From NCBI GenBank assembly GCA_017457865.1, contig JAFTGN010000056.1, positions 1 through 50,361 on the forward strand: 50,361 nt of DNA. The letters run 5' to 3'. Positions 1 to 50,361 of the stretch are shown here, piece after piece. How positions within the stretch are numbered: position 1 is the first letter of the stretch; every line of letters starts with the position of its first letter. A model generated the notes under the pieces. That model saw only the letters and a list, made by a program, of their open reading frames with translations. It made no database searches and had not been told where the DNA came from. The position numbers and the translations under genes are program-made. The DNA comes from Lachnospiraceae bacterium (GTDB lineage: Bacteria > Bacillota > Clostridia > Lachnospirales > Lachnospiraceae).

Positions 1-8
1 ATACAATT

Positions 9-1052
9 ATGAAAACAAGATTAAAAAGAATCGCAACAGGTATGATCGCATTGTCTTTGGTGTTGACTGGAATGACAGGATGTGGACAGCATACAGATCA
101 ACAGCCTTCTTCTGGTGCTGATACGAATGGAGCGTATACAGTGGTGCGGTATGGTGTAATGCCAAGTGGAATCACTCAATGGATTGGAATTATCGATGCA
201 AAGAAAGATATTTTCAAAAATCATGGGATTCAGTTAGAGCCTACAGAATTTGCAATGGGCATCAATACAGTAGATGCGATCGTAACAGACCAGTTGGATA
301 TCGGGAACTTTGCCGATTACGCAGGTGTCAATCGAATTGGAAATACGGCAGATGAAACCAATCTGCGTATCTTCACAGAAACAAACAGATCCCAGATTGG
401 AGATGGGGTTTCCGCAAATTTATATGTTTCTCCAGATGTGAATTCTGTAGAGGATTTAAAAGGCAAGCATGTAGCGACCATCGGCGGCAGTGTGTATGAT
501 TATTGGTATGGAAAATTATTCGAAGCCTATGATTTGGGTGAGGAGGATGTAAGTATTGATTCTGTGACAAGCAGCGCAGAAGCACTTGCTCTGGCAAATG
601 GTGGTTCAATATCTGCATTCTGGGCAAATGGTGCAGATGCGGTAAAGCTTACAGATGAATATGGATGGAAGGCGTTGGATTTAGGAGAGTTCTCCCTTCC
701 TGCATATTCTTATCTGGTATCCACAGATACCTGGTTAAAGGATCATCATGAGACCGCCGTGGAATTTTTGAAAGCTTGTCAGGAAACACTGGATTATATG
801 GCTGCCAATGAGGAAGAAGTTGTGGGATGGATCGCTGAAGCAACCGGACAGGATGAAAAACTGGTAAAAGCGAACATTGCTTCTTGGAATTTTGACTTTA
901 CATTTTCACAGGAGGCATATGAATCCTTAGTAGATGTAAGTAAATGGTGCTATGAAAATGGTAACTATGAGAAGGAATATCATATAGCAGACTTTATAAG
1001 CATTGATGCAGTGAAGGAAGCATTCCCGGATAAAGTGACCTATACAAAATAA
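9..1052 (+). CDS. ABC transporter substrate-binding lipoprotein (NrtA/SsuA/ThiY-like)
   Basis: Periplasmic-type solute receptor of an ABC importer, anchored to the outer face of the membrane. Residues 1-24 form a lipoprotein signal peptide (basic start, hydrophobic core) ending in a lipobox-like TGC with Cys25 as the lipidation site. The mature part begins with a beta-strand and 'GVMPSGITQWIGIIDAKKDIF', the arrangement seen in the NMT1/SsuA/NrtA group, which binds nitrate, aliphatic sulfonates, taurine or pyrimidine precursors; the substrate cannot be read from sequence. The 347-aa length is normal for the family. The start is only 8 bases into the window, so the ribosome binding site and the likely permease and ATPase partners lie upstream and are not visible. 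A hairpin terminator follows. Confidence 0.85.
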   Translation: MKTRLKRIATGMIALSLVLTGMTGCGQHTDQQPSSGADTNGAYTVVRYGVMPSGITQWIGIIDAKKDIFKNHGIQLEPTEFAMGINTVDAIVTDQLDIGNFADYAGVNRIGNTADETNLRIFTETNRSQIGDGVSANLYVSPDVNSVEDLKGKHVATIGGSVYDYWYGKLFEAYDLGEEDVSIDSVTSSAEALALANGGSISAFWANGADAVKLTDEYGWKALDLGEFSLPAYSYLVSTDTWLKDHHETAVEFLKACQETLDYMAANEEEVVGWIAEATGQDEKLVKANIASWNFDFTFSQEAYESLVDVSKWCYENGNYEKEYHIADFISIDAVKEAFPDKVTYTK

Positions 1053-1073
1053 TCAAAAATCATAGAGCATGAA

Positions 1074-1105
1074 AAACAGGAGACGGTGAAGACTGTCTCC
1101 TGTTT
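1074..1105. terminator. Bidirectional terminator between convergent genes
   Basis: An 11-bp perfect stem (1074-1084 with 1095-1105, core ACAGGAGAC/GTCTCCTGT) closes a 10-nt loop between two convergent genes. On the minus strand the stem runs straight into a T5 tract, so it should work best for the PHP phosphatase gene; on the plus strand the T-run is shorter. Confidence 0.8.
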
Positions 1106-1108
1106 CCA

Positions 1109-1921
1109 TCATAAGGGCAAAAACCTTGCCTTTCTCTCTTCAAATATCGTATAATACCGGAACCCACATTCCTTTAACAGTTCCGGCAGTTTCTGAAAGT
1201 CATATCCAATATGCTCCGGTTTATGTCCATCTGAGCCGATGGTCAGGAGTTCTCCACCCAGTTCGGCATAGCGGCGCAGTACATCCCAGTGGGGATTGGG
1301 GAATCCCAGTCCATACTTGAAACCGGCAGTGTTACACTCAATTCCCTTGCCCTTGGCAATGAGGGCACGGAGGATTTCATCCATGATCTCTGCATAGTCC
1401 TTTGCAACATACGTGCCAAGTCCTTCTGGAATATAACGAGCGATATAGTCCAGATGTCCATAGCAGTCAAAACAGTCATACAGCCGGATATTTTCCAGAG
1501 TTTTTTCATAGTAGCGCAAGATACTCTCTTTGAGAGAACGCCCTTCCCAATAATTGGGATAGTACATATCCATATGATCCACCACATGGGTAGAGCCGAT
1601 GATATATGCAAAAGGATAACTGGCGGCAAATGCAGGGATTTCCTTTGTCAGGTGAGGCTGTAACCCCAGCTCGATTCCCAGATGCAGGGAAATCCGGTCA
1701 CGATACCGCTCCACCAGTGGAATCAGCTCTTTTTGATACTGCTCCATATCCACCAGAAACTGCCCCGGTCCTTCATATTCTGCCGGGTAGTCGATATCCT
1801 CATGGTCTGTAAAGCATAGATATTGTAAGCCAGCCCGGATCGCTGCCTTTACCTGTGCCTCCGGCAAGGCATCACTGTCCGTGGATAAATGGGTATGCGT
1901 ATGAAAATCAGCCAGTATCAT
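1109..1921 (-). CDS. PHP-domain phosphatase, histidinol-phosphatase (HisJ/HisK) family
   Basis: Metal-dependent phosphoesterase of the PHP superfamily. The family's usual role is dephosphorylating L-histidinol phosphate in histidine biosynthesis, although many PHP paralogues have other substrates. Visible motifs are the N-terminal HTHTH metal cluster at residues 7-11, 'FTDHED' near residue 40, 'ELGLQPH', 'IGSTH' and a C-terminal 'SDGHKPEHIG' metal-binding segment. At 270 aa it has the usual HisJ-type length. An in-frame codon further upstream would give 286 aa, but the ATG at 1919-1921 has AAGGAG about 10 nt upstream and begins directly at the conserved beta strand. It stands alone with no his genes nearby, so the histidine assignment is a family inference. 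Confidence 0.82.
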   Translation of the reverse strand: MILADFHTHTHLSTDSDALPEAQVKAAIRAGLQYLCFTDHEDIDYPAEYEGPGQFLVDMEQYQKELIPLVERYRDRISLHLGIELGLQPHLTKEIPAFAASYPFAYIIGSTHVVDHMDMYYPNYWEGRSLKESILRYYEKTLENIRLYDCFDCYGHLDYIARYIPEGLGTYVAKDYAEIMDEILRALIAKGKGIECNTAGFKYGLGFPNPHWDVLRRYAELGGELLTIGSDGHKPEHIGYDFQKLPELLKECGFRYYTIFEERKARFLPL

Positions 1922-2004
1922 CAGTTTCGTTCTCCTTTCTGTACTGTCCCAGCGAAATGATAAAAGCATATTTTGTACTAGGCGCTACATTTTGAGTAGT
2001 AGAG

Positions 2005-2339
2005 CGGGCAGATCATTGCGAAACACTTTAGAGATGTACATACAGTCCGTATATCATAAATTTTTATTTATAGGGCTGGAATTAAAGTCTATTTACGTAC
2101 TGGCAAGGAAGGCAAATATGTCTTAAGAAGGCTCTTGTAGAAGCCGGCACTTTGTTTTTTGAGTAATATATCATATTACGATAAAAAACATTAGTGCCGC
2201 TGCATTTCTACACGAAGCGAGAGCGTGCCTTCGAAAGACATATTGCGTACGAAGACAGTACGTATAGATACCTACCAGCCCTATAAATATAAATTTTGAT
2301 AAAGGACGTACGGTATAGAGTTTCGCAATGATCTGCCCG
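2005..2339 (+). repeat. Dispersed structured-RNA repeat, copy R1
   Basis: A ~335-nt element filling the gap between the PHP gene and the AAA gene. It closes with a perfect 20-bp inverted repeat (2005-2024 with 2320-2339). Inside are a second long helix (2053-2079 with 2275-2300), a third (TACGTACTG 2094-2102 with CAGTACGTA 2256-2264), a fourth (GCAAATATGTCTT near 2112 with AAGACATATTGC 2235-2246), GTAGAA/TTCTAC (2137-2142 with 2206-2211) and an AT-rich apical hairpin (about 2153-2190). Conserved loop blocks shared with two other copies include GAAGCGAGAGCG at 2214-2225. The orientation set by those blocks is plus, opposite to both flanking genes. No T-tract follows. Not a known family to me; compare 12928-13216 and 22566-22870. 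Confidence 0.75.
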
Positions 2340-2354
2340 AACCCATACAACAAC

Positions 2355-3725
2355 TTACCCCAATGCAGCGGTAATATCTTCTTGTTCGATGGACAGCAGC
2401 TGTTCATCGGTGACTTCCTCAAACCCTGCCAATCGGTTTGCCTGTGCGGTGATGGCACGCTCGAAGATATTTCTGGACTCACGGGCATTGGCGAAGTTTT
2501 CCTCATGGGCATCGCACCGCTCGGTGAAATAATCCAGTACCAGCTGTTTGGCTTCTTCTGTCAGAGTGAACTGGTTCTTCTTACATTGTCCTTCAAAAAT
2601 TTCTACCAATTGCTCTGCGGTATAGTCAGCAAAGAAGATAAATTTGTTGAAACGGGACTTCAGGCCCGGATTGGAATTTAAAAATTCTTCCATCAGTTCG
2701 GTATAGCCAGCTACAATGACCACCAGCTGGTCACGGTTGTCCTCCATGAGTTTGAGCAAAGTGTCCACGGCCTCCTGACCGAAGTCGTTCTGCCCTTTTC
2801 CGGCAGTGAGGGTGTATGCCTCATCGATAAACAGGATTCCTCCCAATGCAGAGGTGACCACTTCCTTTGTCTTGATGGCGGTTTGCCCTACATATCCCCC
2901 TACCAGTGCAGAGCGCTCTACTTCTACCAGGTGTCCTTTGGACAGCAATCCTAAGTTATAGTAAATCTGGGACAGCTTTCTGGCAATGGTGGTTTTACCA
3001 GTACCCGGATTGCCGGAAAATACCATGTGCAGAGACAGAGCAGTCACCGGCAGATCACGTTCCTTGCGGATGTTCTGGATTTTCACCAGATTGACCAGAC
3101 TGGAAATTTCTTCCTTCACTGCTTCTAATCCTACCAGTTCATTGATTTCTGTCATAATCTGTTCTACTGCGTGGTAGTCCGGTGCTTTTTGAGTAGGTGC
3201 ATCTTCTGTTGCAGGCATTGGCTCTAAGTTGCTGTTGACATTTTGTTTATCCAGATATGCCTGTAATCGGTTGGTATATTCGGTATGATCGGTCAGTTCC
3301 CGTTTGGAGATGTTGCTGTTGCAGGCGATGAAAGACTGGCCCATGACCTTGTAGAAGTTTACCAACAGCTGCCCGAAGGTGGTGGTTTTGCCCGCCTGCT
3401 TGTTTTTCAGATCCACCCGGACAAATTCTTGTACGGAACGGGGAATTTTGGTGGCAAATGGAACAGAACCCAGTTGTCTGTCTTCATACATTTGTTCCAG
3501 GGATTCCTTAGATTGGGTGATCTCCATTACGTCCCGTAAGAAGTGACATTCCATCAGGTTCAGTTTCTTGCCGTCACAGCCTAAATGCAGCAGGTAAAAC
3601 TGCCATTCCAGTTTGGCACAGTCTGCCAGTGTCAGTTCGTATCCCTGATAGATTCCATAATCTTGTTGCAGTTTGTCGCACAGCTCCAACAGCTCTTTTG
3701 CCTGCTTATTGATGTCTGCATTCAT
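2355..3725 (-). CDS. AAA+ ATPase, CbxX/CfqX (CbbX, SpoVK-like) family
   Basis: Hexameric AAA+ remodelling ATPase of the CbbX/SpoVK group. An uncharacterised ~190-residue N-terminal region is followed by the AAA module: Walker A GNPGTGKTT at about residues 238-246, Walker B ILFIDEAY near 295-302, the 'GYVGQT' pore-loop type segment before it, and 'FIFFADYTAEQL' lid entry. Members include Rubisco activase CbbX and sporulation protein SpoVK; there is no Rubisco here and the client is unknown. A TTG-initiated 459-aa form is possible, but ATG at 3723-3725 lies downstream of AAGGGAG and begins 'MNADINKQAKELL', giving 456 aa. It has its own promoter (3770-3798) divergent from gap, and ends against structured repeat R1. 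Confidence 0.85.
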   Translation of the reverse strand: MNADINKQAKELLELCDKLQQDYGIYQGYELTLADCAKLEWQFYLLHLGCDGKKLNLMECHFLRDVMEITQSKESLEQMYEDRQLGSVPFATKIPRSVQEFVRVDLKNKQAGKTTTFGQLLVNFYKVMGQSFIACNSNISKRELTDHTEYTNRLQAYLDKQNVNSNLEPMPATEDAPTQKAPDYHAVEQIMTEINELVGLEAVKEEISSLVNLVKIQNIRKERDLPVTALSLHMVFSGNPGTGKTTIARKLSQIYYNLGLLSKGHLVEVERSALVGGYVGQTAIKTKEVVTSALGGILFIDEAYTLTAGKGQNDFGQEAVDTLLKLMEDNRDQLVVIVAGYTELMEEFLNSNPGLKSRFNKFIFFADYTAEQLVEIFEGQCKKNQFTLTEEAKQLVLDYFTERCDAHEENFANARESRNIFERAITAQANRLAGFEEVTDEQLLSIEQEDITAALG

Positions 3726-3769
3726 AATTCCCAAATCTCCCTTCCAATATTATCTATCCTATCTATACA

Positions 3770-3798
3770 AGCATAAAACCAGCAGAAAAAAAAGTCAA
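3770..3798 (-). promoter_or_regulatory. Sigma-A type promoter for the AAA ATPase gene
   Basis: Read on the minus strand: -35 TTGACT (3793-3798), a 17-nt spacer, then -10 TATGCT (3770-3775), about 45 nt before the start codon. Confidence 0.65.
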
Positions 3799-3851
3799 TT
3801 GAGAGTTTGAAAAATACATTGCAAAATCTATATTGAAAAGGAAGAAAGAAG

Positions 3852-3867
3852 CAGATTCATGAATCTG
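3852..3867. promoter_or_regulatory. Perfect 16-bp palindrome in the AAA/gap divergent region
   Basis: CAGATTCATGAATCTG is exactly self-complementary and lies in the A-rich divergent region (3726-4090) between the AAA gene promoter and the gap promoter. It looks like a dimeric regulator site; which gene it controls is unknown. Confidence 0.4.
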
Positions 3868-3971
3868 GTGTGAAAATTCTGCATTGGGGCTATTTTCGGT
3901 TCTGAAATAGGTGGAAAAGTGAAAAAAAATAGAAAACCTATGATAAAACAATAAAAATTAAAGAAAAGCCT

Positions 3972-4000
3972 TGCCTTTTTTTTCTAAAAAAGGTAGAATG
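3972..4000 (+). promoter_or_regulatory. Promoter of the gap-pgk-tpi block
   Basis: -35 TTGCCT (3972-3977), 17-nt spacer, -10 TAGAAT (3995-4000). This leaves a leader of about 85 nt before the gap start codon, with AGGAGG just upstream of it. Confidence 0.65.
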
Positions 4001-4090
4001 AATCTGATGGATAGGGGGCTAAAGGACCTTATCGTTATGGTTGTTAACAGTTTAACAATCTTACACTATTATCTAGGAGGATTTTTTACT

Positions 4091-5113
4091 ATGGCAGTAA
4101 AAGTAGCAATCAATGGTTTTGGCCGTATTGGTCGTCTGGCTTTCAGACAGATGTTTGATGCAGAGGGTTATGAAGTAGTTGCAATCAACGATTTAACAAA
4201 GCCTTCTATGTTAGCTCACTTATTAAAGTATGACTCTTCTCAGGGTAGATACAAGTATTTTGATCAGGTTTCCGCAGATGATGAGGCAGGTACCATCACT
4301 GTTTGTGGTAAGACTTTAAAGATTTATGCAAAGGCAAACGCAGCTGAGCTGCCATGGGGCGAGATCGGTGTAGACGTAGTTCTGGAGTGTACCGGTTTCT
4401 ATGTATCTAAGACTAAGTCTCAGGCTCATATCGATGCAGGTGCAAAGAAGGTTGTTATCTCTGCTCCAGCTGGTAACGATCTGCCAACTATCGTTTACTC
4501 TGTAAATGAGAACACTCTGACTGCTGATGACAAGATCATCTCCGCAGCTTCCTGTACTACAAACTGCTTAGCACCTATGGCTAAGGCTCTGAATGACTAC
4601 GCTCCAATCCAGAGTGGTATCATGAGCACCATCCACGCTTATACTGGCGACCAGATGGTATTAGACGGACCACACAGAAAGGGTGACTTCAGACGTGCTC
4701 GTGCAGCAGCTGTGAACATCACTCCAAACTCCACTGGTGCAGCTAAGGCAATCGGTCTGGTTATCCCAGAGCTGAATGGCAAGCTGATCGGTTCCGCACA
4801 GCGTGTTCCGGTACCAACCGGTTCTACCACCATCCTGACCGCAGTTGTAAAGGGTAAGGACGTAACAAAGGAAGGCATCAACGCTGCTATGAAGGCTGCT
4901 GCTTCCGATTCCTTCGGTTACAACGAGGAAGAGATCGTTTCTTCTGATATCGTTGGTATCACTTATGGTTCTCTGTTCGATGCAACTCAGACCATGGTTT
5001 CCAAGATCGACGAGGATACCTATCAGGTACAGGTTGTTTCCTGGTATGACAATGAGAATTCTTACACCAGCCAGATGGTAAGAACAATCAAGTATTTCGC
5101 AGAGTTAGCTTAA
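4091..5113 (+). CDS. gap: Glyceraldehyde-3-phosphate dehydrogenase (type I)
   Basis: Cytosolic glycolytic enzyme that oxidises glyceraldehyde-3-phosphate with NAD+ and phosphate to 1,3-bisphosphoglycerate. The Rossmann motif NGFGRIGR is at residues 8-15. The catalytic Cys155 sits in the invariant SCTTNC, and '[10 protein letters not shown]' supplies the catalytic His. The 340-aa length is typical. The ATG at 4091 has AGGAGG at the proper distance; an open frame continues upstream to 3971, but that stretch overlaps the promoter. Codon choice is strongly biased, as expected for a highly expressed gene. pgk and tpiA follow on the same strand. Confidence 0.97.
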
Positions 5114-5158
5114 TGGACAGCAGGACAAGTTCCTGTTTGTATTGAAGACTCATGTTGT

Positions 5159-5190
5159 AGGGTCCGGTCCGCAGGGCCGGACCCTGCTTT
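5159..5190 (+). terminator. GC-rich hairpin after gap
   Basis: Nine-bp GC-rich stem AGGGTCCGG/CCGGACCCT (5159-5167 with 5177-5185), followed only by GCTTTGTA. The weak T-run suggests a partial terminator or mRNA-protecting hairpin, letting gap be expressed above pgk and tpiA. Confidence 0.6.
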
Positions 5191-5225
5191 GTATATAAAA
5201 GCAAAAAAGAAAGGAAATATCTGCT

Positions 5226-6431
5226 ATGTTAAACAAGAAAAGCGTAGATGATATCAATGTAAAGGGCCAGAGAGTGCTGGTTCGTTGTGATTTCAATGTG
5301 CCGTTAAAGGAAGGTCAGATCACAGACGAGAACCGTCTGGTAGCAGCGCTGCCAACCATCAAGAAGCTGATCGCAGACGGCGGTAAGGTCATTCTGTGCT
5401 CCCACTTAGGAAAGCCGAAGGGAGAGCCAAAGCCAGAGTTATCTTTGGCACCGGTTGCAGTTCGTCTGTCTGAGCTGCTTGGTCAGGAAGTAAAGTTTGC
5501 TGCTGATCCAGAGGTAGTAGGACCAAACGCAAAGGCTGCTGTAGCTGCAATGCAGGACGGCGAGGTCGTTCTGTTAGAGAACACCCGTTACAGAGCAGAG
5601 GAGACCAAGAACGGAGAGGCATTCTCCAAGGATTTGGCTTCCCTGGCTGATGTATTCGTAAACGACGCATTCGGTACTGCTCACAGAGCACACTGCTCCA
5701 ACGTGGGTGTAACAGAGTATGTAGATACTGCTGTCGTTGGTTATCTGATGCAGAAGGAGATCGACTTCTTAGGCAATGCAGTGAACAATCCAGTGAGACC
5801 GTTCGTGGCAATCTTAGGCGGTGCAAAGGTTGCAGATAAGTTAAATGTAATCTCTAACCTGTTGGAGAAGTGCGACACCCTGATCATCGGAGGTGGTATG
5901 GCGTATACTTTCCAGAAGGCTCTGGGCAACGAGATTGGTATTTCTCTGGTAGACGATACCAAGCTGGATTACTGTAAGGAAATGATTGCAAAGGCTGAGA
6001 AGCTGGGCAAGAAGTTACTGCTTCCAGTAGATGCTGTGACCATCAAGGATTTCCCGAATCCAATCGATGCACCTGTAGAGGTAGAAGTATACGATTCCGA
6101 CAAGATGCCGGCTGACCGTGAAGGCTGTGACATCGGACCGAAGACCCAGGCTCTGTTTGCTGAGGCTGTAAAGACTGCAAAGACCGTTGTTTGGAACGGA
6201 CCGATGGGTGTATTCGAGAATCCAACTCTGGCAGCTGGTACCATCGCAGTGGCAAAGGCTCTGGCTGATACAGATGCAACTACTATCATCGGTGGTGGCG
6301 ATTCCGCAGCAGCAGTCAACCAGCTGGGATTTGGCGATAAGATGAGCCACATCTCTACCGGTGGCGGCGCTTCCTTGGAGTTCTTAGAGGGCAAGGATCT
6401 GCCAGGCGTAGTAGCAGCAAACGATAAATAA
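5226..6431 (+). CDS. pgk: Phosphoglycerate kinase
   Basis: Transfers the acyl phosphate of 1,3-bisphosphoglycerate to ADP, the first ATP-forming step of lower glycolysis, in the cytosol. Recognised from the N-terminal '[11 protein letters not shown]', '[10 protein letters not shown]', 'LLENTRYR', '[12 protein letters not shown]', the hinge '[11 protein letters not shown]', and the C-terminal nucleotide-binding 'WNGPMGVFE' and 'GGGDSAAAV'. The 401-aa length is normal. AAAGGAAAT precedes the ATG. It lies between gap and tpiA in the common Firmicutes order, and has the same biased codon use as gap. Confidence 0.97.
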
Positions 6432-6453
6432 TTGTTCGAAAGTGACAAAATAG

Positions 6454-6498
6454 AAGGAACGACACACTGGGTGATCTCATGCAGTGCTGTCGTTCCTT
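6454..6498 (+). terminator. Hairpin in the pgk-tpiA intergenic region
   Basis: An 11-bp perfect stem (AAGGAACGACA 6454-6464 with TGTCGTTCCTT 6488-6498) is extended inward by CACTG/CAGTG (6465-6469 with 6482-6486). There is no T-tract after it, so an mRNA processing or stability role is as likely as termination. A weaker hairpin lies at about 6520-6555. Confidence 0.5.
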
Positions 6499-6580
6499 AT
6501 CAACCATAAAGCAGAAGGGCTTCTATACATAGAAATGTGTATCAGAAGTCCTCGAGATAGAAGAAACAGGAGGAACGACA

Positions 6581-7327
6581 ATGCGTAAGAAGATTATCGC
6601 AGGTAACTGGAAGATGAACATGACACCAAGCCAGGCCGTAGAGTTAGTGAATACATTAAAGCCATTGGTAGCAAACGATGAGGTAGATGTGGTATTCTGT
6701 GTACCGGCAATCGATATCATTCCAGCCATCGAGGCAGCCAAGGGAAGTAACATCCAGATCGGTGCAGAGAACATGTACTTCAAGGACAATGGTGCATTCA
6801 CAGGCGAGATTTCCCCGGATATGTTAGTAGACGCTGGCGTAAAATATGTGATCATCGGTCACTCCGAGAGACGTGAGTACTTTGCAGAGACAGATGAGAC
6901 TGTCAACCTGAAGGTGGTAAAGGCATTTGAGAAGGGTCTGACCCCGATCATCTGCTGTGGCGAGTCCCTGACCCAGAGAGAGCAGGGCGTGACCATGGAT
7001 TGGATCCGTATGCAGATCAAGATCGCATTCCAGAATGTAACCGCTGAGCAGGCAGCAACTGCTGTCATCGCTTACGAGCCAATCTGGGCGATCGGTACCG
7101 GTAAGGTGGCAACTACCGAGCAGGCACAGGAAGTTTGCAGCGGCATTCGTGCATGCATCGCAGAGATCTATGACGAGGCAACAGCAGCAGCCATCCGCAT
7201 CCAGTACGGCGGCAGCGTCAGCGCAGCAAGCGCACCAGAGTTATTTGCACAGGCAGATATCGATGGTGGTCTGGTAGGTGGTGCGTCCTTAAAGCCAGAT
7301 TTTGGTAAAATTGTAAACTATAAGTAA
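6581..7327 (+). CDS. tpiA: Triosephosphate isomerase
   Basis: Interconverts dihydroxyacetone phosphate and glyceraldehyde-3-phosphate. All catalytic elements are present: Asn9/Lys11 in AGNWKMN, His94 in IGHSERR, Glu166 in [11 protein letters not shown], and the phosphate-binding 'YGGSV' and 'GGLVGGASL' near the C-terminus. The 248-aa length is typical of a TIM barrel monomer. AGGAGG lies 7 nt before the ATG. It is the last gene of the gap-pgk-tpiA block; no gpm or eno gene follows here. Confidence 0.97.
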
Positions 7328-7362
7328 TATATTGCAATTGAGTGATAAGTTCATTTATGGAG

Positions 7363-7400
7363 AGGGTGCGTTGAAACATAAAAACGTACCCTTCTTGTTT
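7363..7400 (+). terminator. Terminator after tpiA
   Basis: Ten-bp stem AGGGTGCGTT (7363-7372) with AACGTACCCT (7383-7392), including one wobble, then TCTTGTTTGTT. Confidence 0.75.
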
Positions 7401-7511
7401 GTTGTAGCAGACATTGCTGCAAATAAAATATATGATTTGGCAGTGTCGGGGCAAATGGATCAATTGAAACAATTTCAGAATTTATTTTATATGAATTTGC
7501 CATAAAAGAAG

Positions 7512-7540
7512 AAAGGTATCCCCAGAGGATGCCTTTTCTG
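7512..7540 (+). terminator. Second hairpin terminator before the ABC operon
   Basis: AAAGGTATCC (7512-7521) pairs with GGATGCCTTT (7527-7536) around a 5-nt loop, with one wobble pair, followed by TCTGCTATAG. Confidence 0.55.
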
Positions 7541-7594
7541 CTATAGAATGACAAAACTGTCACTTTGCAATTCACCCGTCTGTCATCTTGTCAT

Positions 7595-7602
7595 GTTATG
7601 AT
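7595..7602 (+). promoter_or_regulatory. Candidate extended -10 promoter of the ABC/two-component operon
   Basis: TGTTATGAT matches an extended -10 (TGnTATGAT); no convincing -35 is spaced correctly. It sits about 85 nt before the ATP-binding protein gene. Confidence 0.4.
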
Positions 7603-7630
7603 CAGAACGTAATCAAGAAAGAAAGGGAAA

Positions 7631-7669
7631 CGGTTCGGAATCTACGCAATAGCAGAAGGAGGCGAACCG
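7631..7669 (+). promoter_or_regulatory. Leader hairpin around a ribosome binding site
   Basis: CGGTTCG (7631-7637) pairs with CGAACCG (7663-7669), holding an AGAAGGAGG ribosome binding site in the loop close to the 3' arm. The site belongs to a short ORF at 7672. Confidence 0.4.
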
Positions 7670-7671
7670 TG

Positions 7672-7707
7672 ATGAGGGAGAATCAGTATGGAAATTCTCA
7701 AATGTGA
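7672..7707 (+). CDS. Possible 11-aa leader peptide overlapping the ABC ATPase start
   Basis: ATG at 7672 sits 9 nt after AGGAGG and encodes MRENQYGNSQM before a TGA, running through the start codon of the ATPase gene (7688) in another frame. The arrangement would let translation of the small ORF affect initiation of the ABC gene. This is read from sequence only; there is no evidence that it is translated. Confidence 0.3.
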   Translation: MRENQYGNSQM

Positions 7708-8404
7708 AAATTTGACAAAAATATATGGACAGGGTGACAGTCAGACAGTGGCGTTGGATCATGTCTCTTTTTCTGTGGAAAAAGGAGAGTTTGTATCTAT
7801 CATCGGACCGTCAGGAAGCGGCAAATCTACCCTGTTGCATTTGCTTGGGGGAGTAGACCGGCCAAGTAGTGGTCAGGTGATCATCGGTGGTCAGGACATT
7901 CACAAGCTAAATGAAAATCAACTTGCCGTATTCAGAAGACGGCACATTGGACTGGTGTATCAGTTTTACAATCTGATTCCGGTATTAAATGTGGATGAAA
8001 ATATTGTATTGCCCCATCTGTTAGACGGGCGAAAGATGGACAGAGAACGGCTGGATCAGATGGTGGCATATCTGGGACTGACAGACCGGAGAAACCATCT
8101 GCCCGGCCAGCTTTCCGGAGGACAGCAGCAGAGGGTATCCATTGGGCGGGCTTTGTTTTCCCATCCGGCACTGATGCTTTGTGATGAACCTACGGGAAAT
8201 CTGGACCGGCGAACGGGGGAAGAGATTGTGTCTCTGTTAAAGGAATCCAACCGTACCATGCAGCAGACATTGATTTTGATTACCCATGATGAGCGCATTG
8301 CGTTACAGGCAGACCGTATGATCTGTATCGAAGACGGCAGAATCGTTCAGGATGAACGGATTCGGGTATTGAAATCTGCCTCTGGGAAGGAGGCTTCCCT
8401 ATGA
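7688..8404 (+). CDS. ABC transporter ATP-binding protein (MacB/BceA/LolD-like)
   Basis: Nucleotide-binding subunit that powers the FtsX-type permease encoded next. Walker A GPSGSGKST lies near residues 38-46, the Q-loop at 'LVYQFYNLIP', the signature LSGGQQQR near 138, Walker B LMLCDEPTGNLD near 160, and the H-loop at 'LITHDE'. The 'YQFYNL' Q-loop and 'EPTGNLD' are characteristic of the MacB/BceA/LolD group, which exports or removes antimicrobial peptides, or handles lipoproteins. The 238-aa length is typical. Its stop overlaps the start of the permease by 4 nt (ATGA), implying translational coupling. A small ORF overlaps the start. Confidence 0.9.
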   Translation: MEILKCENLTKIYGQGDSQTVALDHVSFSVEKGEFVSIIGPSGSGKSTLLHLLGGVDRPSSGQVIIGGQDIHKLNENQLAVFRRRHIGLVYQFYNLIPVLNVDENIVLPHLLDGRKMDRERLDQMVAYLGLTDRRNHLPGQLSGGQQQRVSIGRALFSHPALMLCDEPTGNLDRRTGEEIVSLLKESNRTMQQTLILITHDERIALQADRMICIEDGRIVQDERIRVLKSASGKEASL

Positions 8405-11199
8405 CCAATCGAAGCATCGTCCATCAGGTAACCAGACGGTATATGCACAGTCAGGCCGGCAGAACCAGGGTTTCTTTCATTGGCATTGTTTTAATGGTCA
8501 CACTGATGACCTGTGTATTTGTGGGGAAGGATACGGTACTGGCTTATTTTACAGAGATTGCAGAGGCCCATTATGGAAAATGGCATATGGCAGTGTATGA
8601 CATGGATGAGAACCAGTTGGCACAGATTCAGGCGCTTTCTGGTGTGAAGGAAACGGCAGTGTCACAGAACCTGCAATATACAGCATTCCCTCAGTCAGGA
8701 GATGAACTGCATCCCTATTTGAATTTGCGTACCTATTCAGACAAGGCATTTGACTGGATGAACATTCAGGTGGTGGAGGGAAGACTGCCTATGCAGGAAG
8801 ATGAGGTGGTCATCAGTTATGCAGCAGTAGAGGATGGGGCACAGGTAGCCATTGGCGATACCATTCAGGCAGATTGCTTTCGGAGATACATTGAGAATTT
8901 CGGAGCGTATGATACGGTCTTTCCGTTTCTTTCGTTTTCTTTAAGCAGCGGAGAGCGGAAGGAAGCACCGGCAGACTTTGGATTTTTCCCTGAGGGTGAT
9001 CCTTTTTATGAGGGGCATCGTGAAACGCATGAAGAAACTGGTATTCACCGTACCTATACCGTCACCGGATTCATAGAAGTACCTTCTTATGAGAACAGAG
9101 GCAGTGCTGCCTATACCGCCATCGGATGGATGGGAGAAGACCAGATCGATGGCAATGTGAACTGTTCCATCCGCATGGATACCAGTCAGGTACAGGAGTA
9201 TCTGAACAGAGAATTGGCAGAGATTGTGCCACCTGACCAGATAGAAGTGAACAATCCGGTATTGGCATTTGATGCATCTTCCACGGATGCTACGATCAAT
9301 TTTCTGGCAGTGGCCGGGCAGATCTTCTTTCTTTTGCTGATCAGTCTGGTTTCTGTCATTCTCATGTACAATCTGTTTCAGCTTTCTTTTGCGGAGCGGT
9401 GCAGATATCTGGGGATGCTGTCTTCTGTAGGTGCAACAGCCAGACAAAAGCGCAGCAGTGTGTATGATGAAGCCCTGTGTCTGCTTCTGCCGGCACTTCC
9501 AATAGGGGTTCTCCTTGGATTTGGCATCGTGTATGGCGGCGTAGGACTGCTTTCTCCACTGGCAGCCGGGATGATGGGCGTGGAATATGCCGTCCATGCG
9601 GTTTCGGTGAAGCTGCGGATTACGGTGTGGTCGGTCTTACTGACCATTGGATTTGCTGTGGTGACGGTTCTGGGATCTTCTCTCCTTCCGGCTGTGCGGA
9701 TCAGCAAAACCGGAGCCATAGAGGGGATACGGGGCAATGCAGAATGTTCTGTCAGAAAACAAAGCAGACATAAACTGAACGAAAGATGGATCCGTTGGTT
9801 TGGGCCAGAAGGCATGCTGGCAGCCGGTTTTCTCACCAATCAGAAGAAAAAGTCCAGAGGAATTGTGCGGGCGTTGGCCATGTTTTTCATTGTGTTGTCC
9901 GTTACGATGTATGGTGGACAGGCTGTCTCTCAGATGGTATCTTATAAGTTGAGAGATACCAGCCAGATGGGGATCATCGGGGGAGACGACTGGGAGTATA
10001 TGCTGACTGCTTCCGGACATACAGAAACAGTGGAAGCGATTGCAGAAGAGCTGTCACAGATGGAAGGGATTTCCCGGTTACAGGTATCCTATGAAGGTTT
10101 GTGGATTGGTGAAACAGAAGAGAAGGTGTTCAGTCAGGAATACTGGGATGCCTTTTATCAGGTGTTGTTACAGTATGATCCGGGAGGATTGTCAAAGCAG
10201 GAGTTTGAAACAGAGTATGTGTCAAACCATCCGAACCTTGTGAACATGATTTCTGTGGATACAGAAAGATTTCGGCAGATGTTAGAATCGGTACAGGGTG
10301 ATTTGGATGTATGGGAAGATCCGCGGACGATTCCCTGTATTGTATTTCAGACAGGGGAATTTTCCACAGACAGTTACAGTGTATGGGGGCGTCAGCCTTC
10401 TTCGTATCAATTTTTTGAAATTTCCCGTATGACGGATTTGGACATCGGAGAGGAACTTCCCCTCACTATTTCCGTACCGGAAGAGATGGCAGAAGATGGA
10501 TCTGTCCAGATGCCCCTGACCATCGCCGGTTTTGGAACCAATGAGACCCTTGGAAAATGGCTGGAATTGCATAGAGATAATTTTTGGGTGATCACCACAA
10601 ATGAGATTGCCAGAAAGATCAATGCAGTTCGGGGCGGTGGAATGGACATTACAGTATGTTTTCAGGCAGAAGAAGAAAATACCCAGGTACAGGCAAAACT
10701 ACAGCAGTTAAACCGGTTACAGGAACAGGAGAGTGGCATTTATTTTGCAACGAAGGAAACTTATCTGCCGGAAACGATCCCTGCGGTACTCAGTGGGATG
10801 CTTGGTCTTGTGATGAGGGGATTTATCGGCATCAGTTCAGTGATCTGTTTTTTGAATTTGTACAATTCCGTGGGGGGATTGATGCTGAAACGGAGAAAAG
10901 AATTCGCAGCATTGAAGTCCTGTGGTATGACAGGCAGACAGCTGTTTCGGATGTGCCGGTATGAATTATACCTGATTTTTTTCAGAAGCATTGTCATCGC
11001 AGTGCCCATCATCCTGCTTTTGTGCAAAAGCGTGGAACATGTGATGATCGGACGGTTCGGGCATTTTACGGTTAGATTTCCCCTTGCGTTGGTCTTGGGG
11101 ATGGGACTGTGTGCCATGGTGCTGACTGTCTGCATGGCGTGGATTTGTTGCAGGCGGGGAAATAAAGATGCAAATGGAGGTTTGATATGGTTTTGGTAG
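8401..11199 (+). CDS. FtsX-type ABC transporter permease with large extracellular domains
   Basis: Membrane subunit of the preceding ABC system, 932 aa. Hydrophobic segments occur near residues 25-45 (FIGIVLMVTLMTCVF), about 300-325 (FFLLLISLVSVILMYNLF), 360-390, 415-435, 490-510 (ALAMFFIVLSVTMYGG), and three near the C-terminus (about 800-930). FtsX domains follow each extracellular portion: 'LFQLSFAERCRYLGMLSSVGATARQ' and 'KRRKEFAALKSCGMTGRQ' are the typical FtsX coupling motifs. Two long hydrophilic regions, about 45-295 and 515-790, should lie outside the cell. This duplicated MacB-like layout is common in Firmicutes peptide-responsive exporters. The 3' end overlaps the response regulator gene by 13 nt, so transporter and sensor form one operon; this suggests self-regulated drug or peptide resistance. 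The substrate is unknown. Confidence 0.85.
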   Translation: MTNRSIVHQVTRRYMHSQAGRTRVSFIGIVLMVTLMTCVFVGKDTVLAYFTEIAEAHYGKWHMAVYDMDENQLAQIQALSGVKETAVSQNLQYTAFPQSGDELHPYLNLRTYSDKAFDWMNIQVVEGRLPMQEDEVVISYAAVEDGAQVAIGDTIQADCFRRYIENFGAYDTVFPFLSFSLSSGERKEAPADFGFFPEGDPFYEGHRETHEETGIHRTYTVTGFIEVPSYENRGSAAYTAIGWMGEDQIDGNVNCSIRMDTSQVQEYLNRELAEIVPPDQIEVNNPVLAFDASSTDATINFLAVAGQIFFLLLISLVSVILMYNLFQLSFAERCRYLGMLSSVGATARQKRSSVYDEALCLLLPALPIGVLLGFGIVYGGVGLLSPLAAGMMGVEYAVHAVSVKLRITVWSVLLTIGFAVVTVLGSSLLPAVRISKTGAIEGIRGNAECSVRKQSRHKLNERWIRWFGPEGMLAAGFLTNQKKKSRGIVRALAMFFIVLSVTMYGGQAVSQMVSYKLRDTSQMGIIGGDDWEYMLTASGHTETVEAIAEELSQMEGISRLQVSYEGLWIGETEEKVFSQEYWDAFYQVLLQYDPGGLSKQEFETEYVSNHPNLVNMISVDTERFRQMLESVQGDLDVWEDPRTIPCIVFQTGEFSTDSYSVWGRQPSSYQFFEISRMTDLDIGEELPLTISVPEEMAEDGSVQMPLTIAGFGTNETLGKWLELHRDNFWVITTNEIARKINAVRGGGMDITVCFQAEEENTQVQAKLQQLNRLQEQESGIYFATKETYLPETIPAVLSGMLGLVMRGFIGISSVICFLNLYNSVGGLMLKRRKEFAALKSCGMTGRQLFRMCRYELYLIFFRSIVIAVPIILLLCKSVEHVMIGRFGHFTVRFPLALVLGMGLCAMVLTVCMAWICCRRGNKDANGGLIWFW

Positions 11200-11867
11200 T
11201 GGAAGATGATGCCATGATCGTAGAAGGATTAAAACTCTCTCTGACCCAGGAGGGATACCGGGTGCGGACTGCCACAACCAAGGCAGAAGCGCTGGCCGTG
11301 TTAAATGGTACAGAAAGGGAGCAAATCCAGGTCTGTCTTTTGGATGTGATGCTTCCGGACGGAAATGGATATGAAATATGCAGTGAGATTCGCCGAAACA
11401 GCAGCATGCCCATTTTGTTTTTGACTGCCTGCGATGATGAAGTCCATACGGTGCTGGCATTAGAACAGGGGGCAGATGATTACATTACAAAGCCTTTTCA
11501 CATTCGGGAACTGATGGCACGGATGAAAGCAGTGCTTCGCAGAACACAGGGAATGCCGGTGGAATCGGTACTGCATCAGGTAGGTGCCAATCAGATCAAT
11601 CTGCAAACGGCAAAGGTATACAGAGACGGGCAGGAAGTGGTGTTGACTGCCATGGAGTATAAACTGCTTCTGGTGCTGTTGCGGCACAGAGGGCAGCTCC
11701 TTTCCAGACAGCAGCTGTTGGGCATTCTCTGGGATGATGCAGGGGACTATGTCAATGACAATACATTGACTGTTTATATGAAGCGGCTGCGAAACAAGCT
11801 GGATGACAGGGAAGGGACATATATTGAGACGGTTCGTGGAATGGGATACCGGTTAAGGAGTATGTGA
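11187..11867 (+). CDS. OmpR/PhoB-family response regulator (VncR-like)
   Basis: DNA-binding response regulator, 226 aa. The receiver domain (1-120) has the acidic pair ED at 7-8, the phosphoacceptor Asp53 in CLLDVMLPDG and Lys in 'YITKPF'. The C-terminal winged helix (about 130-226) ends with the recognition-helix segment 'VNDNTLTVYMKRLRNKL' and 'IETVRGMGYRL'. It overlaps the permease stop by 13 nt and the kinase start region, so all four genes 7688-12790 should be co-transcribed. The arrangement resembles Vex-VncRS and Bce-type modules, in which the regulator controls the transporter genes. ATGGAGG serves as ribosome binding site inside the permease gene. Confidence 0.92.
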   Translation: MVLVVEDDAMIVEGLKLSLTQEGYRVRTATTKAEALAVLNGTEREQIQVCLLDVMLPDGNGYEICSEIRRNSSMPILFLTACDDEVHTVLALEQGADDYITKPFHIRELMARMKAVLRRTQGMPVESVLHQVGANQINLQTAKVYRDGQEVVLTAMEYKLLLVLLRHRGQLLSRQQLLGILWDDAGDYVNDNTLTVYMKRLRNKLDDREGTYIETVRGMGYRLRSM

Positions 11868-11869
11868 GC

Positions 11870-12790
11870 ATGGGATGGATCATCATAGTGTTGCTTTGCT
11901 GTATTGCAGGGTTGTTGGGGTATCTTGTGGTGCAGCATAGAAGAAATGAAGCTTATCTGGACGGCATCATCGAGTATCTGATGAAAGTACAGGATCGAAA
12001 TACACTGCCTGAGATGAAGGAGCAGGTGGAAGGGAAGCGGGGCATTCTGCAAAGTGAATTATATAAGCTGGCATCCACACTGCAGGAGCAGTATGCCAGA
12101 GAAACAGAGAAGAACCGGTATCTGGCAGAGATGCTCTCCAATGTATCTCATCAGATCAAAACCCCACTGACTGCCATTACCATTATGACGGATTTGTTAA
12201 AAAGTGATATGTTGCCGGAAGCCGATCGGCGGCAGTGTGTATCCCGTATTGTGGGACAGACCGACCGGATCACATGGCTGGTGAAAACACTGCTGACCCT
12301 TGCCAGACTGGATGCGGAGGTGCTGTCCTTCAAGCAGGAGCAGGTAGAAATCGAAACGTTGATTGACAGCATTTACGATACACTGGCGGTACTGGCAGAA
12401 CTGAAAGGTGTGACACTGGAAAAAGAGATACCGGAAGGCGTGCAAGTCATCTGTGACAGACAATGGACCCGGGAAGCTTTTTTGAACATTGTGAAAAATT
12501 GCCTGGAGCATATAGGGGAAGGGGGACGTGTCGGTGCCGTGGTCAGTCAGTCCAATCTTGCCACAGACATCATCATTTGGGACACCGGAACTGGTATCAA
12601 TCCGGAAGATCTTCCCCATGTATTAGAACGTTTTTACCAGGGCAAACAGGCAGATTCCGGAAGTGTGGGCATTGGACTGGCATTGTCTGAGCAGATCATC
12701 CGAAAACAGAATGGCAATCTGACGGTGGAAAGCAAGGAGGGGCAGGGGACAAAATTTTCCATCAGATTGTATCATACAAAGACAGTGTGA
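11870..12790 (+). CDS. Sensor histidine kinase (VncS-like), single N-terminal membrane segment
   Basis: Membrane kinase partner of the response regulator just upstream, 306 aa. Residues 2-22 are one hydrophobic segment (GWIIIVLLCCIAGLLGYLVV). A short coiled-coil-like linker follows, then the HisKA H-box NVSHQIKTPLTA with His94, N-box 'FLNIVKNCLEH', G1 'DTGTGI', F-box 'LERFYQG' and G2 'GIGLALSEQII'. Lacking a real extracellular domain, it probably senses through the adjacent ABC transporter, as in BceS-type systems (inference). A GTG start at 11864 is possible, but ATG 11870 has AGGAG 9 nt upstream. A 10-bp hairpin (12812-12821 with 12841-12850) follows the gene at a short distance. Confidence 0.9.
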   Translation: MGWIIIVLLCCIAGLLGYLVVQHRRNEAYLDGIIEYLMKVQDRNTLPEMKEQVEGKRGILQSELYKLASTLQEQYARETEKNRYLAEMLSNVSHQIKTPLTAITIMTDLLKSDMLPEADRRQCVSRIVGQTDRITWLVKTLLTLARLDAEVLSFKQEQVEIETLIDSIYDTLAVLAELKGVTLEKEIPEGVQVICDRQWTREAFLNIVKNCLEHIGEGGRVGAVVSQSNLATDIIIWDTGTGINPEDLPHVLERFYQGKQADSGSVGIGLALSEQIIRKQNGNLTVESKEGQGTKFSIRLYHTKTV

Positions 12791-12811
12791 GAGTTTTGTG
12801 GTATTATTGAA

Positions 12812-12850
12812 ATTAATCTGATTTTAATCTTTCTTCTATTTCAGATTAAT
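12812..12850 (+). terminator. Hairpin after the kinase gene
   Basis: ATTAATCTGA (12812-12821) and TCAGATTAAT (12841-12850) form a perfect 10-bp AT-rich stem with a pyrimidine-rich loop; no T-tract follows. A smaller hairpin ATCAGAT/ATCTGAT is at 12892-12913. The rest of 12851-12927 shows nothing else I can name. Confidence 0.4.
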
Positions 12851-12927
12851 CCATTCCCTGTAATCTATAACCATCAGATGGGAAGCGTCTGATCAGATAT
12901 AAGAAGATCTGATAAAAGGGTGCCATG

Positions 12928-13216
12928 AGGCAATTGTGAAACTCTTTGAGCAGAATAGGAACAGCCTGCACATCAGAAATTTTATGTTTGCAGGGCAATA
13001 GATAGAATCCAGATATGTGCTGACAAGGAAGGCAAATATGTCTTAAGAAGACTCTTGTAGATGCCGGTACTTAGTATCCGTTGCATCTACACCGAAGCGA
13101 GAGCGTGTCTTTGCAAGACATATTGCGTACGAAGACAGCACATATAGATGTGTATCTTCCCTGCAAACATAAAATTTTGATGAAAGGCGTTCGGTATCAT
13201 AGTTTTGCAATTACCT
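12928..13216 (+). repeat. Dispersed structured-RNA repeat, copy R2
   Basis: A ~289-nt rod-like element. The closing helix pairs 12928-12943 with 13201-13216, with two wobbles and one mismatch. The second helix pairs 12971-12995 with 13159-13182, almost perfectly over about 24 bp. The third is ATATGTGCTG (13013-13022) with CAGCACATAT (13136-13145), perfect. The fourth is the ATATGTCTT region near 13034 with AAGACATATTGC. GTAGATGC (13057-13064) pairs with GCATCTAC (13083-13090). The loop blocks ACAGCCTGCA, AAGAAG-CTCTTGTAG, GAAGCGAGAGCG (13094-13105) and AAAGGCGTTCGGT match R1 and R3. It lies in sense orientation between the kinase and the DUF4342 gene, and ends about 30 nt before that gene. 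Confidence 0.78.
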
Positions 13217-13247
13217 AAGAGTGATCACAAAGGAAAGGAGCATGGGA

Positions 13248-13796
13248 ATGGATTTTTTAGAGAAAGTAGAAAAGGTAAGAGAAAAGACAGGGGTTTCGTA
13301 TGAAGTGGCAAAAGAAGCCTTAGAGGCTTGCGAGTACGATATGTTAGAAGCACTGGTGTATTTAGAGAAGCAGGGCAAGATTCCACAGCCTTCTTACGGC
13401 ACATGGTCTACGGAGCAGGGACAGCATTCCGAGGCATTTCACCAGACACAGGAGACCTATGCAAGAGACTGTCAGAAGAAATCTTCCGGTGATACATGGA
13501 GAAAGTTTACCGCATGGTGCAAGAAAATGTTGAAGGCCAGTCTGGAGAAGCATTTTGAAGTCATTCGGGAAAACAGACAGGTGCTCTCTGTTCCGGTGTT
13601 GATTTTGATCATCGGGTTTGTGTGTGCCTTTTGGGTGACACTGCCATTGCTGATCATCGGCATGTTTGTAGGATGCAGATACCAGTTCAGCGGGTTTGAA
13701 AAGACCAGCATTGATCTGAATGAAATGTGCGAAAAGGCATCTGAAGCCTGCGAGCAGGTAAAAAAGAACTTTCAGGAGAAGAAGGAAGTAGAATAA
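13248..13796 (+). CDS. DUF4342 protein with N-terminal UBA-like (TS-N) fold
   Basis: 182-aa protein of unknown function. Residues 1-45 (MDFLEKVEKVREKTGVSYEVAKEAL and on) match the UBA/EF-Ts N-terminal-like three-helix fold that opens DUF4342 proteins. The middle is polar. Residues about 105-145 carry one long or two short hydrophobic segments (VPVLILIIGFVCAFWVTLPLLIIGMFVG) followed by an amphipathic, charged C-terminal helix. The likely location is the inner membrane with cytosolic ends. The start chosen has AAAGGAG 7 nt upstream; in-frame starts at 13221 and 13242 are spaced wrongly. Structured repeat R2 forms its leader, and a two-component system follows 130 nt downstream, so a cell-envelope role is possible but unproven. 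Confidence 0.75.
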   Translation: MDFLEKVEKVREKTGVSYEVAKEALEACEYDMLEALVYLEKQGKIPQPSYGTWSTEQGQHSEAFHQTQETYARDCQKKSSGDTWRKFTAWCKKMLKASLEKHFEVIRENRQVLSVPVLILIIGFVCAFWVTLPLLIIGMFVGCRYQFSGFEKTSIDLNEMCEKASEACEQVKKNFQEKKEVE

Positions 13797-13832
13797 AAGG
13801 TCAGAAGATGCAAGAACCACGTATGGATCAGG

Positions 13833-13854
13833 AAACGTAAGAAAGTGTACGTTT
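13833..13854 (+). terminator. Small hairpin between the DUF4342 gene and the regulator
   Basis: AAACGTA (13833-13839) pairs with TACGTTT (13848-13854), followed by TGCGATC. Weak; it may be only a partial terminator. Confidence 0.35.
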
Positions 13855-13930
13855 TGCGATCTGATTTGAATGAAAAGTATTCAATGGCACATGTGCGGCA
13901 TGGGTGTTGGCAGAAGGGAAATGAAGGAAT

Positions 13931-14635
13931 ATGGCAGACAGAATTCTTGTGATTGAGGATGAAGTGAACATTGCCCGGTTTATTGAACTGGAATTACAGC
14001 ATGAGGGGTATGAGGTAGAGAAGGCTTTTGACGGCAGAGAGGGGCTTGACAAGGCAGTTTCTGGTTCTTACACATTGATTCTGTTGGATGTGATGCTTCC
14101 GGGTCTCAATGGCCTGGAAGTATTGCGCAGGATTCGAAAGGAAAGCAGTGTGCCGGTGATTTTGCTCACTGCCAGAGATGCGGTGATGGATAAGGTGGCC
14201 GGTCTGGATGCAGGAGCGGACGACTATATGACCAAGCCATTTGCCATCGAGGAACTGCTTGCCCGTATCCGCACTGCCAAACGCAGACGGATCGTAGAAG
14301 CAGAGCCGGAGGAAAAACTGACGGTGGGAGAGGTGACACTAGATGCCGCCCGGTATGAGGTCACGGTAAGAGGGGATCTGATCGATCTGACCAATCGGGA
14401 ATTTGAACTGCTTCACACACTGATGCGAAATAAAAACATTGTCATGAGCCGGGCAAGGCTGTTGGAAGAAGTGTGCGGCTATGAATATGAAGGAGAAACC
14501 AATCTGATCGATGTATATGTGCGGTATTTGCGGATGAAAATTGATGACCGGTATCAGATCAAGCTGATCCGCACTGTACGGGGAGCCGGATATGTGATCC
14601 GGGAGGAGGAATCAGAAGATAGATATAAAATGTAA
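13931..14635 (+). CDS. OmpR/PhoB-family response regulator
   Basis: DNA-binding response regulator, 234 aa. The receiver domain has the acidic pocket ED (9-10), phosphoacceptor Asp53 in LILLDVMLPGLNG, Thr in 'VILLTARD' and Lys in 'YMTKPF'. The C-terminal winged helix ends with 'NLIDVYVRYLRMKID' and 'IRTVRGAGYVIRE'. The closest family pattern is the ArlR/RprY/CutR type. It lies 96 nt before its partner kinase on the same strand. The targets are unknown; the DUF4342 gene immediately upstream is a candidate. Confidence 0.92.
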   Translation: MADRILVIEDEVNIARFIELELQHEGYEVEKAFDGREGLDKAVSGSYTLILLDVMLPGLNGLEVLRRIRKESSVPVILLTARDAVMDKVAGLDAGADDYMTKPFAIEELLARIRTAKRRRIVEAEPEEKLTVGEVTLDAARYEVTVRGDLIDLTNREFELLHTLMRNKNIVMSRARLLEEVCGYEYEGETNLIDVYVRYLRMKIDDRYQIKLIRTVRGAGYVIREEESEDRYKM

Positions 14636-14731
14636 ATATGAAATTCAGGACAAATGCGTGAGGGAACAGTTCATTATTTTGGATAAACCGGACGGTTGTG
14701 GAATCAAACATCAAAGGAATGGGAAATAGGG

Positions 14732-16021
14732 ATGTCAGAGAAAAGGGAAAACAGAGCGAAACGGATGACTTCCATTGCCAGAAAGCTAAACGGCAGCTTC
14801 TGGCGGAAGCGTCTTTGGGATTTATTTTTGACCGATCTGTTGGTCGCGGCACTGGTGTGCGGCGGCTATTTGTATTCCTGTGAGAAGCAGATCTACAGTC
14901 AGGCGAAAATGAGTGACTGGGTGGAGGAGTACCGGCATGCCGGACGGTATTTTACCAGAGCAGATGGAATCAGCTGGAGACAGATTGACTATGTCATCCA
15001 ACCGGCAGAGATGGAGGAATACCGGTTTCCTGTGACGAACTTTCTGGAATTTTGCATTCCGGCAGCGGTGATTCTGGTGATTTTGCAGGGGATTCATCTG
15101 TTCTTTGCGCTGTTTCACACTTCAGAAATCCGGCGGAAATTAAAACCCATCAATGACCTGGCGGTACGTGCAGAGGAGATGAGCAGTCTTTCTTTTGATC
15201 CGGGTAAGTTTTCTACGTTGGAACAGGCAATTGAAAATATTTCACCGGATGGACCGGAGGCAGAAGTCCATACAGGAGACAAAGATTTGCAGAGCATTGA
15301 AGTGGCACTGAACAATCTGCTCCATCACATGAAGGAAAGCCAGCAGCAGCAGGCACGGTTTGTGTCCGATGCGTCTCATGAACTGCGTACCCCCATTGCA
15401 GTGATAGAAGGGTATGTGAATCTGTTGGACCGTTGGGGAAAGGAAGACGAAGCGGTTCTCAATGAATCCATAGAAGCACTGAAGCATGAGTCTGCCCATA
15501 TGAAAGAACTGGTAGAACAGTTGTTGTTTCTGGCAAGAGGGGATAGCGGCAGAAACACCCTGCATCAGGTATCGTTTGATTTGAATGATGTGGTGAAAGA
15601 AGTGTTTGAAGAGTCTATGATGATTGAGAAACAGCATAGATACGAGTTGAAAGAACAGCCAGGGGCATTGACCTGTGGAGACGTGGCAATGATCAAGCAG
15701 TCCATTCGGATTTTTGTGCAGAATGCAGTGAAATATTCAGGAGAAGGAGATTGTATCACGTTTGCAGTGGGAATAGAGCCGGGGATGGTGTCTTATAGTG
15801 TGCAGGATGAGGGCGTTGGCATGGAAGCCGGGGAATTGGAGCATATCTTTGAACGGTTTTATCGGGCGGATCAGGCACGAAATGGAGAAAAAGGTGGTTC
15901 CGGTCTGGGATTGTCCATTGCCAGATGGATTGTGGAGGCCCATCACGGTACCATCGAAGTAACATCTGCACCGGAATGTGGCAGCCGGTTTACAGTGAAA
16001 CTGCCGGCGGAATCATCATGA
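14732..16021 (+). CDS. Sensor histidine kinase (ArlS/BaeS-like)
   Basis: Membrane sensor kinase for the preceding response regulator, about 429 aa. Two membrane segments (about 35-55, LFLTDLLVAALVCGGYLY; about 110-135, IPAAVILVILQGIHLFFALF) flank a short extracellular loop of about 60 residues. Next come a HAMP-like linker, H-box VSDASHELRTPIAV with His216, N-box 'FVQNAVKYSG', G1 'DEGVGM', F-box 'FERFYRAD', and G2 'GGSGLGLSIARWIVE'. The start is uncertain: ATG 14732 is used here, an in-frame TTG gives 12 more residues, and neither has a strong ribosome binding site. The stop codon lies inside a 13-bp hairpin shared with the convergent AlbA_2 gene. Confidence 0.88.
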   Translation: MSEKRENRAKRMTSIARKLNGSFWRKRLWDLFLTDLLVAALVCGGYLYSCEKQIYSQAKMSDWVEEYRHAGRYFTRADGISWRQIDYVIQPAEMEEYRFPVTNFLEFCIPAAVILVILQGIHLFFALFHTSEIRRKLKPINDLAVRAEEMSSLSFDPGKFSTLEQAIENISPDGPEAEVHTGDKDLQSIEVALNNLLHHMKESQQQQARFVSDASHELRTPIAVIEGYVNLLDRWGKEDEAVLNESIEALKHESAHMKELVEQLLFLARGDSGRNTLHQVSFDLNDVVKEVFEESMMIEKQHRYELKEQPGALTCGDVAMIKQSIRIFVQNAVKYSGEGDCITFAVGIEPGMVSYSVQDEGVGMEAGELEHIFERFYRADQARNGEKGGSGLGLSIARWIVEAHHGTIEVTSAPECGSRFTVKLPAESS

Positions 16022-16049
16022 GACATAGGCAGTTGTCTATGTCTCATGA
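16016..16049. terminator. Palindromic hairpin between convergent genes
   Basis: TCATGAGACATAG (16016-16028) and CTATGTCTCATGA (16037-16049) form a perfect 13-bp stem around an 8-nt loop, overlapping the kinase stop codon. Neither strand has a T-tract after it, so termination strength is doubtful. Confidence 0.5.
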
Positions 16050-16076
16050 AATGGATTTGAACAGCTTGTGTTGTGT

Positions 16077-17633
16077 TTATTTCTTAACATATTTCTGCTT
16101 GCTGCTGTTGGGTTTGTCCGGGATAGTACGGACAATTCTGTTGCTGTTTAGCAATGGCACAAGAATATTTCGCCTGAAGTAGTCCTGAGAACGAATGCCA
16201 CAGAATACCTGCATTTCATTTCGTGTTTTTGGCTCTTCAAGATAGTTCAAAAGAGCGTTCAACTTCTGAATATCAAGCTTGATAGAGATTGAATCGGCTT
16301 CACCACTGACTTCGCCACTGACTTCACCACTTGTCACTGGTGAAGTCCCCGGACCGACTTTTATCATAGAGCCAACAGAGAGCGGGATAATGATTTTAAA
16401 AATATCTCCCTCAATGAACTCAGGTTCTGCACCGCTGTACATCAGGGTGTACTTGTAGCTGTTGCGCATACCGGAACCAAGTTCATCCGCATAACCGATT
16501 TCACGGAATATTTTACTGATAACAGGATTCTTGGCAAATGGCTCAAAAGCCTTGAGGTTCAGCATTCCAATGCCATGGGCACGGTTACCGTTTTCAATTA
16601 TAATCTTATCCCGTTCAATTAACATCTTTGCCACATATCCATTAGAATAGTCGCGATGAGCCAGAGAATTTGAGATGATCTCACGTAGAATCTTATCTCT
16701 TGCACTCACACTTTGAATGCCATCCAAAACAAACAGATCATTCAGATGCTTTTGACCAAATTCAAACATCTGTTCATATGATTCTAGAAGATTGGTTAGT
16801 ATGACATCCCGGTCATCATAACGATCAACATTGTATACCCGATAGATGCAGTCGGTTTTGTGATGCGCACAGGCCGATGCGATCATGTTATCAGTGCCAA
16901 AGAGAAGGATAGCGGCAAGTGTGATGCCGGTATTTCCTTCTTCGTCGGTGAGGATTAGACTGCTGGTTCTTAAGAGCTCTTCATCATCCATGTCCGCCCA
17001 TGGATGTCGCTGTTTGTCAAAGAGTTGCTTTCTTGTAATTGCCATCTGCCGGGCTTTATCAATCAGATCAGCACGAAGATCTGATACTTTCCAATGCGGA
17101 TAGACTTTGTTCACATAGTAAATGCTTTGCTTACGGGCATAGCACTGGAAAACACGGTCCGAAAGGTCGGTGATATCAAAATCTGCGTCATCATTCCGAT
17201 CAAAAATGCGGCCTTTATGACGGACAACGGATGGACTGACCGGTACATGGATATGAATGATATGGTATTCACCGACCTGTTCCTGAATGTGCTTTCCTTT
17301 CTTATCAAAACCCGAGAAAGTACCATCGGAAGTATATATGTATTCCTTTGCGGTCAGATAAAGTGGCGGGAATATCTTATCTTTGTTATTGGCAAGCGTA
17401 ACAAAGTTGGAAATGAGTTTTGATGCTGAGGCAGGATTGACGCCGAAGATTACACCCGTATCATGCACACCCAGGAAAATATCGCCACCTTCCCGATTAG
17501 AAAACGCACATATGGAATCGAACAGTGATTTGGGCAGATCTATCGTTGCTTCCTTGTACTCGATCTGGTAGTTTTCTCCGTGGCGGATCAGATCAAGCAG
17601 CTCCTTTGGTAGTATTTGTATTGTATTGCTCAT
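16077..17633 (-). CDS. AlbA_2 (Schlafen-type) domain protein with GHKL-type C-terminal region
   Basis: Putative nucleic-acid-binding regulator, about 518 aa. N-terminal AlbA_2 domain (about 1-140): 'EGENYQIEYKEA'-type opening (here HGENYQIEYKEA), 'FSNREGGDIFLGV' and 'DRNDDAD'. The middle contains the family's 'IRELIANALAHRDYS'-like motif as 'LREIISNSLAHRDYS', and 'ENGNRAH', 'ELGSGMRN' of the HATPase_c_4 region. A C-terminal winged-helix-like tail follows (about 450-518). A short tandem Ser-Gly-Glu repeat (SGEVSGEVSGE) joins the last two parts. Proteins of this class are annotated as RecG-like helicases or transcriptional regulators and are frequent on mobile or accessory DNA. Start uncertain: ATG 17633 fits the conserved N-terminus but lacks a close Shine-Dalgarno; an upstream ATG at 17693 would add 20 residues. 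Confidence 0.75.
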   Translation of the reverse strand: MSNTIQILPKELLDLIRHGENYQIEYKEATIDLPKSLFDSICAFSNREGGDIFLGVHDTGVIFGVNPASASKLISNFVTLANNKDKIFPPLYLTAKEYIYTSDGTFSGFDKKGKHIQEQVGEYHIIHIHVPVSPSVVRHKGRIFDRNDDADFDITDLSDRVFQCYARKQSIYYVNKVYPHWKVSDLRADLIDKARQMAITRKQLFDKQRHPWADMDDEELLRTSSLILTDEEGNTGITLAAILLFGTDNMIASACAHHKTDCIYRVYNVDRYDDRDVILTNLLESYEQMFEFGQKHLNDLFVLDGIQSVSARDKILREIISNSLAHRDYSNGYVAKMLIERDKIIIENGNRAHGIGMLNLKAFEPFAKNPVISKIFREIGYADELGSGMRNSYKYTLMYSGAEPEFIEGDIFKIIIPLSVGSMIKVGPGTSPVTSGEVSGEVSGEADSISIKLDIQKLNALLNYLEEPKTRNEMQVFCGIRSQDYFRRNILVPLLNSNRIVRTIPDKPNSSKQKYVKK

Positions 17634-17642
17634 ATCATGACA

Positions 17643-17665
17643 GGAGTGACTTGATTGATCACTCC
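17643..17665. promoter_or_regulatory. Inverted repeat at the AlbA_2 gene start
   Basis: GGAGTGA (17643-17649) and TCACTCC (17659-17665) are perfect 7-bp arms around a 9-nt centre, ending 10 nt from the probable start codon. In the mRNA the hairpin would hold the AAGGAG sequence. It may be an operator for autoregulation or an RNA element controlling the start. The remaining divergent region to 17904 is AT-rich; TTGCAG/TATGTG near 17826-17853 is a weak promoter candidate for larC. Confidence 0.4.
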
Positions 17666-17904
17666 TTGCTCCCTTTCTCCAGTTTTTGCACATGTTTGAT
17701 TGGAAAAATTGTTTTTTATGTTATTTAGCGGTTTCCTCTTAAAATTATTATATAGACAAAAACATGTTCTGTCCATATAAATTTACATAAAATAATAAAT
17801 TTTTACCAGATATTTTGATTGCATTTGCAGTTCAGACAAGGTAAACTATGTGTTAGGAAACAATTGCGTACGGAACGGTTACGAAAAGAACGGAGAATAT
17901 GGAT

Positions 17905-18807
17905 ATGAGAACACTATACCTTGAATGCAACATGGGGGCAGCTGGAGATATGTTAGCAGCTGCCTTGTTGGAACTGCATCCGGAACCGGAGGCAGTGTTA
18001 GAGCGATTGAATCACCTGGGTTTGCCGGGCGTGTCTTTTCAGAAGGAGCGTGCAGTGAGCTGTGGGATTACCGGCACTCATTTTTCTGTGCGGGTCAATG
18101 GAGTAGAAGAGGAAAGTCAGGATGTGGAGATGGGACATGAACAGGAAGGGCATCTTCCCCATCACGAAGCGCATATACAGGAAAAGCACCATCAAGAGGC
18201 GCATATACAGGAACATGGAGAGCATCATCAGGAAGCCCATGCTTGTGGGGAACATCATCATATTCAGGAAGAACAACATCATAAAGAGCATCACCATCAT
18301 GCCAGCCTGCATGATATTTGCCATATCATCGACGGACTGGAACTGCCGGAGGATGTGAAGCAGAATGCCAAGTCTGTGTACCTGCGCATTGCAGAGGCGG
18401 AGGGGCATGTACATGGGCGGAAAGTAGAAGAAGTCCATTTCCATGAAGTAGGCACATTGGATGCGGTGGCAGATGTGGTCAGTGTGTGTCTGTTGATGCA
18501 GGAACTGGCAGTAGAACAGGTAATCGTCTCTCCGATTCATGTGGGAAGCGGTCTGGTGCGGTGTGCCCATGGCATTTTGCCGGTACCGGCACCGGCTACC
18601 GCCTATATTTTGCGGGGAGTGCCCATTTATGGAGGACAGATCAAGGGGGAATTGTGTACCCCTACAGGAGCTGCCCTGATCAGGCAGTTTGCCCATGAAT
18701 TTGGCAGTCTGCCATTGATGAAGATAGAGAAGATCGGTTACGGGATGGGCAGGAAGGAATTTCCAGTGGCCAATTGTGTACGGGCCATGCTGGGAGAGAG
18801 TATCTGA
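17905..18807 (+). CDS. larC: Nickel-pincer cofactor biosynthesis protein LarC, N-terminal half only (LarC1)
   Basis: LarC inserts nickel into the pincer cofactor of lactate racemase-type enzymes, using CTP. The N-terminal 'LYLECNMGAAGDMLAAAL', central 'EAEGHVHGRKVEEVHFHEVGTLDAVADVV', 'SPIHVGSGLVRCAHGILPVPAPATAYIL', 'GELCTPTGAALI' and terminal 'IGYGMGRKEFPVANCVRAML' are standard LarC1 landmarks. A His-rich insert of about 60 residues (about 72-135) should bind metal. The protein stops right where LarC1 ends, at about 300 aa; full LarC has a further ~130-residue LarC2 domain, made in some species by a programmed frameshift. No LarC2 sequence is visible in any frame before the next gene, and larB/larE are absent. 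ATG 17905 is favoured over 17899 by GGAG spacing. Confidence 0.82.
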   Translation: MRTLYLECNMGAAGDMLAAALLELHPEPEAVLERLNHLGLPGVSFQKERAVSCGITGTHFSVRVNGVEEESQDVEMGHEQEGHLPHHEAHIQEKHHQEAHIQEHGEHHQEAHACGEHHHIQEEQHHKEHHHHASLHDICHIIDGLELPEDVKQNAKSVYLRIAEAEGHVHGRKVEEVHFHEVGTLDAVADVVSVCLLMQELAVEQVIVSPIHVGSGLVRCAHGILPVPAPATAYILRGVPIYGGQIKGELCTPTGAALIRQFAHEFGSLPLMKIEKIGYGMGRKEFPVANCVRAMLGESI

Positions 18808-18914
18808 AAACCAGATAAGTTTGATGCAGGAATCATAGAGGCCAAAGGTTCTGTCTTGCAGATCAGAAGAAAAATCATAACGGTGAAAGAACCGGGGCAA
18901 TGACAGAGAATGAG

Positions 18915-18975
18915 AAAACAGCATGAGCGAACAAAGAAACGTAAGGTTTTGATGTTCTCATGCTGTTTTTTGCTT
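18915..18975 (+). terminator. Terminator after larC
   Basis: AAAACAGCATGAG (18915-18927) pairs perfectly with CTCATGCTGTTTT (18957-18969) across a 29-nt loop, running into a T6 tract. It also lies downstream of the GH17 pseudogene on the other strand. Confidence 0.65.
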
Positions 18976-19007
18976 GGAATGTATTTTATATCAGAAAAGC
19001 TGGTTTG

Positions 19008-19897
19008 CTACCATTTCTTTTTCCGGTCTACGGTGTATAGTCCCCAATTGCATTCTGATGCTTCTTCATTACGTCCTTTCCAGGGCTCATCAAATGCCTC
19101 AAATAAAAAGGCGATGATCCGGTGGGATTCGATCCAGTGGTTGAGGGCAGTGACATAAGTCTTCTGGTTTTCCACATTTGCCCGGCTTTTTGCCGCCGGA
19201 TCAGTGGTGTTGGTACTCCAGCCTACTTCTGTGAAGATGATCTGTTTATCTGGAAACTGCTTTTGCATTTCTGCATATTGTTTTTGGTTGACTGCCAGTG
19301 CATTTTCGATGGCATCTCCATAATGGTACGGGTAGCTGTGAACGGAGATGAAGTCCAGTTCCTCTCCCAGCTTCTGTAAATGAGGCCATTCAAAGGCGCC
19401 TTCACAGAAGGTGACAGGCTTGTTTAGGGTTTCTTTCAATCGTCTGGCATGTGCCATCAGACGTTCTACAGGGACAGTGTGTGCGCCCCAGGATGGCGTG
19501 TTTTCATTGCCGATGGAAACTGCAACAATTTCTTCGTCAAACTCCTTTGCCATTTCAATGAGTTTTTCCAGTTCCGCATCATTGCGCAGCCGGTTTTTGT
19601 CAATTCTTCTTCTGTCATTTCCTGTTTTTCCCAGGGACAGTCTGGATTGTTGACCTCTGGATCGGAATCAATACCGATCATGCATTGCAAGGGCAGATGG
19701 TAAATGCTGATGGCTTCTAAAACCCGTCTGGCATGCAGGTTGGGGTCATACATGCGCAAATAGCGGTATCCGTCCTGTACCAGAAGTTCCAGATCTTCTC
19801 CGATCTGTTCTACAGTGGGAATTTCTGTTTTTGGACTTTGCCCACGGCGATAGCCGGAGTAACAGATGGCTTTTCCGTAAGGGATGATTGTGTTCAT
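19008..19897 (-). pseudogene. GH17-like exo-beta-1,3-glucanase, disrupted by a frameshift
   Basis: Glycosidase of the GH17/COG5309 type, which hydrolyses beta-1,3-glucan. The N-terminal part (from ATG 19897 behind GGAGG, 'IPYGKAICYSGYRRGQSP' onward) and the C-terminal part ('EEIVAVSIGNENTPSWG', 'VTFCEGAFEWP', 'IIFTEVGWSTN', 'FEAFDEPWKG') are in different frames. The break is at about 19596-19605, where the coding strand has TTGACAAAAACCGG; one more A would join ACA-AAA-AAC-CGG-CTG and continue straight into the second part. The acid/base Glu (IGNE) and nucleophile Glu (FTEVGW) are both downstream of the break. Corrected length would be about 295 aa. The poly-A context makes a single-base deletion or a sequencing error the simplest explanation. 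No signal peptide, so a cytosolic enzyme. Confidence 0.75.
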
Positions 19898-19917
19898 AAA
19901 TAACCTCCATATGGTGT

Positions 19918-19935
19918 GTCGTGTGATCACACGAC
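19918..19935. promoter_or_regulatory. Perfect 18-bp palindromic operator before the GH17-like gene
   Basis: GTCGTGTGATCACACGAC is fully self-complementary and lies between the promoter (19950-19978, minus strand) and the ribosome binding site of the glucanase gene. Position just downstream of the -10 suggests a repressor site. The TGTGATCACA core resembles CRP-type half sites, but a local sugar repressor is as likely. Confidence 0.6.
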
Positions 19936-19949
19936 ATTGTATTACCTAT

Positions 19950-19978
19950 AGTGTAACAGAAAAAATGTATGTGTACAA
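19950..19978 (-). promoter_or_regulatory. Promoter of the GH17-like gene
   Basis: On the minus strand: -35 TTGTAC (19973-19978), 17-nt spacer, -10 TACACT (19950-19955). The palindrome at 19918-19935 covers the expected early transcribed region. Confidence 0.55.
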
Positions 19979-20160
19979 GTAATGACTGAACATGAAACAA
20001 ACAGATTTGACGGAATCGGAAAGAGAGTGTATCATACAAAGGGGTGCGTGGAACTGTACTGCATACCACAAATTTTGGAGATAGAATGTGAATGAAACGT
20101 ATCTGTATGTGAAAATGTTGCCAATACAGGCGGTTCATGACAGGACAAAAGGAGAGACAG

Positions 20161-20694
20161 ATGGAATTACTGGAAGGAAGACCAACAGATTGCAGCGGCA
20201 GGCTGGAAAAAGAAGTGAGGGTGTATGATTTTTTAGACAGGCTGCAGGTGCGTTACCAGCGCATCGATCATGAGGCGGCTATGACCATGGAGGATTGTGC
20301 AGCGGTAGACCAAGCACTTCAGGCCACCATTTGCAAAAATCTGTTTCTATGTAACAGACAGGAAACGGTCTTTTATCTGTTGATGATCCGGGATGATAAG
20401 AAGTTTAAGACAAAGGATATTTCCGGGCAGATCGGGTCTGCTAGACTGTCTTTTGGAAAGCCGGAATATATGGAGCAGTTTTTGAATATTACACCCGGTT
20501 CGGTGAGTGTACTGGGATTGATGAATGATCAGGAAAAGCGGGTACAGCTTTTAATTGACCGGGATGTGTTAGAGGGGGAGTATATTGGTTGTCATCCTTG
20601 TATCAATACCTCCAGTCTGCGGATCGGCATGAAAGATTTTAAGGAAAAAATCATTCCTGCATTGGAACATGAGCCAATTCTGGTGACGGTATAA
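20161..20694 (+). CDS. YbaK/ProX-domain aminoacyl-tRNA deacylase
   Basis: Free-standing editing domain of the prolyl-tRNA synthetase-associated (ProX/YbaK) family, which hydrolyses mischarged tRNA such as Ala-tRNA(Pro) in the cytosol. Typical segments are 'YDFLDRLQVRYQRIDHEAA' (N-terminal helix and strand), 'ICKNLFLCNRQETVFYLLMIRDDKKFKTKDIS' (substrate pocket with KNLF), 'ITPGSVSVLGLMND' and 'GCHPCINTSSLRIGMKDF' (the conserved GxHP motif). 177 aa, as expected. An upstream in-frame ATG at 20137 exists, but AAGGAG sits 6 nt before ATG 20161. Monocistronic as far as visible. Confidence 0.85.
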   Translation: MELLEGRPTDCSGRLEKEVRVYDFLDRLQVRYQRIDHEAAMTMEDCAAVDQALQATICKNLFLCNRQETVFYLLMIRDDKKFKTKDISGQIGSARLSFGKPEYMEQFLNITPGSVSVLGLMNDQEKRVQLLIDRDVLEGEYIGCHPCINTSSLRIGMKDFKEKIIPALEHEPILVTV

Positions 20695-20772
20695 AGATTA
20701 GACATTATTGATTTATTAAGTGGTTATACCAATGAGGCACTTTGATTTGTTGTCAATTTCCTGATTTTTTGC

Positions 20773-20804
20773 TTGACAAGGGGAAGGTGGTATGGTAGTA
20801 TAAT
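20773..20804 (+). promoter_or_regulatory. Strong promoter upstream of the DUF2325 gene
   Basis: Consensus -35 TTGACA (20773-20778). Two overlapping -10 candidates: TAGTAT (20796-20801) with a 17-nt spacer and TATAAT (20799-20804) with 20 nt. An operator-like palindrome begins five bases later. Confidence 0.7.
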
Positions 20805-20808
20805 TTTT

Positions 20809-20824
20809 GTTAGAAAAACCTAAC
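20809..20824. promoter_or_regulatory. Operator-like palindrome, copy 1 (GTTAG-N6-CTAAC)
   Basis: GTTAG AAAAAC CTAAC immediately downstream of the -10 region, at the expected transcription start. An identical half-site arrangement recurs at 20901-20916. A DtxR/MntR-type metal repressor is one possibility, by resemblance of the half-site only. Confidence 0.55.
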
Positions 20825-20843
20825 CAAGATAAGCTGAATGTAC

Positions 20844-20884
20844 AGTATCAATTCAATGTTCGTCATAAGAAATGGATTGATACT
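20844..20884 (+). promoter_or_regulatory. Hairpin between the two operators
   Basis: AGTATCAAT (20844-20852) pairs with ATTGATACT (20876-20884). It lies within the 5' leader, between the two GTTAG-N6-CTAAC sites, whose outer arms can also pair with each other, giving a nested leader structure. Confidence 0.45.
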
Positions 20885-20900
20885 TTCTTTCAAAGAAATG

Positions 20901-20916
20901 GTTAGTGTTATCTAAC
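20901..20916. promoter_or_regulatory. Operator-like palindrome, copy 2 (GTTAG-N6-CTAAC)
   Basis: GTTAG TGTTAT CTAAC, the same half-sites and spacing as 20809-20824, 92 bp apart. The different centres show that the half-sites are what is conserved. Confidence 0.55.
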
Positions 20917-21000
20917 ATGAAGAAGTTTAGAAGAAGCAATATAGATACATCACAAAGCACTGAATACAAAAGCAGAGGTGCAGAATCAGGAGGGAATAGA

Positions 21001-21275
21001 TGAGCGCAGTGATTATAGGTGGCAATGAGCGTATGGAACGCAGATATAGTGAAGTGTGTGCGGATTTTGGATGGAAGGCGAAGGTATACACCAAGGAGTC
21101 TTCTTTGAGAGGACGTGTGGGATGTCCGGATCTGCTGATTGTATTTACCAATACCGTATCCCATAAGATGCTGATGGCAGCGGTAAAGGAAGCCAAGAAG
21201 AACGGTTCAGAGATTTTACATGTGAATTCCAGCAGTGTTTCCGCATTGCACAGTGCATTGCAGGCTATGGCATAA
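21001..21275 (+). CDS. DUF2325 protein
   Basis: Small 91-aa protein of the DUF2325 family, function unknown. It begins 'MSAVIIGGNERMERRYSEVCADFGWKA', followed by 'LLIVFTNTVSHKMLMAAVKEAKKNG' and 'ILHVNSSSVSALHSAL', the family pattern of a Rossmann-like alpha/beta fold with an N-terminal glycine loop and conserved 'T..V.H' and 'SS' segments. AGGAGG lies 7 nt before ATG 21001. Its leader holds a strong promoter and twin palindromes, so expression should be tightly controlled. A link to metal homeostasis is only an inference from the operator type. Confidence 0.8.
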
Positions 21276-21368
21276 AAGAGAAGAGGGAGCAGGAGAACTG
21301 TCTGAAACAGCGTTTGCCGATAAAGCAGAGGCTGCTTCAGGCAGTTTTTGTTTGAAATATTTTTCAGA

Positions 21369-21397
21369 TTGACCTGTGCCCCGGATAACGGTATACT
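21369..21397 (+). promoter_or_regulatory. Promoter of the 2-oxoacid oxidoreductase operon
   Basis: -35 TTGACC (21369-21374), 17-nt spacer, -10 TATACT (21392-21397). Transcription would start near 21405, giving a 170-nt structured leader. Confidence 0.7.
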
Positions 21398-21408
21398 ATA
21401 AAGTGAAT

Positions 21409-21424
21409 GCCTCTGTACAGAGGC
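21409..21424. promoter_or_regulatory. Perfect 16-bp palindrome at the start of the leader
   Basis: GCCTCTGTACAGAGGC is exactly self-complementary and begins about 12 nt after the -10, a classic operator position; as RNA it would form a short tight hairpin. Confidence 0.5.
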
Positions 21425-21440
21425 AAGATATAGACAATAC

Positions 21441-21511
21441 TGGCATTTACGAAAAATCTGCACTTCCAGGTGTTGATCACAAAGAGAAGTGCATATTTTT
21501 CGTAGATGCCA
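21441..21511 (+). promoter_or_regulatory. Long leader hairpin upstream of the oxidoreductase operon
   Basis: Arms 21441-21466 and 21486-21511 pair over 26 positions with one wobble and one mismatch around a 19-nt loop. No T-tract follows and the hairpin ends 65 nt before the first start codon, so it is a structured leader rather than a terminator. A small inserted palindromic element is the alternative. Confidence 0.6.
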
Positions 21512-21575
21512 AAAACAGAAATGACGATCACTGCACAGTTCCATGACAGTGACGGTGGATACAGAAGGAGGCAGC

Positions 21576-22151
21576 ATGAGTAAATTAACGGAGTTTCGTT
21601 GGCATGGCAGAGGCGGTCAGGGTGCAAAGACCGCAGCACTGCTGCTGGCAGACGTGGCATTTAAGACCGGCAACCATGTACAGGGGTTCCCGGAGTATGG
21701 TCCGGAGCGTATGGGTGCGCCCATTACCGCATATGACAGAATCAGTGATGAACCGATTCTGGTACATTGTGACATTCACAATCCCGATTATGTGGCAGTG
21801 GTAGATGAGACATTGTTGAGTGCGGTAGATGTGACCAGCGGTCTGAAGCCGGAGGGCGGCATTTTGATCAATACCAGCCGCAGCAAGGAAGAGATTCTTC
21901 CACTCTTAAACGGATATACAGGTAAGGTTTACACCATTGATGCCCGTAAGGTCTGTATGGCCACACTGGGCAAGTATTTCCCCAACACGCCCATGTTAGC
22001 AGGTATGGTGAAGATTTCCGGCGTTATGGACGAGGATGTGTTTTTAAAGGAAATGGAAGAATCCTTACGGCATAAGTTTGCCAAGAAGCCGGAAGTATTG
22101 GATGGTAACATGCAGGCACTTCGCCTGGCATTGGAATCTGTCTGTAAGTAA
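21576..22151 (+). CDS. 2-oxoacid:ferredoxin oxidoreductase, gamma subunit
   Basis: Gamma subunit of a four-subunit pyruvate/ketoisovalerate-type ferredoxin oxidoreductase; it contributes the domain that binds CoA. The family signature 'FRWHGRGGQGAKTAALLLADVAFKTGNHVQGFPEYGPERMGAP' fills residues 5-50, followed by 'DYVAVVDETLL' and 'NTPMLAGMVKISGV'. 191 aa, normal. ATG 21576 has AAGGAGG just upstream; an earlier in-frame codon at 21543 has none. First gene of an operon gamma-delta-alpha-beta-pduL, behind a promoter and strong leader hairpin. Confidence 0.92.
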   Translation: MSKLTEFRWHGRGGQGAKTAALLLADVAFKTGNHVQGFPEYGPERMGAPITAYDRISDEPILVHCDIHNPDYVAVVDETLLSAVDVTSGLKPEGGILINTSRSKEEILPLLNGYTGKVYTIDARKVCMATLGKYFPNTPMLAGMVKISGVMDEDVFLKEMEESLRHKFAKKPEVLDGNMQALRLALESVCK

Positions 22152-22244
22152 AACAGGCATGAGGCAGGCATGACGGCGTCCCTGTCTGTCAGGAAATGGG
22201 CTGTGAAAGGCGAACATAGATTGGACGCAGAAAGAGGTACATAT

Positions 22245-22547
22245 ATGGCATTAAAGGCTTCTGAGATAAATGAGTCTGTCAGATGGCAGGATCTGACAGA
22301 GGGATTAAAGATTTTTGAACCGGGTACATCCAAGCAGTTTTGTACCGGTGAGTGGAGAACCGAGACTCCAGTGTGGGATCAGGAAAAGTGTAAGCAGTGT
22401 CTGCTGTGTGTTCCCTACTGTCCGGACAGTTCCATTCCGGTAGAGGATAAGAAGCGCAAAGACTTTGATCTGGATCACTGCAAAGGCTGCGGCATTTGCG
22501 TAAAGGCCTGTCCATTCAAGGCGATTTCCATGAGAGAAGGCCAGTAA
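22245..22547 (+). CDS. 2-oxoacid:ferredoxin oxidoreductase, delta (2x[4Fe-4S]) subunit
   Basis: Ferredoxin-like electron-transfer subunit, 100 aa. Two complete [4Fe-4S] motifs are visible: CKQCLLCVPYCP and CKGCGICVKACP. The preceding 'WRTETPVWDQEKC' is typical for PorD/VorD. ATG 22245 with GAGG 7 nt upstream begins 'MALKASEINES'; an open frame extends upstream to 22170 without family similarity. It passes electrons from the TPP-bearing beta subunit to ferredoxin. Structured repeat R3 separates this gene from the alpha subunit gene. Confidence 0.92.
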   Translation: MALKASEINESVRWQDLTEGLKIFEPGTSKQFCTGEWRTETPVWDQEKCKQCLLCVPYCPDSSIPVEDKKRKDFDLDHCKGCGICVKACPFKAISMREGQ

Positions 22548-22552
22548 GAAGC

Positions 22553-22563
22553 GGTACATCAGA
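22553..22563 (+). repeat. 11-bp direct repeat, left flank of R3
   Basis: GGTACATCAGA occurs here and again at 22873-22883, exactly bracketing the structured element. Could be a target-site duplication or the product of duplication around the element. Confidence 0.5.
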
Positions 22564-22565
22564 CA

Positions 22566-22870
22566 GGTGATTGCGAAACTTTTTTGAATTGAACCAAAAC
22601 AGCCCGCACATCAGAAATTTTTCATTCAAAAAACTTTGTGGAACGCCGGTACTTTATTCTCGTTAGCAATGAGTCGGGCTGACAAGCTTGCTTGTCAGTA
22701 TGACGAATGCCGCGAGTGCCAAATATCCAGTTGCCTGCAACGGTATATTTGGCATTTTGAGCAATAAGCGAAAAAAATATTAGTACCGTTGCGTGAAACC
22801 GAAGCGAGAGCGTGTTTTTTGAATAAAATTTCTGATGAAAGGCGTTCGGTTTCATAGTTTCGCAATTGTC
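22566..22870 (+). repeat. Dispersed structured-RNA repeat, copy R3, inside the oxidoreductase operon
   Basis: A ~305-nt element between the delta and alpha subunit genes. The closing helix is GGTGATTGCGAAACT (22566-22580) with 22856-22870, including three wobbles. The second helix pairs 22609-22634 with 22814-22837, 24 bp with a 2-nt bulge. CGGTACT (22647-22653) pairs with AGTACCG (22782-22788). It lacks the third and fourth helices of R1/R2, but carries about 110 extra apical nt with two hairpins: CTGACAAGC/GCTTGTCAG (22679-22698) and TGCCAAATAT/ATATTTGGCA (22717-22754). Conserved loops: ACAGCCCGCA, GAAGCGAGAGCG (22801-22812) and AAAGGCGTTCGGT. Sense orientation to the operon; flanked by the direct repeat GGTACATCAGA. 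Confidence 0.78.
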
Positions 22871-22872
22871 CA

Positions 22873-22883
22873 GGTACATCAGA
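22873..22883 (+). repeat. 11-bp direct repeat, right flank of R3
   Basis: GGTACATCAGA, identical to 22553-22563. It lies just upstream of the AAAGGAAA ribosome binding site of the alpha subunit gene. Confidence 0.5.
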
Positions 22884-22900
22884 AAGAGAAAGGAAACAGT

Positions 22901-24112
22901 ATGTCAGAGAATCGTTTATATACAGAACCGGTTGCCGGTATCCCGGACAGAATGTCTGGGAATGAAGCGGTAGCCAATGCAATTCGTCAGATCAATCCGG
23001 ATGTGATGCCGGCATTCCCCATCACACCATCTACAGAAATTCCACAGTTTGTGGCAACCATGATTTCCAACGGGGTCATTGATACAGAGTTTATCCCGGT
23101 AGAAAGTGAGCATAGTTCCATGAGTGCGGCCATGGGCGCATCTGCGGCAGGTGCCAGAACCCTGACTGCCACTTCTTCCTGTGGTCTGGCTTACATGTGG
23201 GAGATGCTGTATGTGGCAGCATCTGACCGTCTGCCTGTTGTGATGGCAGTGGTCAATCGTGCCCTGACCGGCCCCATCAACATCAATGCAGACCATTCCG
23301 ACAGTATGGGTGCAAGAGATTCCGGCTGGATTCAGATTTATGCAGAGAACAATCAGGAAGTATATGACAATTTCATCCAGGCCTACCCCATTGCAGAGCA
23401 TAAGGATGTGATGCTGCCGGTGATGATCTGTCAGGATGGGTTTATCACCAGCCATGCGGTGGAAAATATCACGTTGTTGCCGGATGAGCCGGTAAAGGCA
23501 TTTGCCGGGGAGTTTGAGCCGGAACATTACCTGTTAAAGAAGGACGAGACCATGGCAGTAGGGCCTTATGCGGTGTCTAAATACTGTATGGAGGCGAAAA
23601 AAGCACAGGCAGAAGCCATGAAGCGTGCCAAGGACGTGATCTTAGAAGTAGGAAAGCAGTTTGGTGAGATGTCCGGCAGAACCTATGGCTTCTTCGAGGG
23701 GTATGAATTAGAGGATGCAGAGTATGTCTGCGTGGCCATCGGCAGTGCCTGCGGTACCATTAAGGAAGCCATCCGGGCCCTTCGTGCAAAAGGAGTGAAG
23801 GCTGGTCTGTTAAAAGTCAGAGTATTCCGCCCATTCCCGGCAGAAGAGATTGCGGCTGCATTGCAGCATGCAAAGGTCATCGCCATCATGGATCGTTGTG
23901 AAGGCTACAGCGCACAGGGCGGTCCTTTGGCGGCAGATGTGATGGCAGCATTATACAGAGCCAAGAATCAGGCAGAAGCATTCAATGTATTGTATGGTTT
24001 GTCCGGTCGTGATGTACAGGTAGAGGACATCGAAGGCTTGTATGCCCAGATGCAGCAGATTGCAGAAGGGGCGGCATATGAGACCTATCAGTACATGGGT
24101 CTGAGAGAGTGA
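22901..24112 (+). CDS. 2-oxoacid:ferredoxin oxidoreductase, alpha subunit
   Basis: Alpha subunit (PorA/VorA type), 403 aa, carrying the pyrimidine-binding side of the TPP site and the transketolase-like C-terminal domain. Landmarks: 'MSGNEAVANAIRQINPDVMPAFPITPSTEIPQ', 'FIPVESEHSSMSAAMGASAAGARTLTATSSCGLAYMWE', 'GPININADHSDSMGARDSGWIQIYAENNQEVYD' and C-terminal 'VCVAIGSACGTIKEAIRALRAKGVKAGLLKVRVFRPFP'. ATG 22901 has AAAGGAAAC upstream and opens 'MSENRLYTEPV'; a longer in-frame extension runs into repeat R3 and is rejected. The next gene starts 18 nt after its stop. The exact 2-oxoacid is not decidable by eye. Confidence 0.93.
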   Translation: MSENRLYTEPVAGIPDRMSGNEAVANAIRQINPDVMPAFPITPSTEIPQFVATMISNGVIDTEFIPVESEHSSMSAAMGASAAGARTLTATSSCGLAYMWEMLYVAASDRLPVVMAVVNRALTGPININADHSDSMGARDSGWIQIYAENNQEVYDNFIQAYPIAEHKDVMLPVMICQDGFITSHAVENITLLPDEPVKAFAGEFEPEHYLLKKDETMAVGPYAVSKYCMEAKKAQAEAMKRAKDVILEVGKQFGEMSGRTYGFFEGYELEDAEYVCVAIGSACGTIKEAIRALRAKGVKAGLLKVRVFRPFPAEEIAAALQHAKVIAIMDRCEGYSAQGGPLAADVMAALYRAKNQAEAFNVLYGLSGRDVQVEDIEGLYAQMQQIAEGAAYETYQYMGLRE

Positions 24113-24130
24113 TGGATCGGAGGAATGAAC

Positions 24131-25069
24131 ATGGAACAGACATTTAATTTCAAAGAAATACAGAATCGGGAAGATCGTCTTGCACCTGGACATAGAATGT
24201 GTGCCGGATGCGGCGGTACCATTGCAACCAGAAATGTACTGAAAGCACTGCATCCGGGGGATAAGGCCGTCATCGGCAATGCCACCGGATGTCTGGAAGT
24301 TTCTACTTTCATGTATCCCTATACTGCATATGAAGACAGTTACATCCACACTGCGTTTGCCAATGCAGGTGCTACACTTGCAGGTGCGGAAACCGCCTAT
24401 CGTGCCTTGAAGAAAAAGGGGAAGATTGATGATACCTACAAGTTTATCACATTTGGCGGTGACGGCGGTACATACGACATCGGTCTCCAGTCGCTTTCCG
24501 GTGCCATGGAGCGTGGACACGATATGGTATATGTGTGCTATGACAATGGTGCATATATGAATACGGGTATCCAGCGTTCTTCTGCCACTCCTACTTATGC
24601 CGATACCACTACCACTCCGGCAGGTAAGGTGTCCAACGGCAAGCCCCAGACCAGAAAAGATCTGGCACAGATCATGGCAGCCCACCACATTCCATATGTG
24701 GGACAGACCACTTTCATCGGAAATATGAAGGATTTGTATACCAAGGCAGAAAAGGCCATCTATACACCAGGAGCAGCTTTCTTAAACGTGCTCGCCCCCT
24801 GTCCTCGTGGATGGAGATATGAGACAGGTGATCTGGTGGAGATCTGCAAATCTGCAGTAGAAACCTGTTACTGGCCATTGTTCGAGGTCATTGATGGCAA
24901 ATGGATCTTAAGCTACAAGCCAAAGAACAAACTGCCATTAGAGGATTTCTTAAAGAGACAGGGCAGATTCAAGCACTTGTTTAAGCCGGGCAATGAGCAT
25001 CTCATTGAAGCGTTCCAGGCAGAAGTAGATAAGCGTTGGGAAGAGCTGTTGTTCCTTTGCCAGGAATGA
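24131..25069 (+). CDS. 2-oxoacid:ferredoxin oxidoreductase, beta (TPP-binding) subunit
   Basis: Beta subunit, 312 aa, carrying the TPP diphosphate/Mg site: 'GDGGTYDIGLQSLSGAMERGHDMVYVCYDNGAYMNTGIQRSSATP' holds the GDG...N signature. The N-terminal 'HRMCAGCGGTIATRN' supplies two of the cysteines for the proximal [4Fe-4S] cluster, with 'ATGCLE' and 'APCPRGWRY' completing it. The complex decarboxylates a 2-oxoacid, makes acyl-CoA and reduces ferredoxin. ATG 24131 has GGAGG 7 nt upstream and is preferred over 24125. pduL follows 22 nt downstream. Confidence 0.93.
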   Translation: MEQTFNFKEIQNREDRLAPGHRMCAGCGGTIATRNVLKALHPGDKAVIGNATGCLEVSTFMYPYTAYEDSYIHTAFANAGATLAGAETAYRALKKKGKIDDTYKFITFGGDGGTYDIGLQSLSGAMERGHDMVYVCYDNGAYMNTGIQRSSATPTYADTTTTPAGKVSNGKPQTRKDLAQIMAAHHIPYVGQTTFIGNMKDLYTKAEKAIYTPGAAFLNVLAPCPRGWRYETGDLVEICKSAVETCYWPLFEVIDGKWILSYKPKNKLPLEDFLKRQGRFKHLFKPGNEHLIEAFQAEVDKRWEELLFLCQE

Positions 25070-25091
25070 TCATACAAAAAGGAAAAGAAAC

Positions 25092-25763
25092 ATGGAAAAT
25101 GTAACAAGCAGAATGCGGATCCCCATTGAAACTTCTGCCAGACATGTACATTTGTGTAAAGAAGATTTTGAAGCACTATTTGGAAGAGGGGCCAGACCTA
25201 CCCCGAAGAAATATTTGAGTCAGCCGGGTCAGTATCTTTCCGAAGAGCGGGTGACCATTGTAGGTCCAAAGGGCACCTTTGAAAATGTAGGTGTGCTGGG
25301 GCCCCTTCGGAAAAGTTCTCAGGTGGAAGTATCTCAGACCGATGCCAGAAAACTGGGGATCCCGGGAGTGATCCGCCAGTCCGGCGATATTGCAGATACA
25401 CCAGGTTGTATGTTACGGGCAGGAGAGCGGCAGGTGACCCTTTCAGAAGGGGTGATCGTGGCAAAGCGGCACATTCATATGACACCTACAGATGCCATCC
25501 GCTTTCAGGTGCATGACAACGACATTGTCTGCGTGGTGGCAAAAAGCTATGAACGATATCTGATCTTTGCGGATGTGGTGGTGCGGATTGATAAGAGTTT
25601 CAAGCTTGCCATGCATGTGGACACAGACGAGGCCAATGCAGTGGCAGGGGATGGAGAAAATTACGGTCTGATTGTAAAACTGTTTGACTACCGCTATTTC
25701 AGCATGGATCAGTGGATGGAAGAGTTGGAGCAGGGAATTTATCGAAACCATATGGTGTTTTAG
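25092..25763 (+). CDS. pduL: Phosphate propanoyltransferase (PduL-type phosphotransacylase)
   Basis: Zinc enzyme that exchanges CoA for phosphate on propionyl-CoA or acetyl-CoA, yielding acyl-phosphate for ATP synthesis by an acyl kinase. 'SARHVHL' with His18/His20 and 'AKRHIHM' with His127/His129 are the paired metal-binding motifs, and 'MHVDTDEANA' near the C-terminus is diagnostic. 223 aa. The N-terminus has no added encapsulation helix and there are no microcompartment shell genes nearby, so this is likely a cytosolic housekeeping form. As the last gene of the oxidoreductase operon it supplies the next step: 2-oxoacid to acyl-CoA to acyl-phosphate. No acetate or propionate kinase gene is in the window. 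Confidence 0.9.
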   Translation: MENVTSRMRIPIETSARHVHLCKEDFEALFGRGARPTPKKYLSQPGQYLSEERVTIVGPKGTFENVGVLGPLRKSSQVEVSQTDARKLGIPGVIRQSGDIADTPGCMLRAGERQVTLSEGVIVAKRHIHMTPTDAIRFQVHDNDIVCVVAKSYERYLIFADVVVRIDKSFKLAMHVDTDEANAVAGDGENYGLIVKLFDYRYFSMDQWMEELEQGIYRNHMVF

Positions 25764-25844
25764 GCGATTCAAAATCAACACTTCGCATCGAAATTTGGAT
25801 ATAGAGCGTGTTTTTTTGGTTTTACAGAGGAGTTTTGCCAAAAT

Positions 25845-25890
25845 GAAAAGAGCGAAAACTCGTAGCCCGGTGTTTTCGCTCTTTTCGCAT
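25845..25890 (+). terminator. Terminator after pduL
   Basis: A 15-bp perfect stem GAAAAGAGCGAAAAC (25845-25859) with GTTTTCGCTCTTTTC (25872-25886) around a 12-nt loop. The T-rich 3' arm serves as the U-tract. Confidence 0.8.
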
Positions 25891-25961
25891 ACTGTTACAT
25901 AACAGAATGAGTGACCTGACGACACTGTGGTGAGAAAGGGAACAGGTGGAAAATACAAGTT

Positions 25962-26261
25962 ATGGGAATCGGATTGCTATTATCGGTATTTCCTGCGGCG
26001 ATACTGCTATAGGTTGTGTGGAGAGAAGACAAAATCGAAAAAGAACCATTGGGAATGCTGGTCAAGTTGTTTCTGTGTGGTGGTTTGACCATTGTCAGTG
26101 CAGTGGTGCCAGTGTTGCTGCATGGATTCTATGATTTCTGTTTGTCGGTGGATTCCGATCTTTTTATTGGCATATTCCTGTTATTTGAAGTGATTATTAC
26201 AGTGAAAGCAATCAAAAAGGTAAGAACACTTTCCAGAGACAATGTGCCTTTGGAAAGATGA
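25962..26261 (+). pseudogene. Decayed PrsW-family intramembrane protease gene
   Basis: Reading from ATG 25962, the first 16 codons give MGIGLLLSVFPAAILL, then an in-frame TAG at 26010-26012, then continuing in the same frame 'VVWREDKIEKEPLGMLVKLFLCGGLTIV' and 'AVVPVLLHGFYDFCLSVDSD' up to 26261. The first part matches the start of PrsW-family membrane metalloproteases ('WKKDKIEKEP'-like after the first helix) and the second matches the end of the family, including the HGxYDF motif. The ~150-200 residues between them, with the EExxK and the other catalytic motif, are missing. So this is a remnant with one nonsense codon and a large internal deletion. A small GTG-initiated 81-aa membrane peptide could still be made from 26016. 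Confidence 0.65.
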
Positions 26262-26287
26262 TATAAAAGATGCAGAATTCTTTTCTA

Positions 26288-26307
26288 TGCACAGAGAAAA
26301 CTGTGCA
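26288..26307 (+). promoter_or_regulatory. Hairpin in the glnN leader
   Basis: TGCACAG (26288-26294) and CTGTGCA (26301-26307) form a perfect 7-bp stem with loop AGAAAA, 40 nt before the glnN start. No T-tract; could be an operator or leader hairpin. Confidence 0.4.
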
Positions 26308-26347
26308 GATGATTTTAGAGTTAAAATAAGAAAATGGAGGATTGAAG

Positions 26348-28444
26348 ATGAGTAAGGTACCGGAAATGTTTGGAAGTATGGTGTTTAATGATGCTGTCAT
26401 GCAGGAGCGGCTTCCCCAGGCTACTTATAAAGCGTTGAAAAAGACCGTTGAAAATGGTGAGGCACTGGATATCAGTATTGCAAATGTAGTGGCCAATGCC
26501 ATGAAAGATTGGGCAGTGGAAAAGGGATGTACCCATTTCACCCACTGGTTTCAGCCGATGACAGGTGTGACGGCAGAAAAGCATGACAGTTTTATTGTCC
26601 CAAGTGGTGACGGGCAGGTCATTATGGAGTTTTCAGGCAAAGAGTTGATCAAGGGAGAGCCGGACGCATCCTCTTTCCCAAGCGGTGGAATCAGAGCGAC
26701 TTTTGAGGCCAGAGGCTATACCACATGGGATCCTACTTCACCGGCATTTATCAAAGATGGCTCTCTTTATATTCCGACTGCATTTTGTTCCTATACAGGA
26801 GAAGTGCTGGATAAGAAGACACCATTGCTCCGTTCCATGGAACGGTTAAGTGAGCAGGCGGTGAAAGTGCTGCATCTTTTGGGAAAGACAGATGTGAAGC
26901 GTGTGATCACAACAGTAGGTGCGGAGCAGGAATATTTCCTGATTGATAAGAGCCTGTATGAGCAGCGGGTGGATCTGAAATTGACTGGAAGAACACTGTT
27001 TGGTGCAATGGCTCCAAAGGGACAGGAACTGGATGATCATTATTTTGGCGTGATTAAGACAAGAGTTTCGGAATACATGAGAGATTTGGATGAAGAACTC
27101 TGGAAGTTGGGCGTTCTTGCCAAAACCAAGCACAATGAAGTGGCACCATCCCAGCATGAACTGGCACCTATTTTTTCCACTTCCAATATTGCAACAGACC
27201 ACAATGAGCTGATGATGGAAGTGATGAAAAAGATTGCAGAAAAGCATGATCTGGTTTGTCTGCTTCATGAAAAGCCCTTTGCCGGAGTGAATGGTTCCGG
27301 AAAGCATGACAACTGGTCCATCACCACTGATACAGGGGAGAATCTCTTAAGTCCCGGCAGTCATCCGGAAGACAACTTACAGTTCCAGCTGTTCCTTGCG
27401 GCCATTGTGAAAGCGGTCCATGAATATCAGGATCTGCTGCGCATTACAGTGGCTTCCGCAGGAAATGATCATCGTTTGGGTGCCAATGAGGCACCACCTG
27501 CCATCATTTCCATGTATTTGGGGGATGATCTGGGTGCTTTGGTACAGTCTATCATTGACGGCGTTTCATACAAGAGCGAAGGAAAGACAAAGATGTACAC
27601 CGGCGTGGATGTACTTGCGGATTTCAAGAAGGATACGTCTGACAGAAACAGAACCTCTCCATTTGCATTTACAGGCAATAAATTTGAATTCCGTGCACTG
27701 GGATCCGCGTTGAATATTGCGTGTCCAAATTATATGCTGAATACAATGGTTGCGGAAGAACTGGAACAATTTTATGAGGAATTGAAGGACACAACCCCGG
27801 ATGACAGAATGGATGCAGTGAAAGCATTGATCAAGAAAACATTCACAGACCATCAGAATATTATCTTCAATGGGGACAATTATTCAGAAGAATGGATGAA
27901 AGAGGCGGAAAGAAGAGGGTTATACAATTTCCGTTCTCTTCCGGAAGCATACAGCCATTTTATGGATCAGAAGAATGTGGAGTTGTTTGTGAAGCACAAC
28001 ATTATGTCAGAGCAGGAATTCCGGGCACGGTATGAGATCAATCTGAGTGAATACAACAACCAGATGAACATTGAAGCCTGCACCATGATTGAGATGGCCA
28101 AGAAAAATATTACACCTGCTGTGACTGCATTTGTGAAAGAATTGACCGATGCGGCTCTGGCGAAAAAGGCACTTTCCGCATCGATTCCCACATCTGTAGA
28201 GGAAAACCTGATCACCGGTCTTTCCAATCAGCTGGTTGCTTTCTGTGAAAAGACTGCCGAACTGGAAGAGGCAGTGGAGCAGGCCTCCAGGCTGGAAGAC
28301 AATCTGGAACGGGCGTATTACAGCAGAGCGCACATTTTTGAGAAGATGCAGGAACTGAGAAAAATCGGAGATAGTATGGAAAAGGAGACAGCCGCAAAGT
28401 ATTGGCCATATCCTTCCTATACCGACCTGCTTTTCGGGGTATAA
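26348..28444 (+). CDS. glnN: Glutamine synthetase type III
   Basis: ATP-dependent amidation of glutamate to glutamine in the cytosol, main ammonia assimilation. The 698-aa length and the N-terminal GSIII domain ('[20 protein letters not shown]', '[20 protein letters not shown]') are specific to the GlnN type found in Bacteroides and clostridia, about 1.5 times longer than GlnA. Catalytic parts: '[10 protein letters not shown]', '[19 protein letters not shown]', '[11 protein letters not shown]', '[15 protein letters not shown]' and '[22 protein letters not shown]'. ATG 26348 has GGAGG 7 nt upstream; a TTG two codons earlier is rejected. It is expressed alone between a leader hairpin and a strong terminator. 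Confidence 0.96.
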
Positions 28445-28447
28445 AAG

Positions 28448-28490
28448 AATCCCCTTTCACACATGATGGTTTGTGTGAAAGGGGATTTTG
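28448..28490 (+). terminator. Terminator after glnN
   Basis: A 16-bp perfect stem (28448-28463 with 28472-28487; core CCCCTTTCACACA) with an 8-nt loop and TTTTG at the end. Confidence 0.88.
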
Positions 28491-28531
28491 CTATTCCACT
28501 TTTTTATGTGTGTTCCATCCAAAACGACTTG

Positions 28532-28560
28532 TTGTGGTTTTGAAAACCATGTGTTATAAT
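28532..28560 (+). promoter_or_regulatory. Promoter of the DegV-family gene with a palindrome in the spacer
   Basis: -35 TTGTGG (28532-28537), 17-nt spacer, consensus -10 TATAAT (28555-28560). The palindrome TGGTTTTGAAAACCA (28535-28549) overlaps the -35 and spacer, a repressor-site position. A leader hairpin AGTAACTG/CAGTTACT follows near 28590-28621. Confidence 0.65.
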
Positions 28561-28664
28561 GAAAGGACTGAAATGAAGATTCATTTGAAATGAGTAACTG
28601 TGAAGATATGGAACAGTTACTGAAATGATCAAAATATATGGGTTTCAGAATGGAGGAATGAACG

Positions 28665-29546
28665 ATGTTTCATATTATCAGTGACAGTGCCTGTGATCTG
28701 GCAGATGCATATATTCAGGAACATGACGTGACCTTGGTGCCGCTATATGTAACAGTGGACGGGGTCCATTACCTGAAAGACAGAGTAGAGATGAAGGAAC
28801 GGGAGTTGTATCGTCTGATGGTGGAGGAGCATGTGTATCCCAAGACTTCTCTGGCATCGGTGGAGGATTTTGCGGATGTATGCAGACCTTTTGTAGCGGC
28901 AGGGGAACCTGTGGTGATGATGACCATATCCACCCATCTGAGTGGCTGCTATAATTCTGCCCGTATGGCGAAAGAGGTGCTGTTAGAAGAGTATCCGGAT
29001 GCACAGATTGCGGTCATTGATTCTTTGCAGAATACAGTAGAACAGGGTTTGTATGTGAATGAAGCGGTGCGGATGCGGGATGATGGAGTGCCATTTGATG
29101 TGGCAGTGGAGAAGCTGTTGAAAATGCGCAGCATGTCCAGAATCTTCTTTACAATTGGTTCTCTGGAATATATGAAGAAAAATGGTAGAATCGGCAAGCT
29201 GGCGGTGCTGGCAGGGGATAAGCTGGGCATTCGTCCTATTATTGTGCTAAACAATGGGGAAGTGACATTGGGTGGAGTGGCACGTACCAGAAAGAAGTCT
29301 GTGGCACTTGCCCTGCAAAGCTGTAAAAAGTTTTTCGGGGACAATCACCTGAACAAGGAGGATTATACATTTTGTGTAGGATATGGATATGATGTGGAGG
29401 AGGGCAAAGCTTTTATCCAGACAGTGGAGCAGGAACTGGGCGTGACCTGTGTTCATATTGGTGACCAGATCGGAATCGCGTCTGCGGTACACACCGGACC
29501 CTATCCTCTTGGCATTGGAGTGATGCCCAAGTATGAAATTGTATAA
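28665..29546 (+). CDS. DegV family protein (fatty-acid binding, FakB-like)
   Basis: 293-aa DegV protein. The family binds a fatty acid between two alpha/beta domains and, as FakB, presents it to the kinase FakA. Landmarks: N-terminal 'IISDSACDLADAYIQEHDVTLVPLYVTVDG', 'KTSLASVEDF', 'MTISTHLSGCYNSARMA' (head-group contacts), 'VIDSLQNTVEQGLYV', 'FTIGSLEYMKKNGRIGKLAVLAGDKLGIRPIIVLNNGEV' and C-terminal 'HTGPYPLGIGVM'. A good ribosome binding site (GGAGG) precedes ATG 28665. It has its own promoter with an operator-like palindrome. No fakA gene is adjacent. Confidence 0.93.
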   Translation: MFHIISDSACDLADAYIQEHDVTLVPLYVTVDGVHYLKDRVEMKERELYRLMVEEHVYPKTSLASVEDFADVCRPFVAAGEPVVMMTISTHLSGCYNSARMAKEVLLEEYPDAQIAVIDSLQNTVEQGLYVNEAVRMRDDGVPFDVAVEKLLKMRSMSRIFFTIGSLEYMKKNGRIGKLAVLAGDKLGIRPIIVLNNGEVTLGGVARTRKKSVALALQSCKKFFGDNHLNKEDYTFCVGYGYDVEEGKAFIQTVEQELGVTCVHIGDQIGIASAVHTGPYPLGIGVMPKYEIV

Positions 29547-29632
29547 AAGACGGTATTTTTGTGCATACTAAACCTGCATGGATTGAAACATGGATTGTAA
29601 CTGTTTAGGAGTCACTCAAATGGAGGAATGGT

Positions 29633-30067
29633 ATGGCAAGAGAAGATACAGTTAGATTGTTGCGAGAATGCAATGCAGGGGTGAAGACCGGCTGTAACAG
29701 CATAGAGCGTGTCATGAAACAGGTGAAAAATCAAAAGTTCAAGATGATTCTGAAGGATTCCCTGCAAAAACATAAGGAAGTGGGAAACCGTGCCAATCTA
29801 TTGCTGAATCAGGATGGCAGTGAGGAGAAAGACCCTCACCCTTGTGCACGGTTGATGAGCAAATGTAAGATTGAGATGAAAATGCGGATGATGCCGGGGG
29901 ATTCTACCGCGGCGGCATTGATTCACGATGGCTGCAATATGGGCATTCGTTCCATCTGTAAATATTTGAATCAGTATCCTGCTGCGGATGGGGAAGCAAA
30001 AAAACTGGCAGAAAGTCTGATTGAGATTGAGACGAAGCTTTTGTTTGAACTTCGGCCCTATTTATAA
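29633..30067 (+). CDS. Small helical protein, possibly four-helix (DUF2383/ferritin-like)
   Basis: 144-aa protein that I do not recognise with certainty. It starts 'MAREDTVRLLRECNAGVKTG', is predicted almost entirely helical (four segments around 1-30, 33-60, 70-110 and 120-144) and is rich in Lys, Met and Cys, with no membrane segment or signal. The layout and length resemble stress-related four-helix bundles of the DUF2383/PA2169 type, but the metal ligands of ferritins are not evident. A clear GGAGG precedes the ATG. It stands 86 nt after the DegV gene on the same strand and shares a terminator hairpin with the convergent glycogen phosphorylase gene. Confidence 0.6.
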   Translation: MAREDTVRLLRECNAGVKTGCNSIERVMKQVKNQKFKMILKDSLQKHKEVGNRANLLLNQDGSEEKDPHPCARLMSKCKIEMKMRMMPGDSTAAALIHDGCNMGIRSICKYLNQYPAADGEAKKLAESLIEIETKLLFELRPYL

Positions 30068-30069
30068 AA

Positions 30070-30105
30070 CACAAAGACCCTCACGGTTCCGTGAGGGCCT
30101 TTGTG
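30070..30105. terminator. Bidirectional terminator between convergent genes
   Basis: CCCTCACGG (30078-30086) with CCGTGAGGG (30089-30097), extended by CACAAAG/CTTTGTG across one mismatch. On the minus strand it runs into TTTTATAAAT, so it best serves glgP. Confidence 0.8.
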
Positions 30106-30132
30106 GCAACAAGGAGAAAACAAACAAATTTA

Positions 30133-32397
30133 TTATAATTTCCAAATATCAGTATTATACTGGGCGATGGTACGGTCGGAAGAGAAGAATCCGGCCTTTG
30201 CGATGTTTACAAGCATCTTCTTTGCCCAAGTCTTTCTGTCTGCATAGTCCTCTAACATCTGATCCTTTACGGCAGTATAGTCGTTGAAGTCTAATAATGT
30301 CATGAACCAGTCTTTGTTGGCCAGTTCGTTGTGCAGACGGAACAGATTTTCCTCATGACCCAGAGCCAGCAGAGCATCGCTGACGATGAAGTCTACACAC
30401 TCTTTGATACGGGCATCAGACTCATAAATGCTTCTTGCATTGTAGTCACCCTTTGCATAATGTTCGATGACGGCATCACTGCTTTCACCAAAGATATAGA
30501 TGTTTTCCTGGCCTACCAGTTCGCAGATTTCTACGTTGGCGCCATCCATAGTACCCAGAGTCAGTGCACCATTTAACATAAACTTCATGTTACCGGTACC
30601 GGAAGCTTCTTTAGAAGCCAGGGAAATCTGTTCGGAAATATCGCAGGCAGGAATCAGTTTTTCAGCTGCGCTGACATTGTAATTCTCTACCATAACAAGC
30701 TTTATGTAAGGAGCCACTTCCGGATCGTTTGCGATCAGCTGCTGCAATGTGAGCAGTAAGTGGATGATATCCTTTGCAATGACATAAGCAGGAGCAGCCT
30801 TTGCACCAAAGATAAAAGTGATTGGGGTAGAAGGACGATTGCCACGCTTGATGTCTAAATATTTATAAATAATGTACAGCGCATTTAACTGCTGTCTCTT
30901 ATACTCATGGAGACGCTTTACCTGAATATCGAAGATACTGTTCTCATCAATTTCCACACCGGTATTGGACAGGATGAACTCCTTGCATACCCTCTTGGCA
31001 TCAGTCTTAATCTGTAACAGCTTCTCTAATACTTCATCAGATTCCTGATCTCTGTATAACAACAGCTTTTCTAACTCAGCCGCATCTTTCTTATATCCAT
31101 CTCCAATGAGAGAAGTGATCAGATCTGCCAGACCGTGGTTGCAGTGCAGTAACCATCTTCTGAAAGTGATACCGTTGGTCTTGTTATTGAACTTCTCCGG
31201 ATAGATCTCATAGAATGCCTTTAATTCGGAATTCTTCAAAATATCGGTATGCAGTGCGGCAACACCGTTGATGGAGAAACCATAGTGGATATCCATATGT
31301 GCCATGTGAATCACATCGTTCTTGTCGATGATGGCCACATTTTCCTGTGGATACTGGGCCTTGATGCGGGCATCTAACTGGCGGATAATTGGTACCAGAT
31401 GTGGAACCACTTCGTCTAAGTAGTGACTTGGCCATTTCTCCAATGCTTCTGCCAGAATGGTATGATTGGTATACGCACATACATGAGATACGATCTGACA
31501 TGCTTCTTCAAATGCGATGCCTCTTTCTGTCAACAGGCGGATGAATTCTGGGATGATCATACTTGGGTGGGTATCGTTGATCTGTACCACTGCATAATCT
31601 GCCAGGTCGTGCAGGTTAGAACCCTTTGCAATTGCTTCATCCAAAATCAGCTGTGCTGCGTTGCTGACCATGAAATACTGCTGGTAAATACGCAGTTTCT
31701 GACCATCGCTGTCACTGTCATCCGGATATAAGAACAGGGTCAGGTTGTGCAGGATATCCTTTTTGTTAAAGGAAATGCCATCCTCTACCATATTTTCATC
31801 TACTGCCTCGAAATCGAAGAGACGCAGACGGATGGACTTGTTGTCGTAACCGGCTACATCAATGTCATACAGTTTGGACTGTAAAGAAAATCCCTTGAAT
31901 GGTACAGTGTAGGAAACGGTAGTTGGATTGAGCCAGCAGTTTTCAGCAGTGATCCATGGGTTTGGAGTTTCACGCTGTAAGTTGTCTTGGAATTTCTGCT
32001 TAAACAGACCTAAGTGGTAATTCAGACCGATACCGTCTCCAGGCAGTCCCAGAGTGGCGATGGAATCCAGAAAACAAGCAGCCAGTCTTCCAAGACCGCC
32101 ATTTCCCAGAGATGGCTCTAATTCTACTTCTTCAATTTCAGCAAGAGATTTTCCGTTTGCGTTCAGATATGCGGCAATCTCATCATAAATGCCCAAATTG
32201 ATCAAGTTGTTGGAAAGCAGTTTTCCGATCAGGAACTCAGCAGAGATATAATAGATTTTCTTCTTGCCCTCCTGATAGCCTTTGTCTTGTAACAGACCTT
32301 TGGTGTAGGTCAGCAGTGCAGCATACAACTCTTCGTTGCTACAGGCTGCACAATCCTTGTGGAATAAAGATTCAATTGTATTTGCGAAAGATTTCAT
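30133..32397 (-). CDS. glgP: Glycogen/maltodextrin phosphorylase
   Basis: PLP enzyme that releases glucose-1-phosphate from alpha-1,4-glucans, cytosolic. '[17 protein letters not shown]', '[19 protein letters not shown]', '[17 protein letters not shown]' and '[17 protein letters not shown]' are family hallmarks. The PLP-binding Lys605 lies in '[27 protein letters not shown]'. 754 aa, slightly shorter than plant and animal enzymes, as in many Firmicutes. GGAGG precedes the ATG at 32397. It sits downstream of an AraC regulator and a HAD hydrolase on the same strand, and belongs functionally with the debranching enzyme, MalQ and importer encoded further on. A minus-strand TTGTAA near 32490 followed by an AT-rich TTATAT is a weak promoter candidate. 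Confidence 0.95.
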
Positions 32398-32543
32398 TTC
32401 ATTACCTCCTGTATATTCGCCATAGCTTTGTGATTAGAGAATATCATGTATGGCATAGATAAAATATAACAAATATGTTTTTTTTTGTTACAATTTTGAG
32501 AGAAAACGATTAAGTTTTGGAAATAAATTAAACAAAATTGAGA

Positions 32544-33485
32544 TTACAGTCCAGCCTGCTCTAACCATTCGGAATGTTCTCCACTGGCTCTCTTAAATTT
32601 GTATGGAGAGATATGGTTTGCCTCCTGAAACTTCTTAATGAAGTAACTAGTGCTATTAAAACCAACCTGTAATGCAATTTCTGTGACAGAGTTATCCGTG
32701 TAAAGAAGAAGTGATTTGGCTTGCTCCAAACGGTAATCATTGATATACGAGATCAAGGTCTTGCCAGTATACTGTTTGAAGATTTTCATAAAATAACTTT
32801 CACTGTAATTGGTACGTGCAGTCAGGTCTTCTGCCCGCAAAGGTTCCTGATAGTGCTGGCTGATATAGTCCAGTACATCACGAATGACCAACAGGTTTTT
32901 GGTCTGCTCCGGTGTAGAAGGGATGATATAGTTATCGGTCATCATCTCATAGAACAAGGAATAGAACAGAGACTTTAACAGCACATAATAGTATGGCTCC
33001 TTCAAACTGTAGCAGTTATAAATCTGAGTAAACAGACCACAGATCTGTCCATAATGCAAATCAGCCGGAGTGATCAATGGAGTAATGCCCAGCCGGTTTT
33101 CCATCAGAGGGGCAACGACTCGTTCCTGAAAACGGTCACCTGCCGGTCCCAGCAGGAAATTAGGATGGAACACAATGCTCTTATAATAGAGGGTATTCAT
33201 CACATCCGTCTTGATGTTGTGTACTACGTTACAGTTGATAAACAGCAGATCTCCCTTTTTGATGCGGAAGGTTTCAGCATTCAGACGGGCAAACCCGCTT
33301 CCCTTTTCTATGTAGATAATCTCCATCTCCTCATGCCAGTGGGTATAAAGAGAGTGGTAAATGACACAATTGTCCATGTAAGTTTCGATGGGCAATTCAA
33401 AAGAACCATGTGCGCTGCGTTCTTTTAAAGTTTCATCTACTTCCTCTGCCCGTTCAATGCGGGTAATCTTATTGATAATATTCAT
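32544..33485 (-). CDS. AraC-family transcriptional regulator with cupin sensor domain
   Basis: 313-aa one-component regulator. The N-terminal cupin-like domain (about 20-160) has 'HSLYTHWHEEMEIIYIEKGSGFARLNAETFRIKKGDLLFINCNVVHNI', the sugar-sensing beta barrel of AraC proteins. The C-terminal double helix-turn-helix (about 205-305) has 'LRAEDLTARTNYSESYFMKIFKQYTGKTLISYINDYRLEQAKSLLLYTDNSVTEIALQVGFNSTSYFIKKFQEANHISPYKFKR'-type order. It lies 146 nt upstream of glgP on the same strand and 38 nt after the HAD gene. Likely target: local glucan genes (inference from position). Confidence 0.92.
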   Translation of the reverse strand: MNIINKITRIERAEEVDETLKERSAHGSFELPIETYMDNCVIYHSLYTHWHEEMEIIYIEKGSGFARLNAETFRIKKGDLLFINCNVVHNIKTDVMNTLYYKSIVFHPNFLLGPAGDRFQERVVAPLMENRLGITPLITPADLHYGQICGLFTQIYNCYSLKEPYYYVLLKSLFYSLFYEMMTDNYIIPSTPEQTKNLLVIRDVLDYISQHYQEPLRAEDLTARTNYSESYFMKIFKQYTGKTLISYINDYRLEQAKSLLLYTDNSVTEIALQVGFNSTSYFIKKFQEANHISPYKFKRASGEHSEWLEQAGL

Positions 33486-33523
33486 AAAAATACTCCATTC
33501 CGACGCTGAAACAACAGCACAAA

Positions 33524-34252
33524 CTAAGCTAAAAAAACATCACTGATGTTGGAAAGTTCAATACAATGCTCCGGCAGGGATCTGGTTCTGGCAGGGGATT
33601 GTTCGGTACAGATATACATACTATCTAATCCGACAGCTGCAGCACCATGACAATCTGCAATGTCATCATTACCGATCATGACAGAACAGGCTGGATCCAG
33701 TCTATACTGTTTCAGTAGCATTTCATAAAAATATGGGTCAGGTTTCTTATGTCCTGCCTCAGAGGATAATAAAATCCCATTAAAATATGGAGTTAATTTT
33801 AAAGAAATCAATTCAGGGCGAGTGAAAAGTTTCTGTGCATTGGATAAAAGATAGACTTGTTTGCCAGCATACCTTAATTTTTGAAGCAATTCTGTGACAC
33901 CTTCAAAAAGTCTGAGCTTTTCCAATGAAACACTGCGAAAGAACATGGCCGTACGGGCAACTAACCGTTCTGATGCAGAAATCCCCTTTTGTTCGAAGAG
34001 TTTATGAAAAATAACTGAGATATCAATCTCAGCAACTCCATCCGGAGCAGTAGATGAGAAAATAACTGCCTGTGTCTGTGCTTCCTCTTCACGAATCAAA
34101 TCCTGATAACGTGTATGCAGTTCTGCAGGGGTATAATGCGCTCCCTGCATTGCCATAAAGTAAGCTAACTTTTCCCAGAGAAGAGGCTGTTCTTCATCCG
34201 TGTGAATATCCGCCAGAGTACCGTATAAGTCAAAAATATAATTCTGATACAT
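33524..34252 (-). CDS. HAD-superfamily hydrolase (haloacid dehalogenase/phosphatase-like)
   Basis: 242-aa cytosolic phosphohydrolase. Motif I is 'FDLYGTLAD' near residues 7-15 (DxYGT, as in the YfnB/YjjG nucleotidase-like branch), motif II 'YLLSNAQ', motif III Lys in 'HKKPDPYFY' and motif IV 'MIGNDDIADCHGAAAVGLDSMYI'. The helical cap lies between residues about 20 and 90. The substrate is unknown; a sugar phosphate or nucleotide is usual for this branch. ATG 34252 has AAGGAA about 8 nt upstream, and upstream in-frame starts lack a site. It shares the strand with the AraC gene and glgP and may be first in that operon. Confidence 0.88.
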   Translation of the reverse strand: MYQNYIFDLYGTLADIHTDEEQPLLWEKLAYFMAMQGAHYTPAELHTRYQDLIREEEAQTQAVIFSSTAPDGVAEIDISVIFHKLFEQKGISASERLVARTAMFFRSVSLEKLRLFEGVTELLQKLRYAGKQVYLLSNAQKLFTRPELISLKLTPYFNGILLSSEAGHKKPDPYFYEMLLKQYRLDPACSVMIGNDDIADCHGAAAVGLDSMYICTEQSPARTRSLPEHCIELSNISDVFLA

Positions 34253-34554
34253 AGAAAAAATTCCTTTCATAGACGATTGGGCGAGGAATTTGTTCATATT
34301 ACAGATGAGACTTATTTGCTTTGAACTATTTTATCATCAGAAAGTCCATTCTGCAACCCTTTTTATAAGATTGTTATATTTTTGTGGAAATATATGAAAT
34401 GAAATTTATTTTTTTTAGACAAACCGTTGAATCTTTTTTAATCAAAAAAGGTATGTGAAAGCAATTATGAATAAAAGAATTGAGCGTTTTTTCAAAAACA
34501 TATCATTATGAAAATAAAATTTTGCAATTATAAGTAAAGATTCACATAAACTTC

Positions 34555-34583
34555 TTGACATAGCTTCAAATCCTTTATAAACT
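34555..34583 (+). promoter_or_regulatory. Promoter of yesN-yesM operon
   Basis: Consensus -35 TTGACA (34555-34560), 17-nt spacer, -10 TAAACT (34578-34583). The rest of the divergent gap (34253-34680) is very AT-rich with no other clear signal. Confidence 0.7.
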
Positions 34584-34680
34584 GTTAAAAATGGGATTAT
34601 TTTCTGATATTATGGGGTGTCAATTTTTCCAATCCAGAGCTATAATGAATATGGAATATTTGCACAGAAGGGGAACGGAA

Positions 34681-36204
34681 ATGTATACGTATTTGATTGT
34701 AGATGACGAATTGATCGAACGAAAAGGTTTATGTATGCTGTTAAAAAGGGTGGATAAAAATGGTACGATCCTACAGGCAGCAAACGGTGAAGATGCACTG
34801 GCGGTACTGGAAGAGAACCAGGTGGATGTGCTTATGACAGATATCAATATGCCTTTTATGGACGGAATGGAACTATTGGAGCAGGTACACAAAAAATATC
34901 CGGAGTTGCCATCTGTTATTTTTAGCGGGTACGATGATTTTGGCTATGCGAAAAAAGCCATTTCTTATGGCGTATCGGAATATATATTGAAGCCAGTCAA
35001 TCCGGAAGAATTTGAAAAGGCAGTGCGGAATATTCTGGCAGAATTGGAACAGTCCAGACAGGAGGAACGACGCAAGGATGAAAGCATAGACTTTATCAAG
35101 GAACATCTGCTGTATCTGATGGTCAACGGACAGTCGAAGGCTTCTTTGCAGGAGAAGGCAATGGATCTCATTGATCTGAATTTTGTTGATGGGTATAAGA
35201 GGATGCTGTTGTTGGAATGCAACGGCAATTTCTTTGAGCAGATGGACGAAACCATATTAAAAGGAATGAAGGAAGTACTGGGGATTTCTTTTCAGTATTT
35301 GAACCTGAATCCGGAACAGGCACTTTTGTTTTTTACAGAGGAGCCGACAAAAGAGTGGACAATTGTGGGAGAACAGCTGGTGGCATATTTTTTGCTGGAA
35401 TGTGGACAGACTTGTTTTGTGTCTGTCTCTGCGGATATGAAAGCTTATCCTATGGAGATTACAGAGCATTTTGCATTGGTAGAAAAGCAGATGGAAGAGA
35501 AATTTTATGCTGTGGACAAGCGTGTCTTTCTGCCATTTCAACAGCAGGAAACCTATGAAGACACCCAGGAGGATGCAGAGCGTCTCATTGGACAGATTCA
35601 GTTGGACATCAAGCATCGGGATATGGAGAACTTACAACAACATTTTCAGCTGTTTTGTGACCGGTATCAGTTCCAGAAAAATTTTTCTCAGATTTACATT
35701 AAATTTATGTTTTCTAATCTGTTAAAGGAAATTTATAGTCATCTAACGGATACAGATGAAAAATTGCTGAACCGTGCCATTGATCGATTGTATCATTGTA
35801 ATGATATGCAAAGTATGATTGCCATCCTGCAAACATCCATTGATAAGATCCAGGTGCAGATGGAGAATTCCCGTGGAACAAAACGCAGAGAAGTGGAAAT
35901 AGTACACCAGATTGTAAAGAAGAAATATTCTGACAGTGGGTTAGGGGTAGATCAGCTGGCAATGGAAGTGAATATGACGCCCAATTATCTCAGCAGTCTG
36001 TTTAAAAAAGAAACAGGAGAGAATCTGAGCACATACTTAAAACGTTTTCGGATGGAGCGTGCCAAAGAACTCCTTTCTGATACCAATAAAAAAATTGGCG
36101 ATATTTGCGTAGAATGTGGATTTGTCAATGTATCTTATTTTTGTCAGAGTTTCAGAGAAACATTTGGCGTCAGTCCGAAGAAGTACAGAGAGCAGGGGGA
36201 ATAA
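34681..36204 (+). CDS. AraC-type response regulator (YesN family)
   Basis: 507-aa regulator. The N-terminal receiver domain (about 1-125) has the acidic DDE at 8-10, phosphoacceptor Asp54 in 'VLMTDINMPFMDG' and Lys in 'YILKPVNPEEF'. A long central region without clear similarity follows. The C-terminal AraC double helix-turn-helix (about 405-505) has 'LGVDQLAMEVNMTPNYLSSLFKKETGENLSTYLKRFRMERAKELL' type order and 'CVECGFVNVSYFCQSFRETFGVSPKKYR'. ATG 34681 follows AAGGGGAACGG; an upstream extension to 34591 overlaps the promoter. The stop codon abuts the kinase ATG. Such pairs usually control carbohydrate ABC importers, which fits the sugar-binding genes downstream. Confidence 0.92.
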   Translation: MYTYLIVDDELIERKGLCMLLKRVDKNGTILQAANGEDALAVLEENQVDVLMTDINMPFMDGMELLEQVHKKYPELPSVIFSGYDDFGYAKKAISYGVSEYILKPVNPEEFEKAVRNILAELEQSRQEERRKDESIDFIKEHLLYLMVNGQSKASLQEKAMDLIDLNFVDGYKRMLLLECNGNFFEQMDETILKGMKEVLGISFQYLNLNPEQALLFFTEEPTKEWTIVGEQLVAYFLLECGQTCFVSVSADMKAYPMEITEHFALVEKQMEEKFYAVDKRVFLPFQQQETYEDTQEDAERLIGQIQLDIKHRDMENLQQHFQLFCDRYQFQKNFSQIYIKFMFSNLLKEIYSHLTDTDEKLLNRAIDRLYHCNDMQSMIAILQTSIDKIQVQMENSRGTKRREVEIVHQIVKKKYSDSGLGVDQLAMEVNMTPNYLSSLFKKETGENLSTYLKRFRMERAKELLSDTNKKIGDICVECGFVNVSYFCQSFRETFGVSPKKYREQGE

Positions 36205-37878
36205 ATGCGTTTTTTTGACAATCTTCAGATGAGTAAAAAACTGATTTTCATTTATTTACTGACCGGGTTTCTGCCCATCTGTATTGTATGTGTCATGTTT
36301 TTTTCGCAGATGACAGATGTACTGCAACAAAGAGAAATCAATAATCTGGCAGTTGCTTTTGAAAGAGAGGCAGAATCGCTGGATACAGAACTGAAACTGT
36401 GTACCAGAATGTCTGACTATATCGCATTCAATCGTACGGTGGGAATTATTTTGAATGATATGGATCAAAACAACTTTGATGTGTATCAGCGGCTTGTGAA
36501 GGAGTTTGATCCAATGATGGATTCTGTGAAATATTTTTACACAGACATCAATCAGGTTAGTATATATGTGAAACGTAACCTCATTTCACATGGCAATTAT
36601 CTGTTGCCTTATGCGGATATTGCAGAGGAACCTTGGGCGGAGCTGGAAGACGATGACATCAAGTGGTATGCAGATCAGGAAAACAGAAAAATTCTGTTGA
36701 TTCGCAATATGCCTTTGATGAACGGTGGTTTGTTGTATGTTTCTATGGATTACGATCGGTTGTTGCAGAAACTGGAACTGGCAAGTGTAGGCAGTTATTC
36801 TGTTTTTATATATGAAGGGCATACCCCTGTTTATGAATATATGGCAGGAACGTCAGGTGGGCAGATTGAATTTGCGCAGTTTCAGGAAATCAAAGAGGCA
36901 CAGGAGGATTCCTTTGTGGTATTGGAGCATCCTTTGGCACAAACAAAATACCAATGGACCATTGGCTGTGTGATGGCCAAGGATCAGATGACCAGCCCAA
37001 TGGATACGTTATTGAAACAGACATTGCTTATTTGGGGATTATGTATTGCGTTGTCTCTGGTGGCGTTGCTTTATTTTGCAAAAAATATATCGGTACGAGT
37101 GAAACATTTGGATGACCGTATGAAAACAGTGGAAAGCGGGAATCTGGATGTACAGATCAGTGACACACGCAAGGATGAGCTTGGAGATCTGGCCAGAGGT
37201 TTTGACCATATGGTAGTAGAGTTGCGCCGGCTAATCAGGGAGGTATATCAAAGTCAGATTGCCCAGAAAAAGTATGAGATGACAGCCCTTCGGGCGCAGA
37301 TCAATCCCCACTTTTTGTATAATTCTCTGTCATTGATCAACTGGAAAGCGCTGGAAATCGGGGCGGAGGACATCAGCAAAGCCACATTGGCATTATCCAG
37401 ATATTACAGAACATCATTGAACAAGGGGAAAAATGTGATGCCCATACGGGAGGAGTTGGACAATGTCAAAGCCTATTTGGAAATTCAGGAAATGTTCCAT
37501 GATTACAGCTTTGATGTGGAGATTGCTGTTGCACCAGACATCATGGAGTATGAAACCTTGAATCTGGTATTGCAGCCCCTGGTGGAAAACGCCATTCACC
37601 ATGGAATCGACCAGTTACGAGACAGAAAAGGCGTCATCACCATTACGGGTAGCAAAGAAGGGCAGGAGATTGTATTAAAAGTAACGGATAATGGCAATGG
37701 GATGAGCCAGGAAAAGGCAGAAAGTATTTTACAAAATACAAGTCCGGGCTATGGTGTGAAGAATGTACACTCCAGGATTCAATTGCAGTATGGAGAGTCT
37801 TATGGATTGATCATACATAGTGTGGAGGGAGTGGGAACAGAAATACAGGTGCATTTTCCGGCAGTGGAACAGTCATAA
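36205..37878 (+). CDS. Sensor histidine kinase of the YesM (HPK7/LytS-like) family
   Basis: 557-aa membrane kinase partner of the preceding regulator. Two membrane helices (about 12-35, LIFIYLLTGFLPICIVCVMFF; about 272-295, LLIWGLCIALSLVALLYFA) flank an extracellular Cache/dCache-like sensor of about 235 residues. A HAMP domain (about 295-345) leads to the His_kinase motif 'ALRAQINPHFLYNSLSLINW' with His369, then 'LQPLVENAIHHGI', 'VTDNGNGM' and 'GYGVKNVHSRI' of the ATP site. It begins one base after the YesN stop. The extracellular sensor suggests direct detection of an oligosaccharide or a signal relayed by the lipoprotein encoded next. Confidence 0.92.
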   Translation: MRFFDNLQMSKKLIFIYLLTGFLPICIVCVMFFSQMTDVLQQREINNLAVAFEREAESLDTELKLCTRMSDYIAFNRTVGIILNDMDQNNFDVYQRLVKEFDPMMDSVKYFYTDINQVSIYVKRNLISHGNYLLPYADIAEEPWAELEDDDIKWYADQENRKILLIRNMPLMNGGLLYVSMDYDRLLQKLELASVGSYSVFIYEGHTPVYEYMAGTSGGQIEFAQFQEIKEAQEDSFVVLEHPLAQTKYQWTIGCVMAKDQMTSPMDTLLKQTLLIWGLCIALSLVALLYFAKNISVRVKHLDDRMKTVESGNLDVQISDTRKDELGDLARGFDHMVVELRRLIREVYQSQIAQKKYEMTALRAQINPHFLYNSLSLINWKALEIGAEDISKATLALSRYYRTSLNKGKNVMPIREELDNVKAYLEIQEMFHDYSFDVEIAVAPDIMEYETLNLVLQPLVENAIHHGIDQLRDRKGVITITGSKEGQEIVLKVTDNGNGMSQEKAESILQNTSPGYGVKNVHSRIQLQYGESYGLIIHSVEGVGTEIQVHFPAVEQS

Positions 37879-37925
37879 GGAGTGTATCAACAAAAAGAGT
37901 ATCGTGATGGGAAAGGGAGAGAAGC

Positions 37926-39632
37926 ATGAAACAGAAGAGAATGGCAGTTCTGTTTTTGGTGACATGTATGTTGGCAGGATGCAATCACAATGAACGGGTG
38001 GGAACAGAGGAAACCATGACAGAACCGGTTGCAGAAACCAACGATATGTCTGCTCAGTGGAAGAAAGCATCTACGACACCATTTGGCAGGTATCCGGAGA
38101 CTGTGACTTATACGTTGGCGAAGGAAGTCACAGAGGACAATTCCAGGCTGCCTTTGGGAGAAAGTTATGAGGACAATGCGTATACCAGACTGATTCGGGA
38201 GGTGATCAATGCCCAGAATCAGGATGTTTATGAGAACAGTGGTGACAGTTATTACAATGGTGTTTATATGATGGTTGCCAGCGGTGAGATTGCAGATGTG
38301 ATGGTAGTCAGTGAAGAGGTTATGTATCAGATGCAGGACAGGGGAATGTTGGAGGATCTGACAGATGTCTATGCCCAGTGTGCCAGTGAGAAAATCAAGG
38401 AAATCTATGAGAGTTATGGTGGTAAAATTTTTGGCAACTGTACTTTTAACGGACGACTCATGGCCGTGCCGGAAACCAATATCTCCAATGGTCCCAATCT
38501 GTGCTGGGTACGAAAGGATTACCTGGATACACTGGGATTGGATGTACCACAGACGTTGGCAGATGTGGAGGCGGTGGCAGCTGCTTTTGCAGAGCAAAAT
38601 GTGGGTTGTACAGAGGCAAAACCCAATATTGGTCTTGCCTGTAATGTGGGTCTCACCGGCGACTCCGGTACTGCATCTGAATTTACTATGGATTTAGAAT
38701 TCGCATCGTTCTCTGCCTATCCACAACAGTGGATTGAAGAAGGGGATGGAACTGTGCGGTATGGTTCCATACAACCGGAGGCAAGAGATACATTGTTTCA
38801 TCTTCATGAATTATATGAAAATGGAGTATTGGATCCCGATTTTCTCATACGGACACAGGAAGATATTGCGGATTTGATTATAGAGGGACGTTGCGGGATT
38901 TTCTTTGCACCCTGGTGGGCCCCCAATAACCCTCTTTGGAAATGCAGAGAGGTAGATGCAAATGCAGACTGGGTTCCCTGCCTCATCGACAATACAGGGG
39001 TGAATGCCACCCGATTTGGTACTCAGAAAATGACTGGCAATTATGTGGTGGTCAGAAAGGGATATGAACATCCGGAAATTGTATTTAAGATCATATCGGT
39101 GATGTTTGATTACATGCGGTATGCCTATGATGATCCGGAAGGAGAGTTTGAACTGTATTACAGACAGAATGTGGATCCCACGGCCAGACCTCTTTCCATC
39201 AATGTGGACTACAATCAGGCGTTGAATATTTGTTATGAAAATCTGTGCAGTGCACTGGATGGGGAAATACCGGCCAGTGAGTTGGAGTTGCTGGAGCGTT
39301 CTTATTATCAGGTGTGTGAGCAGTATCTGGAAAATCCACAACAGGCCACAGCTGACAGCTGGAGTGGTTATGCGTCCAGGATCACTGCCTGTTCTCTGCT
39401 CAGTGAAGGCAACGTCATTCAACAAGCCTGTCTGTTTCCCAGAATTCCAAAGGATTTGATGATGGAGTGGTATGCACTGGAGGATTTGGAACAGGAAGTG
39501 TATTTGAAAATTATTCGTGGAGAGGTGGGTATTGAGGCTTTTGATGATTTTGTGGAGCAATGGCAGGAGAAAGGGGGGGCCAAAATAGAGGAAAAGTTGG
39601 AAAACATAATAAATGAACAAAACAGAGAATAA
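37926..39632 (+). CDS. Extracellular solute-binding lipoprotein (family 1, LipO/YtcQ-like)
   Basis: 568-aa lipoprotein. Residues 1-18 are a signal peptide with lipobox LAGC (Cys19 lipidated). The mature protein has the large type-1 solute-binding fold: 'ARLIREVINAQN'-type opening (here YTRLIREVINAQN), 'NGRLMAVPETNISNGPNLCWVRKDYLDTLGLDVPQTLADVEAVAAAF' and 'RCGIFFAPWWAPNNPLW'. It is longer than typical MalE and resembles LipO/YtcQ proteins of complex oligosaccharide systems. It lies 47 nt after the YesM gene, so it may feed ligand information to that sensor; no permeases follow directly, as a terminator separates it from malE. It could also share the MalF/MalG permeases (inference). Confidence 0.85.
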   Translation: MKQKRMAVLFLVTCMLAGCNHNERVGTEETMTEPVAETNDMSAQWKKASTTPFGRYPETVTYTLAKEVTEDNSRLPLGESYEDNAYTRLIREVINAQNQDVYENSGDSYYNGVYMMVASGEIADVMVVSEEVMYQMQDRGMLEDLTDVYAQCASEKIKEIYESYGGKIFGNCTFNGRLMAVPETNISNGPNLCWVRKDYLDTLGLDVPQTLADVEAVAAAFAEQNVGCTEAKPNIGLACNVGLTGDSGTASEFTMDLEFASFSAYPQQWIEEGDGTVRYGSIQPEARDTLFHLHELYENGVLDPDFLIRTQEDIADLIIEGRCGIFFAPWWAPNNPLWKCREVDANADWVPCLIDNTGVNATRFGTQKMTGNYVVVRKGYEHPEIVFKIISVMFDYMRYAYDDPEGEFELYYRQNVDPTARPLSINVDYNQALNICYENLCSALDGEIPASELELLERSYYQVCEQYLENPQQATADSWSGYASRITACSLLSEGNVIQQACLFPRIPKDLMMEWYALEDLEQEVYLKIIRGEVGIEAFDDFVEQWQEKGGAKIEEKLENIINEQNRE

Positions 39633-39664
39633 AAAAGAATGTACAGAAACTCCATAAGAAAAAG

Positions 39665-39706
39665 CAGGTTGATATGGGATGGACTGTCATATCAATCTGT
39701 TTTTTG
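39665..39706 (+). terminator. Terminator after the yesN-yesM-lipoprotein operon
   Basis: CAGGTTGATATG (39665-39676) with CATATCAATCTG (39688-39699), one wobble, an 11-nt loop, then T6. The malE gene is therefore transcribed separately. Confidence 0.82.
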
Positions 39707-39812
39707 TAAAAAAGTAATCAAAAATGTGTAGATTCTACTTGGATTTTATTGAAGAATTATAGAAAACCCACAGGAATCAAAGTTTTTTGATATTTTCATT
39801 CTGGAATTCGGC

Positions 39813-39821
39813 TGATATAAT
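39813..39821 (+). promoter_or_regulatory. Extended -10 promoter of malE
   Basis: GATATAAT preceded by TG gives TGaTATAAT, a consensus extended -10 (TATAAT at 39816-39821); the -35 region is weak, consistent with an activator. A small inverted repeat (ACCA/TGGT around 39841-39854) lies in the leader. Confidence 0.5.
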
Positions 39822-39927
39822 AAAAATGCATAAACGGAACACCACAAAATGGTTCTTCATTTAATAGGGCGAGGATTACATGAGAGAATGGATTGTGGCA
39901 GACCGGAGGAGTTAAAAGGAGGATACT

Positions 39928-41253
39928 ATGAAAAGAAAAGTAATTTCTATGATGATGGTTGCTGCTATGGCAGCAGGTTTGTTTGCAGGATGTGGCAACT
40001 CTGATAATACACCAGCAGACACAGACACAAAGACTGAAACAAAGGCAGAAACAAAATCTGCAGAGACCAAGGCAACAGAAGCAGACACAGATGCAGCCGA
40101 TGAAGACGTAATTTCCGCAACATTAACTGTATGGTCTCCATCTGAGGATCAGGCAGAGGATAAGGGCGCATGGTTACAGACTGTTTGCGAACAGTTCAAC
40201 GATGAGCATCCGGAATGGGATCTGACTTTCGAGTATGGTGTTTGTGCAGAGGGTGATGCAAAGAGTACTGTTACACAGGATGTAGACGGTGCAGCTGATG
40301 TGTACATGTTTGCAAATGACAACCTGACCGCTCTGGTAGCTGCAAATGGTATTGCAAAGCTGGGTGGTTCTGCTGCAGAGGCAGTAGAGGCTACCAACTC
40401 AGATGCGATCATTGATTCTGTATCTTTAGATGGTTCCCTGTATGGTGTTCCATTTACCACAAACACATGGTTCATGTTCTATGACAAGTCCGTATTCAGC
40501 GAGGATGACATTAAGAATCTGGATACCATGTTAGAGAAGGGTATTGTTTCCTTCCCACTGACCAATTCCTGGTACATTGCTTCCTTCTATGTAGCAAATG
40601 GTTGTACATTATTTGGTGAAGATGGTACAGACGAAGACGCTGGTGTAGATTTCTCCGGTGACAAGGCTGTAGCAGTAACCGATTATCTGGTTGATCTGTA
40701 TGCAAATCCAAACTTCGTGTTAGATTCTGACGGAGCTGGTCTGTCTGGTCTGCGTGATGGTTCTGTTAATGCAATCTTCTCCGGTTCCTGGGATGCAAGT
40801 TCCGTACAGGAAGCACTGGGCGACAACTATGGTGTAGCACAGCTGCCAACCATCACTATCGATGGTGAAGAAAAGCAGCTGAAGTCCTTTGCAGGTTCTA
40901 AGGCAATCGGTGTAAACCCAACTACCGAGTATCCGCAGATTGCTGTTGCACTGGCAAGCTACTTAGGAAGTGCTGATGCACAGAAGAGCCACTATGAGTT
41001 AAGAAGCGTTGTTCCTTGCAACACAGAGCTGTTAGAGGATGATGTAATCGGTGCAGATGAACTGGTTATCGCACAGAATGATACATTCTCCAACACTTCT
41101 ATCATCCAGCCATTCGTATCCAAGATGGATCAGTACTGGAGCCCAGCTGAGAACATGGGTAAGGCAATTGTAAACGGTGAAGTAACTCATGAAAATGCTG
41201 CTGAAATGACAGAGAACTTCAATGACAGCATCAACACTGCTGTAGTAGAGTAA
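39928..41253 (+). CDS. Maltose/maltodextrin-binding lipoprotein (MalE-type)
   Basis: 441-aa lipoprotein: signal peptide with FAGC lipobox, Cys22 lipidated, then a low-complexity Thr/Glu/Lys/Asp linker to about residue 60. The binding domain begins 'ATLTVWSPSEDQ' and includes 'DVYMFANDNLTALVAANGI', 'YGVPFTTNTWFMFYDKSVF', 'NAIFSGSWDASSVQEALGDNYGVAQLPTI' and 'YWSPAENMGKAIVNGEVTHENA', a pattern matching MalE-like receptors. The codon use is strongly biased, as in gap and pgk, indicating very high expression. MalF- and MalG-type permease genes follow after a hairpin. The ATPase (MsmX/MalK) is not in the window and is probably shared from elsewhere. Confidence 0.88.
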   Translation: MKRKVISMMMVAAMAAGLFAGCGNSDNTPADTDTKTETKAETKSAETKATEADTDAADEDVISATLTVWSPSEDQAEDKGAWLQTVCEQFNDEHPEWDLTFEYGVCAEGDAKSTVTQDVDGAADVYMFANDNLTALVAANGIAKLGGSAAEAVEATNSDAIIDSVSLDGSLYGVPFTTNTWFMFYDKSVFSEDDIKNLDTMLEKGIVSFPLTNSWYIASFYVANGCTLFGEDGTDEDAGVDFSGDKAVAVTDYLVDLYANPNFVLDSDGAGLSGLRDGSVNAIFSGSWDASSVQEALGDNYGVAQLPTITIDGEEKQLKSFAGSKAIGVNPTTEYPQIAVALASYLGSADAQKSHYELRSVVPCNTELLEDDVIGADELVIAQNDTFSNTSIIQPFVSKMDQYWSPAENMGKAIVNGEVTHENAAEMTENFNDSINTAVVE

Positions 41254-41296
41254 TACTGACATTGTCTGGCTGAAAAGAATACGATAGCATGAACCT

Positions 41297-41350
41297 TACG
41301 GGCATTGTCTAGCATATCATGCAGCTGCATAAACGCGGACAATGCCCGTA
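41297..41350 (+). terminator. Hairpin between malE and malF
   Basis: TACGGGCATTGTC (41297-41309) and GACAATGCCCGTA (41338-41350) form a perfect 13-bp stem with a 28-nt loop that holds its own palindrome ATGCAGCTGCAT; TTTTAAG follows. It ends 20 nt before the malF start. Likely a partial terminator and 3' stabiliser that lets the binding protein outnumber the permeases. Confidence 0.7.
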
Positions 41351-41369
41351 TTTTAAGAAAGGAAAACAT

Positions 41370-42743
41370 ATGGCAATCTTTCAAAAAAAAGCTTCAGATT
41401 TTGCCACACCTTATACAGTAAGTAACGCTGTGTCCAAGGGAAATCTCATTACAAAACTTTCCATGCTGATCATGGGTCTTGGCTGTTTTGCACATAAACA
41501 GATCATCAAAGGTCTGATTTATCTGGCAATTGAAGTTGGCTATATCTGGTTTATGATCAAGGGCGGAATTGGAAATCTGCAGCATCTGATTTCATTGGGC
41601 GGTAAGCCTCAGGAAGAAATATGGAACGAAGCCAAAGGAATATATGAGTATGTGAATGGTGATATGACCATATTATTCCTGCTGTATGGTGTGGCAACCA
41701 TATTCCTGACCGTTGCATTTATTATTGCATGGCGTGCAAATTTAAAGTGCGCATATAAAAACGAGTGTGATGCAAGAGAAGGACGTGCGATCAACAGCTT
41801 CAGAAAAGATCTGAAGGCACTGCTTGATACAAATCTGCATTATAGCTTGATGACAGCGCCAATTCTGGGTATTATCATCTTTACGATTCTTCCGTTGGTA
41901 TTTATGATCTGTATGGCATTTACCACTTATAGTAAAGTCAATGATAACCTGACACTGTTCAACTGGGCAGGTTTGAAAAATTTCGTGACCGTACTTGGTT
42001 TGGGAAATTCCATCGGTAAGACATTCTGGTCTGTACTGGGATGGACCATCATATGGGCGATTTTTGCAACATTTTCCAACTATATCTTAGGTATGATTCT
42101 TGCCATTGTGATCAATAGAAAGACCACAAGATTCAAGGGATTCTGGAGATTCTGTTTCATGCTTTCTGCAGCAATTCCGCAGTTTGTATCTCTGTTGCTG
42201 ATGCGTACGATGTTAAAGGACAATGGTTTGATCAATGTGTTGTTACAGAATGCAGGACTGATCAACAGTCCACTGCCGTTTTTGACCAACGCCACATGGG
42301 CGAGAGTGGTTGTCATTGTCATCAATGTATGGATTGGTGTTCCATTTACCATGTTGCAGGTAACGGGTATTTTACAGAATATTCCTACAGAATTATATGA
42401 GGCAGCCCGCGTGGATGGAGCCAATGCAGTGACCATTTTCTTTAAGATTACACTGCCATATATGTTGTTTGTAACCACACCATACCTGATTACCACATTT
42501 ACTGGTAATATCAACAACTTCAATGTCATCTACCTGTTGACAGGTGGTGCGCCTACACCGGTCGGTTCCACTGCTGGAAAGACAGACCTTCTGGTTACAT
42601 GGCTGTATAAGCTGACCATCGATTTGCAGTACTATAATGTAGGTGCAGTTGTAGGTATTTTGACATTTATAATTCTGGCTATTGTATCCCTGGTTACATA
42701 TCGTAACACTGGATCCTATAAGAATGAGGAGGGATTCCAATAA
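41370..42743 (+). CDS. Maltodextrin ABC transporter permease (MalF-type)
   Basis: 457-aa integral membrane permease. An N-terminal cytoplasmic region and hydrophobic hairpin (about 25-60) precede a spacer, then the core of six helices from about residue 165. The EAA motif with ATPase contact is 'YEAARVDGANAVTIFFKITLPYM' near 345-370. 'NNFNVIYLLTGGAPTPVGSTAGKTDLLVTWLYKL' is the characteristic MalF end. ATG 41370 has AAAGGAAAA upstream; an in-frame extension runs back through the hairpin. Its stop overlaps the malG start by one base. Confidence 0.92.
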   Translation: MAIFQKKASDFATPYTVSNAVSKGNLITKLSMLIMGLGCFAHKQIIKGLIYLAIEVGYIWFMIKGGIGNLQHLISLGGKPQEEIWNEAKGIYEYVNGDMTILFLLYGVATIFLTVAFIIAWRANLKCAYKNECDAREGRAINSFRKDLKALLDTNLHYSLMTAPILGIIIFTILPLVFMICMAFTTYSKVNDNLTLFNWAGLKNFVTVLGLGNSIGKTFWSVLGWTIIWAIFATFSNYILGMILAIVINRKTTRFKGFWRFCFMLSAAIPQFVSLLLMRTMLKDNGLINVLLQNAGLINSPLPFLTNATWARVVVIVINVWIGVPFTMLQVTGILQNIPTELYEAARVDGANAVTIFFKITLPYMLFVTTPYLITTFTGNINNFNVIYLLTGGAPTPVGSTAGKTDLLVTWLYKLTIDLQYYNVGAVVGILTFIILAIVSLVTYRNTGSYKNEEGFQ

Positions 42744-43618
42744 TGGCAAAAGAAAAGAAAACAAAATCCATGCGGACACAGAAGATTATTTCCGATACTG
42801 TTGTCCATGTTTTATTGGCGGTGCTGGCATTTATCTGGGTTTTACCGATTGCCTGGATCATCCTCCTGAGTTTCAGTACTCAGAAAGGCTCCTATGTAAC
42901 CAGCTTTTTCCCGAAGGGGTATACATTGGATAATTATCACCGTTTGTTTACTGATACCACAATTTTGAACTTCCCTCAGATGTTTGCAAATACGTTGATC
43001 ATTGCGATTTTTACCTGCCTGATCTCTACGTTCTTTGTATTATCTGTATCCTACTGTATGTCCAGACTTCGCTTCAAAATGCGAAAGAAATATATGAACA
43101 TTGCCATGATCTTAGGATTGTTCCCAGGCTTTATGTCTATGGTTGCTGTTTATTATATTTTAAAGGCAGTAGGTTTGTCTGAAGGATCTATGATTCGTGT
43201 GGCACTGATTCTGGTCTATTCCGGAGGAAGCGGTGCAGGATTCTATATTGCAAAAGGATTCTTTGATACCGTACCAAAGGCACTGGATGAGGCTGCATAT
43301 CTGGATGGTTGTACCAAGTTTCAGGTATTTACAAAAGTGACAATTCCGTTGAGCAAACCAATTATTGTTTACACCGTGTTGACTTCCTTCCTTGCACCAT
43401 GGCTGGATTTCATCTTCGCAAAGGTTATTTGCCGTGCAAATGCACAGTATTATACAGTTGCAATCGGCCTGTGGAAGATGTTGGAAAAGGAATATATTGA
43501 CAAATGGTATACATGTTTCGCTGCCGGAGCAGTTTGTATTTCCATTCCGATTGCCATTCTGTTTGTATTTATGCAGAAATATTATACAGAGGGACTTTCC
43601 GGAGCTGTCAAAGGTTAA
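42743..43618 (+). CDS. Maltodextrin ABC transporter permease (MalG-type)
   Basis: 291-aa permease partner of the preceding protein. Six hydrophobic helices (first about 20-45, HVLLAVLAFIWVLPIAWIILLSF). The EAA motif is 'LDEAAYLDGCTKFQVFTKVTIPLSKP' near residues 180-205. The C-terminus ends 'FMQKYYTEGLSGAVKG', a sequence very typical of MalG. The TAATG overlap (42741-42745) with the upstream gene implies translational coupling. Followed by a strong terminator. Confidence 0.93.
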   Translation: MAKEKKTKSMRTQKIISDTVVHVLLAVLAFIWVLPIAWIILLSFSTQKGSYVTSFFPKGYTLDNYHRLFTDTTILNFPQMFANTLIIAIFTCLISTFFVLSVSYCMSRLRFKMRKKYMNIAMILGLFPGFMSMVAVYYILKAVGLSEGSMIRVALILVYSGGSGAGFYIAKGFFDTVPKALDEAAYLDGCTKFQVFTKVTIPLSKPIIVYTVLTSFLAPWLDFIFAKVICRANAQYYTVAIGLWKMLEKEYIDKWYTCFAAGAVCISIPIAILFVFMQKYYTEGLSGAVKG

Positions 43619-43628
43619 TGATTACAGG

Positions 43629-43655
43629 GGGGCTGTCGAAAGGCAGTCCCTTTTT
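43629..43655 (+). terminator. Terminator after malG
   Basis: GGGGCTG (43629-43635) with CAGTCCC (43644-43650), one wobble, then T5. Confidence 0.75.
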
Positions 43656-43732
43656 GCGTAACAGAAAAATTCTGTCACCAAAGAGGGTTTCGCACAGGAG
43701 ATTTTATTACATCGTAAAAACAGGAGGGGAAC

Positions 43733-45715
43733 ATGCAGCAGATAATGTTAAACCGGTCTGCCTGGACTGACTTTAGAAGAGGGCAGGAGAAGTGTTTCCT
43801 GCTGACCAATGGTCTGGGCGGTTATGCTTCTATGACTGTCACTGGAGATACGCCTAGAATGGATCAAGGCTTACTCATTGGTGCTGTAAAGGCACCCAAC
43901 AAACGTGTAAAGATGCTGGCCAATGTGAGAGAGCAGCTGATTTTAGATGGAAAGATTGTAGGATTGTACACACAGGAATTTGTGAATCGTACAAAAAATG
44001 CAGAAGGGTTCCGAGCTTTGGAAGGATTTTCTTTGGATGTCATTCCTAAATGGTACTATAGAGCAGATGGAGTGGAAATTGAAAAATCTCTTTTGATGCG
44101 GCAGAATTGCAATACGATTGTACTGCGGTACGTGGTTAGAGGAGACGGCAGAAGAGGAGGCACACTTCTGGTGACGCCATTGATGTGTTTTTCTCCCAAG
44201 GGAACCAGTCCTGCCAAAGATCAGAGGTTTGAGATTGATGCAACACACATCAGCAGCAATGGATTGCATTTATATTATAAGACAAATGGTACAGTAGAAC
44301 TGCTGCCGGAGGAGCGGTGGGACGATCTGTACTATGAGCAGGATGCCAGAGATGGCAGATGTGCGATAGGAAGTGTGGTGTTGAATCATCGGATTCGTTT
44401 TGATGTAGCAGCAGAAGAAACAGTATGCTATCTGGTGTACAGCATGGAAGATGCCGTGGAAAAAATCACCGAAAAAACAGTGCAGCAGTGGAAAACAGAA
44501 GAAACGAAGCGCAGGGAGACTCTGATACAGCGGTGTGGAATAGAAAATCCAGCAGGACAACAGCTGGCGGTTAGTGCCACACAGTACATTGTAGAAAGGG
44601 CCTCTACAGGCGGGAAAAGCATCATTGCAGGGTATCCCTATTTTGAAGACTGGGGTAGAGATACCATGATTGCACTGCCGGGGTGTACATTGGCAACGGG
44701 AGATTTGGACAGTTGTAAGAGCATTTTGCGCACTTTTATGGCATATTGTAAAAAAGGTCTGATGCCCAATCTCTTTCCGGAGGGAGATGGGGAGCCCATA
44801 TACAATACAGTAGATGCGGCGTTGTTGTTTTTTGAAAGTGTATATGAATACTGGAAGGCATCAGATGATCTGGCATTTATCCGGGAGTCTTACCCGGTGA
44901 TGGAGGAAATCATACAGTGGTATCAGAATGGAACAGAGTATCACATTGGCATGGATGCAGATGGTTTGATCCATGCAGGAGATGCACTGGAGCAGGTGAC
45001 CTGGATGGATGTACGGATTGGAGAAGAACTGCCCACTCCCAGACATGGGAAACCGGTGGAAATCAATGCTTACTGGTATAATGCATTGAAAATACTGGAG
45101 GAATTTTCTGTGTTTATTGGCAAGGATGGCACTAGGTATGGGATCATGGCAGAGAAGACAAAGGAAAGTTTTTTAAAGGAATTCTGGATGGAATCGGAAG
45201 GGTATCTGAAAGATGTGATCAATGGCGGTTCAGAGGAAACACAATTTCGCTGTAATCAGGTTTTTGCATTGTCTATGTCGTATCAGATGTTGTCAAAGGA
45301 ACAGGGAAGACGAATCTTACAGGCGGTCAAGGAAAAACTATATACTCCGGTTGGACTCCGCTCTCTGTCACCGGATGATCCGGAGTTTCATCCCTGGTAT
45401 GGGGGCAGTCAGCCAGAACGGGATCGTGCCTACCATCAGGGAACCGTATGGGCATTTCCATTAGGGGCATATTACAGGGCGGTGTTGACCAATGCAGAAG
45501 ATATGAAGCAGGCACTTTATGAGGTACAGCGGGGGCTGGAACAGTTAGAAAGCTGGCTGTATGAAGGCTGTCTGTTTCATCTGGCAGAGGTTTATGATGG
45601 CGCAGCACCGGTTTCTTCGAAAGGGTGCTATGGTCAGGCATGGAGCGTAGGAGAATTGCTTCGGGTATACAAAGAAGTGGAGCGGATACAAAGTGAGAAT
45701 ATGGAAGAAAAATAG
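43733..45715 (+). CDS. Glycogen debranching enzyme (amylo-alpha-1,6-glucosidase, GH133-type)
   Basis: 660-aa enzyme that removes alpha-1,6 branches left after phosphorylase action. The N-terminal domain has 'FLLTNGLGGYASMTVTGDTPRMDQGLLI', the usual bacterial/archaeal GDE opening. The C-terminal (alpha/alpha)6 domain has 'IIAGYPYFEDWGRDTMIALPGC', 'NLFPEGDGEPIYNTVDAALLFFE', 'EQVTWMDVRIGEELPTPRHGKPVEINAYWYNAL' and 'RAYHQGTVWAFPLGAYY'. AGGAGGGG precedes the ATG by a normal distance. It stands between the importer and malQ on the same strand and complements glgP encoded 11 kb upstream. Confidence 0.92.
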   Translation: MQQIMLNRSAWTDFRRGQEKCFLLTNGLGGYASMTVTGDTPRMDQGLLIGAVKAPNKRVKMLANVREQLILDGKIVGLYTQEFVNRTKNAEGFRALEGFSLDVIPKWYYRADGVEIEKSLLMRQNCNTIVLRYVVRGDGRRGGTLLVTPLMCFSPKGTSPAKDQRFEIDATHISSNGLHLYYKTNGTVELLPEERWDDLYYEQDARDGRCAIGSVVLNHRIRFDVAAEETVCYLVYSMEDAVEKITEKTVQQWKTEETKRRETLIQRCGIENPAGQQLAVSATQYIVERASTGGKSIIAGYPYFEDWGRDTMIALPGCTLATGDLDSCKSILRTFMAYCKKGLMPNLFPEGDGEPIYNTVDAALLFFESVYEYWKASDDLAFIRESYPVMEEIIQWYQNGTEYHIGMDADGLIHAGDALEQVTWMDVRIGEELPTPRHGKPVEINAYWYNALKILEEFSVFIGKDGTRYGIMAEKTKESFLKEFWMESEGYLKDVINGGSEETQFRCNQVFALSMSYQMLSKEQGRRILQAVKEKLYTPVGLRSLSPDDPEFHPWYGGSQPERDRAYHQGTVWAFPLGAYYRAVLTNAEDMKQALYEVQRGLEQLESWLYEGCLFHLAEVYDGAAPVSSKGCYGQAWSVGELLRVYKEVERIQSENMEEK

Positions 45716-45742
45716 AGGGAATGGAAAAAAAGACTTTTCAAA

Positions 45743-45820
45743 CCGAATAATATTTGGTAAACTGTAAGCTATCAAGTCCGTTATGGACGGCAGTTTGCAG
45801 AGAAGCGTTGTGGAACTGCC
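45743..45820 (+). promoter_or_regulatory. Structured leader before malQ
   Basis: Three adjacent hairpins in the 229-nt gap: CCGAAT/ATTTGG (45743-45757), GTCC/GGAC (45776-45788) and GGCAGTT/AACTGCC (45789-45820). There is no terminator-like T-tract. It may be a leader controlling malQ, or mRNA processing sites downstream of the debranching enzyme gene. Confidence 0.35.
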
Positions 45821-45944
45821 AAAACTGAAAATTTGGATTTAGAAGTATTGTGACTATTTGGCTGCTGTTATTTGCAAGAGGACTGGACAGTCGCGAAGAA
45901 TTTTTGTAGGTTTTATGAAAAAACGCTTCGGAATGGGGGTTATT

Positions 45945-47423
45945 ATGAAACAAACAGGTATTTTAATGCCAGTTTCTGCACTGCCATCCCGTACCGGTAT
46001 CGGAGAACTGGGTGAAAGTGCATTTCGCTGGATCACACTTTTGGAGCAAAATCACATTACGATCTGGCAGATTTTACCAATGAACCCGGTTGGATACGGC
46101 AATTCTCCATACCAGCCATATTCTTCTTATGCAGGTGATGAGATGTATATCAGTCTGGAACTGCTGCAGAAAGAAGGGCTGCTGGAAGAAGAACCGGAAG
46201 CATTCCGTCAATATGCAGACAAGATCGACTATGATGCCAGCCGGGCTTATAAGGAGCCTTATTTGAGAAAAGCATATGAGGCATTTTGCGCTGGTCATGG
46301 ACAACAGGAGGCTGCCTATCAGGAATTTGCGGCACAGTCATGGGTATACGAGTACGGAGTGTTTCTTGCGCTGAAGAGGCAAAATCACAATGCATGCTGG
46401 AATGAGTGGCCGCAGACAGATAAAGAATGGCCTGAAAAGCGTACACCTTTGTCTGACGAGGTAAAAAAGGAAGCCGATTATCATGTATTCCTCCAGTATG
46501 TATTTTATAAGCAGTGGATGCAGGTCAAACAGTTTGCAAATGAAAAGGGCATCCAGATTATGGGGGATGTGCCATTTTATGTAGGTGTAGATTCCCAGGA
46601 TGTGTGGGGAGGTAAGGATGATTTCCTGATCGATACAGATGGCAGACCGATCTTTATTGCCGGAGTACCACCGGATTATTTCAGTGCCACCGGACAAAGA
46701 TGGGGCAACCCGATCTACAACTGGGAGCATATGACAGAAGATGGATATCGGTTCTGGGTAAATCGAATCGGTTATAGCAGCAAGTTGTTCGACATCATCC
46801 GAATCGACCATTTCCGTGCATTTGATACATATTGGAAGGTTCCGGCTACCTGCCCTACGGCAATAGAGGGCGAATGGGTTGAGGCACCTGGCTATGAAGT
46901 GCTGGATACTTTATATGCCAGGATTCCAAATGTGAATCTGGTGGCGGAGGATCTGGGCGATCTGCGTCCGGAAGTGCTGGAATTAAAGGATCATTATCAT
47001 TTGAAAGGAATGAAGATTCTTGTATTCGCCATTGATACCAATGGCAAATACGCATATGATAATTTCAATGACATTGAAAATATGATCATCTACACCGGTA
47101 CCCATGACAATGATACTGCAATGGAATGGTATGGGAAATTAAGTCCAGCCAGAAAGAGAAAGGTACGTCAGTTCTTAAAGAAGAATGGTGCCACTACCGG
47201 TTCTGTCAAGGACAGACTGTTGGCATATACGCTGGCGTGCAAGGCAGAATATGCCATCATTTCCATGCCGGATATTTTGGGACTGGGTGCGGAAGCCCAT
47301 ATCAACACACCAGGGACAGTAGGCAGTCCCAACTGGGAGTGGCGCATGATGGCATTTGATCATGCAGAGATTGAACTGGCAAAGTGCCGTCCGGCAATTC
47401 TTGCCAGAAGTAAACGGGTATAA
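45945..47423 (+). CDS. malQ: 4-alpha-glucanotransferase (amylomaltase, GH77)
   Basis: Cytosolic disproportionating enzyme that transfers maltosyl or longer units between maltodextrins, feeding the phosphorylase. 492 aa. Recognised by 'GILMPVSALPSRTGIGELGESAFRWI', 'NPVGYGNSPYQPYSSYAGDEMYIS', 'GDVPFYVGVDSQDVW', the nucleophile Asp288 in 'IIRIDHFRAFDTYW', the acid/base Glu335 in 'LVAEDLGDL', and the transition-state Asp in 'TGTHDNDT'. ATG 45945 follows GGGGG at 5 nt; longer in-frame starts at 45858 and 45915 have no family similarity. Confidence 0.95.
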   Translation: MKQTGILMPVSALPSRTGIGELGESAFRWITLLEQNHITIWQILPMNPVGYGNSPYQPYSSYAGDEMYISLELLQKEGLLEEEPEAFRQYADKIDYDASRAYKEPYLRKAYEAFCAGHGQQEAAYQEFAAQSWVYEYGVFLALKRQNHNACWNEWPQTDKEWPEKRTPLSDEVKKEADYHVFLQYVFYKQWMQVKQFANEKGIQIMGDVPFYVGVDSQDVWGGKDDFLIDTDGRPIFIAGVPPDYFSATGQRWGNPIYNWEHMTEDGYRFWVNRIGYSSKLFDIIRIDHFRAFDTYWKVPATCPTAIEGEWVEAPGYEVLDTLYARIPNVNLVAEDLGDLRPEVLELKDHYHLKGMKILVFAIDTNGKYAYDNFNDIENMIIYTGTHDNDTAMEWYGKLSPARKRKVRQFLKKNGATTGSVKDRLLAYTLACKAEYAIISMPDILGLGAEAHINTPGTVGSPNWEWRMMAFDHAEIELAKCRPAILARSKRV

Positions 47424-47514
47424 CCACACAGTGAACTGAAAACTGTGGCAGAAGTCAGGGGCATAGTTCGGACAATTCCTTCATAAGATGTACAAATCCT
47501 CCGGGAGGATGGGC

Positions 47515-47769
47515 ATGAAGGAGTATATTGAAGAGCGGGCCGTGGAAATCGGCCAGTACATTGTGGATTATCAGGCAACAGTCAGACAGACTGCCAGACA
47601 GTTTGGCATCAGCAAATCAACGGTGCATAAAGACCTGACAGAGCGTTTGCTGGCTGTCAATCCTATGCTGGCAAGAGAGGCCAGAGTCATATTGGATATC
47701 AACAAGTCAGAACGGCATATTCGGGGCGGAATGGCCACAAAAGCAAAATATGAACATAAAAGTGCATAG
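47515..47769 (+). CDS. spoIIID: Sporulation transcriptional regulator SpoIIID
   Basis: 84-aa DNA-binding regulator of mother-cell genes during sporulation. The sequence 'MKEYIEERAVEIGQYIVDYQATVRQTARQFGISKSTVHKDLTERL' contains the helix-turn-helix (ATVRQTARQFGISKSTVHKDL), and 'ILDINKSERHIRGGMATKAKY' is the near-invariant C-terminal tail. GGGAGG lies 6 nt before ATG 47515. Its presence indicates an endospore-forming ancestry. It lies between malQ and the alpha-glucosidase gene on the same strand, 91 nt after malQ. In many clostridia it is found near mreB or spoIIQ instead, so the position is worth noting. Confidence 0.95.
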   Translation: MKEYIEERAVEIGQYIVDYQATVRQTARQFGISKSTVHKDLTERLLAVNPMLAREARVILDINKSERHIRGGMATKAKYEHKSA

Positions 47770-47858
47770 GGAATGAAATTTTTGGATAGGAGAAAAGTGC
47801 ACTCTCTGTGAACTGTGTGAAAAACCGAAACGAGACGAGGTGTGTCAGAATTCGGAAG

Positions 47859-47882
47859 GGGAGCCTTCGGGCTCCCTTTTTG
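47859..47882 (+). terminator. Terminator directly ahead of the alpha-glucosidase gene
   Basis: GGGAGCC-TTCG-GGCTCCC (47859-47876) with a stable UUCG tetraloop, then T5. It ends only about 17 nt before the next start codon and abuts its AGGAGG, leaving no room for a promoter between them. It may end spoIIID transcripts and also act as an attenuator for the downstream gene. Confidence 0.85.
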
Positions 47883-47898
47883 TATAAAAGGAGGAAGT

Positions 47899-49512
47899 AT
47901 GGAACAAATGGAAAAATGGTGGAAACAGGCAGTGGTGTATCAAATTTATCCTCGCAGTTTTCAGGACAGCAATGGAGATGGGATTGGGGATCTTCCCGGC
48001 ATTATCAGCAGACTGGATTATTTGCAGACATTGGGCATTGATGCCATCTGGCTGTCTCCGGTGTGCAAGTCCCCTCAGAAGGACAATGGATATGACATTT
48101 CGGATTATCAGGACATTGACCCTATGTTTGGAACCATGAAAGATATGGAACAGCTGATTACAGAGGCAAAAAAACGCGGCATCCGCATTATTTTGGATCT
48201 GGTGCTGAATCATTCGTCTGATCAGCATTTCTGGTTTCAGGAGGCTAGGAAAGGCCGTGAGAACCCATATCATGATTACTATGTATGGTGGGATGGAATA
48301 GAGGGGACACCGCCAAATGACATGAAAGCCATCTTTGGTGGTTCCTGCTGGGAGTGGGTGCCGGAAGTGGGGCAGTATTATTTCCATCAGTTTGCAAAGG
48401 AACAGCCGGATTTGAACTGGGACAATCCTGCACTGCGGCAGGAAATCTACCAGATGATTCGCTGGTGGGTGGACAAGGGTATTGGTGGCTTCAGGTTGGA
48501 TGTCATTGACCAGATTGCCAAAGAACCGGATCAGAAGATTACCATCAACGGCCCCAGGCTGCATACCTATATCCGGGAATTGAGCAGAGAGGCATTTTTG
48601 GGACATGATCTGATTACTGTAGGAGAAGCCTGGGGGGCTGACTGTGACCGTGCCAAATTGTACAGTACACCGGATGAGAGTGAGTTTTCCATGGTATTCC
48701 AGTTTGAGCACATCGGACTGGATCAGGAACCGGGGAAGGAAAAGTGGGATCTGTATCCACTGGACTTTGTAAAGCTGAAACAGACCTTTGCCAAATGGCA
48801 GAAGGAGTTGTATGGACAGGGATGGAACAGCTTGTTCTGGAACAACCATGACCTGCCACGTATCGTATCCAGATGGGGCAATGATGGGGGGTACAGAGTA
48901 GAGTCCGCCAAGATGCTGGCAATGGTACTTCACGGCATGCAGGGAACCCCTTATATTTATCAGGGAGAGGAACTGGGCATGACCAATGCAGACTTCGCAT
49001 TGGATCAGTATCGTGATATTGAAACTCTGAATGTGTATCAGGAGCGAAAAGCTGTGGGTTACAGTGAAACGGAAATTCTGGCTTCCATTCATGCCAAAAG
49101 CCGGGACAATGCCAGAACACCAATGCAGTGGAGCGCAGAAGCAAATGCCGGTTTTACCACCGGTACACCGTGGATTCCGGTGAATCCCAATTATCAGGAA
49201 ATTCATGCAGAGGATCAGGTCACAGATGAAACTTCGATCTTTGGCTGTTATCAGAAACTGATTGCGCTTCGAAAACAATATCCGGTATTTGTCTATGGGG
49301 ATTTTCAACTGATGTATGAAACCCATCCCGATTTGTTTGTGTATCAGAGAGAATGGGAAGGACAGAAATTGTTTGTGTATGCAAATTTTCATGGTACAGA
49401 AGTGACAGTTCCGGAATTGCACATAGGAGATGGAACCATTCTGTTGCATAACTATTCGGATTGTAAAGAGGGCGTGCTCAGACCATATGAGGCATATATG
49501 GTGTTGCTGTAA
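47899..49512 (+). CDS. Alpha-glucosidase / oligo-1,6-glucosidase (GH13_31)
   Basis: 537-aa cytosolic GH13 enzyme that cleaves glucose from isomalto- or malto-oligosaccharides, or trehalose-6-phosphate in close relatives. The (beta/alpha)8 barrel starts 'WWKQAVVYQIYPRSFQDSNGDGIGDLPGI'; 'DLVLNHSSDQH' is region I, nucleophile Asp201 in 'GFRLDVID', acid/base Glu243 in 'VGEAWG', and the third Asp in 'NNHDLPR'. The Val after the nucleophile Asp ('FRLDVI') is typical of alpha-1,6-acting members. AGGAGG is 5 nt before ATG 47899; the extension to 47842 crosses the terminator. It completes the glucan pathway with MalQ, GDE and GlgP. Confidence 0.94.
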   Translation: MEQMEKWWKQAVVYQIYPRSFQDSNGDGIGDLPGIISRLDYLQTLGIDAIWLSPVCKSPQKDNGYDISDYQDIDPMFGTMKDMEQLITEAKKRGIRIILDLVLNHSSDQHFWFQEARKGRENPYHDYYVWWDGIEGTPPNDMKAIFGGSCWEWVPEVGQYYFHQFAKEQPDLNWDNPALRQEIYQMIRWWVDKGIGGFRLDVIDQIAKEPDQKITINGPRLHTYIRELSREAFLGHDLITVGEAWGADCDRAKLYSTPDESEFSMVFQFEHIGLDQEPGKEKWDLYPLDFVKLKQTFAKWQKELYGQGWNSLFWNNHDLPRIVSRWGNDGGYRVESAKMLAMVLHGMQGTPYIYQGEELGMTNADFALDQYRDIETLNVYQERKAVGYSETEILASIHAKSRDNARTPMQWSAEANAGFTTGTPWIPVNPNYQEIHAEDQVTDETSIFGCYQKLIALRKQYPVFVYGDFQLMYETHPDLFVYQREWEGQKLFVYANFHGTEVTVPELHIGDGTILLHNYSDCKEGVLRPYEAYMVLL

Positions 49513-49534
49513 AAATTTATGATAACATAAAAAG

Positions 49535-49580
49535 AAAAGATCGAGTGGCTCAATAAAACATCCAGTCACTCGATCTTTTT
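49535..49580. terminator. Terminator after the alpha-glucosidase gene
   Basis: A 16-bp stem (49535-49550 with 49564-49579; AAAGATCGAGTG.../...CACTCGATCTTT, one wobble) with T5 on the plus strand and TTTTC on the minus strand, shared with the convergent surface-protein gene. Confidence 0.85.
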
Positions 49581-49612
49581 ATGAAAGAATCAGATTTTTT
49601 TCAAAAAGCTGA

Positions 49613-50361
49613 TTACTCTTCTTCTTTCTTTCTGGTTACTGTATAAGCTGCGCAGGATGCACCACCTAACAGCAGTAACATACTCCATAAGTAAGCAGAA
49701 GAAATGTCTCCGGTTGCACCGGCTTCCCCTTCATCCAGAGAGGCTTTTGTATCTTCGGTAGAAGGCTCTGTCTCTTCAGTAGAAGGCTCAGTCTCTTCGG
49801 TAGAAGGCTCAGTTGCCTCAGTGGAAGGTTCTGTTTCCTCGGTAGAAGGCTCAGTTGCCTCAGTGGAAGGTTCCGTCTCTTCAGTAGAAGGCTCAGTTAC
49901 CTCACTGGAAGGTTCGGTCTCTTCGGTAGAAGGTTCCGTCTCGTTTGCTGTGGTGTCAATGACGAATGTCAGTTCCGGATAACCGGCAGCAGTTACAGTT
50001 ACCGTATTTGCGCCCTCTGTGAAAGCATCCACACTGGTATCCACGGTGCCATCATCCAGGATGACTTTTGTCGCTCTCTTGCCGGAAGCGGCATAGGCAG
50101 TGTCATTGACAGTCACAGATGTGATGGCACTGACATAAGCCGCAAAATCCTCAGCAGCAACACCATCCGCAGGAACCAGAGCCGGAGCAGCATTCTGTGC
50201 ATTGTAAGCAGCCGGAACGCTGTCGATGATCAGCTGGAAGGAGGTGCTAAGAGCCGCATACTTGCCGGAAGCATCTGTAATCGTCAGAGTGTAAGCACCT
50301 GGCGCTGCATCTGTATAAGAAAGTACACCATCTGCATAGGAAACTGCCAGATCATTTACGG
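49613..50361 (-). CDS. Surface protein with Shr-like/DUF1533 domain and Glu-Pro-Ser-Thr stalk (5' end beyond window)
   Basis: The open frame runs off the right edge, so the N-terminus is missing; about 248 residues are visible. The visible start has a beta-rich segment ('DAPGAYTLTITDASGKYA'), then a domain 'ITSVTVNDTAYAASGKRATKVILDD' and 'TEGANTVTVTAAGYPELTFVID', which matches the DUF1533/Shr-type haemoglobin-interacting domain pattern. A stalk of about 60 residues of imperfect EETEPST repeats follows, then a C-terminal membrane helix 'AYLWSMLLLLGGASCAAYTV' and basic RKKEEE tail. The layout is that of a cell-wall sorting signal, but the motif before the helix is GATGD, not LPxTG, so sortase attachment is doubtful. 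No iron or haem genes are visible nearby; ligand unknown. Confidence 0.7.
   Translation of the reverse strand, partial: VNDLAVSYADGVLSYTDAAPGAYTLTITDASGKYAALSTSFQLIIDSVPAAYNAQNAAPALVPADGVAAEDFAAYVSAITSVTVNDTAYAASGKRATKVILDDGTVDTSVDAFTEGANTVTVTAAGYPELTFVIDTTANETEPSTEETEPSSEVTEPSTEETEPSTEATEPSTEETEPSTEATEPSTEETEPSTEETEPSTEDTKASLDEGEAGATGDISSAYLWSMLLLLGGASCAAYTVTRKKEEE
49756..49945 (-). repeat. Tandem repeat coding for the EETEPST stalk
   Basis: About eight imperfect 21-nt units (coding EETEPST, with EATEPST and EVTEPSS variants), often alternating as 42-nt pairs. Such arrays expand and contract by slippage and set stalk length. Confidence 0.8.

Follow-up and report, generated by a model that had tools for sequence, protein, structure and literature searches.

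Introduction

The bcr1 repeat is mobile and dispersed and can adopt a folded form, and we know of no rule that places it relative to Shine-Dalgarno (SD) sites. Its host, ends and size differ from those of the family described here, whose members R1, R2 and R3 lie in one contig of a Lachnospiraceae bacterium. The bcr1 repeat belongs to the Bacillus cereus group and is counted among the bacterial MITEs in the relevant portion of PMC3733652. Excerpts of PMC3049150 describe the BOX elements of Streptococcus pneumoniae as modular, and both BOX and RUP as tightly folding elements, ends included, that make duplications and are present in one genome in 125 and 110 copies, respectively. In the same excerpts, BOX, RUP and SPRITE are over-represented in the intervals between convergent genes, and no fixed distance to an SD site is given for them. 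The ends and the host of these elements are also different from those of the R1-R3 family. To our knowledge, the RAYT transposases of the REP/REPIN system make no target-site duplication, whereas the R1-R3 family shows 10-12 bp duplications and has a putative DDE-type transposase as partner. The likeness to REP/REPIN lies in the palindromic, dispersed nature of the repeats, as outlined in part of PMC3733652, and in the head-to-head pairs that the core of the present family forms in other genera. REPs are 20-40 bp long in the relevant part of PMC3116915.

The window analyzed here is the whole stretch of 50,361 nucleotides of contig JAFTGN010000056.1. A first-pass annotation proposed that three ~300-nt elements in it represent an undescribed structured RNA. 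We conclude that R1-R3 are very probably non-autonomous DNA transposons (MITEs) that land near SD sites and have an IS-type transposase as partner. The grounds for this identity are the inverted ends, the high copy number, a 10-12 bp duplication that accompanies roughly half of the copies, and an empty site. Two further grounds are a transposase-bearing insertion sequence (IS) that occurs in other genera of Lachnospiraceae and shares these ends, and the remnant of its right end that the window's own genome retains.

Three Elements of the Window

R1, R2 and R3 were found where the first-pass annotation had placed them, and they are homologous rods of ~290-330 nt that form one family. Their bounds were redefined by the inverted ends. 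R1 (2009..2335, plus strand) is a complete MITE copy with inverted ends, loops A and B, and a core. It is apparently an old copy, since its flanks show a duplication match of 2/11 and no SD motif lies 10-24 nt off either end. R2 (12927..13217, plus strand) is likewise a complete copy with inverted ends, loops A and B, and a core. Its left terminal inverted repeat occupies 12927..12943 (plus) and its right one 13201..13217 (minus), and the apical core hairpin at 13047..13112 (plus) scores 72.0 bits with the model named R1, which was built with the R2 core included. A clear duplication is missing from its flanks (5/11). The sequence reads AAGGAG, an SD motif, at 13235..13240 (plus), 17 nt beyond the R2 end and ahead of in-frame ATGs at 13242 and 13248.

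R3 (22564..22872, plus strand) lacks loop B and belongs to another sub-type, which consists of loop A, the core and an extra apical insert. It is flanked by a perfect 11-bp target-site duplication (GGTACATCAGA), with the left copy at 22553..22563 and the right copy at 22873..22883. An SD motif, read as AAGGA, lies at 22890..22894 (plus), again 17 nt beyond the end, and the gene downstream starts at 22901 and encodes POR_N and PFOR_II domains (Pfam). The loop blocks first described as constant are so in general, except that GGCAAATATGTCTTAAGAAG and CTCTTGTAG are missing from R3. The structured apical insert of ~100 nt (R3 apex, about 22659-22754) is also found in L224, L027, L029, L030, L034 and L057, and it can be present or absent at one and the same orthologous insertion.

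Folding z-scores against dinucleotide shuffles are -15.4 for R1, -9.6 for R2 and -7.7 for R3. No ORF of at least 100 aa lies entirely within R1, R2 or R3. A promoter scan around R2 returned 2 promoters against 2.0 expected, with none inside the element.

The absence from Rfam that the first-pass annotation anticipated was confirmed, with 0 matches at the gathering score in the window and in eight loci of the family (L001-L008). A below-threshold search with R2 gave three matches, with E values of 1.6-6.5. Five loci were likewise searched below threshold; this gave a T-box in L036 and a sub-threshold cspA hit in L043, and both were rejected as the identity of the family. The T-box leader (L036 227-495, minus, 100.2 bits) is in the locus of element C77. 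The cspA thermoregulator match (L043 2607-2956, minus) reaches 41.7 of 78 bits and overlaps a core copy; it is probably a chance product of long pairing.

Copy Number and Modular Organization

The family is far larger than the three copies first noted, and R2 alone has 72 blastn matches in its own assembly, a 2.6 Mb Lachnospiraceae genome (G000). The MITE inverted ends are ~17 bp long (YAGRYAATTGCGAAACT). With up to 3 mismatches, the end pattern AGRYAATTGCGAAACT is matched 181 times forward and 163 times in reverse in this assembly (344 in all), as opposed to 20 and 28 times (48) for the reversed pattern. Ends in the fetched loci were paired into 80 TIR-bounded copies of 70-441 nt, 77 from the own genome and 3 from a sister species (G002); some of these pairings are probably wrong, among them a few with 3-4 mismatches. 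The copies are modular. The shortest form consists of the ends and loop A (about 84-114 nt), a second of ends, loop A and core (about 213 nt), and a third of ends, loops A and B, and core (about 330 nt, the R1 and R2 type). Further forms repeat the loop-B module. Several contigs of the own assembly terminate within MITE copies.

The elements show the features of a MITE: they are short and non-coding, with terminal inverted repeats, a target-site duplication, an empty site, and ends common to a transposase-coding element. As a small non-coding mobile element found in bacteria of the gut and rumen, the family probably depends on a separate transposase gene for its movement. Eight unpaired ends in the own genome were checked for an autonomous copy, and none was found. 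Unpaired single ends occur near genes in L060, L063, L070, L074, L077, L091 and L092, and they are probably remnants of palindrome-mediated deletion. A long rod at L044/L107 1-780 has units of about 60 nt and more that are repeated in step on both arms. The end and core patterns had no match in viral contigs.

Target-Site Duplication and Orthologous Sites

The 11-mers immediately outside both ends were compared in the 80 copies, with a threshold of at least 8/11 and re-paired (shuffled) flanks as a control. A direct repeat at this threshold flanks 36/80 copies versus 1.4% of re-paired flanks, and 18 copies have a perfect 11/11 duplication, which is seen in 0 shuffles. The remaining 44/80 copies, R1 and R2 among them, have no duplication at the threshold.

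Comparison with the sister species revealed an empty site. An 11-bp repeat flanks a 332-nt element of the sister species (L042) on both sides; in the own genome, the orthologous place (L078) is unoccupied and has a single copy of the 11 bp. At the R2 site the sister species retains just a 14-nt scar, of the kind that a deletion between short direct repeats could leave. Its copy at the R3 site has lost internal sequence and measures 97 nt. The two members of the orthologous pair L059/L224 have just one large difference, namely about 100 nt inserted at the apex, an insert of the R3 kind. At two further orthologous places (L015/L199 and L016/L047), the two species carry different subfamilies within a few bases of each other, which suggests recurrent insertion.

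Position Relative to Shine-Dalgarno Sites

An SD-like motif starts 10-24 nt outside an end in 61/80 copies, mostly at 16-20 nt; the other 19/80, R1 included, have none in this range. A motif together with an ORF start within 90 nt is found for 54/80 copies compared with 344/2544 random positions (13.5%) in the same loci. The sister species follows the motif rule in 12/20 copies. When 97 copies (77 from the own genome, 20 from the sister species) were pooled, 73/97 had an SD motif and an ORF within 60 nt, a count made with a broader motif list than that for the 80 copies. In this pooled set, the median distance to the SD motif is 17 nt (IQR 16-18) and that to the start codon is 30 nt (IQR 28-32).

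Thirty-seven copies have a duplication of at least 9/11, and in this group a motif lies within 45 nt on 31 sides, first at 17 or 18 nt in 22/31. With a duplication of 11 bp and an SD motif at 17-18 nt, the duplication ends about 6 nt before the SD motif. The flanks are AT-rich. Relative to the adjacent gene, the core is in the same orientation in 28 cases, opposite in 23, and undetermined in 3.

An Insertion Sequence with the Same Ends

The exact end 16-mer TAGRYAATTGCGAAAC is present in 71/397 genomes of the family Lachnospiraceae, and its reversed control in 0. Twenty places and two plasmid records were inspected, and an IS copy was defined by both ends lying 1.1-2.1 kb apart. This gave 14 IS copies in other genera. 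Their length is 1744-1766 bp in 13 cases and 1276 bp in the remaining one; 10/14 have a transposase frame of 485-501 aa, and in the other 4 the frame is broken. Pfam places DUF772 above the cut-off in 2/2 proteins and DDE_Tnp_1 in 1/2, exactly at the cut-off. The best NCBIfam match is the IS1182 family (NF033551); the two scores, 73.9 and 66.3 bits, compare with a cut-off of 270 bits. The predicted enzyme is of the DDE type and related to IS1182, yet it falls below the family cut-off and is not filed as a member. A description of an SD-proximal rule or of a 10-12 bp duplication for IS1182 was not found in the open-licence literature. D149, D290 and Y422-R425-E429-K436 are invariant in 5/5 aligned transposases, two of which are tblastn-matched parts from Roseburia and Butyrivibrio plasmids; the latter four residues fit the Y(2)R(3)E(6)K signature. 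A PDB sequence search with the transposase had no match up to E 1, and no transposase was found in phage records.

The IS copies follow the SD rule on one side. In 12/12 non-nested copies, the first SD motif lies 13-18 nt beyond the right end, and none of the 12 has a motif beyond the left end within 30 nt (45 nt for 11 of 12). The same distance is seen in G337, G200, G046, G106, G065 and G009 and in the Roseburia plasmid. The transposase frame is read in the direction leading away from the end that faces the SD motif. A 10-12 bp duplication flanks 8/12 non-nested copies (7 perfect, 1 with one mismatch), and 4 have none. The two nested copies of the 14, in L284 and L306, abut a second IS across a common target repeat, which spans 10 bp in the former and, by eye, 14 bp in the latter.

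A search of 12 end-bearing genomes located an intact transposase in G337, G200 and G375 and a broken one in G194. There was no match in the other seven apart from the own genome (G002, G169, G206, G018, G362, G117 and G409), and the own genome has a relic of 39 residues only. An intact gene was not found in G000, G002 or G169; contig breaks may have cost some copies. The relic, located in contig C43, derives from the right end of the IS, now decayed (72.8% identity over 239 bp, E 1e-30 for that locus alone), and by eye an SD motif lies 17 nt outside it. An IS4-type transposase (PF01609) was considered as a partner and rejected; it has 2 matches in the own genome, neither bounded by a pair of MITE ends. 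None of the 20 IS-end loci contains the core, which indicates that the MITE interior did not arise from the IS by deletion.

The Apical Core Across Lachnospiraceae

At E <= 1e-4 and with 13 candidates scored per genome, the core model has matches in 112/299 Lachnospiraceae genomes, a set in which each genus is represented once and which contains the own genome; many genomes have at least 10 copies. The exact core pattern occurs in 60 named stretches. Carriers include Oribacterium sinus, O. parvum, a record titled Lactobacillus rogosae, and a Blautia, along with MAGs titled Lachnospiraceae, Butyrivibrio, Lachnotalea, Clostridiales, Eubacteriales, bacterium and, once, Muribaculaceae.

Many genera have the core without the ends of the IS and the MITE. 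By eye, G169 has the core with the same ends and ~11-bp repeats, G092 and O. sinus have it with different ends, and G084 has it within palindromic arms that are unique to each copy. In the G092 elements (L231-L239), the inverted ends that enclose the same core have a very different sequence (GTAACRGTTCAGCCGT), suggestive of a second mobilizing system. One core of the own genome that lacks the ends of the IS and the MITE (L028 1860-2170) is part of a stem next to a T run, an arrangement resembling a terminator. A duplication test on 14 O. sinus copies showed no excess. For one G084 hairpin, an empty-site check in G389 matched the two flanks to different contigs.

In 46/74 cases in other genera, the gene that lies 3' of the core is oriented toward it, based on crude ORF calls. 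No recurrent partner protein, mobile type included, was seen by eye among the clusters of neighboring ORFs. Neighboring matches less than 500 bp apart in other genera (n=12) comprise 10 head-to-head pairs (minus-then-plus), 2 pairs with both members on one strand and 0 plus-then-minus. Closely spaced cores occur in L112, L123, L125, L141, L142, L146, L149, L192, L107, L139 and L119.

Covariation

The compensated helices that led to the RNA proposal are real. Paired cells make up 92.2%, and 116 cells are double-changed versus 39.9 in shuffles. In slid registers of the core alignment, pairing drops to 40-51%. Covariation exceeds background in the core set of 25 copies, chosen from 57 distinct ones, as well as in a wider core alignment of 105 distinct rows from many genera, in which most pairs occur in several Watson-Crick types.

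Structural RNAs generally tolerate G-U far more than A-C. The 53 single mismatches among 6194 stem pairs (72 oriented elements) include 19 G-U and 15 A-C, and a second method gave 21 and 15. The wider core alignment has 86 G-U and 62 A-C among 2973 cells; this alignment was fitted to a model that favors G-U, and a few columns give most of both. A clear excess of G-U over A-C was not found in the stems, a comparison in which no known RNA was run as a control. The pairing pattern would fit a DNA palindrome held symmetrical on both strands. Since A-C mismatches are about as frequent as G-U mismatches and the elements occur in both orientations to the gene, a strand-specific RNA is not favored, and the proposal of a functional structured RNA is not supported. 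The first-pass annotation had allowed that a mobile element would speak against its proposal, and what we found are inverted ends, 10-12 bp duplications, an empty site and a transposase-bearing IS that shares both the ends and the target rule.

Discussion

The DDE transposase of the IS would bind the shared ends in trans and would join them across a stagger of ~11 bp, about 6 nt upstream of the SD motif. Because the distance to the motif is tight, the purine-rich SD stretch is probably the recognized target. Landing here may offer a safe place, as the reading frame and the SD motif would be left intact. The internal rod is probably a modular palindrome with arms complementary at the DNA level and not through strand-specific RNA selection. 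Template switching or the need for a DNA hairpin may uphold this complementarity, which is the least certain part of the explanation. Several observations are at odds with the explanation. The MITEs are found in both orientations, whereas the IS presents its right end to the SD motif. In addition, 44/80 copies lack a duplication, 19/80 lack an SD motif, and G000, G002 and G169 lack an intact transposase.

We consider it unlikely that the family is a new class of functional structured RNA that is spread by mobility and selected for its fold. Strong covariation, internal-loop blocks that stay constant, a GNRA-like mini-hairpin in which double changes occur rarely, the presence of the core in 112 of 299 genomes of different genera, and a leader position at many genes would all suit such a class. 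However, G-U is barely more tolerated than A-C (19 vs 15 mismatches; 86 vs 62 cells), both orientations to the gene are about equally used (28 vs 23), R2 is lost and R3 shrunken in the sister species, and the neighboring ORF clusters show, by eye, no recurrent partner protein. It is very improbable that the SD rule is a product of survival alone, with random insertion into AT-rich DNA and persistence of leader copies only. Selection does act on any insertion, and the flanks are AT-rich; however, the IQR of just 2 nt in the SD distance speaks against such a filter. The same distance recurs, on one side only, in IS copies from six genomes and the Roseburia plasmid, and different subfamilies lie within a few bases at two orthologous places (L015/L199, L016/L047).

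A further explanation concerns the core and is compatible with the identification as MITEs. The core may have arisen in Lachnospiraceae as a palindromic repeat in its own right, older than its capture between the IS ends in this genus; we regard this as an even call. The many genera that have the core without these ends, the different ends in G092 and O. sinus, the copy-unique arms in G084, the IS without the core, and the terminator-like stem of L028 in the own genome all point in this direction. Against it, no capture event was observed, and the 14 O. sinus copies tested have no duplication.

As MITEs with a partner IS, the elements are ordinary in kind; the target rule and the common hairpin core are unusual. 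We recognized no paper on this MITE family or on SD-targeted insertion in the open-licence literature, which is weak evidence of absence. The strong base-pair covariation seen here shows that, in dispersed repeats, covariation is not in itself proof of a functional RNA. How transposons choose their targets is a long-standing question. Some eukaryotic elements aim upstream of tRNA genes. In bacteria, a DDE IS with insertion points about 17 nt ahead of ribosome-binding sites would be the counterpart of these tRNA-gene-targeting elements. A hairpin core in about one third of the sampled Lachnospiraceae genera poses a second problem beside target choice. Tentatively, and as a possibility that we rate somewhat below even, a transposase family may read the SD region as its target, either directly in the DNA or by way of the translation-initiation machinery, and unrelated transposon ends may have wrapped repeatedly around a DNA hairpin core that is spread family-wide, with the hairpin aiding mobility or persistence.
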